Source: Pseudomonas bohemica (GTDB lineage: Bacteria; Pseudomonadota; Gammaproteobacteria; Pseudomonadales; Pseudomonadaceae). Taken from it: 64,000 nucleotides of DNA. Of this stretch, positions 1-64,000 are shown piece after piece (the stretch's first letter is position 1; the number at the start of each line of letters is the position of its first letter). The position numbers were made by a program, and so were the translations under genes. Under the pieces are notes generated by a model. It was not told where the DNA came from, searched no databases, and was given only the letters and a program-made list of their open reading frames with translations. The stretch spans positions 1-64,000 of the forward strand of contig NZ_NKHL01000116.1 of NCBI RefSeq assembly GCF_002934685.1, written 5' to 3'.

Positions 1-345
1 GTTCGTAACGCTTTGCCATGCGGGCCTCCAGCCAATCATGGCGGCAATCTACCCGCACCGACTTTTCGTACAAAACCTAGATAATCAAGGGACCTTGACT
101 GAAATACTCTCTGTCGATAAGCGTCATCATCAATGATGATAACGAGGGCCAGGCTTATTGTGTTGATTCCAGTAAGAGAGTGTTGTCTGTTTTCTCTGTA
201 TTTCAGCGCAAACGACATTGAAGTGCCGGATTCGTGATTTATTTGTAGAGGCATCCGGAATAAACCCCGAGCGGGCGCGTCTTGCCTATGTACTGCACGG
301 GACGCGAATGCGTTCACACCTTCTCCCAGCTCGAGATCATCGCTC
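1..345. other. Left-edge non-coding stretch
   Basis: No convincing gene is visible. There is a small near-palindrome (TCATCA-A-TGATGA) at about 127-139 and an AT-richer stretch at 60-240 that could hold the promoter of the hydrolase starting at 346. Open frames here on either strand lack a recognisable product or ribosome binding site. Confidence 0.5.
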
Positions 346-1122
346 ATGTATACCCGCAAAATTCGCTCCGCACTCGTCGGCGCCGCGCTCGCCCTTGGCA
401 CTGTCGGCATCGCTCATGCCGCCCCGGCGGCCTCTGTTCACAACATCGTCCTGGTTCACGGCGCTTTCGTTAATGGCGCGGGTTGGAAGCCGGTCTACGA
501 CATTCTGGTCAAGGACGGCTACCACGTGTCTGTGGCCGCGCACCCGTTGACCTCCTTCAACGACGACGTAACCGCGGTCAAACGCATTCTGGCGATGCAG
601 GACGGGCCGACCATTCTGGTAGGGCATAGCTACGGTGGTGCGGTGATTTCCAATGCTGGCGAGGACACCCATGTCGCGGGGCTGGTGTACATCGCCGCCC
701 ACGCTCTGGATGTGGGTGAGACCGAAGCGGCCAATGGCAAGCTTTATCCGAACGCCACCAAAGCGATAAAGAAGACCGACGATGGCTTCCTGTACCTGGA
801 TCCCGCGTTCTATCCGGCGGATTTCGCCGCAGACCTGCCCAAGGCTCAAGCTGAATTCGAGGCCAACGCGCAAGCCCTGACCTCGGCCGCGGTGTTCACC
901 ACTCCAGCGACCGTGGCTGCGTGGAAGACCAAGCCAAGTTGGTATGCAGTGGCCAAGTCTGATCGAATCATCAACCCGGATCTGGAGCGCATGTACGCCA
1001 AGCGCGCCAAGGCCCACACCATCGAGATCGACGGCGCGAGTCACGCGGTTTATGAGTCGCATCCCAAAGAAGTCGCCGCCCTGATCGAGCAGGCTGCGCA
1101 GCACGCGCTGGACGGCCAGTAA
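346..1122 (+). CDS. Secreted alpha/beta hydrolase
   Basis: 258 aa. Residues 1-26 form a signal peptide (KIR followed by an Ala/Leu-rich core, cleavage near AHA-AP), so the protein is probably periplasmic or secreted. The mature part is an alpha/beta hydrolase fold. An oxyanion-region VHG lies near residue 38, the nucleophile elbow GHSYGG puts Ser at residue 95, and a C-terminal GASHAVYESHP supplies the catalytic His. This resembles the esterase / salicylate-esterase-like subgroup of small alpha/beta hydrolases. The substrate cannot be read from the sequence. The start is the ATG just before the signal peptide; the upstream Shine-Dalgarno is weak. The gene stands alone, followed by a short hairpin at 1191-1216. 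Confidence 0.85.
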   Translation: MYTRKIRSALVGAALALGTVGIAHAAPAASVHNIVLVHGAFVNGAGWKPVYDILVKDGYHVSVAAHPLTSFNDDVTAVKRILAMQDGPTILVGHSYGGAVISNAGEDTHVAGLVYIAAHALDVGETEAANGKLYPNATKAIKKTDDGFLYLDPAFYPADFAADLPKAQAEFEANAQALTSAAVFTTPATVAAWKTKPSWYAVAKSDRIINPDLERMYAKRAKAHTIEIDGASHAVYESHPKEVAALIEQAAQHALDGQ

Positions 1123-1190
1123 TCCGACACCTGTTCGGACATTGCACGGGCTGACTGGCGCAACAAACCCGTAGGAGCAGGGCTTGCCGT

Positions 1191-1217
1191 CGGTGGCGTT
1201 TGCAGGATCGCCACCGG
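1191..1217 (+). repeat. Hairpin after hydrolase gene, REP-like
   Basis: The arms CGGTGGCG (1191-1198) and CGCCACCG (1209-1216) are perfect and separated by 10 nt. They are preceded by GTAGGAGCAGGGCTTGCCG, which matches the start of the REP units found elsewhere in the window. There is no T-tract, so this is more likely a solitary REP-type element than an intrinsic terminator. Confidence 0.5.
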
Positions 1218-1372
1218 CGCACAGCCACGTCGCTGCGGCCGCCAGGTTGAAGTTGAATTCCCGGGGTCTGGCTCGCATTCCTTCATGGAATCCATGCTAT
1301 GAAAAACATGAATTTTATTTATGGAGATCAACGCTCTACCGTGTGCGGATAAGCCACAAACACGGAATCAAG

Positions 1373-2587
1373 ATGACCGTCCTGCAGACTTCCGCCGCCG
1401 TTGAGGAACACTGGAAACGCAACCTCACGGTCTGCGTTTTCGGTGCGTTCACCACCATCGTCGCCATGACCTTGCTGCTGCCGTTCCTGCCGCTGTACGT
1501 CGAGCACCTGGGTGTCACGGACCAAGCGGCCATCGTGCAGTGGTCCGGCGTAGCGTTCGGCGCGACCTTTCTCTCGGCGGCATTCACCGCACCGTTGTGG
1601 GGGCGGCTTGGGGATCGTTACGGGCGCAAGCTGATGCTGATCCGCGCAAGCCTCGGCATGGCGATTGCGATGTCGCTGATCGGCCTGGCGCAGGACATCT
1701 ACCAACTGGTGGGCCTGCGGCTGTTGGCCGGGTTGCTCGGCGGTTATGCCTCCGGCGCGACGATTCTGGTCGCAACCCAGACGCCTAAAGAGCGTTCCGG
1801 CTGGGCGCTGGGCATGCTGTCCTCGGGCATCATGGCCGGGAACCTCACGGGGCCGTTGATCGGTGGGCTATTGCCACCGCTGATAGGCATCCGCAATACG
1901 TTCTTTCTGGCGGGTGGGGTTATCTTCCTGACCTTTCTTGCGACGTTGTTCCTGATGAAGGAAGCGCCGCGCCCCAAGCGCGCGGCAGGAGACTCCAGGC
2001 CCGTGGCGGTGCGACCATGGGACGTGATCCCGGACAAGAAACCGGTGATCACCATGTTCGTGGTGGCCTGTCTGGTGATGTTCTCGATCATGTCCATCGA
2101 GCCGATCATCACGGTTTACCTGACTCAGCTGCACACCGCCAACGTGACGATGATGGCCGGTCTGGTCATGTCGGCCACCGCTTTGGCGAGCGTGCTGTCG
2201 GCGTCGCGCATCGGCAAGCTGGCGGACCGCATCGGGCACTGGAAAGTGGTGATGGGCTGTCTCACCGCTGCGGCCATCACGCTGGTTCCTCAAGCCTTCG
2301 TGACCAACGAATGGCAATTGGTGGCGCTGCGGTTTCTGATGGGCATCGCCCTGGGCGGCCTGTTGCCGTGCATCGCGGCGATCATCCGCCATTCGGTGCC
2401 GGACATCGTCGCTGGGCGCATGTTGGGCTATTCGACCTCCAGCCAATACGTCGGGCAAGTGCTTGGGCCTTTGACCGGGGGCTATCTGGGTGGGCATTTC
2501 GGCATGCCCGTCGTGTTCATCGCCACCTGCGTATTGATGGCAGCGTGCGCCCTGGTGATGTTGGTCATGCGCCCACTCAAGCGCTGA
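1373..2587 (+). CDS. MFS multidrug exporter, MdtG-like
   Basis: 404 aa, twelve hydrophobic segments, major facilitator superfamily of the DHA1 drug:proton antiporter type. The N-terminus (WKRNL, then LPFLPLYVEHLGVT) and the loop 2-3 motif GRLGDRYGRKLML closely follow the E. coli MdtG (YceE) family, whose length (408 aa) also fits. The proposed role is proton-driven efflux of drugs or toxic metabolites across the inner membrane. An in-frame upstream ATG at 1184 would add 63 residues without membrane character and would run through the REP-like hairpin, so the ATG at 1373 is preferred. Its ribosome binding site is weak. It is monocistronic with the next gene 139 bp away, and no regulator is adjacent. 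Confidence 0.85.
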   Translation: MTVLQTSAAVEEHWKRNLTVCVFGAFTTIVAMTLLLPFLPLYVEHLGVTDQAAIVQWSGVAFGATFLSAAFTAPLWGRLGDRYGRKLMLIRASLGMAIAMSLIGLAQDIYQLVGLRLLAGLLGGYASGATILVATQTPKERSGWALGMLSSGIMAGNLTGPLIGGLLPPLIGIRNTFFLAGGVIFLTFLATLFLMKEAPRPKRAAGDSRPVAVRPWDVIPDKKPVITMFVVACLVMFSIMSIEPIITVYLTQLHTANVTMMAGLVMSATALASVLSASRIGKLADRIGHWKVVMGCLTAAAITLVPQAFVTNEWQLVALRFLMGIALGGLLPCIAAIIRHSVPDIVAGRMLGYSTSSQYVGQVLGPLTGGYLGGHFGMPVVFIATCVLMAACALVMLVMRPLKR

Positions 2588-2726
2588 GAGGCTCGGCAAA
2601 ACGGCGTTTCGATGAATTTATGCCCGTCGGCATCGCGGCTTTGACAAAACCATGACATGGCATCCGGATAATCGGCCTCGGCGGCGCACAGCCCCTTGAC
2701 CCGAGTATCGTTACCCACGGAACCCC

Positions 2727-4016
2727 ATGGATATCAAACACAGCCTGAAGCAACGGATTGTGATTGTCTTCGCCTTGATGAGCACCCTGGTCGCCGGTGT
2801 ATTTGCGGTCGGCATCATCGCCACCGTGCACCTGGTCGAGACTCGACTCACCATTATCAGCCTGGGCGGCAACCTGCATCGACAACTCACCCAGGACCGC
2901 ATCGAAGACTGGCGCCATCGTCCGGAGAAGGATGAGCTGTTCTATGCCGATGACGGCACTGGCGATGTGGCGATGGCCGAGGACTTGAAAAATCTGAAAC
3001 CGGGTTTTCAGGAGTTCTTCCGCGGTAAGAGAGCCTACTACGCGATGGTCGAGACGGTCGGAGATCGTCGTTACGTGCTGCTGCGCGATCAGCGCAAATT
3101 CGAGAAGCGCGAGCGCATTCTGTTCGGCGTGGTGCTGATCGGGTTCATCTTGAGTGTGCTGCTGGCCATTCTGCTGGGCCGGCTGTTGGCGTCCCGGGTC
3201 ATGGCCCCGGTCTCGCGGCTGGCGGGACAGGTCCGCCATCGCGACCAGTTGCTTGAGCTGGCGCCAGTGCTGGCCAATGATTACGCGCAAGACGAGGTGG
3301 GCGCTTTGGCGCGTTCGTTCGACGAGACCCTCGGCCGCCTGCGTGCGGCATTGGGTCGCGAGAAGCTGTTTACCAGTGACGTCAGCCACGAATTGCGCAC
3401 GCCGTTGATGGTCTTGGCGACCTCCTGCGAGCTGCTGCTGGAATATCCGCGTCTGGACGACCGCTCGCGCACGCAGGTGCAGCGCATCAGCAAGGCAACG
3501 GCAGGCATGAATCAGCTGGTCGAAACGTTTCTGTTGCTGGCGCGGACCGAGGGCAAGAATGCTCCTTCGGGTCAACGCGCCAGCCTTCTGCAAATCGCCG
3601 AGGAGCTGATCGAGATCTGGCGTCCGGCAATCGAAGAGAAAGGTCTGACCTTCATCTTCGAGTCCTGCGCAGACGCCGAAGGCCTGTACAACACGGCCTT
3701 GCTGCGCTCGGTCATGGGGAATCTGCTGCGCAATGCCTGGCACTACACCGACCAGGGTTTCATCCGCCTGGCCCTCAACCGCCATGGTTTCAGCGTCGAG
3801 GACACCGGCATCGGCATCCCGCTGGAGAAGCAGCAGGCGATGTTCCAGCCGTTCGTGCGCGGCGATGAACAACGCGGGGAAGGATTGGGGCTGGGGCTGT
3901 CCTTGGTCCAGCGCATCTGTGGCAACCAGCAATGGACCGTGACGCTGAGCAGCCGGGAGCCGGCCGGTTGCTGTTTTACCGTCGTGCTTGAGGCGCCGGG
4001 ACAGCTGTCGGTTTGA
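2727..4016 (+). CDS. Orphan sensor histidine kinase
   Basis: 429 aa inner-membrane sensor kinase. TM1 is at residues 10-37 and TM2 at 131-153, enclosing a periplasmic sensor loop of about 90 residues, followed by a HAMP-like linker. The HisKA box DVSHELRTP gives phospho-acceptor His221. The HATPase part shows an N box (NLLRNAWHYTD), G1 (EDTGIGIP) and G2 (GEGLGLGLSLV), so it should be catalytically competent. The N box has W and H where many kinases have A and K. No response regulator gene lies beside it: upstream is the MFS exporter and downstream on the other strand is a Rid-family gene. Its partner and signal are therefore unknown. Confidence 0.88.
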   Translation: MDIKHSLKQRIVIVFALMSTLVAGVFAVGIIATVHLVETRLTIISLGGNLHRQLTQDRIEDWRHRPEKDELFYADDGTGDVAMAEDLKNLKPGFQEFFRGKRAYYAMVETVGDRRYVLLRDQRKFEKRERILFGVVLIGFILSVLLAILLGRLLASRVMAPVSRLAGQVRHRDQLLELAPVLANDYAQDEVGALARSFDETLGRLRAALGREKLFTSDVSHELRTPLMVLATSCELLLEYPRLDDRSRTQVQRISKATAGMNQLVETFLLLARTEGKNAPSGQRASLLQIAEELIEIWRPAIEEKGLTFIFESCADAEGLYNTALLRSVMGNLLRNAWHYTDQGFIRLALNRHGFSVEDTGIGIPLEKQQAMFQPFVRGDEQRGEGLGLGLSLVQRICGNQQWTVTLSSREPAGCCFTVVLEAPGQLSV

Positions 4017-4249
4017 AGGTCGTCACTGAAGGTTCGAGTCGGCCTTTGGCTACCAGATGTCCGACTCAGTACCGTTGCCTGGAAGATCGCTGGCAAGCCG
4101 AGCTCCTGCGCGCTACGGCCGGAGGTCGACGCCATGCGCCGCGGGATTCGTATCGCTGCCCGGCGGCGACGGCAATCTTGCGGGCACATCACCCTGTAGC
4201 GGCCGAACACCGACCAGGCGTCGTACGGCCGCCTCCGCAGGCCGGCGGA

Positions 4250-4660
4250 TCAATCAGCAACGACGGCAATCACATCGATCTCCATCAACCATTGCGGCTG
4301 CCCCAACGCCGCCACCACCAATCCCGTGGAAATCGGAAATACGCCTTTGAGCCATTTTCCGACCTCGCGATAAACCTCTTCGCGATAGCGCGGGTCGATC
4401 AGGTAAATCGTGATCTTGACGATGTCCTGCAGCTGGCTTCCAGCTTCCTCGAGCAGCTGCTTGACGTTTTTCATGGCCTGTTCCGCCTGGGCGCGGGCAT
4501 CGCCGAGGCCTACCAGATTGCCGTCGAAATCCGTGCCCAGCTGGCCGCGCACGTACACGGTGTTGCCGGCGCGAACGGCTTGGCAGAGGTCGTTGTCCAG
4601 CGACTGGTTGGGGTAGGTGTCCTTGGTATTGAACATGCGGATGCGGGTATGAGTCGGCAT
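4250..4660 (-). CDS. Rid (YjgF/YER057c/UK114) family protein
   Basis: 136 aa; a Rid-family trimeric fold is indicated by VYVRGQLGTDFDGNLVG, the central EQAMKNVKQLLEEAG helix, KITIYLIDPRYR and the terminal MEIDVIAVVAD. RidA enzymes deaminate reactive imines and enamines using an Arg in the YPTRSCVQVARL-type strand. Here the matching stretch reads FPISTGLVVAAL, so that Arg is absent. It therefore probably belongs to a Rid subfamily lacking imine deaminase activity, or one acting on a different substrate. It is the last gene of the minus-strand operon that starts near 10961, 69 bp after the ureohydrolase, which suggests a role in the same catabolic route. Confidence 0.85.
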   Translation of the reverse strand: MPTHTRIRMFNTKDTYPNQSLDNDLCQAVRAGNTVYVRGQLGTDFDGNLVGLGDARAQAEQAMKNVKQLLEEAGSQLQDIVKITIYLIDPRYREEVYREVGKWLKGVFPISTGLVVAALGQPQWLMEIDVIAVVAD

Positions 4661-4729
4661 TTTTCTGACCTGAATATCTGAGGAAGACGAGCGCCATCCG
4701 TGGCGGAGTTCGGGAACAGGAGAGGGCGT

Positions 4730-5695
4730 TTACAGCGGCGGTGCGTCGAAGTAATCGGCACGTACTGCGGCACCGATCAGGTTGACGATCAGCCGTCCGG
4801 CAGTGATGCAACTGAGGTTGTTGACGTCGATGGCCGGGGTGATTTCGACGATGTCCATGCCGACCACCTTGCCCTTTTTCACCAGGCCGTGGATCAGTTG
4901 GCGAATCTGCACATAGGTGATGCCACCCAACGCCGGACCCGCCACGCCAGGCATGATCGAAGGATCGAGGCCGTCAGCGTCGATGGTCAGGTAGAAGTTG
5001 CCGCCGTCGGGGATCTTGTCGAGCACCGAAGACATGCCGTTCTCGTGCACGTCATAAGCGGTGATCAGGTGCGCGCCGTAATCCACCGCGGCCTGGAAAT
5101 CCGCAGGCCGTCCGCTGCCCTGGGCGCGCAGGCCGATCTGGAAAATCTCGCCGATGTGTTCCATTTCCGATGCACGGCGGATAGGGCTGGACAGACCGTC
5201 ACGAACGCCGTTGATTTCGTCGCGCCAGTCCAGGTGCGCATCGATATGGATCAGGGTGATCGGGCCGCGACCTTCGTAGGCGCGCAGCACCGGGATCGGA
5301 ATGCTGTGATCGCCGCCCAGGATCACCGGCAGCGCACCGGCATCGAGGATCTTGCGCACCGCCTGTTCGGCTCGCAGGCTAGTGCTGTTCAGGTCGGTGG
5401 GGTCGGCGGGCACGTTGCCGCAGTCGACCACTTTCAACGCGCGGTTATCGTAGATCGGTCCGCCCACGTCGAAGTCGTAATGGTGCAGGGCGCGGCATAT
5501 CCGGTCGCTCATGGCGCGGATGGCGTCCGGCGCCTTGCTCTGGTCGTTGCTGATGTGCTCGGCGACGTAGGCCTTGCCGAACGGGATGCCGAGGATGGCG
5601 ACGTGTGCGTCGAGCTGATCGAGGTCGGTGCAGATGGGCGACCACAGAAAGCTCTGATGCTTTTTCGAGGGAGCAACGGTCAACGGGAAATCCAT
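4730..5695 (-). CDS. Ureohydrolase (agmatinase/guanidino-acid hydrolase family)
   Basis: 321 aa, full length for the arginase/agmatinase superfamily, which hydrolyses a guanidino group to an amine plus urea. All binuclear Mn-binding motifs are present: GGDHSIPIPV, HIDAHLDWRD and TIDADGLDPSIMPGV. The family includes agmatinase (SpeB), guanidinobutyrase (GbuA) and guanidinopropionase (GpuA); the substrate loop here does not let me choose between them. It lies 37 bp downstream of the ABC ATPase gene and before the Rid-family gene, so it probably degrades the compound brought in by that importer. No arginine decarboxylase gene is nearby, which favours an externally acquired guanidino compound over the internal arginine pathway. 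Confidence 0.88.
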   Translation of the reverse strand: MDFPLTVAPSKKHQSFLWSPICTDLDQLDAHVAILGIPFGKAYVAEHISNDQSKAPDAIRAMSDRICRALHHYDFDVGGPIYDNRALKVVDCGNVPADPTDLNSTSLRAEQAVRKILDAGALPVILGGDHSIPIPVLRAYEGRGPITLIHIDAHLDWRDEINGVRDGLSSPIRRASEMEHIGEIFQIGLRAQGSGRPADFQAAVDYGAHLITAYDVHENGMSSVLDKIPDGGNFYLTIDADGLDPSIMPGVAGPALGGITYVQIRQLIHGLVKKGKVVGMDIVEITPAIDVNNLSCITAGRLIVNLIGAAVRADYFDAPPL

Positions 5696-5732
5696 GGGTG
5701 TCTCCTGAGTGAGTAAGGTCCGCGGGCAGCGG

Positions 5733-6500
5733 TCAGTGATCCAGAGAAAGAAAGCGCCGCAGCTCGATGGTCTGCGGGTTATCGAAAAGTGCTTGAGGTG
5801 GACCGGATTCGTGGACCTGGCCCTGATGCATGAAGATCACCCGATCGCTGACGCGCCTGGCGAACGCCATCTCATGGGTGACCATGATCAACGTCATGCC
5901 CTCGGCAGCCAGGCCCTCGACCACCTGCAGCACTTCGCCTACCAGTTCGGGGTCCAGCGCCGAAGTGATCTCGTCGCAGAGCAGCACTTGCGGGTTCATC
6001 GCCAGCGAGCGAGCAATCGCCACACGCTGTTGCTGGCCGCCGGAAAGCTGATCGGGGTAGTAGTCAAAGCGCTCCGCCAGGCCAACTCGGGCCAGCAGCT
6101 TGCGCGCGTGACGTTCGGCATCGGCGCCCGAGGTTTTCTGCACCAACCGGGGCGCGAGCATGACGTTCTGTCCGGCCGTGAGATGGGGGAACAGATTGAA
6201 GCCCTGAAAGATCATGCCGACGTTCTGTCGCAGCTCGCGCAGGGCCTGGCGATTGTCCGGGCGGATCGGTTGGCCATCGACACTGACCGACCCTTCCTGC
6301 AACGGCTCCAGGCCGTTGAGGCAACGCAGCAGGGTGCTCTTGCCTGAACCGCTCTTGCCGATGATGCATACCACTTCCTTGCGCGCGATCTGCAGGTCCA
6401 CACCCTTGAGCACTTCGTTGTCGCCGAAGCGCTTGCGCAGGCCGCGAATGTCGACCAGCGCGAAGGCCGCCGGAATATCGTTGTGAGGTGATGGAGTCAT
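5733..6500 (-). CDS. Polar amino-acid ABC transporter ATPase
   Basis: 255 aa cytoplasmic ATPase of the polar amino-acid uptake (HisP/GlnQ) family. It shows Walker A GKSGSGKST, a Q-loop in MIFQGFNLFPHLT, signature LSGGQQQR, Walker B VLLCDEITSALDPE and switch His in VTHEMAFARR. It powers the two permeases encoded immediately upstream (6513 and 7167) together with the family-3 binding protein at 9211. The gap to the upstream permease is 12 bp, a tight operon. The binding protein and ureohydrolase suggest a cationic or guanidino amino-acid substrate, by inference only. Confidence 0.93.
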   Translation of the reverse strand: MTPSPHNDIPAAFALVDIRGLRKRFGDNEVLKGVDLQIARKEVVCIIGKSGSGKSTLLRCLNGLEPLQEGSVSVDGQPIRPDNRQALRELRQNVGMIFQGFNLFPHLTAGQNVMLAPRLVQKTSGADAERHARKLLARVGLAERFDYYPDQLSGGQQQRVAIARSLAMNPQVLLCDEITSALDPELVGEVLQVVEGLAAEGMTLIMVTHEMAFARRVSDRVIFMHQGQVHESGPPQALFDNPQTIELRRFLSLDH

Positions 6501-6512
6501 GTGGCGAGCCCC

Positions 6513-7157
6513 TTATCGGCGAAGTTTGTGTTCAAGGCGACGGCTGTACAGCGACAGCGGAAAGCACAGGGCGAAATACATCAGCGCCACCGAGCCGTAG
6601 ATGAAGAACGGCTGGAACGTCGCGTTGGTGATGATTTGCCCGGCGCGGGTCATTTCGACGAAGCCGATGACTGAGGTCAGTGCGGTGGCCTTGACCACCT
6701 GCACCATGAAGCCCACGGTCGGGGCAATTGCGGCGCGTAGCGCCTGCGGCAGGATGACGTGGCGCAGCTGCTCGCCGAAACTCAGGGCCAGGCTGCTGGC
6801 TGCTTCCCATTGGCCGCGGTCGATGGACTCGACGCTGCCGCGCCAGATTTCGCTGAGGTAGGCGCTGGCGTAAAGGGTCAGGCAAATCGACGCGGCCACC
6901 AGCGCGGTCGTCTCGATGCCGAACATCGACAGGCCGAAATACACCAGAAACAGCTGCAGCAGCAGAGGCGTACCCTGGAACAGCTGCACATAGAGCATGA
7001 TCAGACGCCGCAGGGTGCGCGTGCCGGTCAGGCGCAATACCACCAGCCCGCCGCCTACCAGCCCGCCGCCAATGAAGGCGATCAACGACAGGCCGACGGT
7101 CCAGCGCGCCGCCAGCAGCAGGTTGCGCGCGATGTCCCACAAGGTGAACTCGTACAT
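6513..7157 (-). CDS. Polar amino-acid ABC permease 1
   Basis: 214 aa integral membrane permease of the HisMQ/GlnP family with about five transmembrane helices. The EAA-type cytoplasmic loop that contacts the ATPase is visible as QWEAASSLALSFGEQLRHVILPQALRAAIAP. It is probably paired as a heterodimer with the permease at 7167-7823, which ends 9 bp upstream. The product is an inner-membrane channel for the amino-acid-like substrate of this operon. The start ATG (MYEFTLWDIARNLL) begins directly before the first membrane helix, as usual for the family. Confidence 0.9.
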   Translation of the reverse strand: MYEFTLWDIARNLLLAARWTVGLSLIAFIGGGLVGGGLVVLRLTGTRTLRRLIMLYVQLFQGTPLLLQLFLVYFGLSMFGIETTALVAASICLTLYASAYLSEIWRGSVESIDRGQWEAASSLALSFGEQLRHVILPQALRAAIAPTVGFMVQVVKATALTSVIGFVEMTRAGQIITNATFQPFFIYGSVALMYFALCFPLSLYSRRLEHKLRR

Positions 7158-7166
7158 GGCTGGACC

Positions 7167-7823
7167 TCAGCGACCGAAGATGAAATGCGGGCCGACCCAG
7201 TTCAGCAGGCGGCGCAGGGCGATGGAGAGCAGCAGGTACAACGCCGCGACGACGATGTAAGTCTCGAAGTTGCGAAACGAATTGCTGGCGATCTGATTGG
7301 CCGCGTAGGACAGCTCTTCGGCCGAGATCTGACTGCACACCGCCGAGCCGAGCATGATGATGACCATCTGCCCGACCAGTGCCGGCCACACGCGTTTGAG
7401 GGCGGGAGGCAGAATCACCCGGGTGAAAATCTGCCAGCGATCCAGGGCTAGGCTCTCTGCGGCTTCGATCTGCCCATTGGGCGTGGCCTCGATGCCGGAG
7501 CGGGCGATCTCGCTGACGTAGGCGCCGAGGTTGACCACGTTGGCCAGAATCGCGGCGGTCAACGCGGTCATCTTCAGCCCCAGACCCGGCAGGCCGAAAA
7601 AGATAAAGAACAGCTGGATGATGAACGGGGTGTTGCGGATCAACTCCACGTAGGCACCGATCAGCCAGCGCGCCCACCGCGGGCCTTTGCTGCGAATGAC
7701 GCCGCAGGCAATCCCCAGCACAGTGCCGAAAACCGCCGCCAGCAGGGTGAGAAATACCGTCAGCAGCAGGCCGTCGAGCAGCAGCGGCCATTGCTTGAGT
7801 GCCACGGAAAAATCGAGGGTCAT
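7167..7823 (-). CDS. Polar amino-acid ABC permease 2
   Basis: 218 aa permease of the same HisMQ/GlnP family, with about five transmembrane helices and the EAA loop GQIEAAESLALDRWQIFTRVILPPALKRVWPALVG. Its ATG overlaps the stop of the upstream MmgE/PrpD gene by 4 nt (ATGA), indicating translational coupling. This ties the dehydratase-like enzyme firmly to the transporter operon. Together with the other permease, ATPase and binding protein it completes an importer. Confidence 0.9.
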   Translation of the reverse strand: MTLDFSVALKQWPLLLDGLLLTVFLTLLAAVFGTVLGIACGVIRSKGPRWARWLIGAYVELIRNTPFIIQLFFIFFGLPGLGLKMTALTAAILANVVNLGAYVSEIARSGIEATPNGQIEAAESLALDRWQIFTRVILPPALKRVWPALVGQMVIIMLGSAVCSQISAEELSYAANQIASNSFRNFETYIVVAALYLLLSIALRRLLNWVGPHFIFGR

Positions 7824-9208
7824 GATTCAATCGTTTCCACTGTGAGCGCTTCGGGTGCGAGCAGTCGCCGCACCTCGGGAAGTTGTTCCAGACGCAGGAG
7901 GTCATCGAAAAGCCGCTGCGCACGGATGTCGCCCAACGCATCACCGCTGCAATGCATGAACTTGTCGTGCAGCTGTTCGGCTGACAGCGGGCGTGAAGCA
8001 GCGCCCAGCGGCATGGCGCAGAAGCGCTCGACGCTGCTGCCATCGTGGCGCAAGACCCTGACCCAGGCGCCCTCGGGGGCGGTGTCGAGCAGGGCCGATT
8101 GCCAACGCTCGCTGCTGCCCATGCGGACCCGCCCCATGAGTTGCCGCAGGTCGGGGCGGGCAAGCACGCCAGGGTCGAGTGAGGCGAGGGTGATGTCGCC
8201 CAGCAATGCGGTACAGGCCAGGGCGAACGGCATGCTGAATTGCGCCTGCTGACGGGTGATGGGTGCGTCGTGGATCAGGTTCTGGATCACGATCGGTGGC
8301 ACGTCGCAGATGATCTTGCCGATGTCGGAAACCCTGATCTCGCCTGGTTCCAGCATCTCGCGCAGGGCATCGATGGCTGCATGGGAGGACAGGCAGACCG
8401 GCACGCGCTTGATGTCCACGCCCGGCTCGATCAGGCTCCAGACGCTGCCAAGCTTGGGCAGCGGCATGAGCAGGCCGTCGTTGAACATTGCCGCCAGACC
8501 CTTCTCATGCTCGACCACCGCCAATGGACCGCTGCTACCGTGGCTGGCCAACAACGCGGCGACCACGCCGGCCTCGCTGCTACGCCCGGCCAGGAGCATC
8601 TTGGCGTCGCTGCCGAAGCCGGCCTTCATGCCGCCGGTTCCCGTGATGGCGATGGCCAGCGCGGCAGCGGTCTGGTCTGCGTTCAGGCCCAGCGCATGAC
8701 TGGCCGCTGCGCAGGCGCCGACGACGCCGAGTACCCCGGTGGTCCACCAGCCGCGGTCGTAGATCTGTCGGCTCAGCGCCTTGGCCAGCGCGTACTCGCA
8801 TTCGGCGCCGGCGACGAACGCCGCGAGCAACTGCGCGCCGCTGAGATCGCGCATCTGCGCCACCGCCAGCGCGGCGGGCATGATCAGCGCCGAGCCGTGG
8901 ACGAATCCGGGATAGCAGTTGTCGTCAAAATCCAGCGCATGGGCTGCGGTGGCATTGACGAAGGCCGCGGCTGGCGCCGCCAGAGAATCGCGTTGACCGA
9001 ACACCGCCGAATGGCCCTTCGCAGCACACAGACCTGCGACGGTCCGCGCCTGCTCAGCCACTGCGCTGCGACTGCCGGCCAGCGCTACGCCCAAGGTGTC
9101 GATCAGGCAACGTCTGGCAGCGGCCCGTACCGCTGGCGGGATGTCCGCCAGCTGCAAGGCCGAACTCCAGCGCGCCAGAGTGACCAATGAGGGAGTGAAG
9201 TCGCTCAT
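7820..9208 (-). CDS. MmgE/PrpD family protein
   Basis: 462 aa member of the MmgE/PrpD family, which includes 2-methylcitrate dehydratase, cis-aconitate decarboxylase and several epimerase- or isomerase-like enzymes. Recognisable parts are the N-terminal helical domain with LIDTLGVALAGS and ATAAHALDFDDNCYPGFVHGSALIMPAALA, the stretch typical of the family active site. The ATG at 9208 (MSDFTPSLVTLARW) was chosen because an upstream in-frame start would overlap the binding-protein gene. The gap to that gene is 2 bp, and the 3' end overlaps the permease start. No prpB or prpC is present, so propionate metabolism is unlikely. The substrate is unknown, perhaps an intermediate after guanidino-group removal. 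Confidence 0.85.
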   Translation of the reverse strand: MSDFTPSLVTLARWSSALQLADIPPAVRAAARRCLIDTLGVALAGSRSAVAEQARTVAGLCAAKGHSAVFGQRDSLAAPAAAFVNATAAHALDFDDNCYPGFVHGSALIMPAALAVAQMRDLSGAQLLAAFVAGAECEYALAKALSRQIYDRGWWTTGVLGVVGACAAASHALGLNADQTAAALAIAITGTGGMKAGFGSDAKMLLAGRSSEAGVVAALLASHGSSGPLAVVEHEKGLAAMFNDGLLMPLPKLGSVWSLIEPGVDIKRVPVCLSSHAAIDALREMLEPGEIRVSDIGKIICDVPPIVIQNLIHDAPITRQQAQFSMPFALACTALLGDITLASLDPGVLARPDLRQLMGRVRMGSSERWQSALLDTAPEGAWVRVLRHDGSSVERFCAMPLGAASRPLSAEQLHDKFMHCSGDALGDIRAQRLFDDLLRLEQLPEVRRLLAPEALTVETIES

Positions 9209-9210
9209 GG

Positions 9211-10023
9211 TTACTCTGGAAGCTCGCCAGCCGGGGCGCCCAGCCATTTCTGCGAGATCGCATCCAGCGTGCCGTCAGCCTTGGCCTGACGAATGATCTC
9301 GTTGACCTTGTTGCGCAACTCAGGCTCGTCCTTGTTCATGCCGATGTAGTTGGGCGCGTTGGACAGCACGACCTTGAGCGTGATGTCCATGTTCGGATTC
9401 TTCTGTTTGAGAGCGGCTGCCACGGTCGTGCCGATGGCGACCATCTGCGTTTGTCCGGACAGGAAGGCCGAAATACTGCTGTTGTTGTCTTCGAAGCGTT
9501 TGGTGATTGCCTCGGGTGCCATGTCGGTCAGTTCGCGATCCTGCATCGAGCCGCGGGTCACGGAAACGGTTTTGCCCGCCATGTCGGCCATCGACTTGAC
9601 TGGCAGCTCCGACTTGCCGAACACCGCATCGAAGAACGGCGAGTAGGCGATGCTGTAGTCGATGACCTTCTCGCGCTCAGGGGTTTTGCCCAGCGACGAA
9701 ATGGTGAAGTCCGCCTTGCCGGACTGGATGTAGGCCACACGGTTGGGCGCGGTCACCGGCACCAGTTGCAGCTTCACGCCCAGCTGTTTGGCCATCAGAT
9801 TGGCGACATCGATGTCCAGCCCTTGGGGCACCATGTCCGGCCCGACATAGCCGTAGGGCGGGTAATCCACGGGCACGGCGACGCGCAGCTCCTTGCTTTT
9901 GAGGATGTGGTCCAGCGCCTCACCAGCCTGGGTCAAGGTGGAGCAGAACAGGGCGCTGAGCCCTGCGAACAGGCTCGCGGTGAGAAGGGATTTGCTCAGT
10001 GGCATGCACAGTCTGGCTTTCAT
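9211..10023 (-). CDS. Family-3 amino-acid ABC binding protein
   Basis: 270 aa periplasmic solute-binding protein of family 3 (polar amino acids). A signal peptide ends near residue 33 (CSTLTQAGEA). The mature part shows LRVAVPVDYPPYGYVG, GLDIDVANLMAKQLG, KADFTISSLGKTPEREKVIDYSIAY and a C-terminal DGTLDAISQKWLG, all standard for the family. The family signature places substrate contacts around the DFTISSL and REKVIDYS stretches. It is the first structural gene of the operon, 62 bp after the RpiR regulator gene, and delivers substrate to the two permeases. The longer open frame upstream of 10023 overlaps the regulator in another frame and is not real. Confidence 0.92.
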   Translation of the reverse strand: MKARLCMPLSKSLLTASLFAGLSALFCSTLTQAGEALDHILKSKELRVAVPVDYPPYGYVGPDMVPQGLDIDVANLMAKQLGVKLQLVPVTAPNRVAYIQSGKADFTISSLGKTPEREKVIDYSIAYSPFFDAVFGKSELPVKSMADMAGKTVSVTRGSMQDRELTDMAPEAITKRFEDNNSSISAFLSGQTQMVAIGTTVAAALKQKNPNMDITLKVVLSNAPNYIGMNKDEPELRNKVNEIIRQAKADGTLDAISQKWLGAPAGELPE

Positions 10024-10085
10024 CAGGACGCTCCGGTAGATGAGGGTTCGAAACAGATCAAAAACGGGCAGGGACTGAAAAAAGC

Positions 10086-10961
10086 TCAGCCCAGGTCCCA
10101 CCACTCGCCGAGGGCAAGCAGTTTTTCTTCGGTGAGGGTGACCGAGGCTTCTACGTCCCTGGTTGAGGCGGCCGACATCAACGCCACCAGCATCTCGCTG
10201 ACCAGCATGGCCGGGACGATGGTGTCGTAGAACGACGGGGTCTGGTTTTTCACGATGATGCTTTCTGCTGCGAGCCGCGCGGTGGGCGAGGTCAGGCTGT
10301 CGGTGATGGTGATGATGCGCACACCCTGCTGATGCAGATAGTTGGTCAGGGTGATCAGCCGGCGCGAATAACGCGGCAGGCTGCACACCAGCGCGACATC
10401 CTTGGGGGTGGTCTGGTTGATGATCGACATGACACCGCTTTCGCCAGCGCCTTCGACCAGCCTGACGTTCTTCGCGAAGTAGGACGCCACGTGGGAGAAC
10501 TGGAAGGCCACGCCGAACGATGAGCGCATGCCCAGGCAGTAGACCTGTCGCGCGCCGGCGAGCAGGGCGACGGCGCGGGAGATGGCGCGCAGGTTGTCGT
10601 TGCTGCACATCGACTGGATCTGCTCGATGGCGTTGTTGGCCATGTCCTGAATCACCCGCTGCTCGCCCACCCGCTGCTTGAGCTCCACCAGATCGTGAGC
10701 GCGAGAGCCGTAAGCGCTGTTCTGGCCGCGCAGGGAGTCGATGAACAGCTCACGCAACTGGTCGTAGCCGGTCATGCCCATGCGCTTGGCCAGACGGGTC
10801 ATGGTCGAGGGCGGCACATTGGCCAGCCGGGCAATGTCGCGCATCGACATCACGGCAATTTCGTGGGGGTTGTCCAGAATGAAACTGGCAGCTGCGCGCT
10901 CCTGCCGAGGAAAGCTCTCGAACTGTTGTTTGAGCTGGGTGCATAGCAGATCGCGGTCCAT
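10086..10961 (-). CDS. MurR/RpiR family regulator of the ABC/ureohydrolase operon
   Basis: 291 aa from the ATG at 10961 (MDRDLLCTQLKQQFESFP). The N-terminal RpiR-type HTH is visible as SMRDIARLANVPPSTMTRLAKRMGM, followed at about residues 115-245 by a SIS sugar-phosphate-type sensing domain (GARQVYCLGMRSSFGVAF, then DVALVCSLPRYSRRL). An in-frame upstream ATG at 11045 would add 28 residues that run through likely operator sequence, so the shorter start is preferred. It is the first gene of the operon, 62 bp before the binding-protein gene, so it probably autoregulates and controls uptake. Repeated GAAATGATTCA sites lie directly upstream (11025-11141). Confidence 0.88.
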   Translation of the reverse strand: MDRDLLCTQLKQQFESFPRQERAAASFILDNPHEIAVMSMRDIARLANVPPSTMTRLAKRMGMTGYDQLRELFIDSLRGQNSAYGSRAHDLVELKQRVGEQRVIQDMANNAIEQIQSMCSNDNLRAISRAVALLAGARQVYCLGMRSSFGVAFQFSHVASYFAKNVRLVEGAGESGVMSIINQTTPKDVALVCSLPRYSRRLITLTNYLHQQGVRIITITDSLTSPTARLAAESIIVKNQTPSFYDTIVPAMLVSEMLVALMSAASTRDVEASVTLTEEKLLALGEWWDLG

Positions 10962-11024
10962 CCGGCGTATCACCTGAAAGCGGAAGTTGCAGGTGAAATT
11001 GCAACGCTTGTGCCAAAAAATTTC

Positions 11025-11141
11025 GAAATGATTCAACTGATTCATTTCATGGGCGTGGTCATTCGCCGCACGAGGGAACAGGCGGCGAACGGACGCGGCG
11101 ATTTCGATTGGAATGATTCAAAAATTGTCGGAAATGATTCA
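11025..11141. promoter_or_regulatory. Cluster of GAAATGATTCA operator-like sites
   Basis: Inverted arms GAAATGATTCA (11025-11035) and TGATTCATTTC (11038-11048) match at 10 of 11 positions. Two further direct copies follow at 11110-11120 (GGAATGATTCA) and 11131-11141 (GAAATGATTCA). All lie upstream of the RpiR-family gene that starts the minus-strand operon, so this is the likely binding region of that regulator. The match is seen directly; the assignment is inference. Confidence 0.6.
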
Positions 11142-11461
11142 GCTGTGACGACAACGGATACCTCAGTTGCCTGTGTGGTCGCTGAAATGCGCGGGCAAGA
11201 CGTGCATCAAGTGGGTGCGCCGCACCCGGTCGGTGCGAGATCCGTCCTTTGCGGAGGTTTGAGCATGGCTTTCCTTTTGTCGCGCTTTATAAACAGAAAG
11301 CGGGGCACCGCTGGCCATCGAGCTTGCGGTGTTGAACGAGGGGCTGACTGTTTTGAACAGTGCCTGGCGGAGCTTGACTGCGCGAACGGCTGATTCAAAA
11401 AACGCACGTCCCTCGCTCGGCGCACTCAAACCACTGCATTCACCACACAGAGCCAGTAGCC
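11142..11461. other. Intergenic stretch with a 15-bp palindrome
   Basis: No gene is supported here. At 11347-11361 there is a perfect inverted repeat ACTGTT-TTG-AACAGT, a possible operator for the small gene at 11462. The spacing between its CTGT and ACAG does not fit the Pseudomonas LexA box (N8). No terminator was seen. Confidence 0.45.
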
Positions 11462-11644
11462 ATGAGCAGCAAAACTCCTGCGGTCGTTCCGGATCGCGCC
11501 AACCACCTGGATGACACCCCCGAGTACCCGCTTTCAGCGCCGATCAAACCGGACGACCCGGAACGTCGCAGCGAGCAATCGAAAGCCGAGACCGAGGGCT
11601 GCGTCGAAGAGCAGACGGACGCCGGGCAAGCGCCAAAACCCTGA
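11462..11644 (+). CDS. Small acidic, probably disordered protein
   Basis: 60 aa, rich in Pro, Asp, Glu, Lys and Ser, with no membrane segment, cysteine pair or recognisable domain. Short hydrophilic proteins of this kind are common and unannotated in Pseudomonas. The ATG is preceded by a weak AGCCAGTAG. It ends 137 bp before the KaiC-like gene on the same strand. It may be real because its composition is protein-like and low in the Arg/Cys bias of shadow frames, but nothing in the sequence indicates a function. Confidence 0.45.
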   Translation: MSSKTPAVVPDRANHLDDTPEYPLSAPIKPDDPERRSEQSKAETEGCVEEQTDAGQAPKP

Positions 11645-11781
11645 AGCCGATTCAGGCTTACACCGCAAGTGTTCGCCAGCCAGGATGATTGTTCTTGGAA
11701 AGCGGCGTCAAAACCGCAAGAATGGGCGTTTCGTCGTGCGCATCATTCGCACCGCTGACGATCACTGGCGGAGGAAGCACA

Positions 11782-13203
11782 TTGAATCAGCTAAAACGCC
11801 TTCAGAGCGGAATTCAAGGACTGGATGAGCTGCTGAAGGGCGGGTTTGTCGCCGGGTCTTCTTACATCATTCAGGGGCGCCCGGGCTCCGGCAAAACCAT
11901 TCTGGCGAACCAGATCGGCTTCAATCACGCCCGCGACGGCGGACGCGTGCTGTTCGCCACGTTGCTGGCCGAGCCCCATGAGCGTCTGTTCCAGTTCCTG
12001 TCGACGTTGAGTTTTTTCGACAAGGACAAGATCGGCGATCAGATCCAGTTCGTCAGTGCCTTCGACACCATGGAAAACGACGGCCTGGACGAAGTGGTCA
12101 AGCTGCTGCGTCGTGAGATCGTCCGGCAGAAATCCACCGTGATGATTCTCGACGGACTGCTCAACGCCCGCTCCAGGGCGGATTCGCCGCTCAACACCAA
12201 GCGTTTCATTTCCGAATTGCAGGGCCACGCCGCGTTTGCCGGTTGCACAGTGTTTTTCCTGACCAGTTCGCAACTGGACGACGGCAGCCCTGAGCACACC
12301 ATGGTCGATGGCGTGATCGAACTGGGCGAAGAGCTGGTCGGTACCAAATCAATTCGCCGAATCAAGATGCGCAAGACCCGTGGCAGCGGCGCGATTCCCG
12401 GTTCCCACGAGTGTGAAATCACTGAAGACGGGCTGGTGGTCTATCCGCGTCTGGAGAGCACGGTCACCCACTCGGCGATGCGCGACAGCGATCAGTGCAG
12501 CCTGATCCCCAGCGGGCTCACGGGGCTGGACCCGTTGATCGGCGGCGGGCTGGTGGCGTCTTCGGTCACGCTGTTGATGGGGCCGTCGGGCGCTGGCAAG
12601 ACCTCGATCGGCATTGGCTTTCTTGGCCAATCGACCGTCGAGGAACCCGGACTGCATTTCGGCTTCTATGAATCGCCGCAACGCCTGCGCATGAAAGCCG
12701 CGGCGCTGGGGGTGGATCTAGCCAGACTGGAGCAAGAAGGCGCGCTGTCGATCATGTGGAATTCCAGCACCACCGAGCTGGTCGACAAGTTGGCGCTCAA
12801 TTTGTTGCGAGTCGTCGAAGAGAAGTCCATCAAGCGGGTGTTCCTCGACAGCCTGGGCGGCATGTCCCGTGCCGCGGCCGACAAGACACGCATGCTGGAC
12901 CTGTACACCGCGTTGATGAGCGAGTTGCGCGCACGTAATGTCACCGTCATAGCGTCCTGGGAAGTGCGCAGTTTGTTAGGTGGCGAAATCGACGCCCCAG
13001 CGCCCGATCTGTCGGGCATCGTCGACAATCTTCTGGTGCTGCGTTTCGTTGAGGAACCGGCTGAACTTAAACGCCAGCTGTCCATTCTTAAAGTCAGGGA
13101 CAACCCCTACAATCCAGCATTACTGGAGATCGTTTTCGGTGATCAGGGTCTTGACGTAAAAAAGGTTCACTTCCATGCCCTTGGCGATACCAACCACGTG
13201 TAA
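11782..13203 (+). CDS. KaiC-like double-domain ATPase
   Basis: 473 aa with two tandem RecA/KaiC domains. CI has Walker A GRPGSGKT and Walker B VMILDGLLN; CII has Walker A GPSGAGKT and Walker B RVFLDSLGG. A TTG at 11782 is preferred because GAGGAAG lies 5 nt upstream and the KaiC homology begins there (LNQLKRLQSGIQGLDELLKGG); further upstream codons do not look protein-like. In cyanobacterial KaiC, CII autophosphorylates on a Ser-Thr pair in an ISTITDT stretch. Here the equivalent reads LSGIVDN, so the Thr is Gly. No kaiA or kaiB gene is present. The next genes encode a receiver and a hybrid kinase, suggesting a signalling rather than clock role. Confidence 0.88.
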   Translation: MNQLKRLQSGIQGLDELLKGGFVAGSSYIIQGRPGSGKTILANQIGFNHARDGGRVLFATLLAEPHERLFQFLSTLSFFDKDKIGDQIQFVSAFDTMENDGLDEVVKLLRREIVRQKSTVMILDGLLNARSRADSPLNTKRFISELQGHAAFAGCTVFFLTSSQLDDGSPEHTMVDGVIELGEELVGTKSIRRIKMRKTRGSGAIPGSHECEITEDGLVVYPRLESTVTHSAMRDSDQCSLIPSGLTGLDPLIGGGLVASSVTLLMGPSGAGKTSIGIGFLGQSTVEEPGLHFGFYESPQRLRMKAAALGVDLARLEQEGALSIMWNSSTTELVDKLALNLLRVVEEKSIKRVFLDSLGGMSRAAADKTRMLDLYTALMSELRARNVTVIASWEVRSLLGGEIDAPAPDLSGIVDNLLVLRFVEEPAELKRQLSILKVRDNPYNPALLEIVFGDQGLDVKKVHFHALGDTNHV

Positions 13204-13254
13204 TGCTCGCGGTCGCGATCTCGCTCCTGGCTGGTCGAGCGGACCGAGGGCGTT

Positions 13255-13623
13255 ATGACCACGATATTGATTGTCGACGACGAATACCTGATCGCCGACG
13301 TACTGAGCTTCGCGCTCGAGGACGAGGGTTACCTGACCGTGACCGCAGGCAGCGGCAAGCGCGCATTAAGCATTCTCGATCGGGAAAAGCCGCAGTTGAT
13401 CATCACCGATTACATGATGCCAGGCATGAACGGCATTGAATTCGCCGAAGCGGTGCGGGCTCACCGATCGATGCAAGGGGTGCCGATCATGCTGATGAGC
13501 GGCGCCCAGGCACATCTGGGCATGGCGCGCCCGGATCTGTTCGTGCAGGTGTTCGACAAGCCGTTCGATATCCACGCGGTGGTGTCGAAGGTCAAATCCT
13601 TGCTCAAACCTGACGACACATGA
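13255..13623 (+). CDS. Single-domain response regulator (receiver only)
   Basis: 122 aa CheY-like receiver with acidic pair DD near residues 8-9, phospho-acceptor Asp52 in LIITDYMMPGMNG, Ser in LMSGA and Lys in FDKPF. There is no output domain, so it probably works as a phosphate shuttle or by protein contact. It starts 51 bp after the KaiC-like gene with GAGGG ahead of the ATG, and precedes the hybrid kinase by 85 bp on the same strand. The arrangement suggests that KaiC-like ATPase, receiver and kinase form one signalling unit; partner specificity is inferred. Confidence 0.9.
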   Translation: MTTILIVDDEYLIADVLSFALEDEGYLTVTAGSGKRALSILDREKPQLIITDYMMPGMNGIEFAEAVRAHRSMQGVPIMLMSGAQAHLGMARPDLFVQVFDKPFDIHAVVSKVKSLLKPDDT

Positions 13624-13708
13624 AGGCCCTGGGGCAAATTAGCCGAAGCCTGTGATCCTCATCGGTTCATAATGCGCGAACGCCACCTTCTTCGGCTCGA
13701 GGCAAATC

Positions 13709-15640
13709 ATGCAGCAACCCGCACCACCATCAGGATTGCTCTCCCAGGAAGACCGCTACCGGTTGCTGGTCGACGCGGTTATTGACTATGCCATCTACAT
13801 GCTCGACACCACTGGCATCATTTGCAGCTGGAACTCCGGTGCGCGGCGGATCAAGCAATACGAGGAAGCGGAAATCCTCGGTCGTTCATTTTCGCTTTTC
13901 TATACCGAAGAAGATCGCCGGGCGGGATTGCCTGCCAAGGCCCTGGAAATGGCCGCTACCATGGGGCGCTTCGAAGGCGAAAGCTGGCGGGTCCGAAAGG
14001 ATGGCACGCGGTTCTGGGCGCTGGTGGTCATCGACCCCATACACGCCAGCGACGGCACGCTCATCGGCTTCGCCAAAGTCACCCGCGACCTGACTGAGCG
14101 TCGCATGGCGCAGGAAGCCCTGCGCCGCAGCGAGCAGCAGTTCAGCCTGTTGGTGCAGGGGGTGACCGACTATGCCCTGTACATGCTCGACCCCGCTGGC
14201 ATCATCACCACCTGGAACGCCGGCGCGCAGCGAATCAAGGGCTATACGCCCGACGAAATCATCGGTCAGCATTTCTCCCTGTTCTTCGAAGCGGCCGATG
14301 CCGAAGCCGGAGTGCCGCAGCGGGCGCTGGAAGTCGCCGAGCGAGAAGGGCGCTTCGAAGGCCAGGGCTGGCGAGTGCGCAAGGACGGATCACGATTCCT
14401 GGTGCACGTGGTCATCGACCCGATCCGCGACAACGCAGGCGACATCATCGGGTTTGCAAAGATCACCCGGGACGTGACCGATTCGGTCCAGGCCCAGGCG
14501 GCGCTGAAAGAGGCAAGGGAAGCGCTGTACCAATCGCAGAAAATGGAATCCATCGGGCAGCTCACTGGCGGCATCGCCCACGACTTCAACAACCTGTTGA
14601 CGGTGATTCTCGGCAGCCTGGGCATCGTCAAAAAACGCATGGTCGGGGACTCGAAAACGGCTTCCCTGCTGGACAATGCCATCGCTGCCGCTCATCGCGG
14701 CTCGTCCTTGACCCAGCGCATGCTGGCCTTCGCCCGCCGTCAGGAGTTGGACCCGCAACCGGTCGATGTCGGCCTGTTGATCAGGGGCATGTCCGAACTA
14801 CTGGGTAGCTCGCTGGGTTCCAATATTACCGTGGAGACCCGTTTCCCCTTGATGCTGCGCCAGGTGTTCGTCGACGCCGGACAGGTGGAAATGGCGATCA
14901 TGAACCTGATGATCAATGCCCGGGACGCCATGCCGGAGGGCGGCAACATCGTGGTTTCGGCCAAAGAAGCGTTGTTCTCGCGTTCCGGCGTGGCCTCGGA
15001 GCAGGAGAAATTTATCTGCATCTCGGTCACGGATGCGGGCAGCGGAATGGACGAGGCCACCTTGCAGCGGGCGATGGAGCCGTTCTTCACCACCAAGGGC
15101 CTGGGCAAGGGCACAGGGTTGGGCCTGTCGATGATTCATGGGCTGGCGGAACAGTCCGGCGGCAAGCTGGTGCTCAAGAGTGAGCCTGGCCAGGGCACGA
15201 CCGCGGAGCTGTGGCTGCCGATATCGACGGCGGTGGCCGAGCGCTCAATGTCCGGTGAAGAACAGGGTTGTGCCGCATCCGTCAAGCCGAGACAGCTCAA
15301 GGTACTGATCGTTGACGACGATCCGCTGGTGCTGCTCAGCACCCGGGCCATGATCGAGGATCTGGGCCACCGAGCGCAGGCCGCCTGCGACGGCGACGAA
15401 GCCCTGGCCCTGATTCGTGAGCACAACGATTTCGATCTGGTCATCACCGATTACGCCATGCCGAGCATGTCCGGCTCCGAGTTGGCCAAACATATAGCGC
15501 GTCTGCGCCCGGCACTGCCGATCATCATCTCGTCGGGCTTTACCGACGCGCCATCCTTCGCCACCCTGCGCCTGCCCCGACTGCCCAAGCCGTTCAACCA
15601 GACGGAACTGGAACGGGCAATGGCGTTGATCGGATCCTGA
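13709..15640 (+). CDS. Tandem-PAS hybrid histidine kinase
   Basis: 643 aa, no transmembrane segment, so a cytoplasmic sensor. Order: PAS1 (about 12-130), PAS2 (about 142-260), HisKA (IGQLTGGIAHDFNNLL, phospho-His near 290), HATPase_c (MNLMINARDAMPEGGN; TDAGSGMDEAT; GLGKGTGLGLSMIHG), and a C-terminal receiver (about 530-640, Asp in DLVITDYAMP). The kinase core is of the AHDFNNLL type. The two PAS modules are clearly related to each other (for example IYMLDTTGII versus LYMLDPAGII, and RVRKDGTRFW versus RVRKDGSRFL), implying internal duplication. It sits downstream of the KaiC-like ATPase and a lone receiver, and may phosphorylate that receiver. Confidence 0.92.
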   Translation: MQQPAPPSGLLSQEDRYRLLVDAVIDYAIYMLDTTGIICSWNSGARRIKQYEEAEILGRSFSLFYTEEDRRAGLPAKALEMAATMGRFEGESWRVRKDGTRFWALVVIDPIHASDGTLIGFAKVTRDLTERRMAQEALRRSEQQFSLLVQGVTDYALYMLDPAGIITTWNAGAQRIKGYTPDEIIGQHFSLFFEAADAEAGVPQRALEVAEREGRFEGQGWRVRKDGSRFLVHVVIDPIRDNAGDIIGFAKITRDVTDSVQAQAALKEAREALYQSQKMESIGQLTGGIAHDFNNLLTVILGSLGIVKKRMVGDSKTASLLDNAIAAAHRGSSLTQRMLAFARRQELDPQPVDVGLLIRGMSELLGSSLGSNITVETRFPLMLRQVFVDAGQVEMAIMNLMINARDAMPEGGNIVVSAKEALFSRSGVASEQEKFICISVTDAGSGMDEATLQRAMEPFFTTKGLGKGTGLGLSMIHGLAEQSGGKLVLKSEPGQGTTAELWLPISTAVAERSMSGEEQGCAASVKPRQLKVLIVDDDPLVLLSTRAMIEDLGHRAQAACDGDEALALIREHNDFDLVITDYAMPSMSGSELAKHIARLRPALPIIISSGFTDAPSFATLRLPRLPKPFNQTELERAMALIGS

Positions 15641-15642
15641 TC

Positions 15643-15665
15643 AATGGATTCGTGATCCATTTTCA
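15643..15665 (+). terminator. Possible intrinsic terminator of the hybrid kinase unit
   Basis: The stem AATGGAT / ATCCATT (15643-15649 and 15655-15661) with a 5-nt loop is followed by TTTC, directly after the kinase stop codon. The stem is AT-rich and the T-run short, so this is a weak candidate. Confidence 0.4.
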
Positions 15666-15736
15666 GATGAGGTGCGGAGTCGTCCGGGGCGACGCATCGC
15701 GAATGAATTGGCAAACAGAACTCCTGCCTGACGCGA

Positions 15737-16309
15737 CTAACGCAGCACGATGATCTTGGACACCAGATCAGCACTGTTTCTGGCCTGCAGTTTTTTCATC
15801 AGCCGGGCGCGGTGCACTTCGACCGTGCGATGGGAAATGCAGAGCTTGCGCGCCACTTCCTTGCACGTAAGGCCGTTGACGATGTGCGCGGAAATCTCGC
15901 GCTCCCTTGGGGTCAGGTTGACGGTCGGACGGAATGCACGGTCCATGCGCTCGAAATGCCAGACCATCAGCTCAAAGGGTTGCTCGGGCGTGAGCGTATA
16001 ACCGTTGGCGCGGGCCCAGAACACTTCGCCACTGCGGTGCTGCATGAAACGCTCATCGCAATAGGCACCGTTGTGGGCGTTGCGCAACCAGCTCAGGCTG
16101 CGCTCGCCAATGGCCTGATAGTCCGCCTGCGAGGGGTAGAGTTTGAGGATCAACTGTTCGGCGAGGTCTTCACGGTCATATCCGAACAGCTCGAGGAAGG
16201 CGTCATTGAAGTCCAGCATTCGACGATTGCCAGTGATCACCTGAGGTGCCGGGGATACCTGGAACGCAAGTCGCTCCAGATCCTGTAGCTGATCCGATTC
16301 GTCCTTCAT
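15737..16309 (-). CDS. PAS-LuxR transcriptional regulator
   Basis: 190 aa. An N-terminal PAS domain covers residues 10-125 (VITGNRRMLDFNDAFLELFGYDREDL; HRSGEVFWARANGYTL). A C-terminal LuxR/NarL-type HTH covers about 128-190 (LTPREREISAHIVNGLTCKEVARKLCISHRTVEVHRARLMKKL). No receiver domain is present, so the PAS domain is the likely input. The gene faces away from the thiolase/acyl-CoA synthetase/transporter set at 16456-20597, with a 146-bp shared intergenic region, so it is the best candidate regulator of that set. It is convergent with the KaiC/hybrid-kinase genes. Confidence 0.9.
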   Translation of the reverse strand: MKDESDQLQDLERLAFQVSPAPQVITGNRRMLDFNDAFLELFGYDREDLAEQLILKLYPSQADYQAIGERSLSWLRNAHNGAYCDERFMQHRSGEVFWARANGYTLTPEQPFELMVWHFERMDRAFRPTVNLTPREREISAHIVNGLTCKEVARKLCISHRTVEVHRARLMKKLQARNSADLVSKIIVLR

Positions 16310-16371
16310 CGTCCTGTCTCGCTGTTTTCTTGTTTTGGGTGCGACCAGTATCGGCCGGTCCGACTACTCAT

Positions 16372-16392
16372 CCATATACGTAGTTATACGAA
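16372..16392. promoter_or_regulatory. Direct repeat TATACG in divergent promoter region
   Basis: Two copies of TATACG (16375-16380 and 16385-16390) occur 10 bp apart, one helical turn, in the spacer between the PAS-LuxR gene and the thiolase gene. This would suit a same-face dimer of the LuxR-type regulator. Direct observation; the binding assignment is speculative. Confidence 0.35.
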
Positions 16393-16455
16393 CTGGCGAG
16401 CGTGGTTTGTCGTGGGCCATTGTAAGGAACGCCTGTTCATAAGGAGAAAACAAAA

Positions 16456-17634
16456 ATGGCCAATGACTCCGTATCCATCGTCGCTGCCGGCCACACGCAG
16501 TTTGGGCGCCTGAGCGAGACGACGCTTGAGGACCTGATCGTGCAGGTCACTCGCCAGGCGCTGCAGGATGCCGCGATTGACGCCGCCGAGATCGACGCGA
16601 TCTTCCTCGGGCATTTCAATTCGGGGCTGGTCGCCGATGGCTTTCCCGCCTCGCTGGTACTCCAGGCCGACCCGGCCCTGCGCTTCAAACCCGCGACTCG
16701 CTGCGAAAACGCCTGTGCCTCCGGTTCGGCCGCGGTGCAGGCAGGCATCAACGCGATCCTCTCCGGGGCTGCCGAGCTGGTGTTGGTGGTCGGGGCGGAA
16801 AAGATGACTTCCAACTCCACGGCCCAGGTGACCAAGGCGCTGGCCGGTGCCGGTTATCAGAATGACCCGGAAGAGGCCAGCTTGAGCTTTCCGCAATTAT
16901 TCGGCCTTGCCGCCGGGCAGTATCAGGAGCGCTACCAGAGTCCCTTATCAACCATGGCCGCCATTGCCGCGAAGAATCACGCCAATGCGATGAGCAACCC
17001 CTTGGCGCAGATGCACAAGGCGATGACGTTCGAGCATTGCAACGCCGTGTCAGAGAGCAACCCGTTGATCGCTGCACCCTTGCGCTTGAATGACTGTTCG
17101 CTGATCAGCGATGGCGCGGCGGCGATCGTCCTTGCCTCGTCGAAACGCGCCCGGCAGTTTCGCCGGGAAGTGCAGATCCGCGGCACCAGTCAGGTCAACG
17201 ATGTGCTGCCTATCGTCCAGCGCGACATCCTGGCGTTCGAAGGCCCGCAGCGGGCGATCGTCACGGCGTTGCGCAAGGCAGGCACGACTCTGGCCGATAT
17301 CGATTTTGCCGAGGTGCATGACTGTTTCACCATCGCCGAATTGCTGATTTACGAGGCCATGGGACTCACGCCCAGAGGCGAAGGTCATCGCGCGGTGGAC
17401 GAAGGCATCGTGCAAGCGGGGGGGCGTCTGCCAGTGAATCTCTCGGGCGGGCTCAAGGCCAAGGGGCACCCAGTGGGCGCAACCGGGGTTTCGATGCACG
17501 CATTGGCGTTTCATCAACTGACCGGCGATCCCATTGGGGTTGCTGCGCCTGACGCCGAATTTGGCCTGCTGTTCAACATGGGCGGCATGGCCGTCGCCAA
17601 CTACGCCACCGTATTGCAAGCGCGGAGGGCTTGA
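16456..17634 (+). CDS. SCP2-type thiolase family enzyme
   Basis: 392 aa member of the thiolase superfamily, closest in style to SCP-x/lipid-transfer thiolases. The nucleophilic Cys is in CENACASGSAAVQAG, a catalytic His in EVHDCFTIAE, and the second Cys position of classic thiolases is replaced in GGLKAKGHPVGATG, as expected for this subgroup. It would cleave or form a beta-ketoacyl-CoA. A strong AAGGAG precedes the ATG by 9 nt. The stop overlaps the region of the next start (acyl-CoA synthetase) by a 2-bp gap. With the synthetase and an MHS transporter it forms an uptake-activation-thiolysis set for an unknown carboxylic acid. Confidence 0.88.
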   Translation: MANDSVSIVAAGHTQFGRLSETTLEDLIVQVTRQALQDAAIDAAEIDAIFLGHFNSGLVADGFPASLVLQADPALRFKPATRCENACASGSAAVQAGINAILSGAAELVLVVGAEKMTSNSTAQVTKALAGAGYQNDPEEASLSFPQLFGLAAGQYQERYQSPLSTMAAIAAKNHANAMSNPLAQMHKAMTFEHCNAVSESNPLIAAPLRLNDCSLISDGAAAIVLASSKRARQFRREVQIRGTSQVNDVLPIVQRDILAFEGPQRAIVTALRKAGTTLADIDFAEVHDCFTIAELLIYEAMGLTPRGEGHRAVDEGIVQAGGRLPVNLSGGLKAKGHPVGATGVSMHALAFHQLTGDPIGVAAPDAEFGLLFNMGGMAVANYATVLQARRA

Positions 17635-17636
17635 GG

Positions 17637-19178
17637 ATGAATATCGCCAATTGGCTGAATGAAGCGGCGCGCCGCTGGCCCGAGCGTCCGGCGTTGTTCC
17701 GGGGCGAGGTGGAAGTGGCCGACTACGCAGGATTTGCCCGGCGTGCCAGGCTTCGAGCCGCGCAGCTCAGGGCGGTGCACGGCGTTGAGGCAGGCGACCG
17801 TGTCGGGTTGTTCATGAAGAACTGCTGCGAATACCTGGAGCTGTTCTATGCGATCTGGTGGATCGGCGCGGTGGCAGTGCCGATCAACTGTAAGCTGCAC
17901 GCCAGTGAGGCCGGCTGGATCGTCGAGAACGCCCAGGCGCGCTTGATCTTCACCGATGACGGGCAGGTGTTCCCCCCCGGTGAACTGCCCGAAGAATGCC
18001 TTGAGCTGGCGGCGTTCGGCGACTTCGCTTCGGCGTCCCTGCAGGCCGATTCGCGCGAACTGGCCGATCCGCTGTCGCGTAGCGCCGGTGACCTGGCCTG
18101 GCTGTTCTACACCTCTGGCACCACCGGGCGCTCCAAGGGCGTGATGTTGTCTCACGGCAACCTGATGGCCATGTCGCTGTGTTACCCGCTGGACGTCGAT
18201 CAGGTCAACGCTGAGGATGCCGTGGTCTATGCCGCGCCGATGTCCCATGGCGCCGGGTTGTACAACTTCATCCACGTGCGGTGTGGCGCGCGGCATGTGG
18301 TGCCCGACTCTCGCGGGTTCAAGGCGGCCGAGCTGTTCGAGCTGGCCCGTGGTCTCAAGCAGGTTTCGCTGTTCGCCGCGCCGACGATGGTCAAGCGCAT
18401 GGTCGAAGAAGCCCGGCGCCAGGGTTATTCCGGCGAGGGCCTCAAGAGTGTGATCTATGGCGGCGCGCCGATGTACGTCGCCGATCTGCGCGAGGCCGTG
18501 GAGGTGTTCGGGGCGCGTCTGATCCAGATCTACGGTCAGGGTGAGAGCCCGATGACCGTCACCGCCCTGGGGCGCGCCGCCATCGCCGACCGCCAAAGCC
18601 CGCAGTGGGAGCGTCTGGTCGCGTCGGTGGGCATGGCGCAATCCTGCGTGGAAATCAAAGTGGTCGATGCCCAGCGACAGACCGTCCCCACAGGCCAGGC
18701 CGGAGAGATCGCCGTGCGCGGGGCAACGGTGATGCAAGGTTACTGGCGCAACGACGCAGCGACTCGCGAAACGCTGGTCGATGGCTGGTTGTTCACCGGC
18801 GACATCGGCTATCTGGACCCGGACGGCTGCCTGACCCTGACCGATCGCTCCAAGGACGTGATCATTTCAGGGGGCAGCAATGTGTACCCCCGTGAAGTCG
18901 AAGAAGTCCTCGCCACCCATCCTGGGGTATTCGAAGTCTGTGTGGTCGGTGAAGCCGATGCGGAGTGGGGTGAGTCGGTGGTGGCGTTCGTGGTGGCGCG
19001 GGAAGAAAGCACCGTGGATCAGAACGCCCTGAACAGCTGGTTCGTTTCGCGCATGGCCTCCTTCAAGAAACCGAAAAAGTACGTGTTCTGCGCCGAGCTT
19101 CCCAAGAACAGCTACGGCAAGGTGCTCAAGACCGATCTGCGAACGTGGCTAAAGGAGCGCAGCACAGCAACTGCGTGA
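17637..19178 (+). CDS. Acyl-CoA synthetase (AMP-forming)
   Basis: 513 aa ANL superfamily ligase that activates a carboxylic acid with ATP and CoA. Motifs: A3 LFYTSGTTGRSKGVMLSH, A5 IYGQGESPM, A7 WLFTGDIGYLDPDG, A8 LTDRSKDVIISGGSNVYPREVE, and the A10 Lys in PKNSYGKVLKTDLR. The ATG at 17637 is preferred over a TTG at 17631 that overlaps the thiolase stop; GAGG stands just before it. Substrate range cannot be read, but the adjacent thiolase and carboxylate transporter argue for an acid fed into CoA-linked degradation. It shares an operon with both. Confidence 0.92.
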   Translation: MNIANWLNEAARRWPERPALFRGEVEVADYAGFARRARLRAAQLRAVHGVEAGDRVGLFMKNCCEYLELFYAIWWIGAVAVPINCKLHASEAGWIVENAQARLIFTDDGQVFPPGELPEECLELAAFGDFASASLQADSRELADPLSRSAGDLAWLFYTSGTTGRSKGVMLSHGNLMAMSLCYPLDVDQVNAEDAVVYAAPMSHGAGLYNFIHVRCGARHVVPDSRGFKAAELFELARGLKQVSLFAAPTMVKRMVEEARRQGYSGEGLKSVIYGGAPMYVADLREAVEVFGARLIQIYGQGESPMTVTALGRAAIADRQSPQWERLVASVGMAQSCVEIKVVDAQRQTVPTGQAGEIAVRGATVMQGYWRNDAATRETLVDGWLFTGDIGYLDPDGCLTLTDRSKDVIISGGSNVYPREVEEVLATHPGVFEVCVVGEADAEWGESVVAFVVAREESTVDQNALNSWFVSRMASFKKPKKYVFCAELPKNSYGKVLKTDLRTWLKERSTATA

Positions 19179-19238
19179 AAAAACGATTCTTCACCTGCTG
19201 GTTTTCCTTGAATAACAACAAAATACGGGAATACGAAC

Positions 19239-20597
19239 ATGGCAACTCAACTGCAAAATCCTGGGCGTCAGCGTCGTCGCGCCTTTATCGGGGCCATCTC
19301 CGGCCACCTGATCGAGTGGTATGACTATGGCGTCTACGGCTTCCTGGCGGTGTATATCGGCCAGGCGTTTTTCGTCTCTGACAACCCCACCACGAGCCTG
19401 CTCAGCAGCTTTGCCGCGTTTGCCCTGAGCTTCTTCATCCGGCCGTTGGGCGGGCTGTTCTTCGGTCCATTGGCCGACAAGATCGGGCGGCGCAAAACCC
19501 TGGTCACCGTGCTGGTGATGATGGCCGGCTCGACCTTTCTGCTTGGGTTTCTACCGACCTACGCGACCATCGGACTGGCTGCGCCAGTACTGCTGATCCT
19601 GATCCGCTGCTTGCAGGGCTTTTCCGCGGGTGGAGAGATCGGCACCATCACCAGCTTTATTTCCGAATATGCAGGGCCCGGCCGGCGCGGCTTCTCGACC
19701 TGCTGGCTGATGGTCACCGCCGTATTGGGGTTGCTGCTGGGCGGCGCTGTGGCCAATGGCATGACTTGGGCGCTGGGCGCCGATGTGATGCAGTCCTGGG
19801 GCTGGCGCATTCCGTTCATGATTGCAGGCCCCATGGGACTGATCTCCATGTACATCCGCCTGAAGCTGGAAGACAGCCCTGAATTTCTCGCCCTGCAAAA
19901 GGCAGGTGAAACCTCCAAGGCACCGCTGCGTGAAGTCTGGCAGTGGAAGCGGGCGATTGCGCTGGTGTTCTTCATCATCACGCTGCACAGCTCGATCTTC
20001 TATCTGGTGCTGACCTTCGCCTCGACCTACATGTCGCGCCTTCTCAAGTTCGACAGTGGCACCACGCTGTTCTACGTGTTCATCGCCAGCCTGGCCGCGG
20101 CTTTCGTGATGCCGCTGGGTGGGGCGTTTACCGACCGTTACGGCCGTAAACCGTTTCTGATGGTGGTCGGCGTGCTGGCGACACTGGCGATGTACTGGTT
20201 CTTCAAATCCGCCCCGACCGCGACGCCGGCCTCGTTCTTCTGGCCGCTGATGGCGGTGGCGATCCTCTTCGGCCTGTACGCTTCGTCGACCTACGCCACC
20301 ATGAGCGAGCTGCTGCCGACGCGCATCCGCTCCACCGGCATTGCCGTGGCCTACAACATTCCGGTCGCGGTGTTTGGCGGCAGTGCGCCGTTGATTTCGA
20401 CCTGGCTAATCCAGCAGACCGGCGATATCAGCTCGCCCTGGTATTTCTATATCGGCACGGGGGTTGCGTCGCTGATTGCGCTGACGGTGTTGCGCCAGGA
20501 GGACTTCGTTGCCTGTACAGGTGCTGCGCAGGTTCCAGCGGTGCCGGTGGGGCGTGTGGTTACCGAGCAGGTTGCAGCGTCGGGCAGTCAGGTTTAA
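19239..20597 (+). CDS. MHS-family MFS transporter (carboxylate:H+ symporter)
   Basis: 452 aa, twelve transmembrane segments, metabolite:H+ symporter subfamily of the MFS (relatives carry shikimate, alpha-ketoglutarate, citrate or proline/betaine). Family marks are HLIEWYDYGVYGFLAVYIG at the start, FFIRPLGGLFFGPLADKIGRRKTL and LIRCLQGFSAGGEIG. It lies 60 bp downstream of the acyl-CoA synthetase on the same strand and probably brings in the acid that the synthetase activates. Start ATG is preceded by GGGAATACGAAC, a weak site. Confidence 0.9.
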   Translation: MATQLQNPGRQRRRAFIGAISGHLIEWYDYGVYGFLAVYIGQAFFVSDNPTTSLLSSFAAFALSFFIRPLGGLFFGPLADKIGRRKTLVTVLVMMAGSTFLLGFLPTYATIGLAAPVLLILIRCLQGFSAGGEIGTITSFISEYAGPGRRGFSTCWLMVTAVLGLLLGGAVANGMTWALGADVMQSWGWRIPFMIAGPMGLISMYIRLKLEDSPEFLALQKAGETSKAPLREVWQWKRAIALVFFIITLHSSIFYLVLTFASTYMSRLLKFDSGTTLFYVFIASLAAAFVMPLGGAFTDRYGRKPFLMVVGVLATLAMYWFFKSAPTATPASFFWPLMAVAILFGLYASSTYATMSELLPTRIRSTGIAVAYNIPVAVFGGSAPLISTWLIQQTGDISSPWYFYIGTGVASLIALTVLRQEDFVACTGAAQVPAVPVGRVVTEQVAASGSQV

Positions 20598-20765
20598 GGC
20601 TCGTCTGGCGACTGCATTCGCGCTCTCGGGGGAGGACGTTACCCCTGTCACAGCATGGCTTGCCAAAGACAGCGGTCTTCAAATCGCCGCTGCCGCCAAG
20701 CCGTACTGCGACAGGATCGGTGTCTGTACATTCCCACGGAAAGCAAGGTCCGAGGCTGGAACCCC

Positions 20766-22331
20766 CTACCGGTTGAAGCGCTCTGCCAGGCTATGAAGAT
20801 ATTGCGCCATCTGCTCCAGCTCGCGGCTTATGTTCGAACCTTGCTGGGCCTGGCCTGCGCTTTGATCGCACAGTTGGGCGATGCGGTTGATCTGCTGGTT
20901 AATGCTTTCCGCGACGTGGGTCTGTTGCTCTGATGCCGAGGCCATTTGCTGACTCATGCCGGTGATCCGCGACACCGCCTGACTGATGCCGCTCAAGGCG
21001 TGCTGGACCGCCTCGACACTGGCCACGCTTTCCTGGGACATCGCCTGCCCACGCGTGGCGGTGGCGACCGCGCGGCTGGCGCCTTCACGCAGCTCACCGA
21101 TGATGCCCTGGATCTGTTCGGTCGAGGTCTGGGTGCGCGATGCCAGCGAGCGCACCTCATCGGCCACCACGGCAAAACCTCGGCCCTGCTCACCGGCACG
21201 CGCCGCCTCGATCGCTGCGTTGAGCGCCAACAGATTGGTCTGCTGGGCGATGGAATTGATGACATCGACGACGCTGCCGATCGATTGCGTGGCAGTGGCC
21301 AACTCACCCACGGCCTGACCGATTTCCGACACCGCATTGGCCATGTGCCGAATCGCCAGCAGACTGTCGTCCGCCAGGCCTCGACCTTCTTGCGCCAGGG
21401 TATCGGCCTCAAGGGCCGCATGCGCGGTGTTCTGAACGTTGTGGGTGACTTCCTGGATGCTCGCCGCCATCTGCGTAATCGCCGTGGCCGATTGATCGGT
21501 TTCATTGCGTTGCTGGTCAAGTGCTTGGGCCTGCAGCAGCGACAGGCTGGCGGACTGTCCCGCACGCAATTTGACGCTTTCGCCGGCATCTACCAGGCGG
21601 GTCAGCGCCGTCTGCAGGCGCGCTTCTTCGCTGAGCAAGGCCAGGTCAAGGCGCGCCTGAGGGCCTCGGTTGTCGCTGTAGGTCAGTGCGATCAGCGGGT
21701 CGGTGAAAGCTTTGGGATGGTCGTTGAGCAGGGCCTTGAGGGTCTGGTTCTGACGCCATTCCAGCAGCGCGCTCAGGGCGATCAGAGTCAGCAGCATCAC
21801 CACCAGCACGGCGTGATCGTTCAGCAGGTAATTGCACACGCCGAGCACCACTGCGGCGATGATCAGGGGTAACTGACGCGCCAGATGGTAGCGCGCCGTA
21901 CTGAGCGGCGAGACCGCCGGTTTACCCACGCGCAGTCGCGCGTACAGGGCCTCGGCCCGGCGCACCTGATGCCGGCTGGGCAGCGAGCGTACGGATTCGA
22001 AGCCGGCGATCTTGCCCTGTTCGTAGATCGGTGTGACATAGGCGCTGACCCAATAGAAATCGCCGTTCTTGCTGCGATTCTTGACCACACCCATCCAGGG
22101 CTTGCCCTGCTTGATGGTCTCCCACATATGGGCGAACACCGAGGGCGGCATGTCCGGGTGGCGTACGAGATTGTGTGGCTGGCCGATCAGCTCCTCGCGG
22201 GTGAAACCGCTGAGAGTGACGAAGGCGTCATTGCAGTAGGTGATGTGGCTGCTCAGGTCCGTCGTGGAGATCAGGCGCTCATCGGCGGAGAAGGTTCGTT
22301 CCTGCTGTGTGACCGGCATGTTCAAACGCAT
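20766..22331 (-). CDS. aer: Aerotaxis-type receptor Aer (PAS-MCP)
   Basis: 521 aa. A PAS domain covers residues 10-125 ([49 protein letters not shown]), the hallmark of Aer where PAS binds FAD. A central membrane anchor at about 150-195 (hydrophobic hairpin) is followed by a long cytoplasmic signalling domain with the conserved MCP hairpin [35 protein letters not shown]. There is no periplasmic sensor, as expected for a redox/energy sensor. The start [14 protein letters not shown] matches the Pseudomonas Aer N-terminus as I recall it. Upstream AAGGATG fits a ribosome binding site. It stands alone, away from che genes. Confidence 0.9.
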
Positions 22332-22466
22332 AAGGCCGTTTCATCCTTGATATCGCGGGACGGGTTAATTGCCAGTAGGTGTACCACAACATTGCCGGAG
22401 GCCGAACGGCAGATGCCCGGCAATGGGAAATCGTTCCCAAAAACCGGGCGCCATGGAGCATCGCGG

Positions 22467-22706
22467 TCAGTTGCCGTCGGCGACCTTGCGCTCGATTTCC
22501 GCGGTTTTGCGTTCCAGTTCCTCGGCCTCCTGCTCTTTGGTGCGAATGGACGTGGGCGTGATGACCTCATCCACGCCGCGGGTGTCATTGTCACGGTCCT
22601 CGAGATCACGCTCGACCACGTTGACCGGTTTGCCGGAAGCATCGGTGGGCGGCGCGTTGAAAGGGCGGTTGGACGACTCGGGGGTGCTGCGGTTGTCGTT
22701 GCTCAT
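22467..22706 (-). CDS. Small hydrophilic protein
   Basis: 79 aa, highly charged (many Asp, Glu, Arg, Lys, Asn) with a C-terminal Glu/Lys-rich helix-like tail (KEQEAEELERKTAEIERK) that may form a short coiled coil. No domain or membrane segment is recognised. The ATG at 22706 is chosen because GAGG sits 8 nt upstream; longer in-frame extensions run through the terminator hairpin at 22801-22829. It lies between aer and a candidate sRNA. Function unknown. Confidence 0.6.
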   Translation of the reverse strand: MSNDNRSTPESSNRPFNAPPTDASGKPVNVVERDLEDRDNDTRGVDEVITPTSIRTKEQEAEELERKTAEIERKVADGN

Positions 22707-22800
22707 GTCGATATCCTCGGGTGGCTTGTTGATTGGATGCCAGGGCCTGAGACGAGTTCGAGAAATTTGCGGGCAAGCGAGCAGCGCTGAATGGCGGGCA

Positions 22801-22829
22801 TAAAAAAGCCCGCTGGGGAAGACGGGCTT
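22801..22829 (-). terminator. Intrinsic terminator with no gene in front of it
   Basis: On the minus strand: AAGCCCG, a 10-nt loop, CGGGCTT, then six T residues. It is a textbook rho-independent terminator. It lies upstream of the small protein gene (start 22706), so it ends a transcript coming from the right, where no minus-strand protein gene exists up to 23280. Confidence 0.8.
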
Positions 22830-22904
22830 AAAGAGGATCAAAAGGAGTAAGTGCAGACTGAACCCCCTGGCGTGAACATTTCGTGAAAACGGTTTTATGA
22901 CTGA
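22801..22904 (-). ncRNA. Candidate small RNA ending at the orphan terminator
   Basis: The transcript would end at the strong terminator at 22801-22829. An AT-rich TATAAA on the minus strand (22916-22911) is a possible -10, giving an RNA of roughly 100 nt; no convincing -35 was found. The segment has no open frame of note. I do not recognise a known Pseudomonas sRNA family in it. Confidence 0.33.
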
Positions 22905-23280
22905 TTCCTATTTATAAAAAGGCGACGGACGGTCTACTGCTGACTGGGCTCACTGAGGCTCAGGGGTCGAATGCACCGGCTTGTGCCAGAGCGCTGGATC
23001 AGCGCTCTTGACCCATTCCACTGCATTCTCGTTATGCCTCAGCGCGGCGTGGCGGGCGGCAGGGCGGGCGCTCGCGCAACGGCGTCAGTTCATTCCCGAG
23101 CACCCGCTTCCAGGCACGTGAACGTCTGCCTCTATATGTCACGTGGCCGTATAGGTCGGGGCGCCTAAACGTGCTCTAATCACCTCCACTCAAACAGGGG
23201 AACGGCCAACGCTTTGTCTGTGCTGACAGGCACCTGCGGCACGTTCCTCGATACCCTCAGGTTTTTCGCAAAGGGCTGTC
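22905..23280. other. Non-coding region with a perfect 9-3-9 palindrome
   Basis: No protein gene is supported. At 22988-23008 the arms AGAGCGCTG and CAGCGCTCT are perfectly inverted around GAT, with no T-tract, so it is more operator-like than terminator-like. The right part probably carries the promoter of the XRE-cupin gene (AAGGG at 23270-23274 is its ribosome binding site). Confidence 0.45.
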
Positions 23281-23829
23281 ATGGATACGGGGTCACGACT
23301 CAAGTTGGTGCGGGAAAGCTACAAGATGTCCCAGCGAGAGCTGGCCAGACGCAGCGGTGTCGCCAATGGCACGATCTCGTTGATTGAGTTGAATCGCGTC
23401 AGCCCCTCGGTCAGCTCGCTGAAAAAACTGCTGGAAGGGTTTCCCATGACCCTGGCGGATTTCTTCTCCTTCGACCAGCCGCCCCAAGAGCAACGCTACG
23501 TGTTCCGCGCCGGTGAACAGCCGGACCTGGGCCGAGACGGACTGCGCCTGTTGCTGATCGGCGCATCGGTGCCGAGCCGCCAGATGCGCATGTTGCGTGA
23601 GCAATACGCTCCCGGCGCCGGTTCCGGTGACGAGCCCATCGTTCACGCGCAAGGCGAGGAGTGCGGACTTGTCACACGCGGCACCATCGAGCTGACGGTG
23701 GACGGGCAGATCAGCATCCTCAATGCTGGCGACGGCTACTACTTCCCGACCACGCTGCCCCACGGTTTTCGCAACATCGGGCAAGACGAGGCCGAGATCA
23801 TCAGCGCCAATACGCCTGCCAACTTCTAA
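23281..23829 (+). CDS. XRE-family regulator with C-terminal cupin
   Basis: 182 aa. The N-terminal XRE HTH covers residues 6-60 (LKLVRESYKMSQRELARRSGVANGTISLIELNRVSPSVSSLKKLLEG). The C-terminal cupin (110-180) shows EECGLVTRGTIELTVDGQ and GDGYYFPTTLPHGFRNIG. This architecture matches the PuuR-like group of regulators, which often control polyamine or amino-acid catabolism. No catabolic gene lies directly next to it: the FecI-type sigma gene follows after a REP-like hairpin, so its target is elsewhere or autogenous. Confidence 0.88.
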   Translation: MDTGSRLKLVRESYKMSQRELARRSGVANGTISLIELNRVSPSVSSLKKLLEGFPMTLADFFSFDQPPQEQRYVFRAGEQPDLGRDGLRLLLIGASVPSRQMRMLREQYAPGAGSGDEPIVHAQGEECGLVTRGTIELTVDGQISILNAGDGYYFPTTLPHGFRNIGQDEAEIISANTPANF

Positions 23830-23855
23830 GAACCCTACTCGGGCGCCGTGAGTGC

Positions 23856-23921
23856 TGTAGCGGCAGGCTGGCCGGCAGTAGCGATATTGCGGATGTCACC
23901 GCCGGCCAGCCGGACGGCTAT
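23856..23921. repeat. REP-type hairpin (GTAGC...GCCGGC family)
   Basis: Long imperfect inverted repeat, TAGCGGCAGGCTGGCCGGC on the left and GCCGGCCAGCC...GGCTA on the right, around a centre AGCGATATTGCGGAT. Its layout matches the elements at 31747 and 63290 in this window. Confidence 0.65.
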
Positions 23922-24052
23922 CGGAGGGTGATCCGCGCGGTGGGGGGGCGACGGAACAGATTGCCTGCACGCCATCAGCCAAGCCAAACGCGGCCAACGC
24001 GCGGTCTACAGCATCCCCGCTCAAAAAGACCTTGGTTTCTGGATGTAACACT

Positions 24053-24071
24053 AATTAGAATCAGTCTCATC
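24053..24071. promoter_or_regulatory. Fur box upstream of fecI-type gene
   Basis: The 19-bp segment from AATTAGAATC to AGTCTCATC matches the palindromic form AATGAGAATnATTCTCATT at about 15 positions. It lies 29 bp before the ECF sigma start, where Fur normally represses iron-starvation sigma genes. Confidence 0.65.
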
Positions 24072-24099
24072 TGTGACATCCCAACCAGGCTTTCTATAC

Positions 24100-24609
24100 A
24101 TGAGCGACGCAGCGACGCCTTCGGAGCACACTCTGCATGCCCTTTATCGCGATCATCATGGCTGGCTGGAAAGCTGGCTGCGGCGGCGCATGGGCAATGC
24201 CTGGGATGCGGCGGATCTGAGTCAGGACACGTTTGTGCGGGTCATCTCAAGCTCGCAACAGATCGCCGACCTTCGCGAACCGCGTGCTTACCTGTTGACT
24301 GTCGGCAAGCGTCTGTTGAGCAATTTCTACGCCCGGCAAAGCCTGGAGCAGGCCTATCTCGAAGCCTTGGCACAGTTGCCGGAAGCCTGCGCGCCGTCAC
24401 CGGAGCAACGTTGGGCGCTGCTGCAAACCCTGCAAGCGCTGGATGAGTTGCTCGACGGTTTACCGACAGTGGTGCGCAAGGCGTTTCTGCTCAGTCAGCT
24501 CGAAGGGCTCGGCTATCGCGAAATCGCCGAACGCCTGCAGGTCAGCGAACGCACCGTCAAACGCTACATGGCCCAGGCTTACGAACACTGCCTGCTGGTG
24601 GATTGGTGA
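24100..24609 (+). CDS. FecI-like ECF sigma factor (iron starvation type)
   Basis: 169 aa ECF sigma factor. Region 2 is visible as LYRDHHGWLESWLRRRMGNAWDAADLSQDTFVRV, with RAYLLTVGKRLLSNFYAR, and region 4 as VRKAFLLSQLEGLGYREIAERLQVSERTVKRYMAQA. This is the FecI/PvdS-related group that is activated by a FecR partner when the outer-membrane receptor is loaded. The ATG at 24100 is used because the upstream GTG at 24073 has no ribosome binding site and overlaps the Fur box. It overlaps the fecR-like gene by 4 nt. Expected target: the TonB receptor gene at 25640. Confidence 0.93.
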   Translation: MSDAATPSEHTLHALYRDHHGWLESWLRRRMGNAWDAADLSQDTFVRVISSSQQIADLREPRAYLLTVGKRLLSNFYARQSLEQAYLEALAQLPEACAPSPEQRWALLQTLQALDELLDGLPTVVRKAFLLSQLEGLGYREIAERLQVSERTVKRYMAQAYEHCLLVDW

Positions 24610-25571
24610 GCCGCGCCGCTCTGTCCAGCGAAGAGCGTGACGTGCTGCGCAAGGCTGCGCAGTGGCTGGCGCTGCTGGAGTCCGGTGCGGCTTCTGACGA
24701 CGATCACGACGCGCTGCAACGCTGGCGCAACAGCGATGGCAACCACGAGCGCGCCTGGCAGAAGGCGCAACAGTTGCGCCAGCGCTTCAGTGACCTGCCG
24801 ACGAGCCTGGCCATGGCGACCCTCGATCGACCGGATCAGGCGCGCCGCGCCGTGCTTAAACGCGCGCTGGGCATCGCCGCCCTGGCGCCAGCGGTGTGGC
24901 TGGTGGGGCGGCAACTGCCCATTGATGTCTGGCGCTCAGATCTGCACACCTCAACCGGTGAACAGAAACGCTGGCAATTGGCCGATGGCAGCACGCTGCA
25001 ACTGGACACGGCCAGCGCCGCCAACGTCGATCTTGTCGCCCGCCGCGTGACGCTGATACGCGGTGAAATAGCGCTCAAGGTGCCGGGCGAGATACCGTTG
25101 ACGGTCGACGGGCCCTATGGCCGGATCATCGTCAGCCACAGCGAAGTCTGCGTGGCTTTGCGCGATGACCAGTGTCGGGTTCAGGTGGTCAGTGGCAGTG
25201 TGCAGGTGCAACCGTTGCAAGGTCCGCTGGTGACGTTGCAGGGCGGTCAGCAGGTAGAACTGCGGCGCGGTGGTGCCGGAGCCGTCCGTGCGTTCGATGC
25301 GACGCTGCCGGGTTGGCGCCAGGGTGTGCTCACTGCGCAGAATCAGCCGCTGGGGGATTTCCTGCGGGAGCTGGGCCGCTATCGCAGTGGATTATTGCGC
25401 TGGGAGCCCGAGCTTGAAGCCCTGCGCGTCACCGGCAGTTTCCGCCTCGATAACACTGACCGCATCCTTTCGCTGCTGGCTGCCAGTCTGCCGCTGGACG
25501 TACACGCGCGCACCCGCTACTGGATCACGCTGGTGCCGCGCGCGAACCCATCGCCGAAAAAAAACGCGTGA
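24606..25571 (+). CDS. FecR-like transmembrane sigma regulator
   Basis: 321 aa. The N-terminal cytoplasmic part includes the DUF4880-type segment (AAQWLALLESGAASDDDHDALQRWRNSDGNHERAWQ). One membrane helix lies near residues 80-97 (ALGIAALAPAVWLVG). The periplasmic FecR domain shows GEQKRWQLADGSTLQLDTASAANVD and VTLIRGEIALKV. The GTG at 24606 overlaps the sigma stop (GTGA), a translationally coupled pair. It passes the receptor signal to the sigma factor. The C-terminal part (LGRYRSGLLRWEPELEALRVTGSFRLDNTDRILSLLAASLPL) has the STN-like pocket-contact fold typical of these proteins. Confidence 0.92.
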   Translation: MSRAALSSEERDVLRKAAQWLALLESGAASDDDHDALQRWRNSDGNHERAWQKAQQLRQRFSDLPTSLAMATLDRPDQARRAVLKRALGIAALAPAVWLVGRQLPIDVWRSDLHTSTGEQKRWQLADGSTLQLDTASAANVDLVARRVTLIRGEIALKVPGEIPLTVDGPYGRIIVSHSEVCVALRDDQCRVQVVSGSVQVQPLQGPLVTLQGGQQVELRRGGAGAVRAFDATLPGWRQGVLTAQNQPLGDFLRELGRYRSGLLRWEPELEALRVTGSFRLDNTDRILSLLAASLPLDVHARTRYWITLVPRANPSPKKNA

Positions 25572-25639
25572 AGCCTGTCCCTTTTTTTCACCTCGCCGGT
25601 CATTCCAGGTAAGTGAACAAAATACGAGAGCTTCCTTCC

Positions 25640-28042
25640 ATGTCCGCAGTTTCGCCGTACCGCTTGCGCCCGTTGTTGCATATCAGTCTATTGTTGACGC
25701 TGAGCTCCAGTCCGCTGTTCATCTCGCCCAGTTGGGCGGAAACCGCAGGCCGCCGCAGCTATGAGGTCCCTGCCGGTAGCCTGGGCGCGGCGTTGACCCG
25801 GTTTGCCGGGCTTGCCGGAGTCAACTTGTCCGTCGATCCGGCGCTGGTCCGCGGTCGTAACAGCACCGGTTTATCAGGCAACTTTGAGGTCGAGGAAGGC
25901 TTTGCCCTGCTGCTGCAGGGCTCGGGTCTGCAACTGGTGGCCGTGGGCGAGCAAGCGTACACACTGATCCCGGCGCCGGACGGCAGCAGCTTGCAGCTGG
26001 CGCCAACCTCGATTCTCGGTGCCAACGACAGCACCGACGGGCAGTCTTACCCCGGTGGCCAGGTTGCACGCCGCGGGTCGCAAGGTCTGCTCGGCGCCCG
26101 GGACTTCATGGAGACGCCGTTCAGCCAGACCACCTACACCAGCGAAACGGTGAAAAACCTGCAAGCGCGAACACTTGGCGACCTGGTCGCCAGCGACCCT
26201 TCGGTGCGCGCCACCAACCCCGCTGGCGGGCGGTACGAGCAGTTCACGATTCGCGGCTTCAGCCTGTTCAACAGCGATGTGTCCTATAACGGTCTGTACG
26301 GCATTCTGCCGACGTACACCATCGACATGGAAATGGCCGAACGGGTCGATATCCTCAAGGGCCCGAGCCAACTGATCAATGGCATCTCGCCCCGGGGCAG
26401 CGTCGGCGGAGGCATCAACGTGGTGCCCAAGCGCGCCACCGACAAGCCGATCACTGAATTCACCACCAGCTACGCCTCCAATAATCAGATCGGCGCGGCG
26501 GTGGACGTGGGGCGTCGGTTTGGCGAAGAAGACAAGTTCGGCATTCGCTTCAATGGCGTGAAACAGTCCGGTGACACCGAATGGGACCACCAAAGCGTCG
26601 ATCGCGAGATGGCCGTGCTGGGCCTGGATTTTCGTGGCGAGCGCTTGAGGCTCTCGACCGACATCGGCCACACCGAGCGCAACACCGATGCCCCCCAGGA
26701 GCGGGTGCAAATCGGTGCCAACGCCAAAGTGCCTAACCCCAACGACGTACGACACAACTACGCCCAGGCCTGGAGCAAGGCGCGAACCGAGGACACCTTC
26801 GGCGCGGTGAATGGCGAATATGACGTCAGTGACTCGGTGATGCTCTACGGCGGCGTCGGCGCGCGCAAGAGCGACCACGACTTCCTCCGGCACGCGGTTT
26901 CGATCACCAACAACGCCGGTGATTTCAGCGTGCAGCCCCGGGATTTCACCCGTGACGAAAATGTTCGGACGGCCACCGCCGGGGTACGCAACTGGTTCCA
27001 GACCGGCCCGGTGAGCCATGAGGTCAATCTGGCGGCCAGCTATTTCTACATGGACTTCGAGAACGGCGGTGCGCGTTATGCGGCCGCACCGAGCAACCTG
27101 TTCAACCCCGTGGATACGCCCACGCCGGGTACTCCGACTCGGACCGATGCCAAGGTCTACACCGAAAACCGTTTCAGCGGCGTAGCGTTGTCCGACACGC
27201 TGGGTTTCTTCGAGGACCGCTTGCTGCTGACCCTCGGTGCGCGATGGCAGCGGGTCAAGGTTGATGACTGGACCGACGGCGTCAAAGGCGATACGTCGTA
27301 TGACGAAGAGAAGGTCTCGCCGTCGGGCGGGCTATTGTTCAAGGCGACCGATCGACTGTCGCTGTATGTCAACTACATGGAAGGCTTGAGCCAGGGCAAG
27401 ATCGCGCCATCGACTTCGGTCAACGAGGATGAAATCTTCCCGCCGTTCATCAGCCGTCAGGTCGAAGTCGGCGCCAAATACGATCTGGGTTCGTTCGCGC
27501 TGACGGCTGCGGCGTTTCGGATCAAGCAGCCCGCCTATGAGACCAATGCCACCTCGCGGGTGTTTGGGCCTAACGGCAAGCGTGAGAACAATGGCGTGGA
27601 GTTGAGTGTGTTCGGCGAACCGCGCGAAGGCTTCCGTCTGCTCGGGGGTGTGATGTACATCGACAGTGAGCTGACCCATACGGTCAATGGCGCGTTCGAT
27701 GGCAACCGGGCGCCGGCCACGCCCAAATATAACGTGAACCTGGGCGCAGAGTGGGATGTGCCGAATGTTCGGGGGCTGACGCTGACCGGGCGGGGGCTCT
27801 ATTCGAGTTCACAGTATCTGGATCAGGCCAATAGCAAGGAGATTGATTCGTGGGAGCGTTTCGATGTGGGCGCGCGTTATGCGTTCAAGGTCGAGCAGAA
27901 GGATGTGACGGTGCGGGCCAGTGTGGAGAACGTGCTGGATAAACGTTATTGGAGTTCGGCGGGCGCCTCGGATGACAGCGAGCCAGGGCTGACGCTGGCG
28001 ACGCCAAGGACCTATTTGCTGTCGGCGACGATCGGGTTTTGA
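25640..28042 (+). CDS. TonB-dependent ferric-siderophore receptor with signalling domain
   Basis: 800 aa from the ATG at 25640; a GTG at 25613 is also possible. A signal peptide precedes the mature start (SWAETAGRRSY). Residues about 40-115 form an STN signalling domain (YEVPAGSLGAALTRFAGLAGVNLSVDPALV), which contacts FecR. The plug follows (TPFSQTTYTSETVKNLQARTLGDLVASDPSVR; MAERVDILKGPSQLINGISPRGSVGGGINVVPKRA), then the 22-strand barrel, ending in a terminal Phe (SATIGF) for outer-membrane insertion. It forms a cell-surface signalling unit with the FecI- and FecR-like genes upstream. The ligand cannot be read; no siderophore synthesis gene is present, so it is probably a xenosiderophore receptor. 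Confidence 0.92.
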   Translation: MSAVSPYRLRPLLHISLLLTLSSSPLFISPSWAETAGRRSYEVPAGSLGAALTRFAGLAGVNLSVDPALVRGRNSTGLSGNFEVEEGFALLLQGSGLQLVAVGEQAYTLIPAPDGSSLQLAPTSILGANDSTDGQSYPGGQVARRGSQGLLGARDFMETPFSQTTYTSETVKNLQARTLGDLVASDPSVRATNPAGGRYEQFTIRGFSLFNSDVSYNGLYGILPTYTIDMEMAERVDILKGPSQLINGISPRGSVGGGINVVPKRATDKPITEFTTSYASNNQIGAAVDVGRRFGEEDKFGIRFNGVKQSGDTEWDHQSVDREMAVLGLDFRGERLRLSTDIGHTERNTDAPQERVQIGANAKVPNPNDVRHNYAQAWSKARTEDTFGAVNGEYDVSDSVMLYGGVGARKSDHDFLRHAVSITNNAGDFSVQPRDFTRDENVRTATAGVRNWFQTGPVSHEVNLAASYFYMDFENGGARYAAAPSNLFNPVDTPTPGTPTRTDAKVYTENRFSGVALSDTLGFFEDRLLLTLGARWQRVKVDDWTDGVKGDTSYDEEKVSPSGGLLFKATDRLSLYVNYMEGLSQGKIAPSTSVNEDEIFPPFISRQVEVGAKYDLGSFALTAAAFRIKQPAYETNATSRVFGPNGKRENNGVELSVFGEPREGFRLLGGVMYIDSELTHTVNGAFDGNRAPATPKYNVNLGAEWDVPNVRGLTLTGRGLYSSSQYLDQANSKEIDSWERFDVGARYAFKVEQKDVTVRASVENVLDKRYWSSAGASDDSEPGLTLATPRTYLLSATIGF

Positions 28043-28083
28043 TCGAATCGTCCAGCTGCGCGCCAGGATTTGGCTCACACGCC

Positions 28084-28150
28084 TGGTAGCAATACAGATT
28101 GCGGGCGGCAGCGATATGACGGGCGCCACCGCTGGTAAGCCAAGCTGCCA
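28084..28150. repeat. Degenerate REP-type hairpin
   Basis: GGTAGCAATACAGATTGCGG on the left and CGCTGGTAAGCCAAGCTGCC on the right around a GCAGCGATATGACGGGCGCC centre. Shape and centre match the element at 23856, but the arms have decayed. Confidence 0.4.
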
Positions 28151-28169
28151 TGAACCAATGTCCGCACCC

Positions 28170-28205
28170 AAAAAAGCCCCACCTGACGTAATGCCAGGCG
28201 GGGCT
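28170..28205 (-). terminator. Intrinsic terminator of the pirin gene
   Basis: On the minus strand the stem AGCCCC / GGGGCT, extended by CCTG / CAGG, is followed by a run of six T. It lies 24 bp after the pirin stop codon. Confidence 0.85.
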
Positions 28206-28228
28206 GTCCGCCAGGGGTTGGTTCTATA

Positions 28229-28924
28229 TCACGCTACATCCACCAACACGATCTCGCTGTCTTCGATGGCTGTCACCCGCAACACCCGCTCATCCTCGAC
28301 GGCGACCCCATCACGCGCCTCGGCGCGCAGGCCGTTGACCTCGATGATCCCGGTCGCTGGTACCAGATACGCCCGGCGGCCTGCGTCCAGCGTGTACTCG
28401 GCCGTTTCGCCGGCCTTGATGTTGGCCGCCACCAGGCGCGCATTGGCCCGGATACGCAGCGCGATATCATCGCCCACCTTGCCACTGGCCAACGTCACGA
28501 AGCCCTCGCGATTGCCTTTCGGAAACGGCTTGGCGCCCCAGGAAGGAGGAGCCCCGACCTCGTCCGGCATGATCCAGATCTGGAAAATCCGCGTTTGCTT
28601 CGACTCCAGGTTGTACTCGCTATGGGCCACGCCGGTGCCGGCGCTCATCACCTGCACATCGCCCGCTTCGGTACGGCCGCGGTTGCCCAGGCTGTCCTCG
28701 TGAGTGATCGCGCCTTCACGCACATAGGTGATGATTTCCATGTCGCGGTGCGGATGACGCGGGAAGCCGGTGCCAGCCTCGATCACGTCATCGTTCCACA
28801 CCCGCAGTTGACCCCAGTTCATGCGGTTCGGGTCGTAGTAGTTGGCGAACGAAAAGTGATGATGGGCGTTCAGCCAGCCGTGATCCGCGCCGCCAAGGGA
28901 TTTGAAAGGACGGAGTTGCAGCAT
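28229..28924 (-). CDS. Pirin-family protein (bicupin)
   Basis: 231 aa from the ATG at 28924, with GAGGAA 6 nt upstream. Two cupin halves: the first holds the metal-binding HPHRDMEIITYV (HxH), with a later SAGTGVAHSEYN, the pirin hallmark. Close relatives (YhhW-type) have quercetin 2,3-dioxygenase activity; others act as redox-sensing regulators. The biological role here is not readable. A strong terminator follows. Upstream, 28925-29201, is a 277-bp region with an AT-rich patch and TCGA-centred repeats (29040-29065) that may be its promoter. Confidence 0.88.
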   Translation of the reverse strand: MLQLRPFKSLGGADHGWLNAHHHFSFANYYDPNRMNWGQLRVWNDDVIEAGTGFPRHPHRDMEIITYVREGAITHEDSLGNRGRTEAGDVQVMSAGTGVAHSEYNLESKQTRIFQIWIMPDEVGAPPSWGAKPFPKGNREGFVTLASGKVGDDIALRIRANARLVAANIKAGETAEYTLDAGRRAYLVPATGIIEVNGLRAEARDGVAVEDERVLRVTAIEDSEIVLVDVA

Positions 28925-29201
28925 GATCAGTTCCTCCATAGCAGGGCCGGCCTAGGCAGCAGCGCCGCTGGTGATGACTTTTCAGTCGATGGAGCAATGA
29001 TCTGCCAAATTTCTATCGATAAAAAGCGTAAGTTTTGCGTTATTCCAATCGAAATATCGAATATCTTTGCCGCGCCTGAGCTGCGTCTTTACCTGCACTT
29101 GATCGGCTAACCCCATGAGCATCCAGCATTTCGCTGGAGCTTGACGGCGAATGGGGCGACCATAGGCGCCTTCTCGTTCAATGCTGATAGACGGAGCCTG
29201 C

Positions 29202-31736
29202 GTGTCGCACGATTTTCCCGCCGAGCCACCCCACGATCCAGCCACTGATTTGCCTCCCGACCTGACCGTTCCCGAGCGTCTGCCCTTCTTCAAACGCCTG
29301 CTGGCCCGGATCATCGGCCGCGGGCTGTCGCGCATGCAGGCCCAGCACGTGCCGTCGTGGCGACAGGGGCATGCCGACGGCTTCCTCAACGGTCACGCCG
29401 AGGGGATGAACGAAGGCTACGCCGAAGGGCATCTGGACGGCATCGAAGAGGGCCGTCGCGTGCTGGTGATTCGCGACACTCGCCCACTGGAGCACCGTGG
29501 GCCGCGCGTTGACGATCACCTGTTCGATGACTGGCGACTGCCGCTGACCAACGAGCTGAAGAAACGCATCAAGGCCGACGTCGCCGAAAAGCTGCCCGCC
29601 CACGCTCAGCCGACCGCCGCTCAATGGAAGATGATTTTCAGCGACACTCCGTCGACCTACGTCATCGCCGGAGCCGGGGCAGGAAAGTCGACCTCGTTGG
29701 TGCTGCGGGTCCTGCTGCTCAACCACTATTTGGGTTTCGAGCTGGATTCCATGACCGTGGTGACCTTCACCCGCGAGTCGCGCAAGGACTTCATCACCAA
29801 GCTCATCGAGGTCATGGGGCTGTGGGGGCACAACCTGTCGCTGCGCGAGGCCCGTGACGTAGTGCTCACGTTCCATTCGCGCATCCTGCCGCTGGTTCGC
29901 AGCCTGCCGGGTTTCGAGCAGTTGCAGGCGTTCGAAAACCTCGGCAGTCAAAACGCAAATGTGCCTGGCGGCGATCTGTTCGGCGGCAAGCTGCTCGACG
30001 ACGGCGCTGACAGCAACCCGTTCGACCTGCGCATCAACGACGCCCAGCGTCAGCGGATGAACCTGTGCTACCGCGATCTCTACGCTGCAAACCCGCGCTT
30101 TCGCGAGGTGATGGCGCCGCTGTATCGGCATTCGTTGCAGCTCAAGGCGCTGGACCGTGATCATCCGGACGTGCAGAAACGCATCACCGTGATGGGCCTG
30201 TCGTCCAGGCGCGACGAGGAATTGTGTGACGTGATCGAGGACCTGTGGATCCGCGCAGGCGCTTGGCCAATCCAGGGTGTCGAGCCGATGCGACAGACGG
30301 TCGAGGTCAGCGGGCTGACCTTCCACGTACACGGTTACGCCGCAGAGCTGGATGCGTGGATCGTGCTGGGCTTTGACCCCAGCGAAGACCAGCACCTGCG
30401 TCGTCCGGATGCCAAGCTGCCGGTCTGGGCCGAATGGGTGATCAAGCGCACGCTGTTCCAGGCGTTCTGCCGCAAGCCGGTGATCTGGCTCGAGAACTAC
30501 GAGGCGTCTCGGGGGATGATGCAGTCGCTGTCCGGTGCCGCGGTGGCCGGTCCGGGTTTCGATTACAAGGTCAAGGGCGAATTGAGCGCGGCGCCGCTGC
30601 TGGACTGTTTCGTCGCTGCGGCCGGCTTCATCGAAAACCTGGGGCTTGATGTGCCGGATGCCGTGTCGCAGATGAATTTCTCCGATCAGGACCCGGACCG
30701 ATTCTTCTTCGAAGCCCTGAGCCTGTTCTGGAAAGCCTTCGAAGACCATCTGCTCGAGCAAACGCCGCCAGTAATGACCTATAACCGAATGTTCGCGCTG
30801 TTTGGCGAGAAGTCACCGGAGAACCTCAAGCTGGTCAGCGACGAGGGCTTGCGCCCGCTGTCGCACCTGATGATCGACGAGTTTCAGGACGTGTCGCCGC
30901 AAATCGTCTCCTGGATTCGCGCCAGCCTTCGGGAAGTGCGCAGCCGCGGCCCGGCTTTGCATGGGGGGCGTGGCGCCCAGCGTTCGTCGTTGCTGTGCGT
31001 GGGCGATGATTGGCAGTCGATCTACGGCTGGCGGGGTAGCTCGCCGAAATTCTTCATGGAATTTCCCAAGGAGTTCTCGTCGCCCTCGACCACCAGGGTC
31101 ATGCTCAGCGACAACTTCCGCAGCCATCAGCACATCATCGATGCCGCCGAGCACATCGTCCGTGCCGCCCCTGCGATCAGCGGCAAGAAAGCTCGCGCCA
31201 GTGGCGCAGAACAGGAACTGCTGCCGGTCACGGTGCTGGATCGTGATGACGATCGACTCGTGGCGACCCTGATCGAGCACTACAACGCGGGTGAATCGGT
31301 AATGCTGCTCTATCGCAAGGGCAGCGAACGCAGCAAGTTGCCCGAGTCGCTGCAAGCGCTGATGCAGGCTGATTATGCATTGCCTCCCCAGGAGCGACGT
31401 CTCAAGCAATTGACTTACCACAGCTCCAAAGGCTTGCAGGCCGACGCGGTGTTTCTGCTCGGGGATTGTCAGCACCTGACCCAGTCGCCGTACAAAAATC
31501 AGGTTTACCAGCTGGCCGGCTTGGGCAAGGAGGGCGATCTGGAAGCGTTCGACAATGCGCAGAAAGACGAAGTGCTGCGCCTGGCTTATGTGGCAATTAC
31601 CCGCGCGGTGCGGCATTGCTACTGGTTCATCGATGCGGTGGGGAACGATGATGCGGCGGTGCCGAGAGCATCGGCGAGGATTGCCGGGGACAAGGCGTTT
31701 TTCGAGGATCGACGCGGGGCCGTCGTGGAGCAGTAA
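29202..31736 (+). CDS. UvrD/Rep-type superfamily 1 helicase
   Basis: 844 aa from a GTG at 29202 (GGAG 5 nt upstream); an ATG at 29181 is an alternative. Helicase motifs in order: I GAGAGKST, Ia VVTFTRESRKDF, II LMIDEFQDVSP, III GDDWQSIYGWRG, IV LSDNFRSHQHII, V LTYHSSKGLQADAVFLLG and VI LAYVAITRAVRH. Before motif I there are about 140 residues with a repeated G-H-x-x-G-type stretch (QGHADGFLNGHAEGMNEGYAEGHLDGIEEG, residues about 55-85 in pieces). A long insert of about 300 residues separates motif Ia from II. It is larger than HelD (684 aa) and unlike UvrD in its insert. It stands alone, so a repair or defence role is open. Confidence 0.85.
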   Translation: MSHDFPAEPPHDPATDLPPDLTVPERLPFFKRLLARIIGRGLSRMQAQHVPSWRQGHADGFLNGHAEGMNEGYAEGHLDGIEEGRRVLVIRDTRPLEHRGPRVDDHLFDDWRLPLTNELKKRIKADVAEKLPAHAQPTAAQWKMIFSDTPSTYVIAGAGAGKSTSLVLRVLLLNHYLGFELDSMTVVTFTRESRKDFITKLIEVMGLWGHNLSLREARDVVLTFHSRILPLVRSLPGFEQLQAFENLGSQNANVPGGDLFGGKLLDDGADSNPFDLRINDAQRQRMNLCYRDLYAANPRFREVMAPLYRHSLQLKALDRDHPDVQKRITVMGLSSRRDEELCDVIEDLWIRAGAWPIQGVEPMRQTVEVSGLTFHVHGYAAELDAWIVLGFDPSEDQHLRRPDAKLPVWAEWVIKRTLFQAFCRKPVIWLENYEASRGMMQSLSGAAVAGPGFDYKVKGELSAAPLLDCFVAAAGFIENLGLDVPDAVSQMNFSDQDPDRFFFEALSLFWKAFEDHLLEQTPPVMTYNRMFALFGEKSPENLKLVSDEGLRPLSHLMIDEFQDVSPQIVSWIRASLREVRSRGPALHGGRGAQRSSLLCVGDDWQSIYGWRGSSPKFFMEFPKEFSSPSTTRVMLSDNFRSHQHIIDAAEHIVRAAPAISGKKARASGAEQELLPVTVLDRDDDRLVATLIEHYNAGESVMLLYRKGSERSKLPESLQALMQADYALPPQERRLKQLTYHSSKGLQADAVFLLGDCQHLTQSPYKNQVYQLAGLGKEGDLEAFDNAQKDEVLRLAYVAITRAVRHCYWFIDAVGNDDAAVPRASARIAGDKAFFEDRRGAVVEQ

Positions 31737-31746
31737 TAGAGTTCTG

Positions 31747-31810
31747 TAGCAGCACGGCTCGCCGGCGATCGCAAGCCTGAGGATATCGGCGCCGGCAAGC
31801 CGTGCTGCTA
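31747..31810. repeat. REP hairpin between convergent genes
   Basis: The arms at 31747-31767 and 31790-31810 begin and end with TAGCAGCACGGCT / AGCCGTGCTGCTA and pair at 20 of 21 positions. It sits between the helicase gene and the convergent DUF1652 gene and may also end transcription in both directions. Confidence 0.8.
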
Positions 31811-31843
31811 AAAATGGGGGTTCGAGTTCGGTGGCGGCCGGTT

Positions 31844-32107
31844 TCAGGCCCGGTTCAGATACGACGTCTGCTGCGGCACGAAGGTCTCCAGCTCAAGCTC
31901 GATCGCTTCGATGATGCGCTCCACGTCCATGGCGTTCATCACGGTCGCACAGGGGATCCCGGCAATCGCGATCACCGTTTCGCCACTGGCGCGATCAAAA
32001 AGACGCGCGACCATACTGCTGGGTGCATCCATGTTGGCTTCGAAGCCCACTGGATGAAAATGCCAGCGCATCAGCTGACAAGCGTTGGGGAATGTGACTT
32101 TGTTCAT
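31844..32107 (-). CDS. DUF1652-type small protein
   Basis: 87 aa. MNKVTFPNACQLMRWHFHPVGFEANMD, MVARLFDRASGETVIAIAGIPC and the terminal helix VERIIEAIELELE fit the short Pseudomonas DUF1652 family, whose function is unknown. The ATG at 32107 has GAGGTGGG upstream at good spacing, so longer in-frame starts were rejected. It is convergent with the helicase and precedes an AT-rich non-coding region. Confidence 0.72.
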   Translation of the reverse strand: MNKVTFPNACQLMRWHFHPVGFEANMDAPSSMVARLFDRASGETVIAIAGIPCATVMNAMDVERIIEAIELELETFVPQQTSYLNRA

Positions 32108-32769
32108 GAGACCCACCTCGTTCAATCGAGCAATTCCAGAGCTCCGCAGGGCAGGGAAAACGGGATCTGTCAGCCAGCTTCGAGGAACGGCGCAACACGT
32201 GTGGCAGAGCACAGCGCAGCTTTGTTTTCGTTCCGTGTTGGTCGAAGCGCGGACCCCACAGATCGCGAATCAGATAAAGGTAGCACCGAGTTCTGACAAG
32301 AATGAGAAAAAAATCCTACAAGAAGCAATATTTACCCTTTAATGATGCAGGTCATATTTCGTTATAGCTGAACAGTATTTAAAAAGTTTGCTGAATCGTT
32401 ATTTTTTTAATAAGGCATTGAGCTATCACTGTGCGTCCGGTCTGGACCGTCTCAAATGTGATTCATGTACTGGACTCACGGATGTGAAACGGTGTGAAAA
32501 ATCGTGCTATTGCGGTGTGAAGTGTATTAAGAAAGTTACAGCCAAACGTTTTATTTGTTATTTTTGACGCCAGAAAAAAATCCGAAAAAAAATATTAAAG
32601 TCCACTGAATAAAACAGCAGTGCCTGCCGATAGCCCATCAAGTGCAAGCGAACTGTTCTAAATCACTTTTCGAATTGCAGTCATCATTTACCAACGAGAC
32701 CCTGAAGTTTCTGGTGTTTGATCGTCGCAGGGATGCTTTGAGCCCCGCATCTATAATGAGAGAAGTGCC
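32108..32769. other. AT-rich leader region before the chemoreceptor gene
   Basis: About 660 bp without a supported gene. The part at 32280-32640 is strikingly AT-rich for this window, with several A- and T-tracts (for example 32306-32312, 32402-32408, 32573-32580, 32584-32590) and two CGGTGTGAA repeats near 32490 and 32514. This is the kind of sequence bound by MvaT/MvaU (H-NS-like) proteins in Pseudomonas. Confidence 0.55.
32606..32633 (+). promoter_or_regulatory. Possible sigma-28 (FliA) promoter of the chemoreceptor gene
   Basis: GCCGATAG at 32626-32633 matches the FliA -10 (GCCGATAA) at 7 of 8. A TAAA lies at 32610-32613, only 12 nt upstream instead of 15, so the -35 is off-spacing. Chemoreceptor genes are commonly FliA-dependent. 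Confidence 0.35.
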
Positions 32770-34395
32770 ATGTCGATAAGAAACATGAATATTGCGCCAC
32801 GCGCGTTCCTGGGGTTTGCCTTTATTGCCGTTCTGGTGATCGGGCTCGGTTTTTTCTCTCTCAACCGCATGGCCCTGATTCGCCAGGCCACCACCGACAT
32901 GGAAACCAACCAGCTCCCCAGTGTGGGTTACCTGGGCAACATGCTGGAAAACACCTTGCGCCTGCGCATCACTTCTTTCCGCACGCTGGTCAACCGTGAG
33001 CCAGCCGCGCTGCGCGAAACCGACGGGCGTATCGCCGAGCTGATCGGCAAGTTACAGGAGGCCAGGAAAAACTACGCTGCGCTGCCTGCCGACGGCGAGG
33101 AGCTGTCGGTGTTTCGGCAGTTCGAGGCGACGCTGGCGACTTTCCTCGATGTCCAGGCCCAGGTGCTGGATTTGTCGCGTCAGGAAAAGATCGAAGACAT
33201 GCGGACCCTGATCAATACGCGCATGAAAGATGCGACTGACCTGATGGGTGTTCAGATCAACCAGCTGATCAGTATCAATAAGGCTGCCGCAACAGCTGCT
33301 GCAGTTGTCTCCAAACAACAATATGACGGTGCCAATGTCGGGGTTATTGTCATGTCGGTTATCGCCGCGCTGCTGACTGTCTTACTTGCCTGGTTACTGA
33401 CTAAAAGTATCGTGAACCCGCTTTCCAGAGCAGTGCGCGCGGCTGAAGAAATCGCTGCGGGTGATCTGACCCGGCCTATTGAAGTCGATGGTAAAGACGA
33501 AGCGGCGCAACTGTTGAAGGCCTTGGCCACCATGCAGCAGAACTTGCGCAAAACCATTGAGTTGATTTCTGGCTCTGCCACACAACTGGCCTCTGCCGCC
33601 GAAGAATTGAGCGCGGTGACTGAAGAATCCTCCCGTGGTCTGCAACAGCAAAACAATGAAATCGAGCAGGCGGCGACCGCTGTCAACGAGATGACCGCTG
33701 CCGTCGAAGAAGTGGCGCGCAATGCGGTGTCGACTTCCGAAGCGTCGCAGCAGTCAAATCAGACCGCTCGCCAGGGGCGTGATCGGGTGGTCGAGACGGT
33801 CAAGTCGATTCATGCCATGACTCAGCAGATCCAGGCGACCACAGGCCTGGTTGAAGGCCTGGCGGAGCAGGGGCGTGATATTGGCAAGGTGCTGGATGTG
33901 ATTCGCTCGATTGCCGAGCAGACCAACCTGTTGGCGCTGAACGCAGCCATCGAGGCAGCGCGCGCCGGTGAGGCAGGACGTGGGTTCGCGGTAGTGGCCG
34001 ATGAAGTGCGGGCACTGGCCCATCGTACGGCGCAATCGACCACCGAAATCGAGCAGATGGTGGCCGGGATTCAAACCCGCACTGGCGATGCGGTGCAATC
34101 GATGTCGCGCAATACTGACAGTACGCGCAGCACATTGAGCCTGGCCAGTTCAGCAGGGGATGCGCTGGAACTCATTACTGAAGCGATTGCCCAGATCAAC
34201 GAACGCAACCTTGTGATCGCCAGCGCTTCGGAGGAACAGGCACAGGTTTCCCGTGAAGTGGACCGTAATCTGGTGAACATCCGGGATCTTGCCGCGCAAA
34301 CGGCGGCAGGCGCGAATCAGACCAGCGCGGCCAGTCATGAGTTGTCACGCCTGGCGGTGGATCTCAAGGCGATGGTGACGCGGTTTGTGGTTTGA
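32770..34395 (+). CDS. Methyl-accepting chemotaxis protein, 4HB-type
   Basis: 541 aa transmembrane receptor. TM1 is at residues 11-32, a periplasmic four-helix-bundle sensor at about 35-185 (ending [23 protein letters not shown]), TM2 at about 192-214, then HAMP ([28 protein letters not shown]). The cytoplasmic signalling part carries the conserved tip [35 protein letters not shown]. It reports ligand occupancy to CheA/CheW. The bundle length fits the 4HB family rather than the double-height HBM family. GAGAG precedes the ATG. The signal is unknown; the neighbouring kgu genes give no firm hint. Confidence 0.92.
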
Positions 34396-34452
34396 CGCGG
34401 TTCACGGTTAAACGCTGATTGTCCTGCAAATCCGCGTTGCAACACATTCATA

Positions 34453-34539
34453 TGTAGGAGCGCGCGTGCCGCGATGGCGTCATACCAGACATCTCAAGGG
34501 TTGCTGATGTGAGCTATCGCGGCAAAGCGCACTCCTACA
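34453..34539. repeat. REPIN (TGTAGGAGCGCGC family)
   Basis: Left arm TGTAGGAGCGCGCGTGCCGCGAT and right arm beginning ATCGCGGCAAAGCGC and ending CTCCTACA enclose about 40 nt. The pair of REP units in opposite orientation is the REPIN structure mobilised in trans by RAYT enzymes. It lies just after the convergent 3' ends of the chemoreceptor and kguD genes. Confidence 0.75.
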
Positions 34540-34541
34540 GG

Positions 34542-35525
34542 TTATGCGTGTTTCCAGGCCTCTTTATTCACCAAGTCCTTCGGCCGGTCCCCGGCCAACG
34601 CACTCAGCAGATTCTCCACCGCACATCGAGCCATGGCTTCTCGGGTTTCGAAGGTCGCCGAGCCCATGTGCGGAGTTGCCACCACGTTATCCAGTTGCAG
34701 CAGGGGAGAGTCCGCTGCCAGTGGCTCGCGCTCGAACACGTCCAGGCCCGCCGCGCGGATTTGCTTGTTGCGCAGGGCTTCGATCATCGCCTGTTCATCT
34801 ACCACCTTGCCCCGGGCGATGTTGATGAAGATGGTCTCCGGACGCATCAACGCGAACTGCTCGGCTCCAATCAGACCTTCGGTCTCGGCCGTCAGCGGCA
34901 ATGTCAGGCAAACGAAATCGGCTTCCTGCAACAGCGCCTCAAGGCTGCGGTACTGCGCATTGAAACGGGCTTCGACAGCCGGCTTGGGCGAGTGGCTGTG
35001 GTAGATCACCGGCATGCCGAAGCCGAAATGCCCACGTTGCGCCAGCGCCTCGCCAATCCGGCCCATGCCAATAATGCCGAGGGTTTTGCCATGCACATCG
35101 GTGCCAAAATGCGTCGGGCCGATATTTTCCTTCCATTGGCCGTCGCGAACCATGGTCGCCAGTTCCACCACCCGCCGCGCCGTGGCCATGAGCAGCGCAA
35201 AACCGGTGTCGGCGGTGGTTTCGGTCAGCACGTCCGGAGTATTGGTCAGCAGGATGCCGCGTCTGGTCAGGTAGTCGATGTCGTAGTTATCGACTCCCAC
35301 CGAGACGCTGGATACCGCCTTGAGCTTCGGGGCGAGATCCAGCAACTGCGCGTCGAGCTTGATACTGGCTCCCAGCAGGCCGTCAGCCCCGGGCAGGGCA
35401 TCACGCAGACGAGCGAGGCCCTCCGCGCTTTTAGGGTTTTCGATCAGCGTCACCTGCGCGACCGCTTCAAGACGTTCCATGAGGGGCGCCGAGAGTTTTT
35501 TGTACAGAACCACATGCTTTTTCAT
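34542..35525 (-). CDS. kguD: 2-keto-6-phosphogluconate reductase
   Basis: 327 aa D-2-hydroxyacid dehydrogenase. The Rossmann motif GIIGMGRIGEALA, the NIARGKVVDE stretch with the catalytic Arg, DVFEREPL with the Glu, and PHMGSAT with the His form the expected active site. Within the 2-ketogluconate pathway it reduces 2-keto-6-phosphogluconate to 6-phosphogluconate with NAD(P)H. Gene order kguE-kguK-kguT-kguD downstream of ptxS matches the arrangement known in P. aeruginosa and P. putida, which fixes the assignment better than the family alone. It follows kguT by 15 bp, and a REPIN lies just after its stop. Confidence 0.92.
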   Translation of the reverse strand: MKKHVVLYKKLSAPLMERLEAVAQVTLIENPKSAEGLARLRDALPGADGLLGASIKLDAQLLDLAPKLKAVSSVSVGVDNYDIDYLTRRGILLTNTPDVLTETTADTGFALLMATARRVVELATMVRDGQWKENIGPTHFGTDVHGKTLGIIGMGRIGEALAQRGHFGFGMPVIYHSHSPKPAVEARFNAQYRSLEALLQEADFVCLTLPLTAETEGLIGAEQFALMRPETIFINIARGKVVDEQAMIEALRNKQIRAAGLDVFEREPLAADSPLLQLDNVVATPHMGSATFETREAMARCAVENLLSALAGDRPKDLVNKEAWKHA

Positions 35526-35540
35526 CGATTGTCTTCCAGA

Positions 35541-36857
35541 TCAAGGGTGCGCAGGTGTGCGACGAACATTCGTCTCATCGCGCAGGGGCTTTGCGCTGTT
35601 GTCCGGTTTGAGCAGCAGCGTGAGCACCACCGACAGCAGCAGTGCGCCGCTCATGAACAGGTACGAAGCGCTCAATGTCCCGGTGACGCCGTTCAGGTAA
35701 CCGACCAGATACGATCCGGCGAACGAACCCAGTGCGCCGAGGCTGTTGATCAGCGCCATCGCACCACCGGCGACGTTGGCCGGCAGGATTTCCGGGACGA
35801 TGGCGAAGAATGGCCCGTAAGGCGCATACATGCAGGCACCGGCGATCACCAGCAGCGAATAGGACCACCAGAAATGCTCGGTGCCCAGCGCGTATGAGCC
35901 GTAAAACGCGAAGGCTGCCAGCAACAGGGGCGGCCAGACGAACAGTTTGCGTTTCTGCAGTTTGTCCGATGCCCACGACACCACCACCATGCCGATCACC
36001 GCAGCCAGATAAGGCATGGCCGACAACCACCCGGCTTCGACCATGTCCATCTGCATGCCTTTCTTGATGATCGTCGGCAGCCACAGCACGAAGCCATAGA
36101 CGCCGATGCTCCAGCAGAAATACTGCGCGGCCAGCAGTAGGACTTTCGGCGAGCGGAAGGCTTCGGCATAGTTTTTCACCGGCTTGATGCCGACTTGCTC
36201 GGCGTCCAGACGAGCTTGCAGTTCGGTCTTCTCTTCGGCGGTCAGCCACTTGGCCTGCGTCGGGCGTTCGTCCACCAGGCGCCACCAGATGAAAGCCCAG
36301 ATGATGGCGGGCGCGCCTTCGACGATGAACATCCAGCGCCAGCTGAAATGCGCCACCAGATAACCGGACACCACCGACATCCAGAGCATGGTCACCGGGT
36401 TGCCGAGGATCAGTACGGTGTTGGCCCGCGAGCGTTCGGCCTTGGTGAACCAGTAGCACAGGTACACCAGCATGGCGGGCATCACCGCCGCTTCGACCAC
36501 GCCGAGCATGAAGCGGATGCCGATCAGCATGTAGGCGTTGGAGACGATCCCGGTCAGGGTCGCCAGGCCACCCCAGAGGATCAGGCTGACGAAAATCAGT
36601 TTCTTTACGCTCTTTTTCTGCGCATAGATCGCACCCGGCACCTGAAAGAAGAAGTAGCCGAGGAAGAACAGTGCCCCCAGCAACGACGACATGCCGGGGG
36701 TTATGTGCAGGTCTTCGGCCATGCCCGATGCGGTGGCGAAGCCGTAGTTGGCGCGGTCAAGATAGGCCAGGCTGTAGGTGATGAACACGATGGGCATGAT
36801 CAGCAGCCAGCGGCGCTTGAGGCCTGCGTGTTTCACGGTTTCGAGTAGCTTTTCCAT
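35541..36857 (-). CDS. kguT: 2-ketogluconate MFS transporter
   Basis: 438 aa inner-membrane MFS protein of the anion:cation symporter family, with twelve predicted helices and the family marks LDRANYGFATASGM near TM1 and VVEAAVMPAMLVYLCYWFTKAERSRA. It imports 2-ketogluconate made in the periplasm by glucose and gluconate dehydrogenases. The long central loop (DERPTQAKWLTAEEKTELQARLDAEQ) between TM6 and TM7 is typical of this family. It lies between kguK and kguD, 83 bp after kguK. Expression should be under PtxS control through the operator at 38737. Confidence 0.92.
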   Translation of the reverse strand: MEKLLETVKHAGLKRRWLLIMPIVFITYSLAYLDRANYGFATASGMAEDLHITPGMSSLLGALFFLGYFFFQVPGAIYAQKKSVKKLIFVSLILWGGLATLTGIVSNAYMLIGIRFMLGVVEAAVMPAMLVYLCYWFTKAERSRANTVLILGNPVTMLWMSVVSGYLVAHFSWRWMFIVEGAPAIIWAFIWWRLVDERPTQAKWLTAEEKTELQARLDAEQVGIKPVKNYAEAFRSPKVLLLAAQYFCWSIGVYGFVLWLPTIIKKGMQMDMVEAGWLSAMPYLAAVIGMVVVSWASDKLQKRKLFVWPPLLLAAFAFYGSYALGTEHFWWSYSLLVIAGACMYAPYGPFFAIVPEILPANVAGGAMALINSLGALGSFAGSYLVGYLNGVTGTLSASYLFMSGALLLSVVLTLLLKPDNSAKPLRDETNVRRTPAHP

Positions 36858-36940
36858 GTCGGGCTCCCTGAGGATGTTGTTTTTGTCGCAGCAGGTGATG
36901 GGAACGGTGTGTGCAAATCGATGGTTCTGATTGAAAAGGC

Positions 36941-37906
36941 TCAGGCCGTCTGTCGTCGCGCTGCAGACGCGGCTTCGGCGGTACGCAGCGCGGCAAGCGT
37001 CGGCAGGCCCTCCATGTCGCCGCGGCTCTGCACCGCCTGACTGCCGATCCAGTTGCCGCGAGCGGTGGCCTGGGCGAAATCGAGGTTTTCCAGCAGCGCA
37101 CTAATCACGCCCACCGCGAAGCCATCGCCCGCGCCGACGGTGTCGACGACCTCAGTCACCGGCACGCCGGGCACGAACGCTTCATTGAGTTGGGTGCGGT
37201 AATACGCGCCTTTCGCGCCGAGTTTGATCACCACCGCTTCGACGCCCAGGTCCAGATAGAACTTCGCGATGTCGGCCGGGGTGTCGAAACCGGTTAGCAA
37301 CTCACCTTCGGCCATGCCTGGCATCACCCAGTGAGCAAGGCTGGCGAGGTGGTTCACTTCACGGATCATCGTCGCCTGGCTCGACCACAGCGAAGGCCGC
37401 AGGTTGGGATCGAACGACACGCTGCGACCCGCGTCGCGCATCTGCGTCATCAGCACATGCGACAGCTCGCGACAGGTGTCCGACAAGGCTGCCGGAATAC
37501 CCGTGGCGTGCAGGTGACGGGCTTTCAGCAGTTCGGGCACGATGTCGTTCACCGACAGATGACTGGCCGCCGAGCCGCGGCGGAAATACTCGACTACAGG
37601 GTCCGCGCCTTCGAGTTCCAGCGACTTGAACTGAAAGCCCGTGGGGTGCGCCGGGTCAACCGTCACATGGCGACAATCGACGCCTTCATGCTGCAGGCTG
37701 TCGGTGACGAAGCGGCCCATGGAGTCATTGCCCACACGGCTCAGCCACGCCACTTTGAAGCCAAGCCGGGACAGGCCAATGGCGACGTTGCTGTCGGCGC
37801 CGGCGATGCGTTTTTCGTAGTGACGGACGGCGGCCAGATCACCGGTCTGTTCGGCGACCAGCATGGTCATGGTTTCGCCGAAGGAGAGGATATCGATCTC
37901 AGACAT
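36941..37906 (-). CDS. kguK: 2-ketogluconate kinase (PfkB family)
   Basis: 321 aa ribokinase/PfkB sugar kinase. The N-terminal signature [14 protein letters not shown] and the C-terminal [19 protein letters not shown], carrying the catalytic Asp and anion hole, are both clear. It phosphorylates imported 2-ketogluconate to 2-keto-6-phosphogluconate. Its start overlaps the 3' end of kguE by 8 bp, showing tight coupling. PfkB kinases are hard to separate by sequence, but the kgu gene order settles the substrate. Confidence 0.92.
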
Positions 37907-38723
37907 GGCTCAGGGCTCCCGACGTTTGCTGGCTGAGAGGAGGCTGATGCAGGCGTTGTCCGAGGCTGGCGAGGGCGTCGACTTGGGTACGGGTCACCTC
38001 CAGCAGATCGTCGCCTTGTAGCGGGTATTCGACGGCGCGGGGCACGCCGACCGGCATGTGCTTGAGCAATTGCTCCCACAGATGCAGATCCGTCTGACGC
38101 GGAGGCACGGCGACCAGTTTGCTGGCGGCATTGCGCGACACTGCCTTGCAATGCAGGTATTCAACGTAGCGGCCCAGCTGTTGGGCGGCGGCGCTGGCCG
38201 ATTGTTCCTGCCACATCCAGTTGCCGATATCGAAGGTCATGCCAATAGGCATCTGCAGCGCGTCGATGCGGGCGAAGAAGTCGATGAAAGGCTCGATGCG
38301 TCCGCCTTGTGGCGTCTGGTCGTTTTCCACCAGCAGATGCACATCGTGGTGAGCCAGACGATCGGCCAGGGCGGCAACATCGCTGTCTTGGCTCAGATGT
38401 CCCAAAGAGACCTTGAGCCAGGCGGCGCCACAGGCGGCTGCCCGTTGCAGGGTCGGTTGCAGTTCGGGGTTGGGCAGGTTCTGGCCTTCGAGCCACAGCT
38501 CCAGCGGCGCCGAATACAGGCATTCCAGGCCCTGGGAGCGGATGGCTTCGGCCAGCGCCGGCAGGTCCTGACGGGCGAGGTCGCCGGTGAACAGTTCTTC
38601 ACGCAACTCGATGCGGGTGACGCCGGCCTCGACCAGCAGCGGGATGAAGCTGGCCTGGCCGCGCTCACGCACGAGGTCGGCACCGAAGGCGCCCAGGCTG
38701 ATGGCAACGGGGAATCGGTTCAT
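37899..38723 (-). CDS. kguE: KguE, TIM-barrel sugar-acid epimerase-like protein
   Basis: 274 aa, xylose-isomerase-like TIM barrel. Candidate metal ligands are the Glu in RIELREELF, a Glu/Asp in VENDQTP and [10 protein letters not shown], and His/Glu near the end. It is the first gene of the kgu operon and is needed for 2-ketogluconate use, though its exact reaction is not well defined. The PtxS box at 38737-38750 lies 14 bp upstream of the start, so repression acts directly at this promoter. The ATG ([14 protein letters not shown]) is the first in-frame candidate. Confidence 0.88.
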
Positions 38724-38736
38724 TATTTTTGTCCTC

Positions 38737-38750
38737 TGAAACCGGTTTCA
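38737..38750. promoter_or_regulatory. PtxS operator of the kgu operon
   Basis: Perfect 14-bp palindrome TGAAACCGGTTTCA, identical to the published PtxS box. It is positioned just upstream of kguE. In P. putida and P. aeruginosa, 2-ketogluconate releases PtxS from this site. Confidence 0.9.
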
Positions 38751-38840
38751 TTTTTGTTCGAACTGACGAACTCGGGAAAAGTTCGCCGGAAAATCGATCG
38801 ACTGACCTGCGGTGTTATCGGATGTATACAGCCGGAGCGA

Positions 38841-39863
38841 TCAGGGGCGCTGTCGCGTCGAGCCGCGCACGATCAAACGGGCAGGGAAGTCGTACAGCCG
38901 CACCGGCTCCTGATCGCCACGCAGCCGGTTGAGCAAGCATTCGAAGGCCGTCACGCCGATGTCGTGGGTGGGTTGAGCCAGGGAAGTGATGCCGCTGCCC
39001 ACCAGCGGGTACCAGTCGAGTTCGTCGAGGGCGATCAGGCCGATGTCGTCGAACAGCTGGCAGCCCAGATCGTGCAACTGGCGTGTGGCGCTCAAGGTGG
39101 CCACGCCGTTGCCGGTGAAGAGCGCCTTGGGGCCGTGTTCGCTCTGGTCGAGAAATGCGCTTAACGCACCGCGCAGCATTTCACCGGTTTCACACACCTG
39201 GCCACGCATGCCGGCACGTTGGGCAATCCCTCTCTCGAACGCCTCGACCCGCTCGACACGTGAACTGGTGCCGTCCCGGGGTTCGGTGACCATGAGAATG
39301 TCGCGATAACCGGCTTGCTGCAGATGATCCAGCGCCTGCTTGACCGTGGCGATGTTATCCAGACCCACCAGGTCGCTTTCCAGTTGATCGACCTTGCGGT
39401 CCACCAGCACCATCGGCAATTCGCTGTGCAGTTCGCGCAGTTCGTCGAGGTGATGGCCAAGTGTGTTCACGATCAGGCCTTCGATGTTGTACGAGCGCAG
39501 CGCCGCCAGATGCAGGCGTTCCTGTTCGTCGTCGCGATCGGTGTTGCACACCACAAGGCTGTAGCCGTGTTTGCGGCAGGCGGTTTCGACGCCATGCATT
39601 ACGGCGATGGAGTAGGGATTGCGGATGTCGGCCACCAGCATGCCGATCAGGCGGGTACGGCCGCGTTTGAGGCCACGGGCCATCTGGTTGGGGCGATAAC
39701 CGAGGGTTTCGATAGCGTTTTCGATGCGCCGGGCGATGGCTTCGGACAGCAATTGACGATCTTCGCCAATGAAGCGCGAGACGCTGGCTTTGGAGACGCC
39801 GGCCATATCGGCAACGTCATTCATGGTGACGCGGGCGCGCGTCGGCGTGGGAATACTGTTCAC
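38841..39863 (-). CDS. ptxS: PtxS, LacI-family repressor of 2-ketogluconate genes
   Basis: 340 aa from a GTG at 39863 (AGGGTCAGG just upstream). The LacI HTH is clear (VTMNDVADMAGVSKASVSRFIGEDRQLLSEAIARRIENAIETLGYRPNQMARGLK in pieces), followed by the periplasmic-binding-like effector domain (LIGMLVADIRNPYSIAVMHGVE; GLIVNTLGHH; ALFTGNGVATLSA; PTHDIGVTAFECLLNRL). The longer in-frame frame to 39962 was rejected because it runs through the second operator. It represses itself and the kgu operon and responds to 2-ketogluconate. Length equals that of known PtxS as I recall it. Confidence 0.93.
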   Translation of the reverse strand: MNSIPTPTRARVTMNDVADMAGVSKASVSRFIGEDRQLLSEAIARRIENAIETLGYRPNQMARGLKRGRTRLIGMLVADIRNPYSIAVMHGVETACRKHGYSLVVCNTDRDDEQERLHLAALRSYNIEGLIVNTLGHHLDELRELHSELPMVLVDRKVDQLESDLVGLDNIATVKQALDHLQQAGYRDILMVTEPRDGTSSRVERVEAFERGIAQRAGMRGQVCETGEMLRGALSAFLDQSEHGPKALFTGNGVATLSATRQLHDLGCQLFDDIGLIALDELDWYPLVGSGITSLAQPTHDIGVTAFECLLNRLRGDQEPVRLYDFPARLIVRGSTRQRP

Positions 39864-39920
39864 GGCCTGACCCTTATTGGATTTGTCAGCAGGCTTTATT
39901 ACGCAGAGCGTGTGTGGCTC

Positions 39921-39934
39921 TGAAACCGGTTTCA
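39921..39934. promoter_or_regulatory. PtxS operator of ptxS
   Basis: A second perfect copy of TGAAACCGGTTTCA, 58 bp upstream of the ptxS start, giving autoregulation. Together with the copy at 38737 it brackets the ptxS gene. Confidence 0.9.
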
Positions 39935-40021
39935 GGAAACACCAAAGTGCGAGCGTCGTCAACTCGGGATCGGATGAAAGGTGATGTGGGCAGAGGTTGA
40001 GTCAGCTTCGGACACAATCCT

Positions 40022-40811
40022 TGTTGGAGTGAGCTTGCTCACGAAGGGCGGTACATTCACAGCAGATGCAGGTTTTGGAGGTCAGTCTTCGTGAGCAAGC
40101 TCACTCCTACAGGATCAAGCGTCATCGCCATAACCGGTATGGATCTTGGAATGCAGACTTGTGGGAGTGAGCTTGCTCACGAACGGGACGGTACATTCAC
40201 AGCAGGTGCAGGTTCTGCAGGTCAGCATTCGTGAGCAAGCTCACTCCTACAGGGTTAAGCGTTGGAGCCATAACGCCGTACGGGCCCTGGAATGCAGACT
40301 TGTGGGAGTGAGCTTGCTCACGAAGGGGCAGTACATTCACAGCAGATATAGGTTTTGCAGGTCAGCATTCGTGAGCAAGCTCACTCCTACAGGGTTAAGC
40401 GTTGGAGCCATAACTCCGTATGGACCTGGAATGCAGACTTGTGGGAATGATCTTGCTCACGAAGGGGCCGGTACATTCACAGCAGATGTAGGTTCTGCAG
40501 GTCAGTCTTCGTGAGCAAGCTCACTCCTACGGGGTCAATCGTTGGAGCCATAACTCCGTATGGACCTGGAATGCAAACCTGTGGGAGTGAGCTTGCTCAC
40601 GAAAAGGGCGGCACATTCACAGCAGGTGCAGGTTCTGCAGGTCAGTCTTCGTGAGCAAGCTCACTCCTACAGGGTTAAGCGTTGGAGCCATAACGCCGTA
40701 CGGGCCCTGGAATGCAGACTTGTGGGAGTGAGCTTGCTCACGAAGGGGCAGTACAGTCACAGCGGATGCAGGTTCTGCAGGTCAGCATTCGTAAGCAAGC
40801 TCAATCCCACA
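40022..40811. repeat. Tandem array of six REPINs
   Basis: Six units start at 40022, 40160, 40301, 40440, 40580 and 40721 (steps 138, 141, 139, 140, 141). Each has a left arm GTGGGAGTGAGCTTGCTCAC and a right arm GTGAGCAAGCTCACTCCTAC, enclosing about 50 nt (GTACATTCACAGCAG...). A spacer of about 48 nt containing GTTGGAGCCATAAC and GGAATGCAGACTTG separates them; that of the first unit is more diverged. Two spacer types occur: CGCCGTACGGGCCC after units 2 and 5, CTCCGTATGGACC after units 3 and 4. The 108 bp at 40228-40335 recur exactly at 40648-40755. It fills the space between ptxS and the ABC permease gene. Confidence 0.92.
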
Positions 40812-40832
40812 GGTCTTGCTTCGCTCTTGGGG

Positions 40833-41666
40833 TCACTGATTACCCTTGAACGTATCTCGCCACGCCAGCAGGCGTTTCTCCAGCATCGCCAGCACGCCGT
40901 CGCTGAGCTTGCCCAGCAGTGCGAGGACGATGATGGCGGCCAGCACGATGTCCGGGCGTGACGTTTCGCGGCCATCGCTGAGCAGGTAGCCAAGGCCTTT
41001 GGTGGCGGCGATCAACTCGGCCGCCACCAGAAACATCCAGGCCAGGCTCAACCCCGAGCGCAACCCGGTAAACAGGCCGGGCAGGGCTGCTGGCAGGAAC
41101 AGATGCAGGATCATCTGGCGCTGGCTGAAGCGATACATCTTGCCGACTTCCACCAGCTTGCGATCGATGCCGCGAATGGCCGCGACGCCATTGAGGTAGA
41201 CCGGAAAGAATGCACCGATGGCGATCAACACTATTTTCGAAGTCTCGCCGATGCCCAGCCAAAGCAGCAACAACGGCACCCAGGCCAGGCTGGGAATCGA
41301 GCGCAGGCCGGCGAAGGTCGGCTCCAGGTAGGCTTCGGCCTCCCGACTCAGGCCAACCCACGCGGCGAACAGCAGGGCCAGGCTCGCGCCGATGGCAAAT
41401 CCGCTCAACACCCGCAACAGACTGGCGCTGATGTGTTTCCACAGCGCACCGTTGGCCAGGTCTGTGAGCGTTGTAAAGATCTCGCTGGGCGCAGGCATCT
41501 GGTAGGACTGCACCCAGCCGATGCGCACGACGATTTCCAGCAACAGCAAAACCGCGACCGGCACCGCCAGACCCTTGAGCCGTACATGCCAGCGAGTAGG
41601 CGCCGCTGGCAATGCGGTTGGTGCGGCCTCTTCAGACTTCAGCGTTTCGGCTCTGGAATCGCTCAT
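40833..41666 (-). CDS. ABC permease, sulfonate/nitrate/taurine type
   Basis: 277 aa permease of the SsuC/TauC family with about six membrane helices after an N-terminal tail. The EAA loop appears as ELVEVGKMYRFSQRQMILHLFLPAALPGLFTGLRSGLSLAWMFLVAAELIA (seen in parts), where an ATPase would dock. Its ATG overlaps the stop of the binding-protein gene by 4 nt, so both are translated together. No ATPase gene follows; the REPIN array begins 21 bp downstream. It may use an ATPase encoded elsewhere, such as SsuB. Confidence 0.9.
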   Translation of the reverse strand: MSDSRAETLKSEEAAPTALPAAPTRWHVRLKGLAVPVAVLLLLEIVVRIGWVQSYQMPAPSEIFTTLTDLANGALWKHISASLLRVLSGFAIGASLALLFAAWVGLSREAEAYLEPTFAGLRSIPSLAWVPLLLLWLGIGETSKIVLIAIGAFFPVYLNGVAAIRGIDRKLVEVGKMYRFSQRQMILHLFLPAALPGLFTGLRSGLSLAWMFLVAAELIAATKGLGYLLSDGRETSRPDIVLAAIIVLALLGKLSDGVLAMLEKRLLAWRDTFKGNQ

Positions 41667-42649
41667 GGTTTACCGATGACAGCTTGGCCGAAAGCAGGAT
41701 CGATCAACTGGTCGATGACCTGATCGACATTGGTGCCTTTACGCACCAGCTCTTCGGACACCAGAATCGGCGCCGCAGCCTTGGACGCTGTCACGTCCTT
41801 GTCCGTGAGTTGCGGGCTGCTGAGGTCGGTACGGGTCAACTGCAGTTTGGCCACGTCCAGCGGCAAACCGGATTCGGTGGCCAGTAATTTGGCGAACTCC
41901 TCAGGGTTTTTCAGCGACCACTCACGGGCTTTTTCATAGGCGCCGATCACGGTCTTGATCGCTTCCGGATGCTCCTTGGCAAAGCGCTCGGTCACGCTGA
42001 CCACGCCGTAGCTGTTGAAGTCCTTGTTGCGATACAGCAAGCGCGAACCGGCCTGGATTTCGCTGGCGGCCATGTGCGGATCGAGACCGGCCCAGGCATC
42101 GACATCACCTTTTTCCAGAGCGATACGGCCGTCCGGGTGTTGCAGGTGCAGCAGTTCGACGTCGTCTTTGGTCAGCTTGGCCTGTTGCAGCGCGCGCAGG
42201 GTAAACAGGTAAGGATCGGTGCCCTTGGTGGCGGCGATCTTCTTGCCCTTCAGATCGGCGACGGTGTTCAGCGTTGAGTCCTTGCGCACCACCAGGGCGG
42301 TCCATTCGGCGCGGCTGTAGACGTAGACCGACTTGATCGGGCTACCGTTGGCGCGGGCCAACACGGCAGACAGGCTGGCAGAGGAGGCGAAATCCACGCC
42401 GCCGCTGTTCAGGTACTCCAGCGAACGGTTGCTGCCCTGGCTGAAGACCCAACTGACTTTGGTGTCCGGCAGGGCTTTTTCCAGCCAGCCGAAATGCTTG
42501 AGCACAAGGCTTACGGGCGAGTAATAGGCGTAATCCAGATGCACTTCGGCAGGCGGCGCTTCGGCGGCGTGGGCAAAGGGTTGCAGCGTCAGAGCGAGTG
42601 CTCCGGCCAGGAGTTTCAGCGAAGTGGGTAGGCGAGGGAACGCGGTCAT
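41663..42649 (-). CDS. ABC substrate-binding protein, aliphatic-sulfonate type
   Basis: 328 aa with a Sec signal peptide (LKLLAGALALTLQPFAHAAEA), so periplasmic. The fold is of the SsuA/TauA type: HLDYAYYSPVSLVLKHFGWLEKALPD, the NSGGVDFASSASLSAVLARANG loop, DLKGKKIAATKGTDPYLFTLRALQQAKL and DAWAGLDPHMAASEI. It would deliver an organosulfonate or a related anion to the permease at 40833. The ATG at 42649 sits directly before the signal peptide; the longer frame to 42946 has no signal sequence. The gene is divergent from an MFS transporter gene. Confidence 0.9.
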   Translation of the reverse strand: MTAFPRLPTSLKLLAGALALTLQPFAHAAEAPPAEVHLDYAYYSPVSLVLKHFGWLEKALPDTKVSWVFSQGSNRSLEYLNSGGVDFASSASLSAVLARANGSPIKSVYVYSRAEWTALVVRKDSTLNTVADLKGKKIAATKGTDPYLFTLRALQQAKLTKDDVELLHLQHPDGRIALEKGDVDAWAGLDPHMAASEIQAGSRLLYRNKDFNSYGVVSVTERFAKEHPEAIKTVIGAYEKAREWSLKNPEEFAKLLATESGLPLDVAKLQLTRTDLSSPQLTDKDVTASKAAAPILVSEELVRKGTNVDQVIDQLIDPAFGQAVIGKP

Positions 42650-43015
42650 GATCAAGTCCAGTCGAGGGGCGGAAGCTGCACAGGGCTGCTTATGTCGAAA
42701 TCTGCAGTCAGCGCGATTCAGCCTGCGTAAATGGAATAATGCAGGCTCTGTGCCATGAGCGTTTTTCGAGGGTTGGAGAGGCGTTTCTACGCGTGAGAGC
42801 AGCGTTTCAACAGTTGCCTGGCAGGCAGTGTGCTGAGTCGTTGTTGCTGGGGAAACAGTTGTGCGACCGCAGGTTTCAGCCCGGCTGGATAGCCATCGTC
42901 TACCCCGCATGCTGCTGAAAAATCGGGATCGACAGATAGAAATCAAAACAGTTGTCAGGCGCGCCTGCGGTCTGCATGCTGTTTTTTTTAATTGTGTTAC
43001 AGGACTTTTCTACGA
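42650..43015. other. Divergent promoter region with a 7-bp inverted repeat
   Basis: 366 bp between the binding-protein gene and the MFS gene. At 42720-42747 AGCCTGC and GCAGGCT are inverted around a 14-nt AT-rich spacer, a possible operator or -35/-10 spacer region. A T-rich run (42981-42994) precedes the MFS start. No gene is supported. Confidence 0.45.
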
Positions 43016-44152
43016 ATGTCTGCCACTGCCCGAGATGCCGATTCAGCCTCCCGCCGTTCGGCGACCGTGCTCAGCCTGTGCCTACCCAGCGATGTCCTGC
43101 TGTACCTGCTGCTGCCGATGAACGCCGATGCGTTCGGCATCAGCCTTGCCGAGGCCGGGGTGCTGCTGGCGGCCAACCGCCTGGTGCGGATCTTCGGGTA
43201 CAGCTACGTGGTGCGGTTCTATGCCAATCGAGGCGACCGAGCCGCGGTAATGCTGGCGGCCGCCGTGTCGATGCTGTGCGCGCTGGGCAACTCATTCATT
43301 TCGGGCTTCTGGTGGTTGCTCATTCTGCGTCTGGGCTGGGGCCTGTGTTACGCGGCCTTGAACCTCTCGACCCAGGCGCTGGCAACCTCGGAACCTGCGG
43401 GGGCCGCGAGAAGATCGGGCACATCGAGGGCGATCATTGCGATCGGGCCGATGCTGGCCTTGCCTCTGGGTGCGCTGGTCAGCATGTATTTTGGACCGCG
43501 CGTCATCTTCCTGATCCTGGCGTTCTCTTCCCTGGCCGGATTGTTCATCGCCAAAGGCTTGCCCGCCATTCCCCATGCCATGCCGAGCGTCACCGGCCGC
43601 CGTTTCAAGGCCCCGGACAGTATCGCCACGTGGTCATTCATCGAAGGCGTCGCATTGGACGGCTTGTTCATTTTCGGGCTCTCGTTGCAGGCGCAGACGG
43701 TGCTGGGCGGCAACGCGGTGTTCATCGCCGGGGTGCTGCTGGCGCTGCGTTACGTCTCGGAAATGCTTCTAAGCCCACTGGGCGGACGTGCAGCCGCCAG
43801 CTATGGGGCGGTTCGCATGCTCGTGGTGTTTTCGGCGCTTACCACGCTGGCGCTCACCGCATTTGGCTTCCATTGGCTGATCCTCGGCGCCGGCGGCGTG
43901 CTTATCCTGCGCGCGCTGCAACTGCCGCTGGTGACCACCCTCGTGGCGGAGCGAAACCCCGGTGCGGGCCGGGTTCAGGCGCTGGCGGGGAATGCCGTCT
44001 GGCGTGATGTCGGCGCGGGGGTCGGGCCTTTGCTGGCCGGGGTCCTGCTACCCATCGCCTCGCCGTCATGGGTGTATAGCCTCGCGGGCCTTGCGGTGGT
44101 CATCAGCGCCGTGGTGTGCAGTCGTTACAAGGCACGCGAAGTCATCGCATAA
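43016..44152 (+). CDS. MFS transporter, substrate unknown
   Basis: 378 aa, about eleven to twelve hydrophobic helices with typical MFS spacing (LAANRLVRIFGYSYVVRFYANRGDRAAVML; RLGWGLCYAALNLSTQALA). It is shorter than usual and lacks a long central loop. The ATG at 43016 has AGGA about 9 nt upstream; the frame extends to 42992 without a better site. It is divergent from the sulfonate-type binding protein gene and could export or import a related compound, but no motif fixes the substrate. Confidence 0.8.
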   Translation: MSATARDADSASRRSATVLSLCLPSDVLLYLLLPMNADAFGISLAEAGVLLAANRLVRIFGYSYVVRFYANRGDRAAVMLAAAVSMLCALGNSFISGFWWLLILRLGWGLCYAALNLSTQALATSEPAGAARRSGTSRAIIAIGPMLALPLGALVSMYFGPRVIFLILAFSSLAGLFIAKGLPAIPHAMPSVTGRRFKAPDSIATWSFIEGVALDGLFIFGLSLQAQTVLGGNAVFIAGVLLALRYVSEMLLSPLGGRAAASYGAVRMLVVFSALTTLALTAFGFHWLILGAGGVLILRALQLPLVTTLVAERNPGAGRVQALAGNAVWRDVGAGVGPLLAGVLLPIASPSWVYSLAGLAVVISAVVCSRYKAREVIA

Positions 44153-44365
44153 CGGCTTTTCGACACATTCGGTTACATACCGCTGGGCGATTAATTCCAA
44201 AAATCAGGGGCTTGCGCGCAACCTCTGATGTCATTTCACATCTGATGGTCATTCTTCATACGGACATCAAGCTTAGTTAGGCTGCATCCGCTAGCGAAAT
44301 GCCAGTTCACAGGGACGTTGCAAAGGGCGATCAGCCCCTCACGCATCATCAGCACCCAGGCCATC

Positions 44366-45046
44366 ATGACCTTTTTCAAATCACCGGTTTCTTCTTCTGC
44401 GCTGCAGCGTATTGCCTATTTCCTTTTGCCGATTCTGCTGATCTGTTCAGCGGTGTTCTGGTTCACCGTGGGCAGGGGCGTTCAGGCGGAGCCGAAAAAC
44501 GGCACACAGACCCTGGTCTTCCTGCGGCATGCGGAAAAGCCCGACATGGGGCTGGGGCAGTTGAACTGCCAGGGCCTGAACCGCGCCATCGACCTGTCCA
44601 CGGTGCTGCCCGAAACCTTCGGCAAGGCGGACTTCATCTTCGCCGCCAACCCAAGCCGTCATGTAGAGGAGGGTGAAGGTGATCGTTCCTACAGCTACCT
44701 GAGACCCTTGATGACCGTCGGCCCGAGCGCGATCAAACTCGGCTTGCCGATCAACATCGACTTCGCCGCCAACGACACCGGCGACCTGGCCGATGAGCTG
44801 ATGCGCGACAAATACCACGACGCCACCATCTACACCGCCTGGTCCCACGGCTACTTGCCGGAGCTGATCAACAAGGTCGCCAAAGAGGCCTCGGGCAAGG
44901 ATCTCAAACTGGTCACGGACTGGATGGGCGACGACTTCGACTCGGTGCTTGTCCTGACCCTGAAATGGAACGACGGCAAGGCCACGCTGGAATATGAAAA
45001 CTACAAACAGAATCTGAATGATGGGGCGGTGGGGTGTCCGACGTAA
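44366..45046 (+). CDS. Membrane-anchored histidine phosphatase family protein
   Basis: 226 aa. A single N-terminal helix (residues 15-35, RIAYFLLPILLICSAVFWFTV) anchors the protein or serves as an uncleaved signal. The catalytic RHA motif is FLRHAEKPD with His55; a second His is in TAWSHGYLPEL. The domain resembles the branch of the histidine phosphatase superfamily that includes SixA-like and lipopolysaccharide-related phosphatases. The substrate is unknown. The ATG at 44366 (MTFFKSPVSS) is preferred over an upstream start at 44318 because the helix follows at the usual distance. Confidence 0.8.
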   Translation: MTFFKSPVSSSALQRIAYFLLPILLICSAVFWFTVGRGVQAEPKNGTQTLVFLRHAEKPDMGLGQLNCQGLNRAIDLSTVLPETFGKADFIFAANPSRHVEEGEGDRSYSYLRPLMTVGPSAIKLGLPINIDFAANDTGDLADELMRDKYHDATIYTAWSHGYLPELINKVAKEASGKDLKLVTDWMGDDFDSVLVLTLKWNDGKATLEYENYKQNLNDGAVGCPT

Positions 45047-45268
45047 TAGGGTGCGGACGAACAGATCCTCTCGTCCTCGCGCACTATCTGCAGGGGACGT
45101 CGCAGGTTTCGACGACAGCGAACGCGTGGGGTCGGCCACCAAGCGTTTGCTGACCGACGCGTTCGCCAGCATGCAGACTCCTACACTGACGTGATTGTCC
45201 TTGAGCTTTGTATTCGGGCTGCAACTGCGGTAGCGTTCAGCTGGTCCGAATTCCTGCCGGTTTTTCCC

Positions 45269-46189
45269 ATGCTCGAAACCACCCACCTCCAGGCTACACG
45301 CCTCCTACCGTTCAATCCTCCCTTCGACTGGCAACGCATGCTCAACTTCTTTGCCGCTCGCATGACCGCGGGCGTCGAGGCGGTGATCGATGGGGCGTAT
45401 ATGCGCAACATCGAGTTCAAGGGCAGCCTCGGGACGCTGTCGGTGGCGATGGCGCCGCAGGGTGATCATTTGATCGCGACGGTGCACGGCGAGGTCAGCC
45501 GGCATATCGATGATCTGGTTGAGCCGATCTCGCACATGTTCGATCTGTACGCCGTACCGGATGCGATTGATCGGGGCCTGTCCAGCGATCCGTGGCTGGC
45601 ATCGCTGGTGCAGCGACGGCCAGGATTGCGGGTGCCAGGGTCTTTTTCGGGGTTCGAGCTGGTGGTACGGACCATCGTCGGCCAGCAGGTGAGCGTGAAG
45701 GGCGCCACTACCATTGTCGGGCGGCTGGTGCAGCGGGCGGGGGTACAGGTTCCCGACAGTCCCGTGGAGCAACTGGCCTGGCGCTTTCCGACGCCCGATG
45801 CGCTGGCGCGGGTCGATCTGGACAAGATAGGCATGCCCGGCAAGCGGGTGGAGACCTTGCAACGGGTGGCAGCCGCCGTGGCCAGTGGCGAGATTGCGTT
45901 GAATGTCAGCCATGGCGATGTCGGTGAGTTGCGGCGTCAGTTGCTGGCGATGCCCGGCATCGGTCCCTGGACCGTCGAGTACATGGCCATGCGTGCCTGG
46001 CGCGACCCGGATGCCTGGCCTGCGTCGGATCTGGTGTTGATGAACCTGATGACCTTGCAGGACCCGAGCCTGACCCGACTGCCTTTGCACAAGGCGCGCG
46101 CCGAAGCCTGGAAGCCGTGGCGGGCCTATGCGGCCATGCACATCTGGAATTCCGCCGCTGACGTGGCAGGCAAGGCCAAGGGCGGATAA
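45269..46189 (+). CDS. alkA: DNA-3-methyladenine glycosylase II (AlkA-like)
   Basis: 306 aa, AlkA family. The N-terminal AlkA_N domain (LPFNPPFDWQRMLNFFAARM) is followed by the HhH-GPD core (ELVVRTIVGQQVSVKGATTIVGRLV; LLAMPGIGPWTVEYMAMRAWRDPDAWPASDLVLM). The GPD Asp, in DAWPASD, would activate the nucleophile that releases alkylated bases. Start MLETTH at 45269 gives a length close to E. coli AlkA (282 aa). The downstream ogt-type gene starts 84 bp later on the same strand, so the two alkylation-repair genes may be co-transcribed. No Ada regulator is adjacent. Confidence 0.9.
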   Translation: MLETTHLQATRLLPFNPPFDWQRMLNFFAARMTAGVEAVIDGAYMRNIEFKGSLGTLSVAMAPQGDHLIATVHGEVSRHIDDLVEPISHMFDLYAVPDAIDRGLSSDPWLASLVQRRPGLRVPGSFSGFELVVRTIVGQQVSVKGATTIVGRLVQRAGVQVPDSPVEQLAWRFPTPDALARVDLDKIGMPGKRVETLQRVAAAVASGEIALNVSHGDVGELRRQLLAMPGIGPWTVEYMAMRAWRDPDAWPASDLVLMNLMTLQDPSLTRLPLHKARAEAWKPWRAYAAMHIWNSAADVAGKAKGG

Positions 46190-46273
46190 GGTCGAATCCG
46201 AGCGCAAGAACTGGATGGACCTGAAAGTCCGAGCCGCTAGTATGGACACATCGCGAAGACGAGGAGCCTTCCC

Positions 46274-46813
46274 ATGACCTTCACTTATCGCTTCATCGAC
46301 TCGCCGGTCGGCCAGTTGAAACTGATCGCCAAGGGGTCGGCCCTGGCGGCCGTTCTCTGGGAAAACGATCGTCCCAACCGCGTGTTGCTTGGCGCCATGA
46401 GCGAAGATCAGGGCAGCGAAATCCTCAACCAGACCGAGCAACAACTGGCCGAATATTTCGCCGGGGCCCGCAACCGTTTCGATCTGGAACTGGACTTTCA
46501 AGGCACCGAGTTCCAGAAAAAGGTCTGGGAAGCGTTGCTGACGATTCCTTTCGGCGAAACCCGCAGCTACCTGGAAATTGCCATTCAGATCGGCAACCCC
46601 GCAGCAGTTCGCGCAGTGGGTGCCGCCAATGGCAAGAACCCGATTTCCATCATTGCCCCCTGTCATCGGGTGATTGGCAGTTCGGGGGCATTGACCGGTT
46701 TTGCGGGCGGACTGATGGCCAAACAAGTGCTGCTAACGCTGGAGGGTGGGATGCCGACGCTGTCGAAAAAGCGCACGCAAAGTCCTCCCTCTGCCCAGGC
46801 GTCACTGTTCTAG
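46274..46813 (+). CDS. ogt: Methylated-DNA-protein cysteine methyltransferase
   Basis: 179 aa O6-alkylguanine-DNA alkyltransferase. The active-site Cys130 lies in IIAPCHRVIG, preceded by the helix-turn-helix AVRAVGAANGKNPISI that places the flipped base. The N-terminal ribonuclease-like half is intact. The length suits Ogt rather than Ada, and there is no Zn-binding N-terminal Ada domain. It transfers the alkyl group to itself and so works once per molecule. It follows alkA in the same direction and precedes the lexA2 cassette after a REPIN. Confidence 0.92.
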   Translation: MTFTYRFIDSPVGQLKLIAKGSALAAVLWENDRPNRVLLGAMSEDQGSEILNQTEQQLAEYFAGARNRFDLELDFQGTEFQKKVWEALLTIPFGETRSYLEIAIQIGNPAAVRAVGAANGKNPISIIAPCHRVIGSSGALTGFAGGLMAKQVLLTLEGGMPTLSKKRTQSPPSAQASLF

Positions 46814-46887
46814 CGTCAAGCACGGGTTCAAAACTGTGAGAGCGAGATCTGCAGATTCAGGCGTTGTTTCAGGAATGCGCCGTTCTC

Positions 46888-46973
46888 TGTAGGAGCGCGC
46901 TTGCCCGCGATTGCGATTAAGGGTTGGGGGCAGGGTCGGATCTGACGCCATCGCGGGCAAGCGCGTTCCTACA
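46888..46973. repeat. REPIN (TGTAGGAGCGCGCTTGCCC family)
   Basis: Left arm TGTAGGAGCGCGCTTGCCCG and right arm CGGGCAAGCGCGTTCCTACA, separated by about 46 nt. It is one of four members of this family in the window. It lies between ogt and lexA2. Confidence 0.8.
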
Positions 46974-47062
46974 GGGATGATTCATGCCTTCGATCTGCCA
47001 ACGCATCCAAACCACGATTCCATCTGCAGATGGATGGCCCTAGCCAGATCCGTTGGGAAAGA

Positions 47063-47074
47063 GTACAAATGTAC
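47063..47074. promoter_or_regulatory. LexA2 operator GTAC-AAAT-GTAC
   Basis: A perfect palindrome overlapping the start codon region of lexA2. It fits the LexA2 box reported for Pseudomonas (GTAC-N4-GTGC-like), so lexA2 should autoregulate and derepress the cassette after DNA damage. Confidence 0.75.
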
Positions 47075-47686
47075 TCCATGACGACTTTATCTCCCCGACG
47101 CGCTGCCATCCTGACGTTCATTCGTGATCGCATCGCAGACAATGGCCAGCCGCCCAGCCTTGCGGAAATATCCGAAGCCTTTGGCTTCGCTTCGCGCAGC
47201 GTGGCGCGCAAACATATCCTGGCGCTGACTGAGGCAGGTTTCATCGAAGTCATGGCCAATCAGGCCCGGGGCATTCGCCTGATCGAACCCAAACGCCGGG
47301 CAGATATGTTGGAAATCCCGGTGCTGGGGCGAGTAGCGGCCGGTGTGCCCATCGGCCCTGATATCGACATCCACGACACCTTCATCCTCGACCGCCGAAC
47401 CTTCCTGCGCGTCCCTGATTACCTGCTGCGGGTCAAGGGCGACTCGATGGTCGAAGACGGCATCTTCGACGGCGATCTGGTGGGCATCCTGCAAAGTGCC
47501 GAGGCCAGGGACGGTCAGATCGTCGTAGCCCGGCTCGATGGAGAGGTCACTATCAAACGGCTGGAGCGCGGCGATGACCAGTTTCGTCTGCTGCCGCGCA
47601 ACCCGGCCTATGCCCCCATCGTCGTGCGTCCCGATCAGGAATTCGCCATTGAGGGCGTGTTCTGCGGTCTGGTGCGGCGGGAATGA
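47069..47686 (+). CDS. lexA2: LexA2 repressor of the mutagenesis cassette
   Basis: 205 aa from the ATG at 47069 (GGGAAAGAG at good spacing). The winged-helix DNA-binding part (LSPRRAAILTFIRDRIADNGQPPSLAEISEAFGFASRSVARKHI) is followed by a linker with the Ala91-Gly92 cleavage bond and the S24-type protease fold, with catalytic Ser126 (GDSMVEDG) and Lys163 (VTIKRLERGD). It self-cleaves when RecA forms a filament. The start overlaps the operator at 47063. Its stop overlaps the imuA start (ATGA), so the four genes form one SOS-induced operon. Paralogues of the main LexA are common in Pseudomonas. Confidence 0.93.
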   Translation: MYSMTTLSPRRAAILTFIRDRIADNGQPPSLAEISEAFGFASRSVARKHILALTEAGFIEVMANQARGIRLIEPKRRADMLEIPVLGRVAAGVPIGPDIDIHDTFILDRRTFLRVPDYLLRVKGDSMVEDGIFDGDLVGILQSAEARDGQIVVARLDGEVTIKRLERGDDQFRLLPRNPAYAPIVVRPDQEFAIEGVFCGLVRRE

Positions 47687-48303
47687 TGGGCGCGGTGGTC
47701 AGCCTCGATGCGCTGCTGGACGAGCGTCGGGTCTGGAAAGGACGTCCACAGGTTCAGCCGGTTGCCGCACAACCGACAGGGCATGCCTTGCTGGATGCCG
47801 CTCTGCCCATCGGCGGCTGGCCTCCTGCTGCCTTGACCGAAATTCTCATCCCGGCCAATGGGAGTGGTGAGTTGCGTCTTTTATGGCCGACCCTGGCGCG
47901 ACTGGCCGACAGTGGCGAGCGCATCGTGCTGGTGGCCCCACCTTATGTGCCCTATCCCCAGGCCTGGCAGTCAGCGGGTGTCGACGTGCGTCAGTTGTCG
48001 GTGATCAACGCCAACGACACCGACGCCTTGTGGGCCGTAGAGCAATGCTTGCGTTCCGGCAGTTGCGGCGCAGTGTTGTGCTGGCCTTCCAAAGTCGATG
48101 ACCGTGCCTTGCGTCGCTTGCAGGTGGCGGCGGAAACCGGGGAAACCCTGGCCTTCGCCTGTCGCGGCCAGCAGGCCGCTGCCAATCCATCGCCAGCGGC
48201 CCTGCGCATCGCCATCGATGTGCGCCCGAGTCAGTTGCGGGTGCTCAAGTGCCGTGGCGGGCTGGCACCTTCTTCACCGATTCCCTTCACTACCGACGCC
48301 TGA
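47683..48303 (+). CDS. imuA: ImuA, RecA-like mutagenesis protein
   Basis: 206 aa. The N-terminus has the ImuA/SulA-like pattern TGHALLDAALPIGGWPPAALTEILIPANGSGELRLL, in which the RecA Walker A (GPESSGKT-type) is degraded, so ATP binding is doubtful. The remaining RecA-like core is short. ImuA binds RecA and ImuB in the mutasome that carries out error-prone synthesis with DnaE2. The start at 47683 overlaps the lexA2 stop by 4 nt; an alternative ATG is at 47686. Confidence 0.88.
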   Translation: MMGAVVSLDALLDERRVWKGRPQVQPVAAQPTGHALLDAALPIGGWPPAALTEILIPANGSGELRLLWPTLARLADSGERIVLVAPPYVPYPQAWQSAGVDVRQLSVINANDTDALWAVEQCLRSGSCGAVLCWPSKVDDRALRRLQVAAETGETLAFACRGQQAAANPSPAALRIAIDVRPSQLRVLKCRGGLAPSSPIPFTTDA

Positions 48304-48310
48304 GGTTTCC

Positions 48311-49741
48311 ATGCTCTGGGCCTGTGTCCTCTTGCCCCAACTGGCGCTGGACGGCGTCATGCGTCGTCGCGCCGAGCCTGACCGGCCGCTGGCACTGATC
48401 AGCGGCACGGCCCAGCGCCGGGTGCTGCAAACCGTCAACGCTACGGCCCGGGAGTTGGGCCTGCGTCCCGGCCAGTCGCTCACCTCGGCCCATGCCATGA
48501 CTCGCGAGTTCGATACGGTCGAATACGATCCGAAGCAGACCGAGCACTGGCACCGTTTGCTGGCGGCGTGGGCCTATCGCTTCAGCTCTCAGGTCAGCCT
48601 GAAATACCCACGGGTTCTGTTGATGGAAGTTGAATCCAGCTTCGGACTGTTCGGTCCCTGGCCGGTGTTCGAGGCTCGCCTGCGTCAGGAGCTGACTGCC
48701 ATGGGCTTCAGTCATCGCATAGTCGTGGCGCCCAATCCGCTGGCGGCGCGGATGCTGGCCAATGCTCACGACGGTCTGGCGGTGACCTGCAACGATAGCC
48801 TGCTGCAGAGGCTGGAACAGATGCCGGTCAATCGCCTGGGTTTGTCTCAGGAGGTATCGACGGCGCTCGGGCGCATGGGGCTGCAGTGTCTGCGCCAGGT
48901 GCTGGCCTTGCCTCGCGATACCTTGGCTCGGCGCTTTCCTGCGCACGTGCTGCAGCACCTGGACACCTTGATCGGGCGCCGGCCCATGGCCCTGGAGTGC
49001 TATGTGCCGCCGGATCATTTCGAGACTCGCATCGAGCTGAATTTCGATGTGGAATCCCATCAGGCGCTGCTGTTTCCGCTCAAGCGCATGATCGCCGATC
49101 TGGCGCTGTTTCTCGGCGGCCGAGACAGTGGCGTGCAGCGTTTTGTCATTCACCTGGAGCACGTGCCGAGTGTCGGCAGCACAGCCCCGGATACGCTGAT
49201 CAACGTGGGCCTGCTCAGTGCCGAGCGCGAGGCCAACATGCTGTTTGAACTGGCTCGTGGACGTTTGGAACAAGTGGTGGTGCCGTCACCGGTGCGCGCC
49301 TTGAAGCTGCAAGCCAAAGACCTGCCTGCGTTCGTGCCTTCCCATCGCGAATTGTTCGATGAACGCCCGCAGCAGAGCATGCCCTGGGAGCAACTGCGTG
49401 AGCGACTCAGGGCTCGCCTTGGCGATGAGGCCGTAAGCGGTTTGAGTTTCCATGCCGATCATCGTCCTGAATGCGCCTGGCAACCGACTGCACTGAGCAA
49501 ACCGGCCTCGGGGTTCAACCCGGTTCTGCGTCCGGGCTGGTTGTTGCGTAAACCCGAACCACTGGCAGAGCCTGGCTTGCGTGTGCTGGCCGGCCCCGAA
49601 CGAATCGAGTCCGGCTGGTGGGACGGCGGGGATGTACGCCGCGATTATTACCTGATCGAAACCCGCAGCGGCCAGCGCGGCTGGGCCTATCGCAGCGTGG
49701 GCGGTGACAGCGGTCTGTTACTGCATGGCTGGTTCGCATGA
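48311..49741 (+). CDS. imuB: ImuB, inactive Y-family polymerase-like protein
   Basis: 476 aa. Y-family polymerase fold, but the catalytic acidic residues are missing: the N-terminal [19 protein letters not shown] lacks the D-x-D pattern and the later SxDE stretch reads [13 protein letters not shown]. ImuB serves as a scaffold, binding the beta clamp, ImuA and DnaE2. The ATG at 48311 has GAGG 7 nt upstream. The stop overlaps the dnaE2 start by 4 nt. The frame extending to 48098 overlaps imuA in another frame and is not real. Confidence 0.9.
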
Positions 49742-52700
49742 GTGGCGAATACGTCGAACTGCACTGCCTGTCCAACTTCAGTTTTCAACGGGGGGCCTCC
49801 AGCGCCAAGGAGTTGTTCGAACGGGCGAGACTGCATGGCTATCAGGCCTTGGCCGTCACCGACGAGTGCACGCTGGCAGGAATCGTGCGAGCCTGGCAGG
49901 CGGCGAAGGAATGCAAACTGCCCCTGATCGTCGGCAGTGAGATCACCCTCGAACACGGGCCGAAAGTGGTATTGCTGGTCGAGAGCCTTGAGGGCTATCA
50001 GGCTTTGTGCCGTCTGATCACCCAAGCTCGAAGGCGCAGCAAGAAGGGTGAGTACCGGCTATTGCGCGAGGACTTTCAGCAGTCTGTGACCGGCCTGTTG
50101 GCGCTGTGGGTGCCGGATCTGGACAGCTCCGACGAAGTTCTACAGGAGCAAGGTCGCTGGTTGCGGGACACCTTCACTCGGAATCTCTGGCTGAGCGTGC
50201 AACTGCATTGCGGGCCGGACGATCGGCAGCGTCTTGCGCGGTTGCTGGCGCTGGCCCGGCAACTCGACCTTCCCGCTGTTGCCAGTGGCGACGTGCACAT
50301 GCACGCCCGGGGTCGCCGTGCATTGCAGGACACCATGACTGCCATCCGCCACCACACCACCGTGGCCGAGGCCGGGCACCGACTGTTTCCCAATGGCGAG
50401 CGGCATCTGCGACCGCGCGCGGTGCTCGCCGATCTATACCCCTGCGAGTTGCTGGCAGAAACCCTGAACATTGCGCGGCGCTGCACCTTCGATCTGAGCC
50501 AGTTGCGCTATGAGTACCCACGGGAACTGGTGCCGACCGACCACACGCCGAGCAGCTGGCTGCGTCATCTGACCGAAGAGGGCGCGCGCAAACGCTGGCC
50601 CAAAGGCATTCCGGACATAGCGCGGCAGAATATCGAACATGAGTTGGGGATCATCGCCAAAAAAGAGTACGAAAGTTACTTCCTCACCGTTCACGACATC
50701 GTTCGTTTCGCCAGAGAGCAATCGATCCTTTGTCAGGGCCGCGGCTCGGCGGCCAACTCCGCGGTGTGTTTCGCCTTGGGGATCACCGAACTGGACCCAG
50801 CCAAAGGCAAATTGCTGTTCGAGCGTTTCATCTCCGAAGAACGCGATGAGCCCCCGGACATCGACGTCGATTTCGAGCACGAACGCCGCGAGGAAGTCCT
50901 GCAATACATCTTCCGCCGCTATGGCAGGGGGAGGGCCGCCCTCACCGCTGTGGCGAGCACTTATCACGGCGCCGGCGCCATCCGGGACGTGGCGCGCGTG
51001 CTGGGTTTGCCGCCGGACCAGATCAACGCCCTGGCCGATGCCTGTGGACGCTGGACCGACAATCTGCCACCCGCCGAACGCCTGCGCGAATGTGGCTTCG
51101 AGCCGGACAGCCCTGTACTGCGCAGGGTGCTGACGTTGACCGGTGAACTGATTGGCTTCCCCCGGCATTTGTCCCAGCATCCCGGTGGCTTCGTCATCTC
51201 CGAGCACCCGCTGGAGACGTTGGTGCCGGTGGAAAACGCCGCCATGGCCGACCGCACCATCATTCAGTGGGACAAGGACGATCTGGATCTGGTGGGCTTG
51301 CTCAAGGTCGACATTCTGGCCCTGGGGATGCTCAGTGCGTTGCGCCGAACTTTCGATCTGGTGACCCGCTATCGAGGCTACGACCTGACCATCGCCAGCA
51401 TTCCCAGCGAGGACAAACCCACGTACGACATGATCAGCCGCGCTGACACCATCGGCGTGTTCCAGATCGAGTCCCGGGCGCAGATGTCGATGTTGCCGCG
51501 CCTCAGGCCGCAGACGTTCTATGACCTGGTGATCGAAGTCGCCATCGTGCGGCCCGGGCCGATTCAGGGCGACATGGTGCACCCGTATCTGCGGCGCAGG
51601 AATAAAGAAGAACCCATCACTTACCCGGCACGCCTCAAAGAGGTCTTCGAACGCACCCTGGGTGTGCCGCTGTTTCAGGAACAGGTGATGGAAGTGGCCA
51701 TCATCGCGGCCGATTACACGCCGGGCGAGGCGGATCAGTTGCGCCGCTCGATGGCGGCCTGGAAGCGCCATGGCGGGCTGGAGCCGCACAGGGAACGGTT
51801 GGCGACCCGCATGAAGGCCAATGATTACCCCGAAGATTTCATCGATCGTATCTTCGAACAGATCAAAGGCTTCGGCAGTTATGGTTTCCCGGAGTCCCAC
51901 GCCGCCAGTTTCGCCTTGCTGACTTACGCCAGTTGCTGGCTCAAATGCCACGAACCTGCAGCTTTTACTTGCGCCCTGATCAACAGCTGGCCGATGGGTT
52001 TCTACAGCCCTGATCAATTGCTGCAGGATGCTCGCCGACACCAGATCGACGTACACCCGGTCGACGTACGTTACAGCGACTGGGATTGTTCTCTGGAACC
52101 GGTTCCGGGCCGTGAGTACAACCAGAATCTGGCGATTCGCATGGGGCTGCGCATGATTCGCGGATTTCGCGAAGAGGACGCGCGGCGCATCGAACAGGCG
52201 CGCGATCAGCGCGAGTTCAAGGACGTCACCGATTTGTGTGTGCGTGCCGACCTGGACAACCGCGCAAGGGCGTCCCTGGCCGATTCCGGCGCGTTGCGCG
52301 GTTTGGTGGGCCATCGTCATCGTGCCCGATGGGAAATTGCCGGGGTCGAGGTACAACGGCCGCTGTTCGGCGATGAGTGTTTTGCCGAGGAGGCACAGGT
52401 GCCATTGCCGCTGCCCAGCGTGGCGCAGGATCTGATGGCCGATTACGACACCCTTGGCACCACGTTGGGCCCGCATCCTCTGTCGTTGTTGCGCAACAAA
52501 CTGGCCGCAAAGCGTTTTCGCAGCTCCAGGGATTTGTTCAATGAAGAGCATGGGCGCAATTTCAGCGTCGCCGGTCTGGTGGTCGGCAGGCAGCGACCCG
52601 GCACCGCCAGCGGCGTGATCTTCGTCACCCTGGAAGACGAACACGGCATGATCAACGTCGTGGTCTGGCGCGACCTGGCCGAACGTCAGCGCAAGGTGCT

Positions 52701-52836
52701 GGTGGGCTCGCAGCTGATGCAGGTGTTCGGCAAGTTCGAATACCAGAAAGGCGTGCGCCACATTATCGCGCAACGCCTGTTCGACCTGACGCCGTTGCTG
52801 ACGGGACTTGATGTGCGCAGCCGGGATTTCAAGTGA
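49738..52836 (+). CDS. dnaE2: DnaE2, error-prone DNA polymerase III alpha subunit
   Basis: 1032 aa C-family polymerase, full length for DnaE2. The N-terminal PHP domain ([37 protein letters not shown]) is followed by the palm with [24 protein letters not shown] and the Asp pair in the family, the finger/thumb part, and a C-terminal OB-type domain ([32 protein letters not shown]). It replicates across lesions together with ImuA and ImuB, giving damage-induced mutation. Co-transcribed from lexA2 with three 4-nt overlaps or short gaps. A REPIN follows the stop. Confidence 0.94.
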
Positions 52837-52855
52837 AGTCTTCGCAGCCACGTTT

Positions 52856-52944
52856 TGTAGCAGCGCGCTTGCCCGCGATAGCGATCTGTCCGTCACAGAT
52901 GCGCTGACAGACACTGCGTGATCACGGGCAAGCGCGCTTCTACA
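52856..52944. repeat. REPIN after dnaE2
   Basis: Left arm TGTAGCAGCGCGCTTGCCCG and right arm CGGGCAAGCGCGCTTCTACA, with about 49 nt between. It separates dnaE2 from the convergent iolG-like gene. Confidence 0.8.
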
Positions 52945-52971
52945 GACTGCATACGACGCAAGGGCGCGGTA

Positions 52972-53970
52972 TCAAACCTCGACCCTCACCGCCCGCCCGG
53001 TCTTGATCGATTCCAGCGCGCAGTTGGCCAGATGCAAGGCCTTCAAACCATCTCGCGCATTGGTTGGCAGCGGCTCTTTGGCGCGCACGGCGTCGATGAA
53101 CCGGTTCAGTTCGTTGCGGTAAGAATCGGCGTAGCGCTCGAGGAAGAAGTTCTCCAACGGTTGGCGCACTTCGGTCTGAGTGGCACTGTAGCTGCGCACG
53201 GTGCTGGGGCGATGGTTGTCGTTGAGGATCATGCCCCTGGAGCCAAACACTTCCAAACGCTGGTCGTAGCCGTAGACCGCTTCACGGCAGCAATTGATGT
53301 GGCATTGTTTGCCGGAGGCGGTGCGCAGCAGCACCATCACGCTGTCGTAGTCGTCCAGTTGCGCCAGGGCAGGCTCGACCAATCGGCTGGCAATGGCCAG
53401 CACCTCGACCGGCTCTTCCGCGAGCAGAGTGCGCGCAGTGTCGAAGTCATGAATGGTCATGTCGCGGAAGATGCCACCGGAATGCTTGAGGTTGTCCAGC
53501 GATGCCAAGCCCGGGTCGCGGCTGGTGATCACCACCTGACGTACTTCACCTATGTCGCCCTGGGCAATGGCTTTGCGCATTTGCAACGTGTCGGGGTCGA
53601 AGCGGCGATTGAACCCCAGCATGACCTTGCCGTTCAGGCGTTCGACGTCCTCCACCGCTTTAGCGGCCTTGGCGAAATCGAGATCGATGGGTTTCTCGCA
53701 GAGCACCGGCTTGCCCAGTTTGACCGCACGCAGCATGTAGTCGATGTGGGTGTCGGTGTGAGTACCGATCACCACCGCGTCGACATCATCGCGCTCGATG
53801 GCCTCGGCGCAGTCGTAGGCCGCCGCGCAGCCCAGCTTTGCCGCCAGTTTGTCGACGCCTTCGCGCCAGGGGTCGGCGATCACCGACAGTTGCACATCGG
53901 GATTGGCCGCGACGTTGGCGGCGTGGATGTTGGCGATGCGGCCTGCGCCGAGGACTGCGATGCGTAGCAT
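52972..53970 (-). CDS. Inositol 2-dehydrogenase-like (Gfo/Idh/MocA family)
   Basis: 332 aa. The Rossmann nucleotide motif GAGRIANIH is followed by the family EKP motif with Lys93 and the catalytic Asp170 and His174 in GGIFRDMTIHDFD. These match the B. subtilis IolG triad Lys97/Asp172/His176. The rest (LGFNRRFDPDTLQMRKAIAQGDIGEVRQVVITSRDP; FFLERYADSYRNEL) also resembles inositol dehydrogenases and the MocA group. It oxidises a polyol or inositol ring. It starts just downstream of the LacI gene (66 bp) on the same strand and belongs to the island ending at 63292. Confidence 0.85.
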   Translation of the reverse strand: MLRIAVLGAGRIANIHAANVAANPDVQLSVIADPWREGVDKLAAKLGCAAAYDCAEAIERDDVDAVVIGTHTDTHIDYMLRAVKLGKPVLCEKPIDLDFAKAAKAVEDVERLNGKVMLGFNRRFDPDTLQMRKAIAQGDIGEVRQVVITSRDPGLASLDNLKHSGGIFRDMTIHDFDTARTLLAEEPVEVLAIASRLVEPALAQLDDYDSVMVLLRTASGKQCHINCCREAVYGYDQRLEVFGSRGMILNDNHRPSTVRSYSATQTEVRQPLENFFLERYADSYRNELNRFIDAVRAKEPLPTNARDGLKALHLANCALESIKTGRAVRVEV

Positions 53971-54036
53971 GGGTGGATCTCCTGGGATTGTTCTTGTGGG
54001 GGTATCGGGTAGATCGGTTGAACAGCGAAAGCGGTT

Positions 54037-55062
54037 TCAGTGCGCCAGATTGAACGGGGTGACGATCTGCACCGGCGATGCGGGAATCGGATCGACCTTC
54101 CACAATCGATGAAATTGCAGGATGTGCAGGAACGCGTGACGTGCATCGACCTGAAGGTTGTGGTCGATGATGGCGGCGATTTTTTCTTCGGCGAGCAACT
54201 GGCGGTTTTCCTGATCCAGGTCGTGACCGATGAACACGGCAAGGGGCCGGTCCAGGGCGGCGAACGCATCGACGATAGCGCGATTGCCACCGCCGACGCT
54301 GTAGATAGCCTTGATCGACGGGTTGGCCTGCAATGTCTGGGTCACGCGTTCAAGAGTGGGCTCGTACACCCCGAAGCCGCCGCTGATGTCGACCACCCGC
54401 AAGTGCGGGGCACGGCTGCGCAGCCAGGTTCGAAAGCCCATCTCGCGTTCTTCTTCGCCACGAAACAATTCGCTGCTGATGACCACCGCGACGTCTTGAG
54501 CCGCATCATCCAGCCAGCGCGACATCAGGTAAGCGGCGGTCTGCCCGGCCGTGCGGTTGTCCATGCCGATGTAGCCGATGCGTTCGCTTTGCGGCAGGTC
54601 AGACACCAGCGTCACCACCGGAATGCCCGCTGCCGTGACCTGATTCACCGCCTCGTTGATCTGCGGCTCGTCGGCGGCCTTGAGGATCAGCCCCTGACTG
54701 CCTTTGCCAACACAGCGCTGGATCAGGTCGCTCATCTGCTGCGTGTCGATCTCCTGATACAGGTGAAAGCGCGGAAAAACGCGAAACGGCGCCAGGCTGC
54801 CCAGTTGAGCGTGAATGGCTTCCTGCACCGCGTCGCTGAAGCGTGTCGGGGTGTGCAGGATGATGTCGATGTGAAAGGTGCGACCCATTGCCGGCCCGGA
54901 TTTCTCCTGGGCTTCGAGTTCTTCCAACGCTTGCCGGATACGCCGGTGGGTCTGGTAATGCACGCTGCCGCGCTCGTGCAGTACACGATCGACCGTAGCT
55001 TTGCTGACCCCGGCCTGAGCCGCGATCTGCTTGATGGAAAAACGTCTGGCGCGGTCGAGCAT
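54037..55062 (-). CDS. LacI-family regulator 1 (with ribose-type sensor)
   Basis: 341 aa. The N-terminal HTH (SIKQIAAQAGVSKATVDRVLHERGSVHYQTHRRIRQALEELE) is followed by a periplasmic-binding-like effector domain (HIDIILHTPTRFSDAVQEAIHAQLG; GSQGLILKAADEPQINEAVNQVTAAGIPVVTL; GYIGMDNRTAGQTAAYLMSRWLDDAAQDVAVV; VFIGHDL). Its PBP domain is of the sugar/inositol-sensing branch. It is divergent from the SDR gene at 55227, so it is likely to regulate SDR and dioxygenase genes; a 12-bp palindrome lies at 55162. It is followed by the iolG-like gene. The start has AAGGGGA before the ATG. Confidence 0.88.
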   Translation of the reverse strand: MLDRARRFSIKQIAAQAGVSKATVDRVLHERGSVHYQTHRRIRQALEELEAQEKSGPAMGRTFHIDIILHTPTRFSDAVQEAIHAQLGSLAPFRVFPRFHLYQEIDTQQMSDLIQRCVGKGSQGLILKAADEPQINEAVNQVTAAGIPVVTLVSDLPQSERIGYIGMDNRTAGQTAAYLMSRWLDDAAQDVAVVISSELFRGEEEREMGFRTWLRSRAPHLRVVDISGGFGVYEPTLERVTQTLQANPSIKAIYSVGGGNRAIVDAFAALDRPLAVFIGHDLDQENRQLLAEEKIAAIIDHNLQVDARHAFLHILQFHRLWKVDPIPASPVQIVTPFNLAH

Positions 55063-55161
55063 CCAATCCCCTTAGCCTCTGGTTGAGGTCTTGTTGAGGT
55101 CGATTCGGGTCTCTGTGAAGTGAGCGCAATGCTAGTCTCAGTTCTATTCGTTGTACAGATG

Positions 55162-55173
55162 GAATTTAAATTC
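55162..55173. promoter_or_regulatory. Palindrome GAATTTAAATTC, candidate LacI operator
   Basis: A perfect 12-bp palindrome in the spacer between the LacI1 gene and the SDR gene, flanked symmetrically by ATG and TAT. The best operator candidate for the divergent regulator. Confidence 0.45.
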
Positions 55174-55226
55174 TATTGTGATGACGATTCATCCGCAGCC
55201 AAAAACAACAAAAGCAGGAGAAGGGC

Positions 55227-56084
55227 ATGTCAGGTTTCGATCTTTCCACTTCGTTCACCGGTCAATATTTCATCGTCACCGGCAGCACTCAGGGGCTGGG
55301 CGCCGCGGTGGCGCATACCCTGGCCCGGCGTGGCGCCGCGGGTCTGATCATCTGCGGACGCAGCCGGGACAAGGGCGAGCAGCAGGTTCGGCAACTGGCC
55401 GAACTGGATTGTCAGGCATTCTTCGTCGAAGCCGACATGGAAAACGTCGATGACTGCCGCCGGGTAGTCGCCGCTGCCAGGGAGCATTTCGGCACCGTGC
55501 ACGGGCTGGTCAACTGCGCGGGGATGTCCGATCGCGGCAGTATCATCGACACCTCACCGGAGCTGTTCGACCGCATCTTCGCGGTCAACGTCAAAGCGCC
55601 GTTTTTTCTCATGCAGGAATGCATCAAGCTGATGATCGCCACCCAGGTCGAAGGCTCGATCGTCAGCATCCTCAGCGTGTCCGGTCATGGCGGCCAGTCG
55701 TTCCTCACCGCCTACGCTGCGTCCAAGGGCGCGCTCGCGATCCTGACCAAGAACGTCGCATTCAGCACCTTGCGCAATCGGATTCGCGTCAACGGCCTGA
55801 ATATCGGCTGGATGGACACCCCGCACGAAGACCAGATACAGCGCCAGTACCATGGCGCCGACGACGGCTGGTTGCAGCGTGCCGAGGCTCAAGCGCCGTT
55901 TGGCCGTCTGCTCAAACCGCAGGAAGTGGCCAACAGCGTTGCCTATCTGTTGTCCGATCAGTCGGGCCTGACCACCGGCGCGGTGATCGATATGGAGCAG
56001 GGCATTATGGGCTGCGGCGACGGCTCGACCCCGCGCCCTGATGCGCCGCTGACCCTGGATGGGGTGACCGGAGCAGGCCGGTGA
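55227..56084 (+). CDS. Short-chain dehydrogenase/reductase
   Basis: 285 aa classical SDR. The cofactor motif TGSTQGLG begins at residue 18, NCAGM is at about 96-100, and the catalytic triad is Ser150, Tyr163 and Lys167 (SILSVSGHGG; AYAASKG). It oxidises or reduces a hydroxyl/keto group, probably of a cyclitol or sugar. The ATG has AGGAGAAGG upstream. Its last codons overlap the start of the next gene by 4 nt (GTGA), so both are made together. It is divergent from a LacI regulator. Confidence 0.9.
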   Translation: MSGFDLSTSFTGQYFIVTGSTQGLGAAVAHTLARRGAAGLIICGRSRDKGEQQVRQLAELDCQAFFVEADMENVDDCRRVVAAAREHFGTVHGLVNCAGMSDRGSIIDTSPELFDRIFAVNVKAPFFLMQECIKLMIATQVEGSIVSILSVSGHGGQSFLTAYAASKGALAILTKNVAFSTLRNRIRVNGLNIGWMDTPHEDQIQRQYHGADDGWLQRAEAQAPFGRLLKPQEVANSVAYLLSDQSGLTTGAVIDMEQGIMGCGDGSTPRPDAPLTLDGVTGAGR

Positions 56085-57232
56085 GCCTGTTCGCCAGCGC
56101 GGCAGATATCGATGTTCAGGCGTTCGCCGCGCTGTGCGAACGACAGGTGAATGCCGCTGATTACCCCCATGCCCAGGAGGTGATCAGTCGAGTGGTGATC
56201 TACCACGCGGACACCCTGCGCAACGCCATGTGGCATGAGCGCAGGGCGCTGATGAGCGAACTGCACGGTCTGTTTCGTGACGGCCCCGGGGTGCTGGTGG
56301 TGCGCGATGCTTACCCTGACACGGCAGTGATCGACCGGCACAGCGACGTGTTCCGGCAGATCATCGCCGAGGAGGCGGCGAGCGTGGTGCGCGCCGATCA
56401 CTTCGCCAAGGCCGGGGCCAATCAGCGGATCTGGAATTCCTTGCAGAAGGCCGCCGAGCACTCGCCGGATTCCTTCATCGAGTACTACGCCAATCCATTG
56501 CTCGGATTGCTCGCCGAGGCCTGGCTGGGGCCGTATTTCCAGGCCACGGCGCAGGTCAACGTGGTCACGCCGGGCGGACAGGCGCAGCAGCCGCATCGGG
56601 ACTACCACTTGGGTTTTCAAAGCGACGAGGTGGCTGCGCGTTTCCCGTTGTCGCTGCATTGGCTGTCGCAGAACTTGACCCTGCAAGGGGCTGTCGCGCA
56701 TACCGACATGCCCCTGGAGAGCGGGCCGACCTTGCTGCTGCCGTTCTCGCAACTGTACGAGCCGGGCTACCTGGCCTGGCGTGATCAGCGCTTCATCGAT
56801 TACTTCGCCAGCCACGCGATTCAGCTGCCGTTGAGCAAGGGTGATCTGCTGTTCTTCAACCCGGCGCTGTTCCATGCGGCGGGCACCAACCGCACGGCCG
56901 ATCAATACCGGATGGCCAACCTGCTGCAGATTTCCTCGGCGTTCGGCAAACCCATGGAAACCGTCAATCGCGAGCGGATGATGCTGGCGCTGTATCCGCT
57001 GTTATTGAAGCGAGTGGAGCAGGGCGAACTGGATGATGAGGAACTGCAGGCGGTGGTTGCGATGAGCGCGGATGGCTATTCGTTCCCGACCAATCTGGAC
57101 ACCGACCCGCCACTGCACGGTATGGCGCCGCAGACCGGGCAACAGTTGCTGGAACAGGCGTTGCACGAGCGGTGGGCAATGGACAGGTTTGCTGAGGCGG
57201 TGGCAGCCATGAGGAGCAAGCGCCTGGCGTGA
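56081..57232 (+). CDS. Phytanoyl-CoA dioxygenase (PhyH) family enzyme
   Basis: 383 aa. It is a non-haem iron / 2-oxoglutarate-dependent dioxygenase of the PhyH type. The first iron ligands are His172 and Asp174 in QPHRDYHLG; the distal His265 and the 2-oxoglutarate-binding Arg271 lie in LFHAAGTNRT. Such enzymes hydroxylate or demethylate small molecules. It starts with GTG overlapping the SDR stop. Its substrate is unknown; pairing with an SDR and a MocDEF-like oxygenase system suggests a methylated or amino cyclitol, by inference. A hairpin after the stop faces the convergent LacI gene. Confidence 0.85.
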   Translation: MSLFASAADIDVQAFAALCERQVNAADYPHAQEVISRVVIYHADTLRNAMWHERRALMSELHGLFRDGPGVLVVRDAYPDTAVIDRHSDVFRQIIAEEAASVVRADHFAKAGANQRIWNSLQKAAEHSPDSFIEYYANPLLGLLAEAWLGPYFQATAQVNVVTPGGQAQQPHRDYHLGFQSDEVAARFPLSLHWLSQNLTLQGAVAHTDMPLESGPTLLLPFSQLYEPGYLAWRDQRFIDYFASHAIQLPLSKGDLLFFNPALFHAAGTNRTADQYRMANLLQISSAFGKPMETVNRERMMLALYPLLLKRVEQGELDDEELQAVVAMSADGYSFPTNLDTDPPLHGMAPQTGQQLLEQALHERWAMDRFAEAVAAMRSKRLA

Positions 57233-57249
57233 CTGCCATACGCTGGCTT

Positions 57250-57295
57250 TTGATTCTGATTCTGCCCAGGGGCGTAGGCACGCGGCCAGAATCAA
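57250..57295. terminator. Hairpin between convergent genes, possible bidirectional terminator
   Basis: TTGATTCTG (57250-57258) and CAGAATCAA (57287-57295) are perfectly inverted around 28 nt. It lies between the ends of the PhyH gene and the LacI2 gene. T-runs are short, so termination is uncertain. Confidence 0.4.
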
Positions 57296-57314
57296 GAGCA
57301 CAGCGGCGGGTCGC

Positions 57315-58358
57315 CTAGATATTCTCCGGCGTCACAATCTGCAACGGCACGCACACCCGATGCCGTTGCGGATCTATCTCGGTCACGCTGGGAAGTTCCA
57401 CCATCAGCTGGATCAGCTCCTTGGCGATCAGCTGCGCTTGTGAGTCGATGACCAGTGTCACCAACCCCTTGCGCATGGCTTGACGCGACTCCACCGTCGG
57501 CTCGTGCAGGATCACGCACAGCTGCGGGCGTTGCGGCGTCGCGGCCAATGCGCTGATGACTCCTTCGACTCCGCCACCGGCGACATAGATACCGCGCAGG
57601 TCCGGATAACGGGCCAGCAGATCAAGGGTGGCTTCTTCGGTAATCGCGCCATTGTCCAGGGTGACGATCGCAGGCAACACGCGAAACTGCGGCGCCTTCT
57701 CTTCAAAAAAACTGCGCAGGCCGGCTTCTCGCTGTTCATGCCCGAGAAACCGGTGCCCCCCAAGCATCACCGCCACCGTGCCACCTTGAGCCGGACAGCC
57801 GTGAGCAATCAACCAGCCTGCGGTGCGACCCACTTCATGGTTATCCGTGCCGACGTAGGCGCTCGGCGCACGCGTGCGCAGTTCGGTCAACAGCGACACC
57901 ACATGCACGCCTTGCTGGCGTACCTGCTCGATCGCCTCGATGATCAGCGGGTGCTCGAAACTGACCAGTGCCAGACAATCGCACTGCTGCGACAGTCGAT
58001 GAATCTGCCCCACGATCGACTGCGGCGAGCGATCGTGAATCAGCTCGACATGACAGACAATGTTCGCCGCGCGCGAGTCCCGCGCCTGCTCGACGATAGC
58101 GTCGCTCAGGGTCTTGTAGAAGGTTTGCGAGGTGCCTAGCAGCAGGATGCCGAAGTGGTAGGCGGGCTTCTTTTCATTGATGCGTTGCGAGATCAGCCGC
58201 GCGGCGAAATAGCCCACGGCTTGCGCGGCCGCATGAACTTTTTCCGCCGTTTGCGGATTGACCGGCGCGCGTGCGTTGAGCACCCGATCGACAGTGGCGA
58301 CGCTCAGGTTGGCATGGTGGGCAACCGTGGCAATGGTCGGTCTTTTTTTATTGTTCAT
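57315..58358 (-). CDS. LacI-family regulator 2
   Basis: 347 aa. The HTH (TIATVAHHANLSVATVDRVLNARAPVNPQTAEKVHAAAQAVGYF) has the same TVDRVL signature as the other LacI protein at 54037, and the effector domain is again ribose-type (LVSFEHPLIIEAIEQVRQQGVHVVSLLTEL; AYVGTDNHEVGRTAGWLIAHGCP). The two are probably paralogues that sense related molecules. It is divergent from the mocD-like gene at 58563; a perfect 8-4-8 palindrome lies between the starts at 58412. It is likely to repress the oxygenase operon until the substrate appears. Confidence 0.88.
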   Translation of the reverse strand: MNNKKRPTIATVAHHANLSVATVDRVLNARAPVNPQTAEKVHAAAQAVGYFAARLISQRINEKKPAYHFGILLLGTSQTFYKTLSDAIVEQARDSRAANIVCHVELIHDRSPQSIVGQIHRLSQQCDCLALVSFEHPLIIEAIEQVRQQGVHVVSLLTELRTRAPSAYVGTDNHEVGRTAGWLIAHGCPAQGGTVAVMLGGHRFLGHEQREAGLRSFFEEKAPQFRVLPAIVTLDNGAITEEATLDLLARYPDLRGIYVAGGGVEGVISALAATPQRPQLCVILHEPTVESRQAMRKGLVTLVIDSQAQLIAKELIQLMVELPSVTEIDPQRHRVCVPLQIVTPENI

Positions 58359-58411
58359 AAGCCCTCTTGATCACGGCGCTCTGGCCAGTTCGAGGTGCCG
58401 ATTCTTATGGC

Positions 58412-58431
58412 CTTGATAGAAAACTATCAAG
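58412..58431. promoter_or_regulatory. Perfect palindrome, candidate LacI2 operator
   Basis: The arms CTTGATAG and CTATCAAG are perfectly inverted around AAAA. It lies in the spacer between the LacI2 gene and the mocD-like gene. Confidence 0.6.
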
Positions 58432-58453
58432 CGCAATCAGGGCTGGATGATAG

Positions 58454-58475
58454 CTTGAGAGAGAATACTTTCAAG
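58454..58475. promoter_or_regulatory. Second, imperfect operator-like palindrome
   Basis: CTTGAGAG and CTTTCAAG flank AGAATA. It resembles the perfect site 42 bp away, with two mismatches and a longer centre. Two sites in tandem would allow cooperative or looped repression. Confidence 0.45.
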
Positions 58476-58562
58476 CGCTTGTTGTGGGCATTGCGATCTC
58501 TATAGTTTGAATCAGCGCAATCGTTTATCGACGCGATATTCATCATCCGGAGAACAATAACA

Positions 58563-59705
58563 ATGTCCCAGATATTCTTAGATCCTGATCGTTATGATCC
58601 TCAACGCGCAAAAGATTACAGCCTGACCGGCGAACAGGCACAACGTGCCGAAGAGGCGGGTCTGGTCTCGGCGGTCTGGTACCAGTGCCCGGTGCCGCGC
58701 AAACGCATGAAGGAGTTGATGCAGCGCAACGACGGTCGGGCGATCCGCGATACAGCCATCTGGCTGGGTGCGATGATCCTCAGCGGTTGGGGCGGCTATG
58801 TGTTCTGGGGCAGCGCGGCCTGCGTGCCGTTCTTTCTGGTGTACGGCCTGTTATACGGCACGGCTGCCAACTCGCGCTGGCATGAAACCGGTCACGGCAC
58901 GGCGTTCAAGACCCGCTGGATGAACGACGTGGTCTATCAGATCGCCTGCTTCATGGTCATGTACGAGCCTCAGGTCTGGCGCTGGAGCCATGCCCGGCAT
59001 CACACCGACACCATCATCGTTGGCCGCGACCCGGAGATCGTAGAGCCCAGGCCGCCACGCTTGAACATGATGTTGCTCAAGCTGCTGTCGCTGCCCCATG
59101 TCTACACCATTTTCAAATCGCTGTTTCTGCACGCAACCGGACAGATGAGCGCAGAGGAGAAGACCTTCGTTCCCGAATCCGAATACCCGAAGGTCTACCG
59201 CACCGCGCGGATCTGGCTGGCCCTGCACGCAGCGGTGATCGCCCTGGCGCTCTACCTCAATTCCTGGCTGCCGATGATGTATGTGCTCTTGCCGACCATG
59301 TACGGCGGCTGGTTGAGTTATGTGTTCGGCCTGACCCAGCATGTAGGCCTGGCCGAAGATGAACTGGACCATCGCAAGAACTGCCGCACGATCTATATGA
59401 ATCCGGTGTTTCGTTTCTTTTATTCGGACATGAACTATCACCTGGAACATCACATGTTTCCGATGGTGCCTTATCACGCCCTGGCCAAACTTCATGAAGA
59501 AATAAAAGACGATTGCCCGCCGCCTTATAAAAGCATCGTCCAAGCCTACCGGGAAATCATTCCGACCCTGCTCAAACAGCGCAAGGATCCCACGTACTAC
59601 ATCAAGCGCCCGATTCGCGAATCCGCATCGCAGGCGGCTGCCACACCGGAACATGGGCCAGTTGAGCGCGAGACACCCGAGCCTCGGCAGTCGGCATTTA
59701 ACTGA
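58563..59705 (+). CDS. MocD-like membrane di-iron oxygenase (fatty-acid-desaturase fold)
   Basis: 380 aa membrane protein of the fatty acid desaturase / alkane hydroxylase fold. The three His boxes are complete: HETGH (107-111), HARHH (143-147) and HLEHH (293-297), enough for a di-iron centre. Hydrophobic segments flank them (about 65-105, 120-135, 215-250). The two proteins encoded next, a Rieske ferredoxin and a ferredoxin reductase, would supply its electrons. This trio matches MocD-MocE-MocF, described in rhizobia as an oxygenase system in rhizopine (3-O-methyl-scyllo-inosamine) use. The ATG has GGAGAACAAT upstream. The true substrate here is not proven. Confidence 0.85.
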   Translation: MSQIFLDPDRYDPQRAKDYSLTGEQAQRAEEAGLVSAVWYQCPVPRKRMKELMQRNDGRAIRDTAIWLGAMILSGWGGYVFWGSAACVPFFLVYGLLYGTAANSRWHETGHGTAFKTRWMNDVVYQIACFMVMYEPQVWRWSHARHHTDTIIVGRDPEIVEPRPPRLNMMLLKLLSLPHVYTIFKSLFLHATGQMSAEEKTFVPESEYPKVYRTARIWLALHAAVIALALYLNSWLPMMYVLLPTMYGGWLSYVFGLTQHVGLAEDELDHRKNCRTIYMNPVFRFFYSDMNYHLEHHMFPMVPYHALAKLHEEIKDDCPPPYKSIVQAYREIIPTLLKQRKDPTYYIKRPIRESASQAAATPEHGPVERETPEPRQSAFN

Positions 59706-59750
59706 ACATTCAACGAAGCATCCACCCGCCAAGAACAAGAGAGCACTGCC

Positions 59751-60083
59751 ATGAGCAATCAATGGGTAGAGGTTTGCCACGTCGACGATATCGATGAAGA
59801 AGATGTCATCCGCTTCGATCACGAGCAGAAAACCTACGCGGTGTACCGTTCGCATAACAGCGAATACTTCGCCACCGACGGCCTGTGCACCCATGAAAGG
59901 ATTCATCTGGCCGACGGTCTGGTGATGGACTTCGTGATCGAATGCCCCAAACACAACGGCCGCTTCGACTATCGCAACGGCAAGGCGCTGAACGCACCGG
60001 CCTGCGTCAATCTGAAGACCTATCCGGTCAAGGTCGAAGCGGGCATGGTGTTGCTCGATACCCAAGGGCAGGGCGCGGCATGA
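59751..60083 (+). CDS. MocE-like Rieske [2Fe-2S] ferredoxin
   Basis: 110 aa small Rieske protein. The cluster ligands are Cys46 and His48 (CTH) and Cys65 and His68 (CPKH), with the 16-residue gap normal for Rieske ferredoxins. It lies between the mocD-like and mocF-like genes and carries electrons from reductase to oxygenase. The gap to the mocD-like stop is 45 bp. Its stop overlaps the reductase start by 4 nt. Classic bacterial Rieske ferredoxins of biphenyl-type systems are similar, but the neighbour with three His boxes points to the MocE group. Confidence 0.9.
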   Translation: MSNQWVEVCHVDDIDEEDVIRFDHEQKTYAVYRSHNSEYFATDGLCTHERIHLADGLVMDFVIECPKHNGRFDYRNGKALNAPACVNLKTYPVKVEAGMVLLDTQGQGAA

Positions 60084-61324
60084 ACCTCTCAGAGACCCTC
60101 GTCATTGTCGGCGCCGGGCACGCTGGGGGGCGGGCGGCGCTGACCTTGCGTGAGGCCGGGTTTGCCGGGCGCATCGTGCTGATCGGGGACGAAGCGCACC
60201 TGCCGTACGAGCGCCCGCCGTTGTCCAAGGCGCTGCTCAAGGGCGAGTCTTCGCTGGCATCGTGCAGCCTGTTCAGCGAGGCCAGTTTCATCGCGTCCGG
60301 GATCGAGCACTTGAGCGGGGTTCGGGTGACCGGCATCGATACGGTCCTGCACTCGGTCACTCTGGATACTGGCGTGTCGCTGACTTACAGCAAGCTGTTG
60401 CTGGCGCTCGGAGGGACGTCTCGGCGCCTTGAACTGGCGCAGCATCAGCTCAGTAATGTGCATTACTTGCGCACCTTCGATGAAGCGGTAGAGCTGGAAA
60501 AACGCCTGACCCCCGGCACGCGGCTGGTGGTGGTCGGTGGTGGTTTCATTGGCCTGGAAGTCGCCTCCAGCGCGCGCGATCGGGGGTGCGAAGTGACAGT
60601 GCTGGAAGCCGGTTCGCGACTGGCTGCGCGTGCATTGCCCAAGCGCGTGTCCGAGGCATTGCTGACCCTGCATCGCCGCAAAGGCGTGGTGGTTCGGCTC
60701 GGTGCGCAGATCGAAGCACTGCACGGCGAAGACCGGGTTGAATCGGTGCAGTTGCCCAGCGGCGAGCGGGTGCCCTGCGACGTGCTGCTGGTGGGGATCG
60801 GCATGCAGCCGAGCCTGGAACTGGCCCGTCAGGCGGGGCTGGATACCGGCAGCGGGATCAAGGTCGATAGCTTTTTGCAAACCAGCGCGGCGGACGTCTA
60901 CGCGGCCGGTGACGTGTGTGAGTTCGCCCGTGGCGACGGCGTGTTTCATCGGCAGGAAACCTGGCGCAACGCCGAGGCCCAGGGACGATTGGCCGCATTG
61001 AATATGCTCGGTCATCAGCAGCCGTTCAGCGCTGTACCGGGCTTCTGGTCCGATCATTACGAGTTCGGCTTGCAGACCGTCGGCATGCTGTCAGCCGACG
61101 CGCAGGTCATCGAGCGTGAGGGCGTGGAGGGCGGGTTTCTACTTTTATACCTGGACCGCCAATCGAAGCTGGTGGGCGTCAGTGGCTGGGGTGCCGGGAA
61201 CAGCATCGCCAAGGACATCAAGCTGTGCGAGCGATTGATCGAAAGCCAGTCGGTGTTGCCAGCGGAGCAACTGGCCGATGCCAGCGTTTCGCTCAAAGGC
61301 CTGTTGCGAGGTGCCCATGCCTGA
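60080..61324 (+). CDS. MocF-like FAD ferredoxin reductase
   Basis: 414 aa. The FAD motif VIVGAGHAGGRAALTLREAG begins near residue 8, the NAD motif VVVGGGFIGLEVASSARDRG near 150, and the second FAD motif VYAAGDVCEF near 270, as in rubredoxin/ferredoxin reductases of the Rhodocoxin/BphA4 type. It transfers electrons from NADH to the MocE-like ferredoxin. The start at 60080 overlaps the ferredoxin stop (ATGA). Coupling of the three genes argues strongly that they work as one oxygenase system. Confidence 0.9.
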   Translation: MNLSETLVIVGAGHAGGRAALTLREAGFAGRIVLIGDEAHLPYERPPLSKALLKGESSLASCSLFSEASFIASGIEHLSGVRVTGIDTVLHSVTLDTGVSLTYSKLLLALGGTSRRLELAQHQLSNVHYLRTFDEAVELEKRLTPGTRLVVVGGGFIGLEVASSARDRGCEVTVLEAGSRLAARALPKRVSEALLTLHRRKGVVVRLGAQIEALHGEDRVESVQLPSGERVPCDVLLVGIGMQPSLELARQAGLDTGSGIKVDSFLQTSAADVYAAGDVCEFARGDGVFHRQETWRNAEAQGRLAALNMLGHQQPFSAVPGFWSDHYEFGLQTVGMLSADAQVIEREGVEGGFLLLYLDRQSKLVGVSGWGAGNSIAKDIKLCERLIESQSVLPAEQLADASVSLKGLLRGAHA

Positions 61325-62183
61325 GCCCAAGCCTGATAAGTCGCGGGAACGAGAGTTTGTGGTGTTTCAGTCGATGTGGGCCATGCAGAACGATCAGGGT
61401 CTGCTGCCTTCGTCGCTGGAATCGCAACTGACAAAAATCGCCGAAGCCGGGTTCGACGGCATTACCGATCACTTCTATGAACCTTTGGCGGCGCGCGAAT
61501 TGTCACGTCTGGCGAGCGGCTTCGGGTTGCAGATCGAGGGCCAGGTATTTCCTCGAACCATCGACGACTTGCAGCCCGCCCTGGAAGTCGCCAGTGAATA
61601 TGGCTGTCACCACCTCACCATTCAGGCCGACAGCCGACCTCGCAGCTTGAAGCAAGCCTTGCGTCTGTTGGAAGGCTGGCAGCGTCTGGCTGAGCAGGTC
61701 GCCTTTCCGGTGCTGGTGGAGACCCATCGATATCGGCTCACCAACGACCTGCATTTCACGCTCGGTCTGCTCGAGGAACTGCCCGATCTCAAGCTGTTGG
61801 CGGACCTGTCGCATTACGTCGTCGGCCGTGAAATTCCACTGCCGCCTGGCGCTGACGATCAGCAGCAGATCCAGAGCATTCTGCGCAACAGTTGGGGCTT
61901 TCATGGGCGTGTGGCCAGTTGCGAGCAAGTGCAGGTGCCAATCAGCTTTGCGCAACACAGGCCATGGGTCGAGCTGTTCAGCGATTGGTGGAAGCGGGGG
62001 ATCGAGGATTGGCTGGGTCGCAAGCAGGTGGCTGGCAGCCTGTCGTTCACCTGTGAATTGGGGCCGCCGCCGTATGCCATTACCGACCGGTTTGGCCGGG
62101 ACATCACAGATCGGTGGGAAGAATCGTTGCTGATGAAGGATCTGGCACGACAGCTCTGGTCCGGCTGTACGCAATCTCTATAG
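61317..62183 (+). CDS. TIM-barrel sugar isomerase/epimerase-like protein
   Basis: 288 aa from the ATG at 61317 (GAGGTGCCC upstream); it overlaps the reductase by 8 nt. The AP-endonuclease-2 / xylose-isomerase-like TIM barrel is indicated by AEAGFDGITDHFYEP, EVASEYGCHHLTIQAD, VLVETHRYRLTNDL (Glu and His as metal ligands) and LKLLADLSHYVVG. Members of this fold (MocC, IolE, IolH) act in inositol and rhizopine catabolism, so the fold fits the MocDEF-like set. The stop codon TAG lies inside a REPIN. Confidence 0.8.
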   Translation: MPEPKPDKSREREFVVFQSMWAMQNDQGLLPSSLESQLTKIAEAGFDGITDHFYEPLAARELSRLASGFGLQIEGQVFPRTIDDLQPALEVASEYGCHHLTIQADSRPRSLKQALRLLEGWQRLAEQVAFPVLVETHRYRLTNDLHFTLGLLEELPDLKLLADLSHYVVGREIPLPPGADDQQQIQSILRNSWGFHGRVASCEQVQVPISFAQHRPWVELFSDWWKRGIEDWLGRKQVAGSLSFTCELGPPPYAITDRFGRDITDRWEESLLMKDLARQLWSGCTQSL

Positions 62184-62265
62184 GAGCGCGCTTGCCCGCG
62201 ATTGCAGTGTCCGCCAGATTGGCGTTGCCTGACCCAGCGCAATCGCGGGCAAGCGCGCTCCTACA
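62179..62265. repeat. REPIN overlapping the TIM-barrel stop codon
   Basis: Left arm TATAGGAGCGCGCTTGCCCG and right arm CGGGCAAGCGCGCTCCTACA, about 47 nt apart. The gene's stop TAG is part of the left end. It splits the TIM-barrel gene from the DUF1989 gene. Confidence 0.82.
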
Positions 62266-62413
62266 GCGACGAAGATAGGTCGTAAGATTTGCCACGCTCT
62301 ATGCTGTCCTGATTGAAACCGGCTTGTTGCACAATCCCCTTATCTCGACGAACCCGGACACCAGACGCTGGATTTGTTCGCCAGTGCTGCCAGCCACTGA
62401 CCGAGGAGTTCCC

Positions 62414-63292
62414 ATGTACAAAGACTATCCAGCGGCCTATCAGGTCAGCAAAGGCGCGGCGTTGCAGGTCGACACGGCATTTTATGAACGTATTCGCCAA
62501 AGCCCGGACAGTCGCACGCTGGTGGAGCAGTTCGAAGTGCCGATCCGCACCGGCAGGGCGTGGAAGGTCAAGGCCGGCCAGGTGTTTCGCGTGACGACGC
62601 CGGTCGGTCCGCAAGTGGGTGACTTCAACGTCTGGAACGCCAACGACCCGCGGGAACGCCTGTGGGCTGCACGCACCCGACAACTGCAAGGCGCCCACGT
62701 CACGACCCACGACCGGCTGTGGTCAAACCTGCCGTTCCTGCGCCCGCTGGTCACCATCACCGACGACAGTCTGGCCAGTTACGGCATCGACGAACACGGC
62801 GGCCGTCTGCATGACCTGCTTGGTACCCGCTGCGATCCTTACGTGAACAAGATGCTGACCGGCGAGGATTTTCACCATCACTGCCACTCCAACCTGACCC
62901 GCGCCGTGCTGCCCCACGGCCTGACCGAATTCGACGTGCATGACGTGCTCAACATCTTTCAATGCACGGGGCTCAATCACGACGACATGTACTTCATGAA
63001 AGCCTGCCCGGCGCAGCAAGGCGATTACCTGGAATTCTTCGCGGAAATCGATCTGCTGTGCGCATTGTCAACCTGTCCGGGTGGCGACCTGTCGCTGCCG
63101 ATGTGGGGGCCTGAGGCGCAGGATCCGCTGAGCGTTTGCCGGCCGTTGGGGGTAGAGATTTATGACCTCGACACGGCGTTATTGCAGGGCTGGGAACAGC
63201 CGAAACGTGCGCAGTACAACGGCTTGCATGGGCTGAAAATCGCCAGGGCGGATTGGGAAATTCAAGACACGGATTATCCAAGTGAGCTCTAG
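62414..63292 (+). CDS. DUF1989 / urea-carboxylase-associated family protein
   Basis: 292 aa from the ATG at 62414 (GAGGAG 5 nt upstream). It contains stretches typical of DUF1989: RVTTPVGPQVGDFNVWNANDPRERLWAARTR, CHSNLTRAV and VLNIFQCTGL, and a Cys-rich metal-binding look (CDP, CHSN, CTG, CPAQQGDY, CP). The family is linked to urea carboxylase and to formation of amines or amides, but its reaction is unclear. It is in the same direction as the MocDEF-like operon, 231 bp downstream, across a REPIN. Its stop TAG overlaps a REP hairpin. Confidence 0.8.
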   Translation: MYKDYPAAYQVSKGAALQVDTAFYERIRQSPDSRTLVEQFEVPIRTGRAWKVKAGQVFRVTTPVGPQVGDFNVWNANDPRERLWAARTRQLQGAHVTTHDRLWSNLPFLRPLVTITDDSLASYGIDEHGGRLHDLLGTRCDPYVNKMLTGEDFHHHCHSNLTRAVLPHGLTEFDVHDVLNIFQCTGLNHDDMYFMKACPAQQGDYLEFFAEIDLLCALSTCPGGDLSLPMWGPEAQDPLSVCRPLGVEIYDLDTALLQGWEQPKRAQYNGLHGLKIARADWEIQDTDYPSEL

Positions 63293-63353
63293 CAGCACCG
63301 CTTGCCGGCGGTAGCGATCCCAATGCCTGCCGCCGCCAGCAAGCCTGCTGCCA
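63290..63353. repeat. REP hairpin at DUF1989 stop codon
   Basis: TAGCAGCACCGCTTGCCGGCGG on the left and CCGCCAGCAAGCCTGCTGCC on the right around AGCGATCCCAATGCC. Same family as 31747 and 23856. Confidence 0.6.
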
Positions 63354-63375
63354 GGAAGAGAGATGAGGCGAAAAT

Positions 63376-63777
63376 TCAAGCATCCCGCAACAGGTCGTGG
63401 GCATTGAGCAGGCTCCAGGCGATTTCCGGGCGTTTCTCGAGGCCCCTGCGGATCGCGGCGGGGATCGCGGCGCGGGTCTTGCGGCACATGCCTGGCAGGT
63501 CGGCGATGTCGATGGCGATGCCGCGCATGCTGCGCACTTCATTGAAACCCGGCGCGATTTGCAGACGAATGCCGAGTTGTTCGTACATGCGCCGTTGCAT
63601 GTGCTCAAGGTCCGTCAGGCTGGCAATGTTTTCCAGGCGCTCAAGTAGCCGTTTTTCCTCCTGCCGGGTCAGGCAGAGGATGCGCTGATCGGTGTCGGCG
63701 CTTTCCAGCAGGCGCTCGCGGTCGCAGACACAGGCGCCAGGCGGGCAGGGTGAGCGGATGGGCAAGGTGGCAGTCAT
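63376..63777 (-). CDS. Small conserved-looking hypothetical protein
   Basis: 133 aa. The N-terminus holds CPPGACVCDRE, a close Cys trio that could bind a metal. The middle helix region (LTRQEEKRLLERLENIASLTDLEHMQRRMYEQLGI) and C-terminal MCRKTRAAIPAAIRRGLEKRPEIAWSLLNAHDLL look folded. I recall similar unannotated proteins in Pseudomonas but no function. The ATG at 63777 is followed by a normal coding composition. It is convergent with the DUF1989 gene and divergent from whatever lies beyond the right edge. Confidence 0.7.
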   Translation of the reverse strand: MTATLPIRSPCPPGACVCDRERLLESADTDQRILCLTRQEEKRLLERLENIASLTDLEHMQRRMYEQLGIRLQIAPGFNEVRSMRGIAIDIADLPGMCRKTRAAIPAAIRRGLEKRPEIAWSLLNAHDLLRDA

Positions 63778-63855
63778 GGGCTCCGATCATAGCGATGCGC
63801 ACTGGGGATTTACAGCCGTCTGTCGGTAGGGCGCAGGTGAGTGTCAGTACGATTA

Positions 63856-63901
63856 ATTTGGTAAGGCCAATATCAATAAAAATTAATTGGCCTTGCCAAT
63901 T
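63856..63901. promoter_or_regulatory. Two 17-bp GntR/FadR-like operators
   Basis: The site at 63885-63901 is a perfect 7-3-7 palindrome (AATTGGC-CTT-GCCAATT). The site at 63856-63872 (ATTTGGT-AAG-GCCAATA) shares the TTGG(T/C)-N3-GCCAA core. Their centres are 29 bp apart. This pattern resembles operators of FadR-subfamily GntR regulators such as LldR (TTGGT-N3-ACCAA). The regulated gene probably begins beyond the right edge. Confidence 0.5.
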
Positions 63902-64000
63902 GCGAAATCGCTGTGTAGTTTTTCCAACCGTGCCCGCTCCGACCTCCTGGGGCCATCTCTATGAGGCAGGGCAGCGCTTCCAGGGTCACAACAACAATCG

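What the first reader, a model, noticed from the sequence alone, without database searches (positions are those of the whole stretch)
40022..40811. Tandem amplification of a REPIN, six copies, with higher-order duplication
REPINs normally occur singly. Here six share a 138-141 bp period including a constant spacer, so the repeating unit is REPIN plus flank, not the REPIN alone. Spacer types A-B-B-A and an exact 108-bp match between 40228-40335 and 40648-40755 (offset 420 bp, three units) point to recent unequal recombination or replication slippage. It sits between ptxS and the sulfonate-type permease gene.
Basis: seen in the sequence. Interest (0 to 1): 0.62.

Follow-up and report, generated by a model that had tools for sequence, protein, structure and literature searches.

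The report
Ordinary tandem array of six REPINs
Between two Pseudomonas genes, a small hairpin-forming mobile element called a REPIN stands six times head to tail with its spacer, a known kind of arrangement that this genome shows at several other places.

Summary
Six 89-91 bp REPINs lie at 40023-40811 with five 49-50 bp spacers (steps 138-141 bp), and the exact 108-bp match at offset 420 is real. Each REPIN folds far better than shuffles. It is not exceptional. Tandem REPIN clusters that include flanking sequence were described in P. fluorescens SBW25 in 2011 (16 clusters, largest four REPINs plus a REP). This genome holds at least six other tandem REPIN loci and two RAYT genes, one flanked on both sides by arrays of this REP class. 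None of 11 loci from other genomes with the same gene pair has an array there. Best explanation: RAYT-type seeding of a REPIN, then local REPIN-to-REPIN recombination or slippage. The array starts and ends in REPIN with flanks unlike the spacers, and spacer sequence of three arrays recurs next to REPINs at other loci. This hints that spacer-plus-REPIN cassettes spread through REP homology.

The parts
40023..40111 (+). REPIN 1
   Evidence: DNA fold z -7.4
40112..40160 (.). spacer 1 (divergent type O, 76-80% to the others)
40161..40251 (+). REPIN 2
   Evidence: z -7.7
40252..40301 (.). spacer 2 (type A)
   Evidence: identical to spacer 5; no fold beyond shuffles, z 0.6
40302..40391 (+). REPIN 3
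   Evidence: z -8.8
40392..40440 (.). spacer 3 (type B)
40441..40531 (+). REPIN 4 (left REP core with two changes)
   Evidence: z -5.3
40532..40580 (.). spacer 4 (type B', 91.8% to spacer 3)
40581..40671 (+). REPIN 5
   Evidence: z -7.9
40672..40721 (.). spacer 5 (type A, identical to spacer 2)
40722..40811 (+). REPIN 6 (right REP core with two changes)
   Evidence: z -8.2
40228..40335 (.). 108-bp tract identical to 40648-40755 (offset 420)
38841..39866 (-).
   Evidence: within the ORF; LacI-family hits, none over a curated cut-off; the name PtxS comes from no call
40833..41666 (-). SsuC/TauC-like ABC permease gene; its stop lies about 20 bp from the array
   Evidence: ORF; best match NF008470 194.8 bits, below the 347-bit cut-off
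39921..39934 (.). palindrome TGAAACCGGTTTCA, presumed operator of the regulator, between gene and array
   Evidence: two exact matches in the window, none in 100 shuffles; operator role recalled

Best explanation
It is a tandem array of a RAYT-associated REPIN. Step 1 (inferred): a REPIN, a non-autonomous element of two inverted REPs, was placed in the gap between the permease gene and the LacI-type regulator gene by a RAYT transposase. Step 2 (inferred): a second REPIN with part of a foreign flank came to lie 49-50 bp away, or a REPIN-spacer-REPIN block arrived as one piece. Step 3 (inferred from the anatomy): misaligned pairing of the near-identical REPINs during recombination or replication multiplied the spacer-plus-REPIN unit, giving REPIN-(spacer-REPIN)x5, and later exchange homogenised a tract of units 2-3 and 5-6. 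No host function is needed or shown. The array would be expected to fluctuate in copy number.
For: Six REPINs and five spacers with both outer edges at REPIN ends; the 60 bp outside each edge show no similarity to the spacers above shuffles. All six REPINs form long hairpins, z -5.3 to -8.8, while spacer 2 does not. The REP 18-mer occurs 247 times (reversed control 0); 60 exact REPINs. Two RAYTs, NF047646 at 148 and 163.4 bits against a cut-off of 80; the C118 one has REPIN arrays of the same class on both sides, period 166. Other tandem REPIN loci in the genome: C21 396 kb, C58, C69, C77, C80 and C118. In 11 loci from other genomes with permease and regulator in the same order, 0 have an array; the gap is 207-275 bp in four of them against 970 bp here; L071 and P. 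abietaniphila L072 have one REP pair each in it. In print: local REPIN amplification and deletion, including loss of five of six tandem REPINs in an E. coli mutation-accumulation line (PMC8049555, passage).
Against: Whole units are 85-96% identical, so the expansion is not very recent and its steps cannot be replayed. The draft assembly (121 contigs) was not checked against reads. RAYT-driven transposition is not shown here, and the second RAYT (C106) has no REP of this class within the 4 kb read. Nunvar et al. 2010 (passage) consider recombination and slippage alone unlikely to explain BIME differences between strains.
Confidence: 0.8

Rival explanations
1. The RAYT itself built the array, for example by repeated copying from single-stranded circles, rather than host recombination or slippage.
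For: An array of the same REP class lies on each side of the C118 RAYT; Nunvar et al. 2010 propose RAYT as a driver of BIME dynamics (passage). Spacer sequence recurs at other loci.
Against: The shared spacer and graded divergence between units fit ordinary unequal exchange. Arrays with one REP of this class per unit and periods of 37-118 bp in the same genome suggest a general local process.
Confidence: 0.15
2. The array is kept by selection as a regulatory or topological device (transcription end or mRNA protection for the permease gene, insulation of the regulator promoter, gyrase or IHF site).
For: It lies just past the permease stop and before the regulator's presumed operator; BIME-2 arrays are said to bind gyrase (PMC2817692, passage).
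Against: Absent from 11 of 11 loci with the same gene pair in other genomes; REPINs 4 and 6 have changed arms. The scan found no promoter-like or terminator-like site, but that scan takes loops of 3-8 bases only, so it would not see a REPIN hairpin.
Confidence: 0.08
3. Assembly artefact: the true copy number is lower or higher.
For: Other arrays in this draft lie at or near contig ends (C38, C69, C118), so the assembly broke at some of them.
Against: This array is inside a 226,935-bp contig with distinguishable units, and its longest exact direct repeat is 108 bp.
Confidence: 0.1

Closest known systems
Ordered tandem REPIN clusters of P. fluorescens SBW25 (Bertels and Rainey 2011, PMC3116915)
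   Same: Tandem repeats of near-identical REPINs including flanking sequence; REPIN clusters beside RAYT genes too (section 11 read whole; passages).
   Different: The largest SBW25 cluster has four REPINs plus one REP; here six REPINs. Their typical unit carries a flank on each side (legend of Fig. S7); here both edges are REPIN, with no spacer sequence found in the 60 bp outside.
E. coli BIME-2 / tandem REPIN clusters
   Same: Tandemly repeated REP-pair units; a copy number change observed in one line (PMC2817692 and PMC8049555, passages).
   Different: REP sequences not compared here; no gyrase or IHF binding tested here.
P. brassicacearum CCUG 51508 array in L098 11320-11948
   Same: REPIN-like unit plus spacer, period 135, 4.7 copies, 97% matches.
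   Different: Other REP subtype by eye and another locus; runs to the contig end.

Membership tests
REPIN | two inverted REPs of one class separated by a short sequence | tested here: met
   six of six
REPIN | forms a long hairpin | tested here: met
   z -5.3 to -8.8, 0 of 200 shuffles as good for each of six
REPIN | abundant, dispersed in the genome | tested here: met
   247 exact REP 18-mers, 60 exact REPINs
REPIN | RAYT in the genome with cognate REPs beside it | tested here: met
   C118 RAYT with the same REP core on both sides; the C106 RAYT has none of this class within the 4 kb read
REPIN | mobilised by RAYT | not testable with these tools
   needs an experiment
Ordered tandem REPIN cluster (SBW25 type) | tandem near-identical REPINs with constant flank | tested here: met
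   REPINs 86-93% and spacers 76-100% identical
Ordered tandem REPIN cluster (SBW25 type) | flank sequence also repeated at the outer edges (f1-REPIN-f2), said to be typical, not required | tested here: not met
   outer 60 bp score 6 on each side against spacers, shuffle means 7.6 and 7.3; so a variant layout
BIME-2 | gyrase or IHF binding | not testable with these tools
   no call bears on it

The most novel reading that the evidence does not exclude
Arrays like this spread as spacer-plus-REPIN cassettes: a REPIN already in place acts as a landing pad, and REP homology (recombination, conversion or template switching) adds a block copied from another array, so the unit of spread is larger than the REPIN. 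Signs: the C58 array spacer (98 bp) recurs at C14:214661-214758, joining a REPIN with a different loop to a C58-like one; the spacer of the RAYT-flanking C118 array recurs in the C80 array; 25 bp of this array's spacer recur in the genome only beside the REPIN at C27:67131, which is also the closest of 47 other REPINs compared.
Probability: 0.3. Interest if true: 0.5.

Novelty: new member of a known kind. Interest (0 to 1): 0.2.

Why it matters
As an array it adds one example, with more REPINs than the largest reported for SBW25, to a known class. If the cassette reading holds, it would bear on an open question, how REPs and REPINs disperse, by showing traces of homology-guided block copying beside RAYT transposition.

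Tried and rejected
Rejected: unusual or new element (the class is in print and repeated in this genome). Rejected: amplification of local flanking DNA, since the spacers resemble neither outer flank. Not resolved: which of the array and the 67-kb REPIN is the source. By eye, the orthologous 67-kb gap has no REPIN in G187 and REPINs of other classes in G219 and G020, which gives no direction. Led nowhere: plasmid blast (no match); promoter and terminator scan (none found); spacer of the RAYT-flanking array in 15 congeners (0 of 15, no positive control there); a paper search for REPIN with 'flanking sequence' and 'duplication' (0 papers).

Rows left out. One search kept 80 regulator loci of 332 found; 10 of the 80 have the permease upstream within the fetched stretch, and these plus L032 are the 11 compared; some of the other 70 loci are cut short by contig ends. 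L033 and L034 had the regulator but no permease hit. Of the 29 permease loci L152-L180, 27 showed no regulator, and I judged L153 and L167 repeats of L082 and L079 from identical permease identities, gaps and contig lengths. L152 ends 52 bp past the permease. Of the 11, L091 and L094 carry an ABC-ATPase-like frame in the gap and L091 holds only the end of the permease, so they are weaker comparisons. The REPIN comparison used REPINs in the loci listed in the script (47 others), not every exact one. Spacer sharing was tested genome-wide for three arrays only; the rest only among 16 fetched stretches, where C21, C69, C77 and C14 (125 kb) showed no shared array spacer. The 398 genomes are a sample of the genus.

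Full report
WHAT IS THERE. The window carries six 89-91 bp REPINs in one orientation at 40023-40811, separated by five spacers of 49-50 bp. TRF reports 40020-40813, period 140, score 1198. REPINs are 86-93% identical to each other, spacers 76-100%, and whole units (REPIN plus following spacer) 85-96%. The 108-bp exact match at offset 420 is confirmed and is the longest exact direct repeat. Units 1 and 4 are 85.1% alike, units 2 and 5 are 95.7% alike, and REPINs 3 and 6 are 91.1% alike. This looks like a homogenised tract within an older array rather than a clean recent three-unit duplication (inference).

EACH UNIT. Every REPIN folds as a long hairpin in DNA parameters (z -5.3 to -8.8, 0 of 200 shuffles as good for each), while spacer 2 does not (z 0.6; 148 of 200 shuffles as good). 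REPINs 4 and 6 each have one REP core with two changes.

EDGES. The array begins and ends with a REPIN. The 60 bp outside each edge score 6 against the spacers, below the shuffle means of 7.6 and 7.3. So no sign that the unit drew on local flanks. The simplest path is two REPINs 49-50 bp apart, then misaligned exchange between REPINs (inference). The typical SBW25 cluster is drawn with a flank on each side of the REPIN (figure legend).

GENOME CONTEXT. The genome (6.49 Mb, 121 contigs) has 247 exact copies of the REP 18-mer (117 and 130 on the two strands), with 0 for the reversed control, and 60 exact REPINs (the pattern is its own complement, and each listed place appears on both strands). 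Of the 50 places listed there, I count 21 in six clusters: C21 396 kb (4), C27 (4, this array), C58 (4), C69 (2), C77 (3) and C80 (4). TRF confirms arrays at these places and on both sides of the C118 RAYT. Arrays with one REP of this class per unit also occur (C38 twice, C34, C21 383 kb, C3, C6; periods 37-118). In the C38 unit at 90 kb a REP-like arm of another type stands opposite, by eye. Two RAYT genes match NF047646 above its cut-off. The one on C118 has REPIN arrays of the same REP core on both sides; the one on C106 has none of this class within the 4 kb read.

RELATIVES. From 80 regulator loci in other Pseudomonas genomes, 10 have the permease upstream, and L032 adds one. None of these 11 has a tandem REPIN array in the gap; TRF finds only short runs of period 6 or 11 in four of them. 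Gaps are 257, 275, 264 and 207 bp in L071, L072, L078 and L082, against 970 bp here; the other seven gaps are 853-1007 bp but filled with other sequence. L071, L072 and L084 hold one REP pair of this class within 3 mismatches, L082 one degenerate REP site and L078 none. By eye L083 holds a REP pair of another type inside a long inverted repeat, and L091 and L094 hold an ABC-ATPase-like frame. The array is therefore lineage-specific at this sampling (one genome per species); strain variation is untested. Elsewhere in the 80 loci TRF (score 200 or more, period 30 or more) gave 10 arrays in 10 loci, of which L083, L084, L098 and L105 look REP- or REPIN-like by eye; the L098 one has 4.7 copies of 135 bp at 97%.

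SHARED SPACERS. A 25-bp part of this array's spacer (found in four of its five spacers within 3 mismatches; spacer 1 falls outside) occurs at only one other place in the genome, next to the REPIN at C27:67131, and in none of 397 other genomes of the genus searched with up to 3 mismatches. That REPIN is the nearest to the array among 47 others compared (mean 86.8%, next 84.4%). The C58 array spacer recurs at C14:214661-214758 at 90% over 98 bp, where it follows a REPIN with a different loop and precedes a C58-like REPIN. The spacer of the RAYT-flanking C118 array recurs five times in the C80 array at 81-89%. Among the 16 fetched stretches the other REPIN arrays showed no shared array spacer. 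This suggests that blocks larger than a REPIN are copied between loci, with junctions at REP homology. It is inference from three cases, with no null model and an incomplete assembly.

WHAT IS KNOWN. Bertels and Rainey 2011 (PMC3116915; section 11 read whole, passages) report 16 ordered tandem REPIN clusters including flanks, the largest with four REPINs plus a REP and over 700 bp, and say that higher-order clusters indicate a second mechanism of formation. They also report two nearly identical tandem REP arrays at distant places in SBW25 (passage), which is near to the cassette idea. PMC8049555 (two passages) treats local REPIN amplification as a rate process and reports the loss of five of six tandem REPINs in one line. 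PMC2817692 (passages) describes BIME-2 and doubts that recombination and slippage alone suffice. I did not see spacer sharing among REPIN arrays in the passages read, apart from those two SBW25 REP arrays. The searches were made, in an open-licence library only, so this is not a claim of absence from print.

VERDICT. A genuine but ordinary tandem REPIN array. Interest is low for the array itself and moderate for the cassette-copying hint.

Noticed in passing
L067 695-1386 (G000 C6 about 75.2-75.9 kb): Tandem run of about 19 REPs with a 36-37 bp period.
   Followed up: no
L190 1-1549 (G000 C118): RAYT gene (415-906, minus) flanked on both sides by REPIN arrays of period 166; the contig starts inside an array; the spacer is shared with the C80 array in opposite orientation.
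   Followed up: partly
L066 560-858 (G000 C14 about 214.6-214.9 kb): Two REPINs with different loops joined by a 98-bp spacer of the C58 array.
   Followed up: partly
L079, L081, L083, L084 and L032, gap between permease and regulator: In P. graminis/petrae and other relatives the same gap holds what looks by eye like a long (about 800 bp) inverted repeat, with other hairpins nested in some.
   Followed up: no
window 38737-38750 and 39921-39934: Two exact copies of the palindrome TGAAACCGGTTTCA, one on each side of the LacI-type regulator gene.
   Followed up: no
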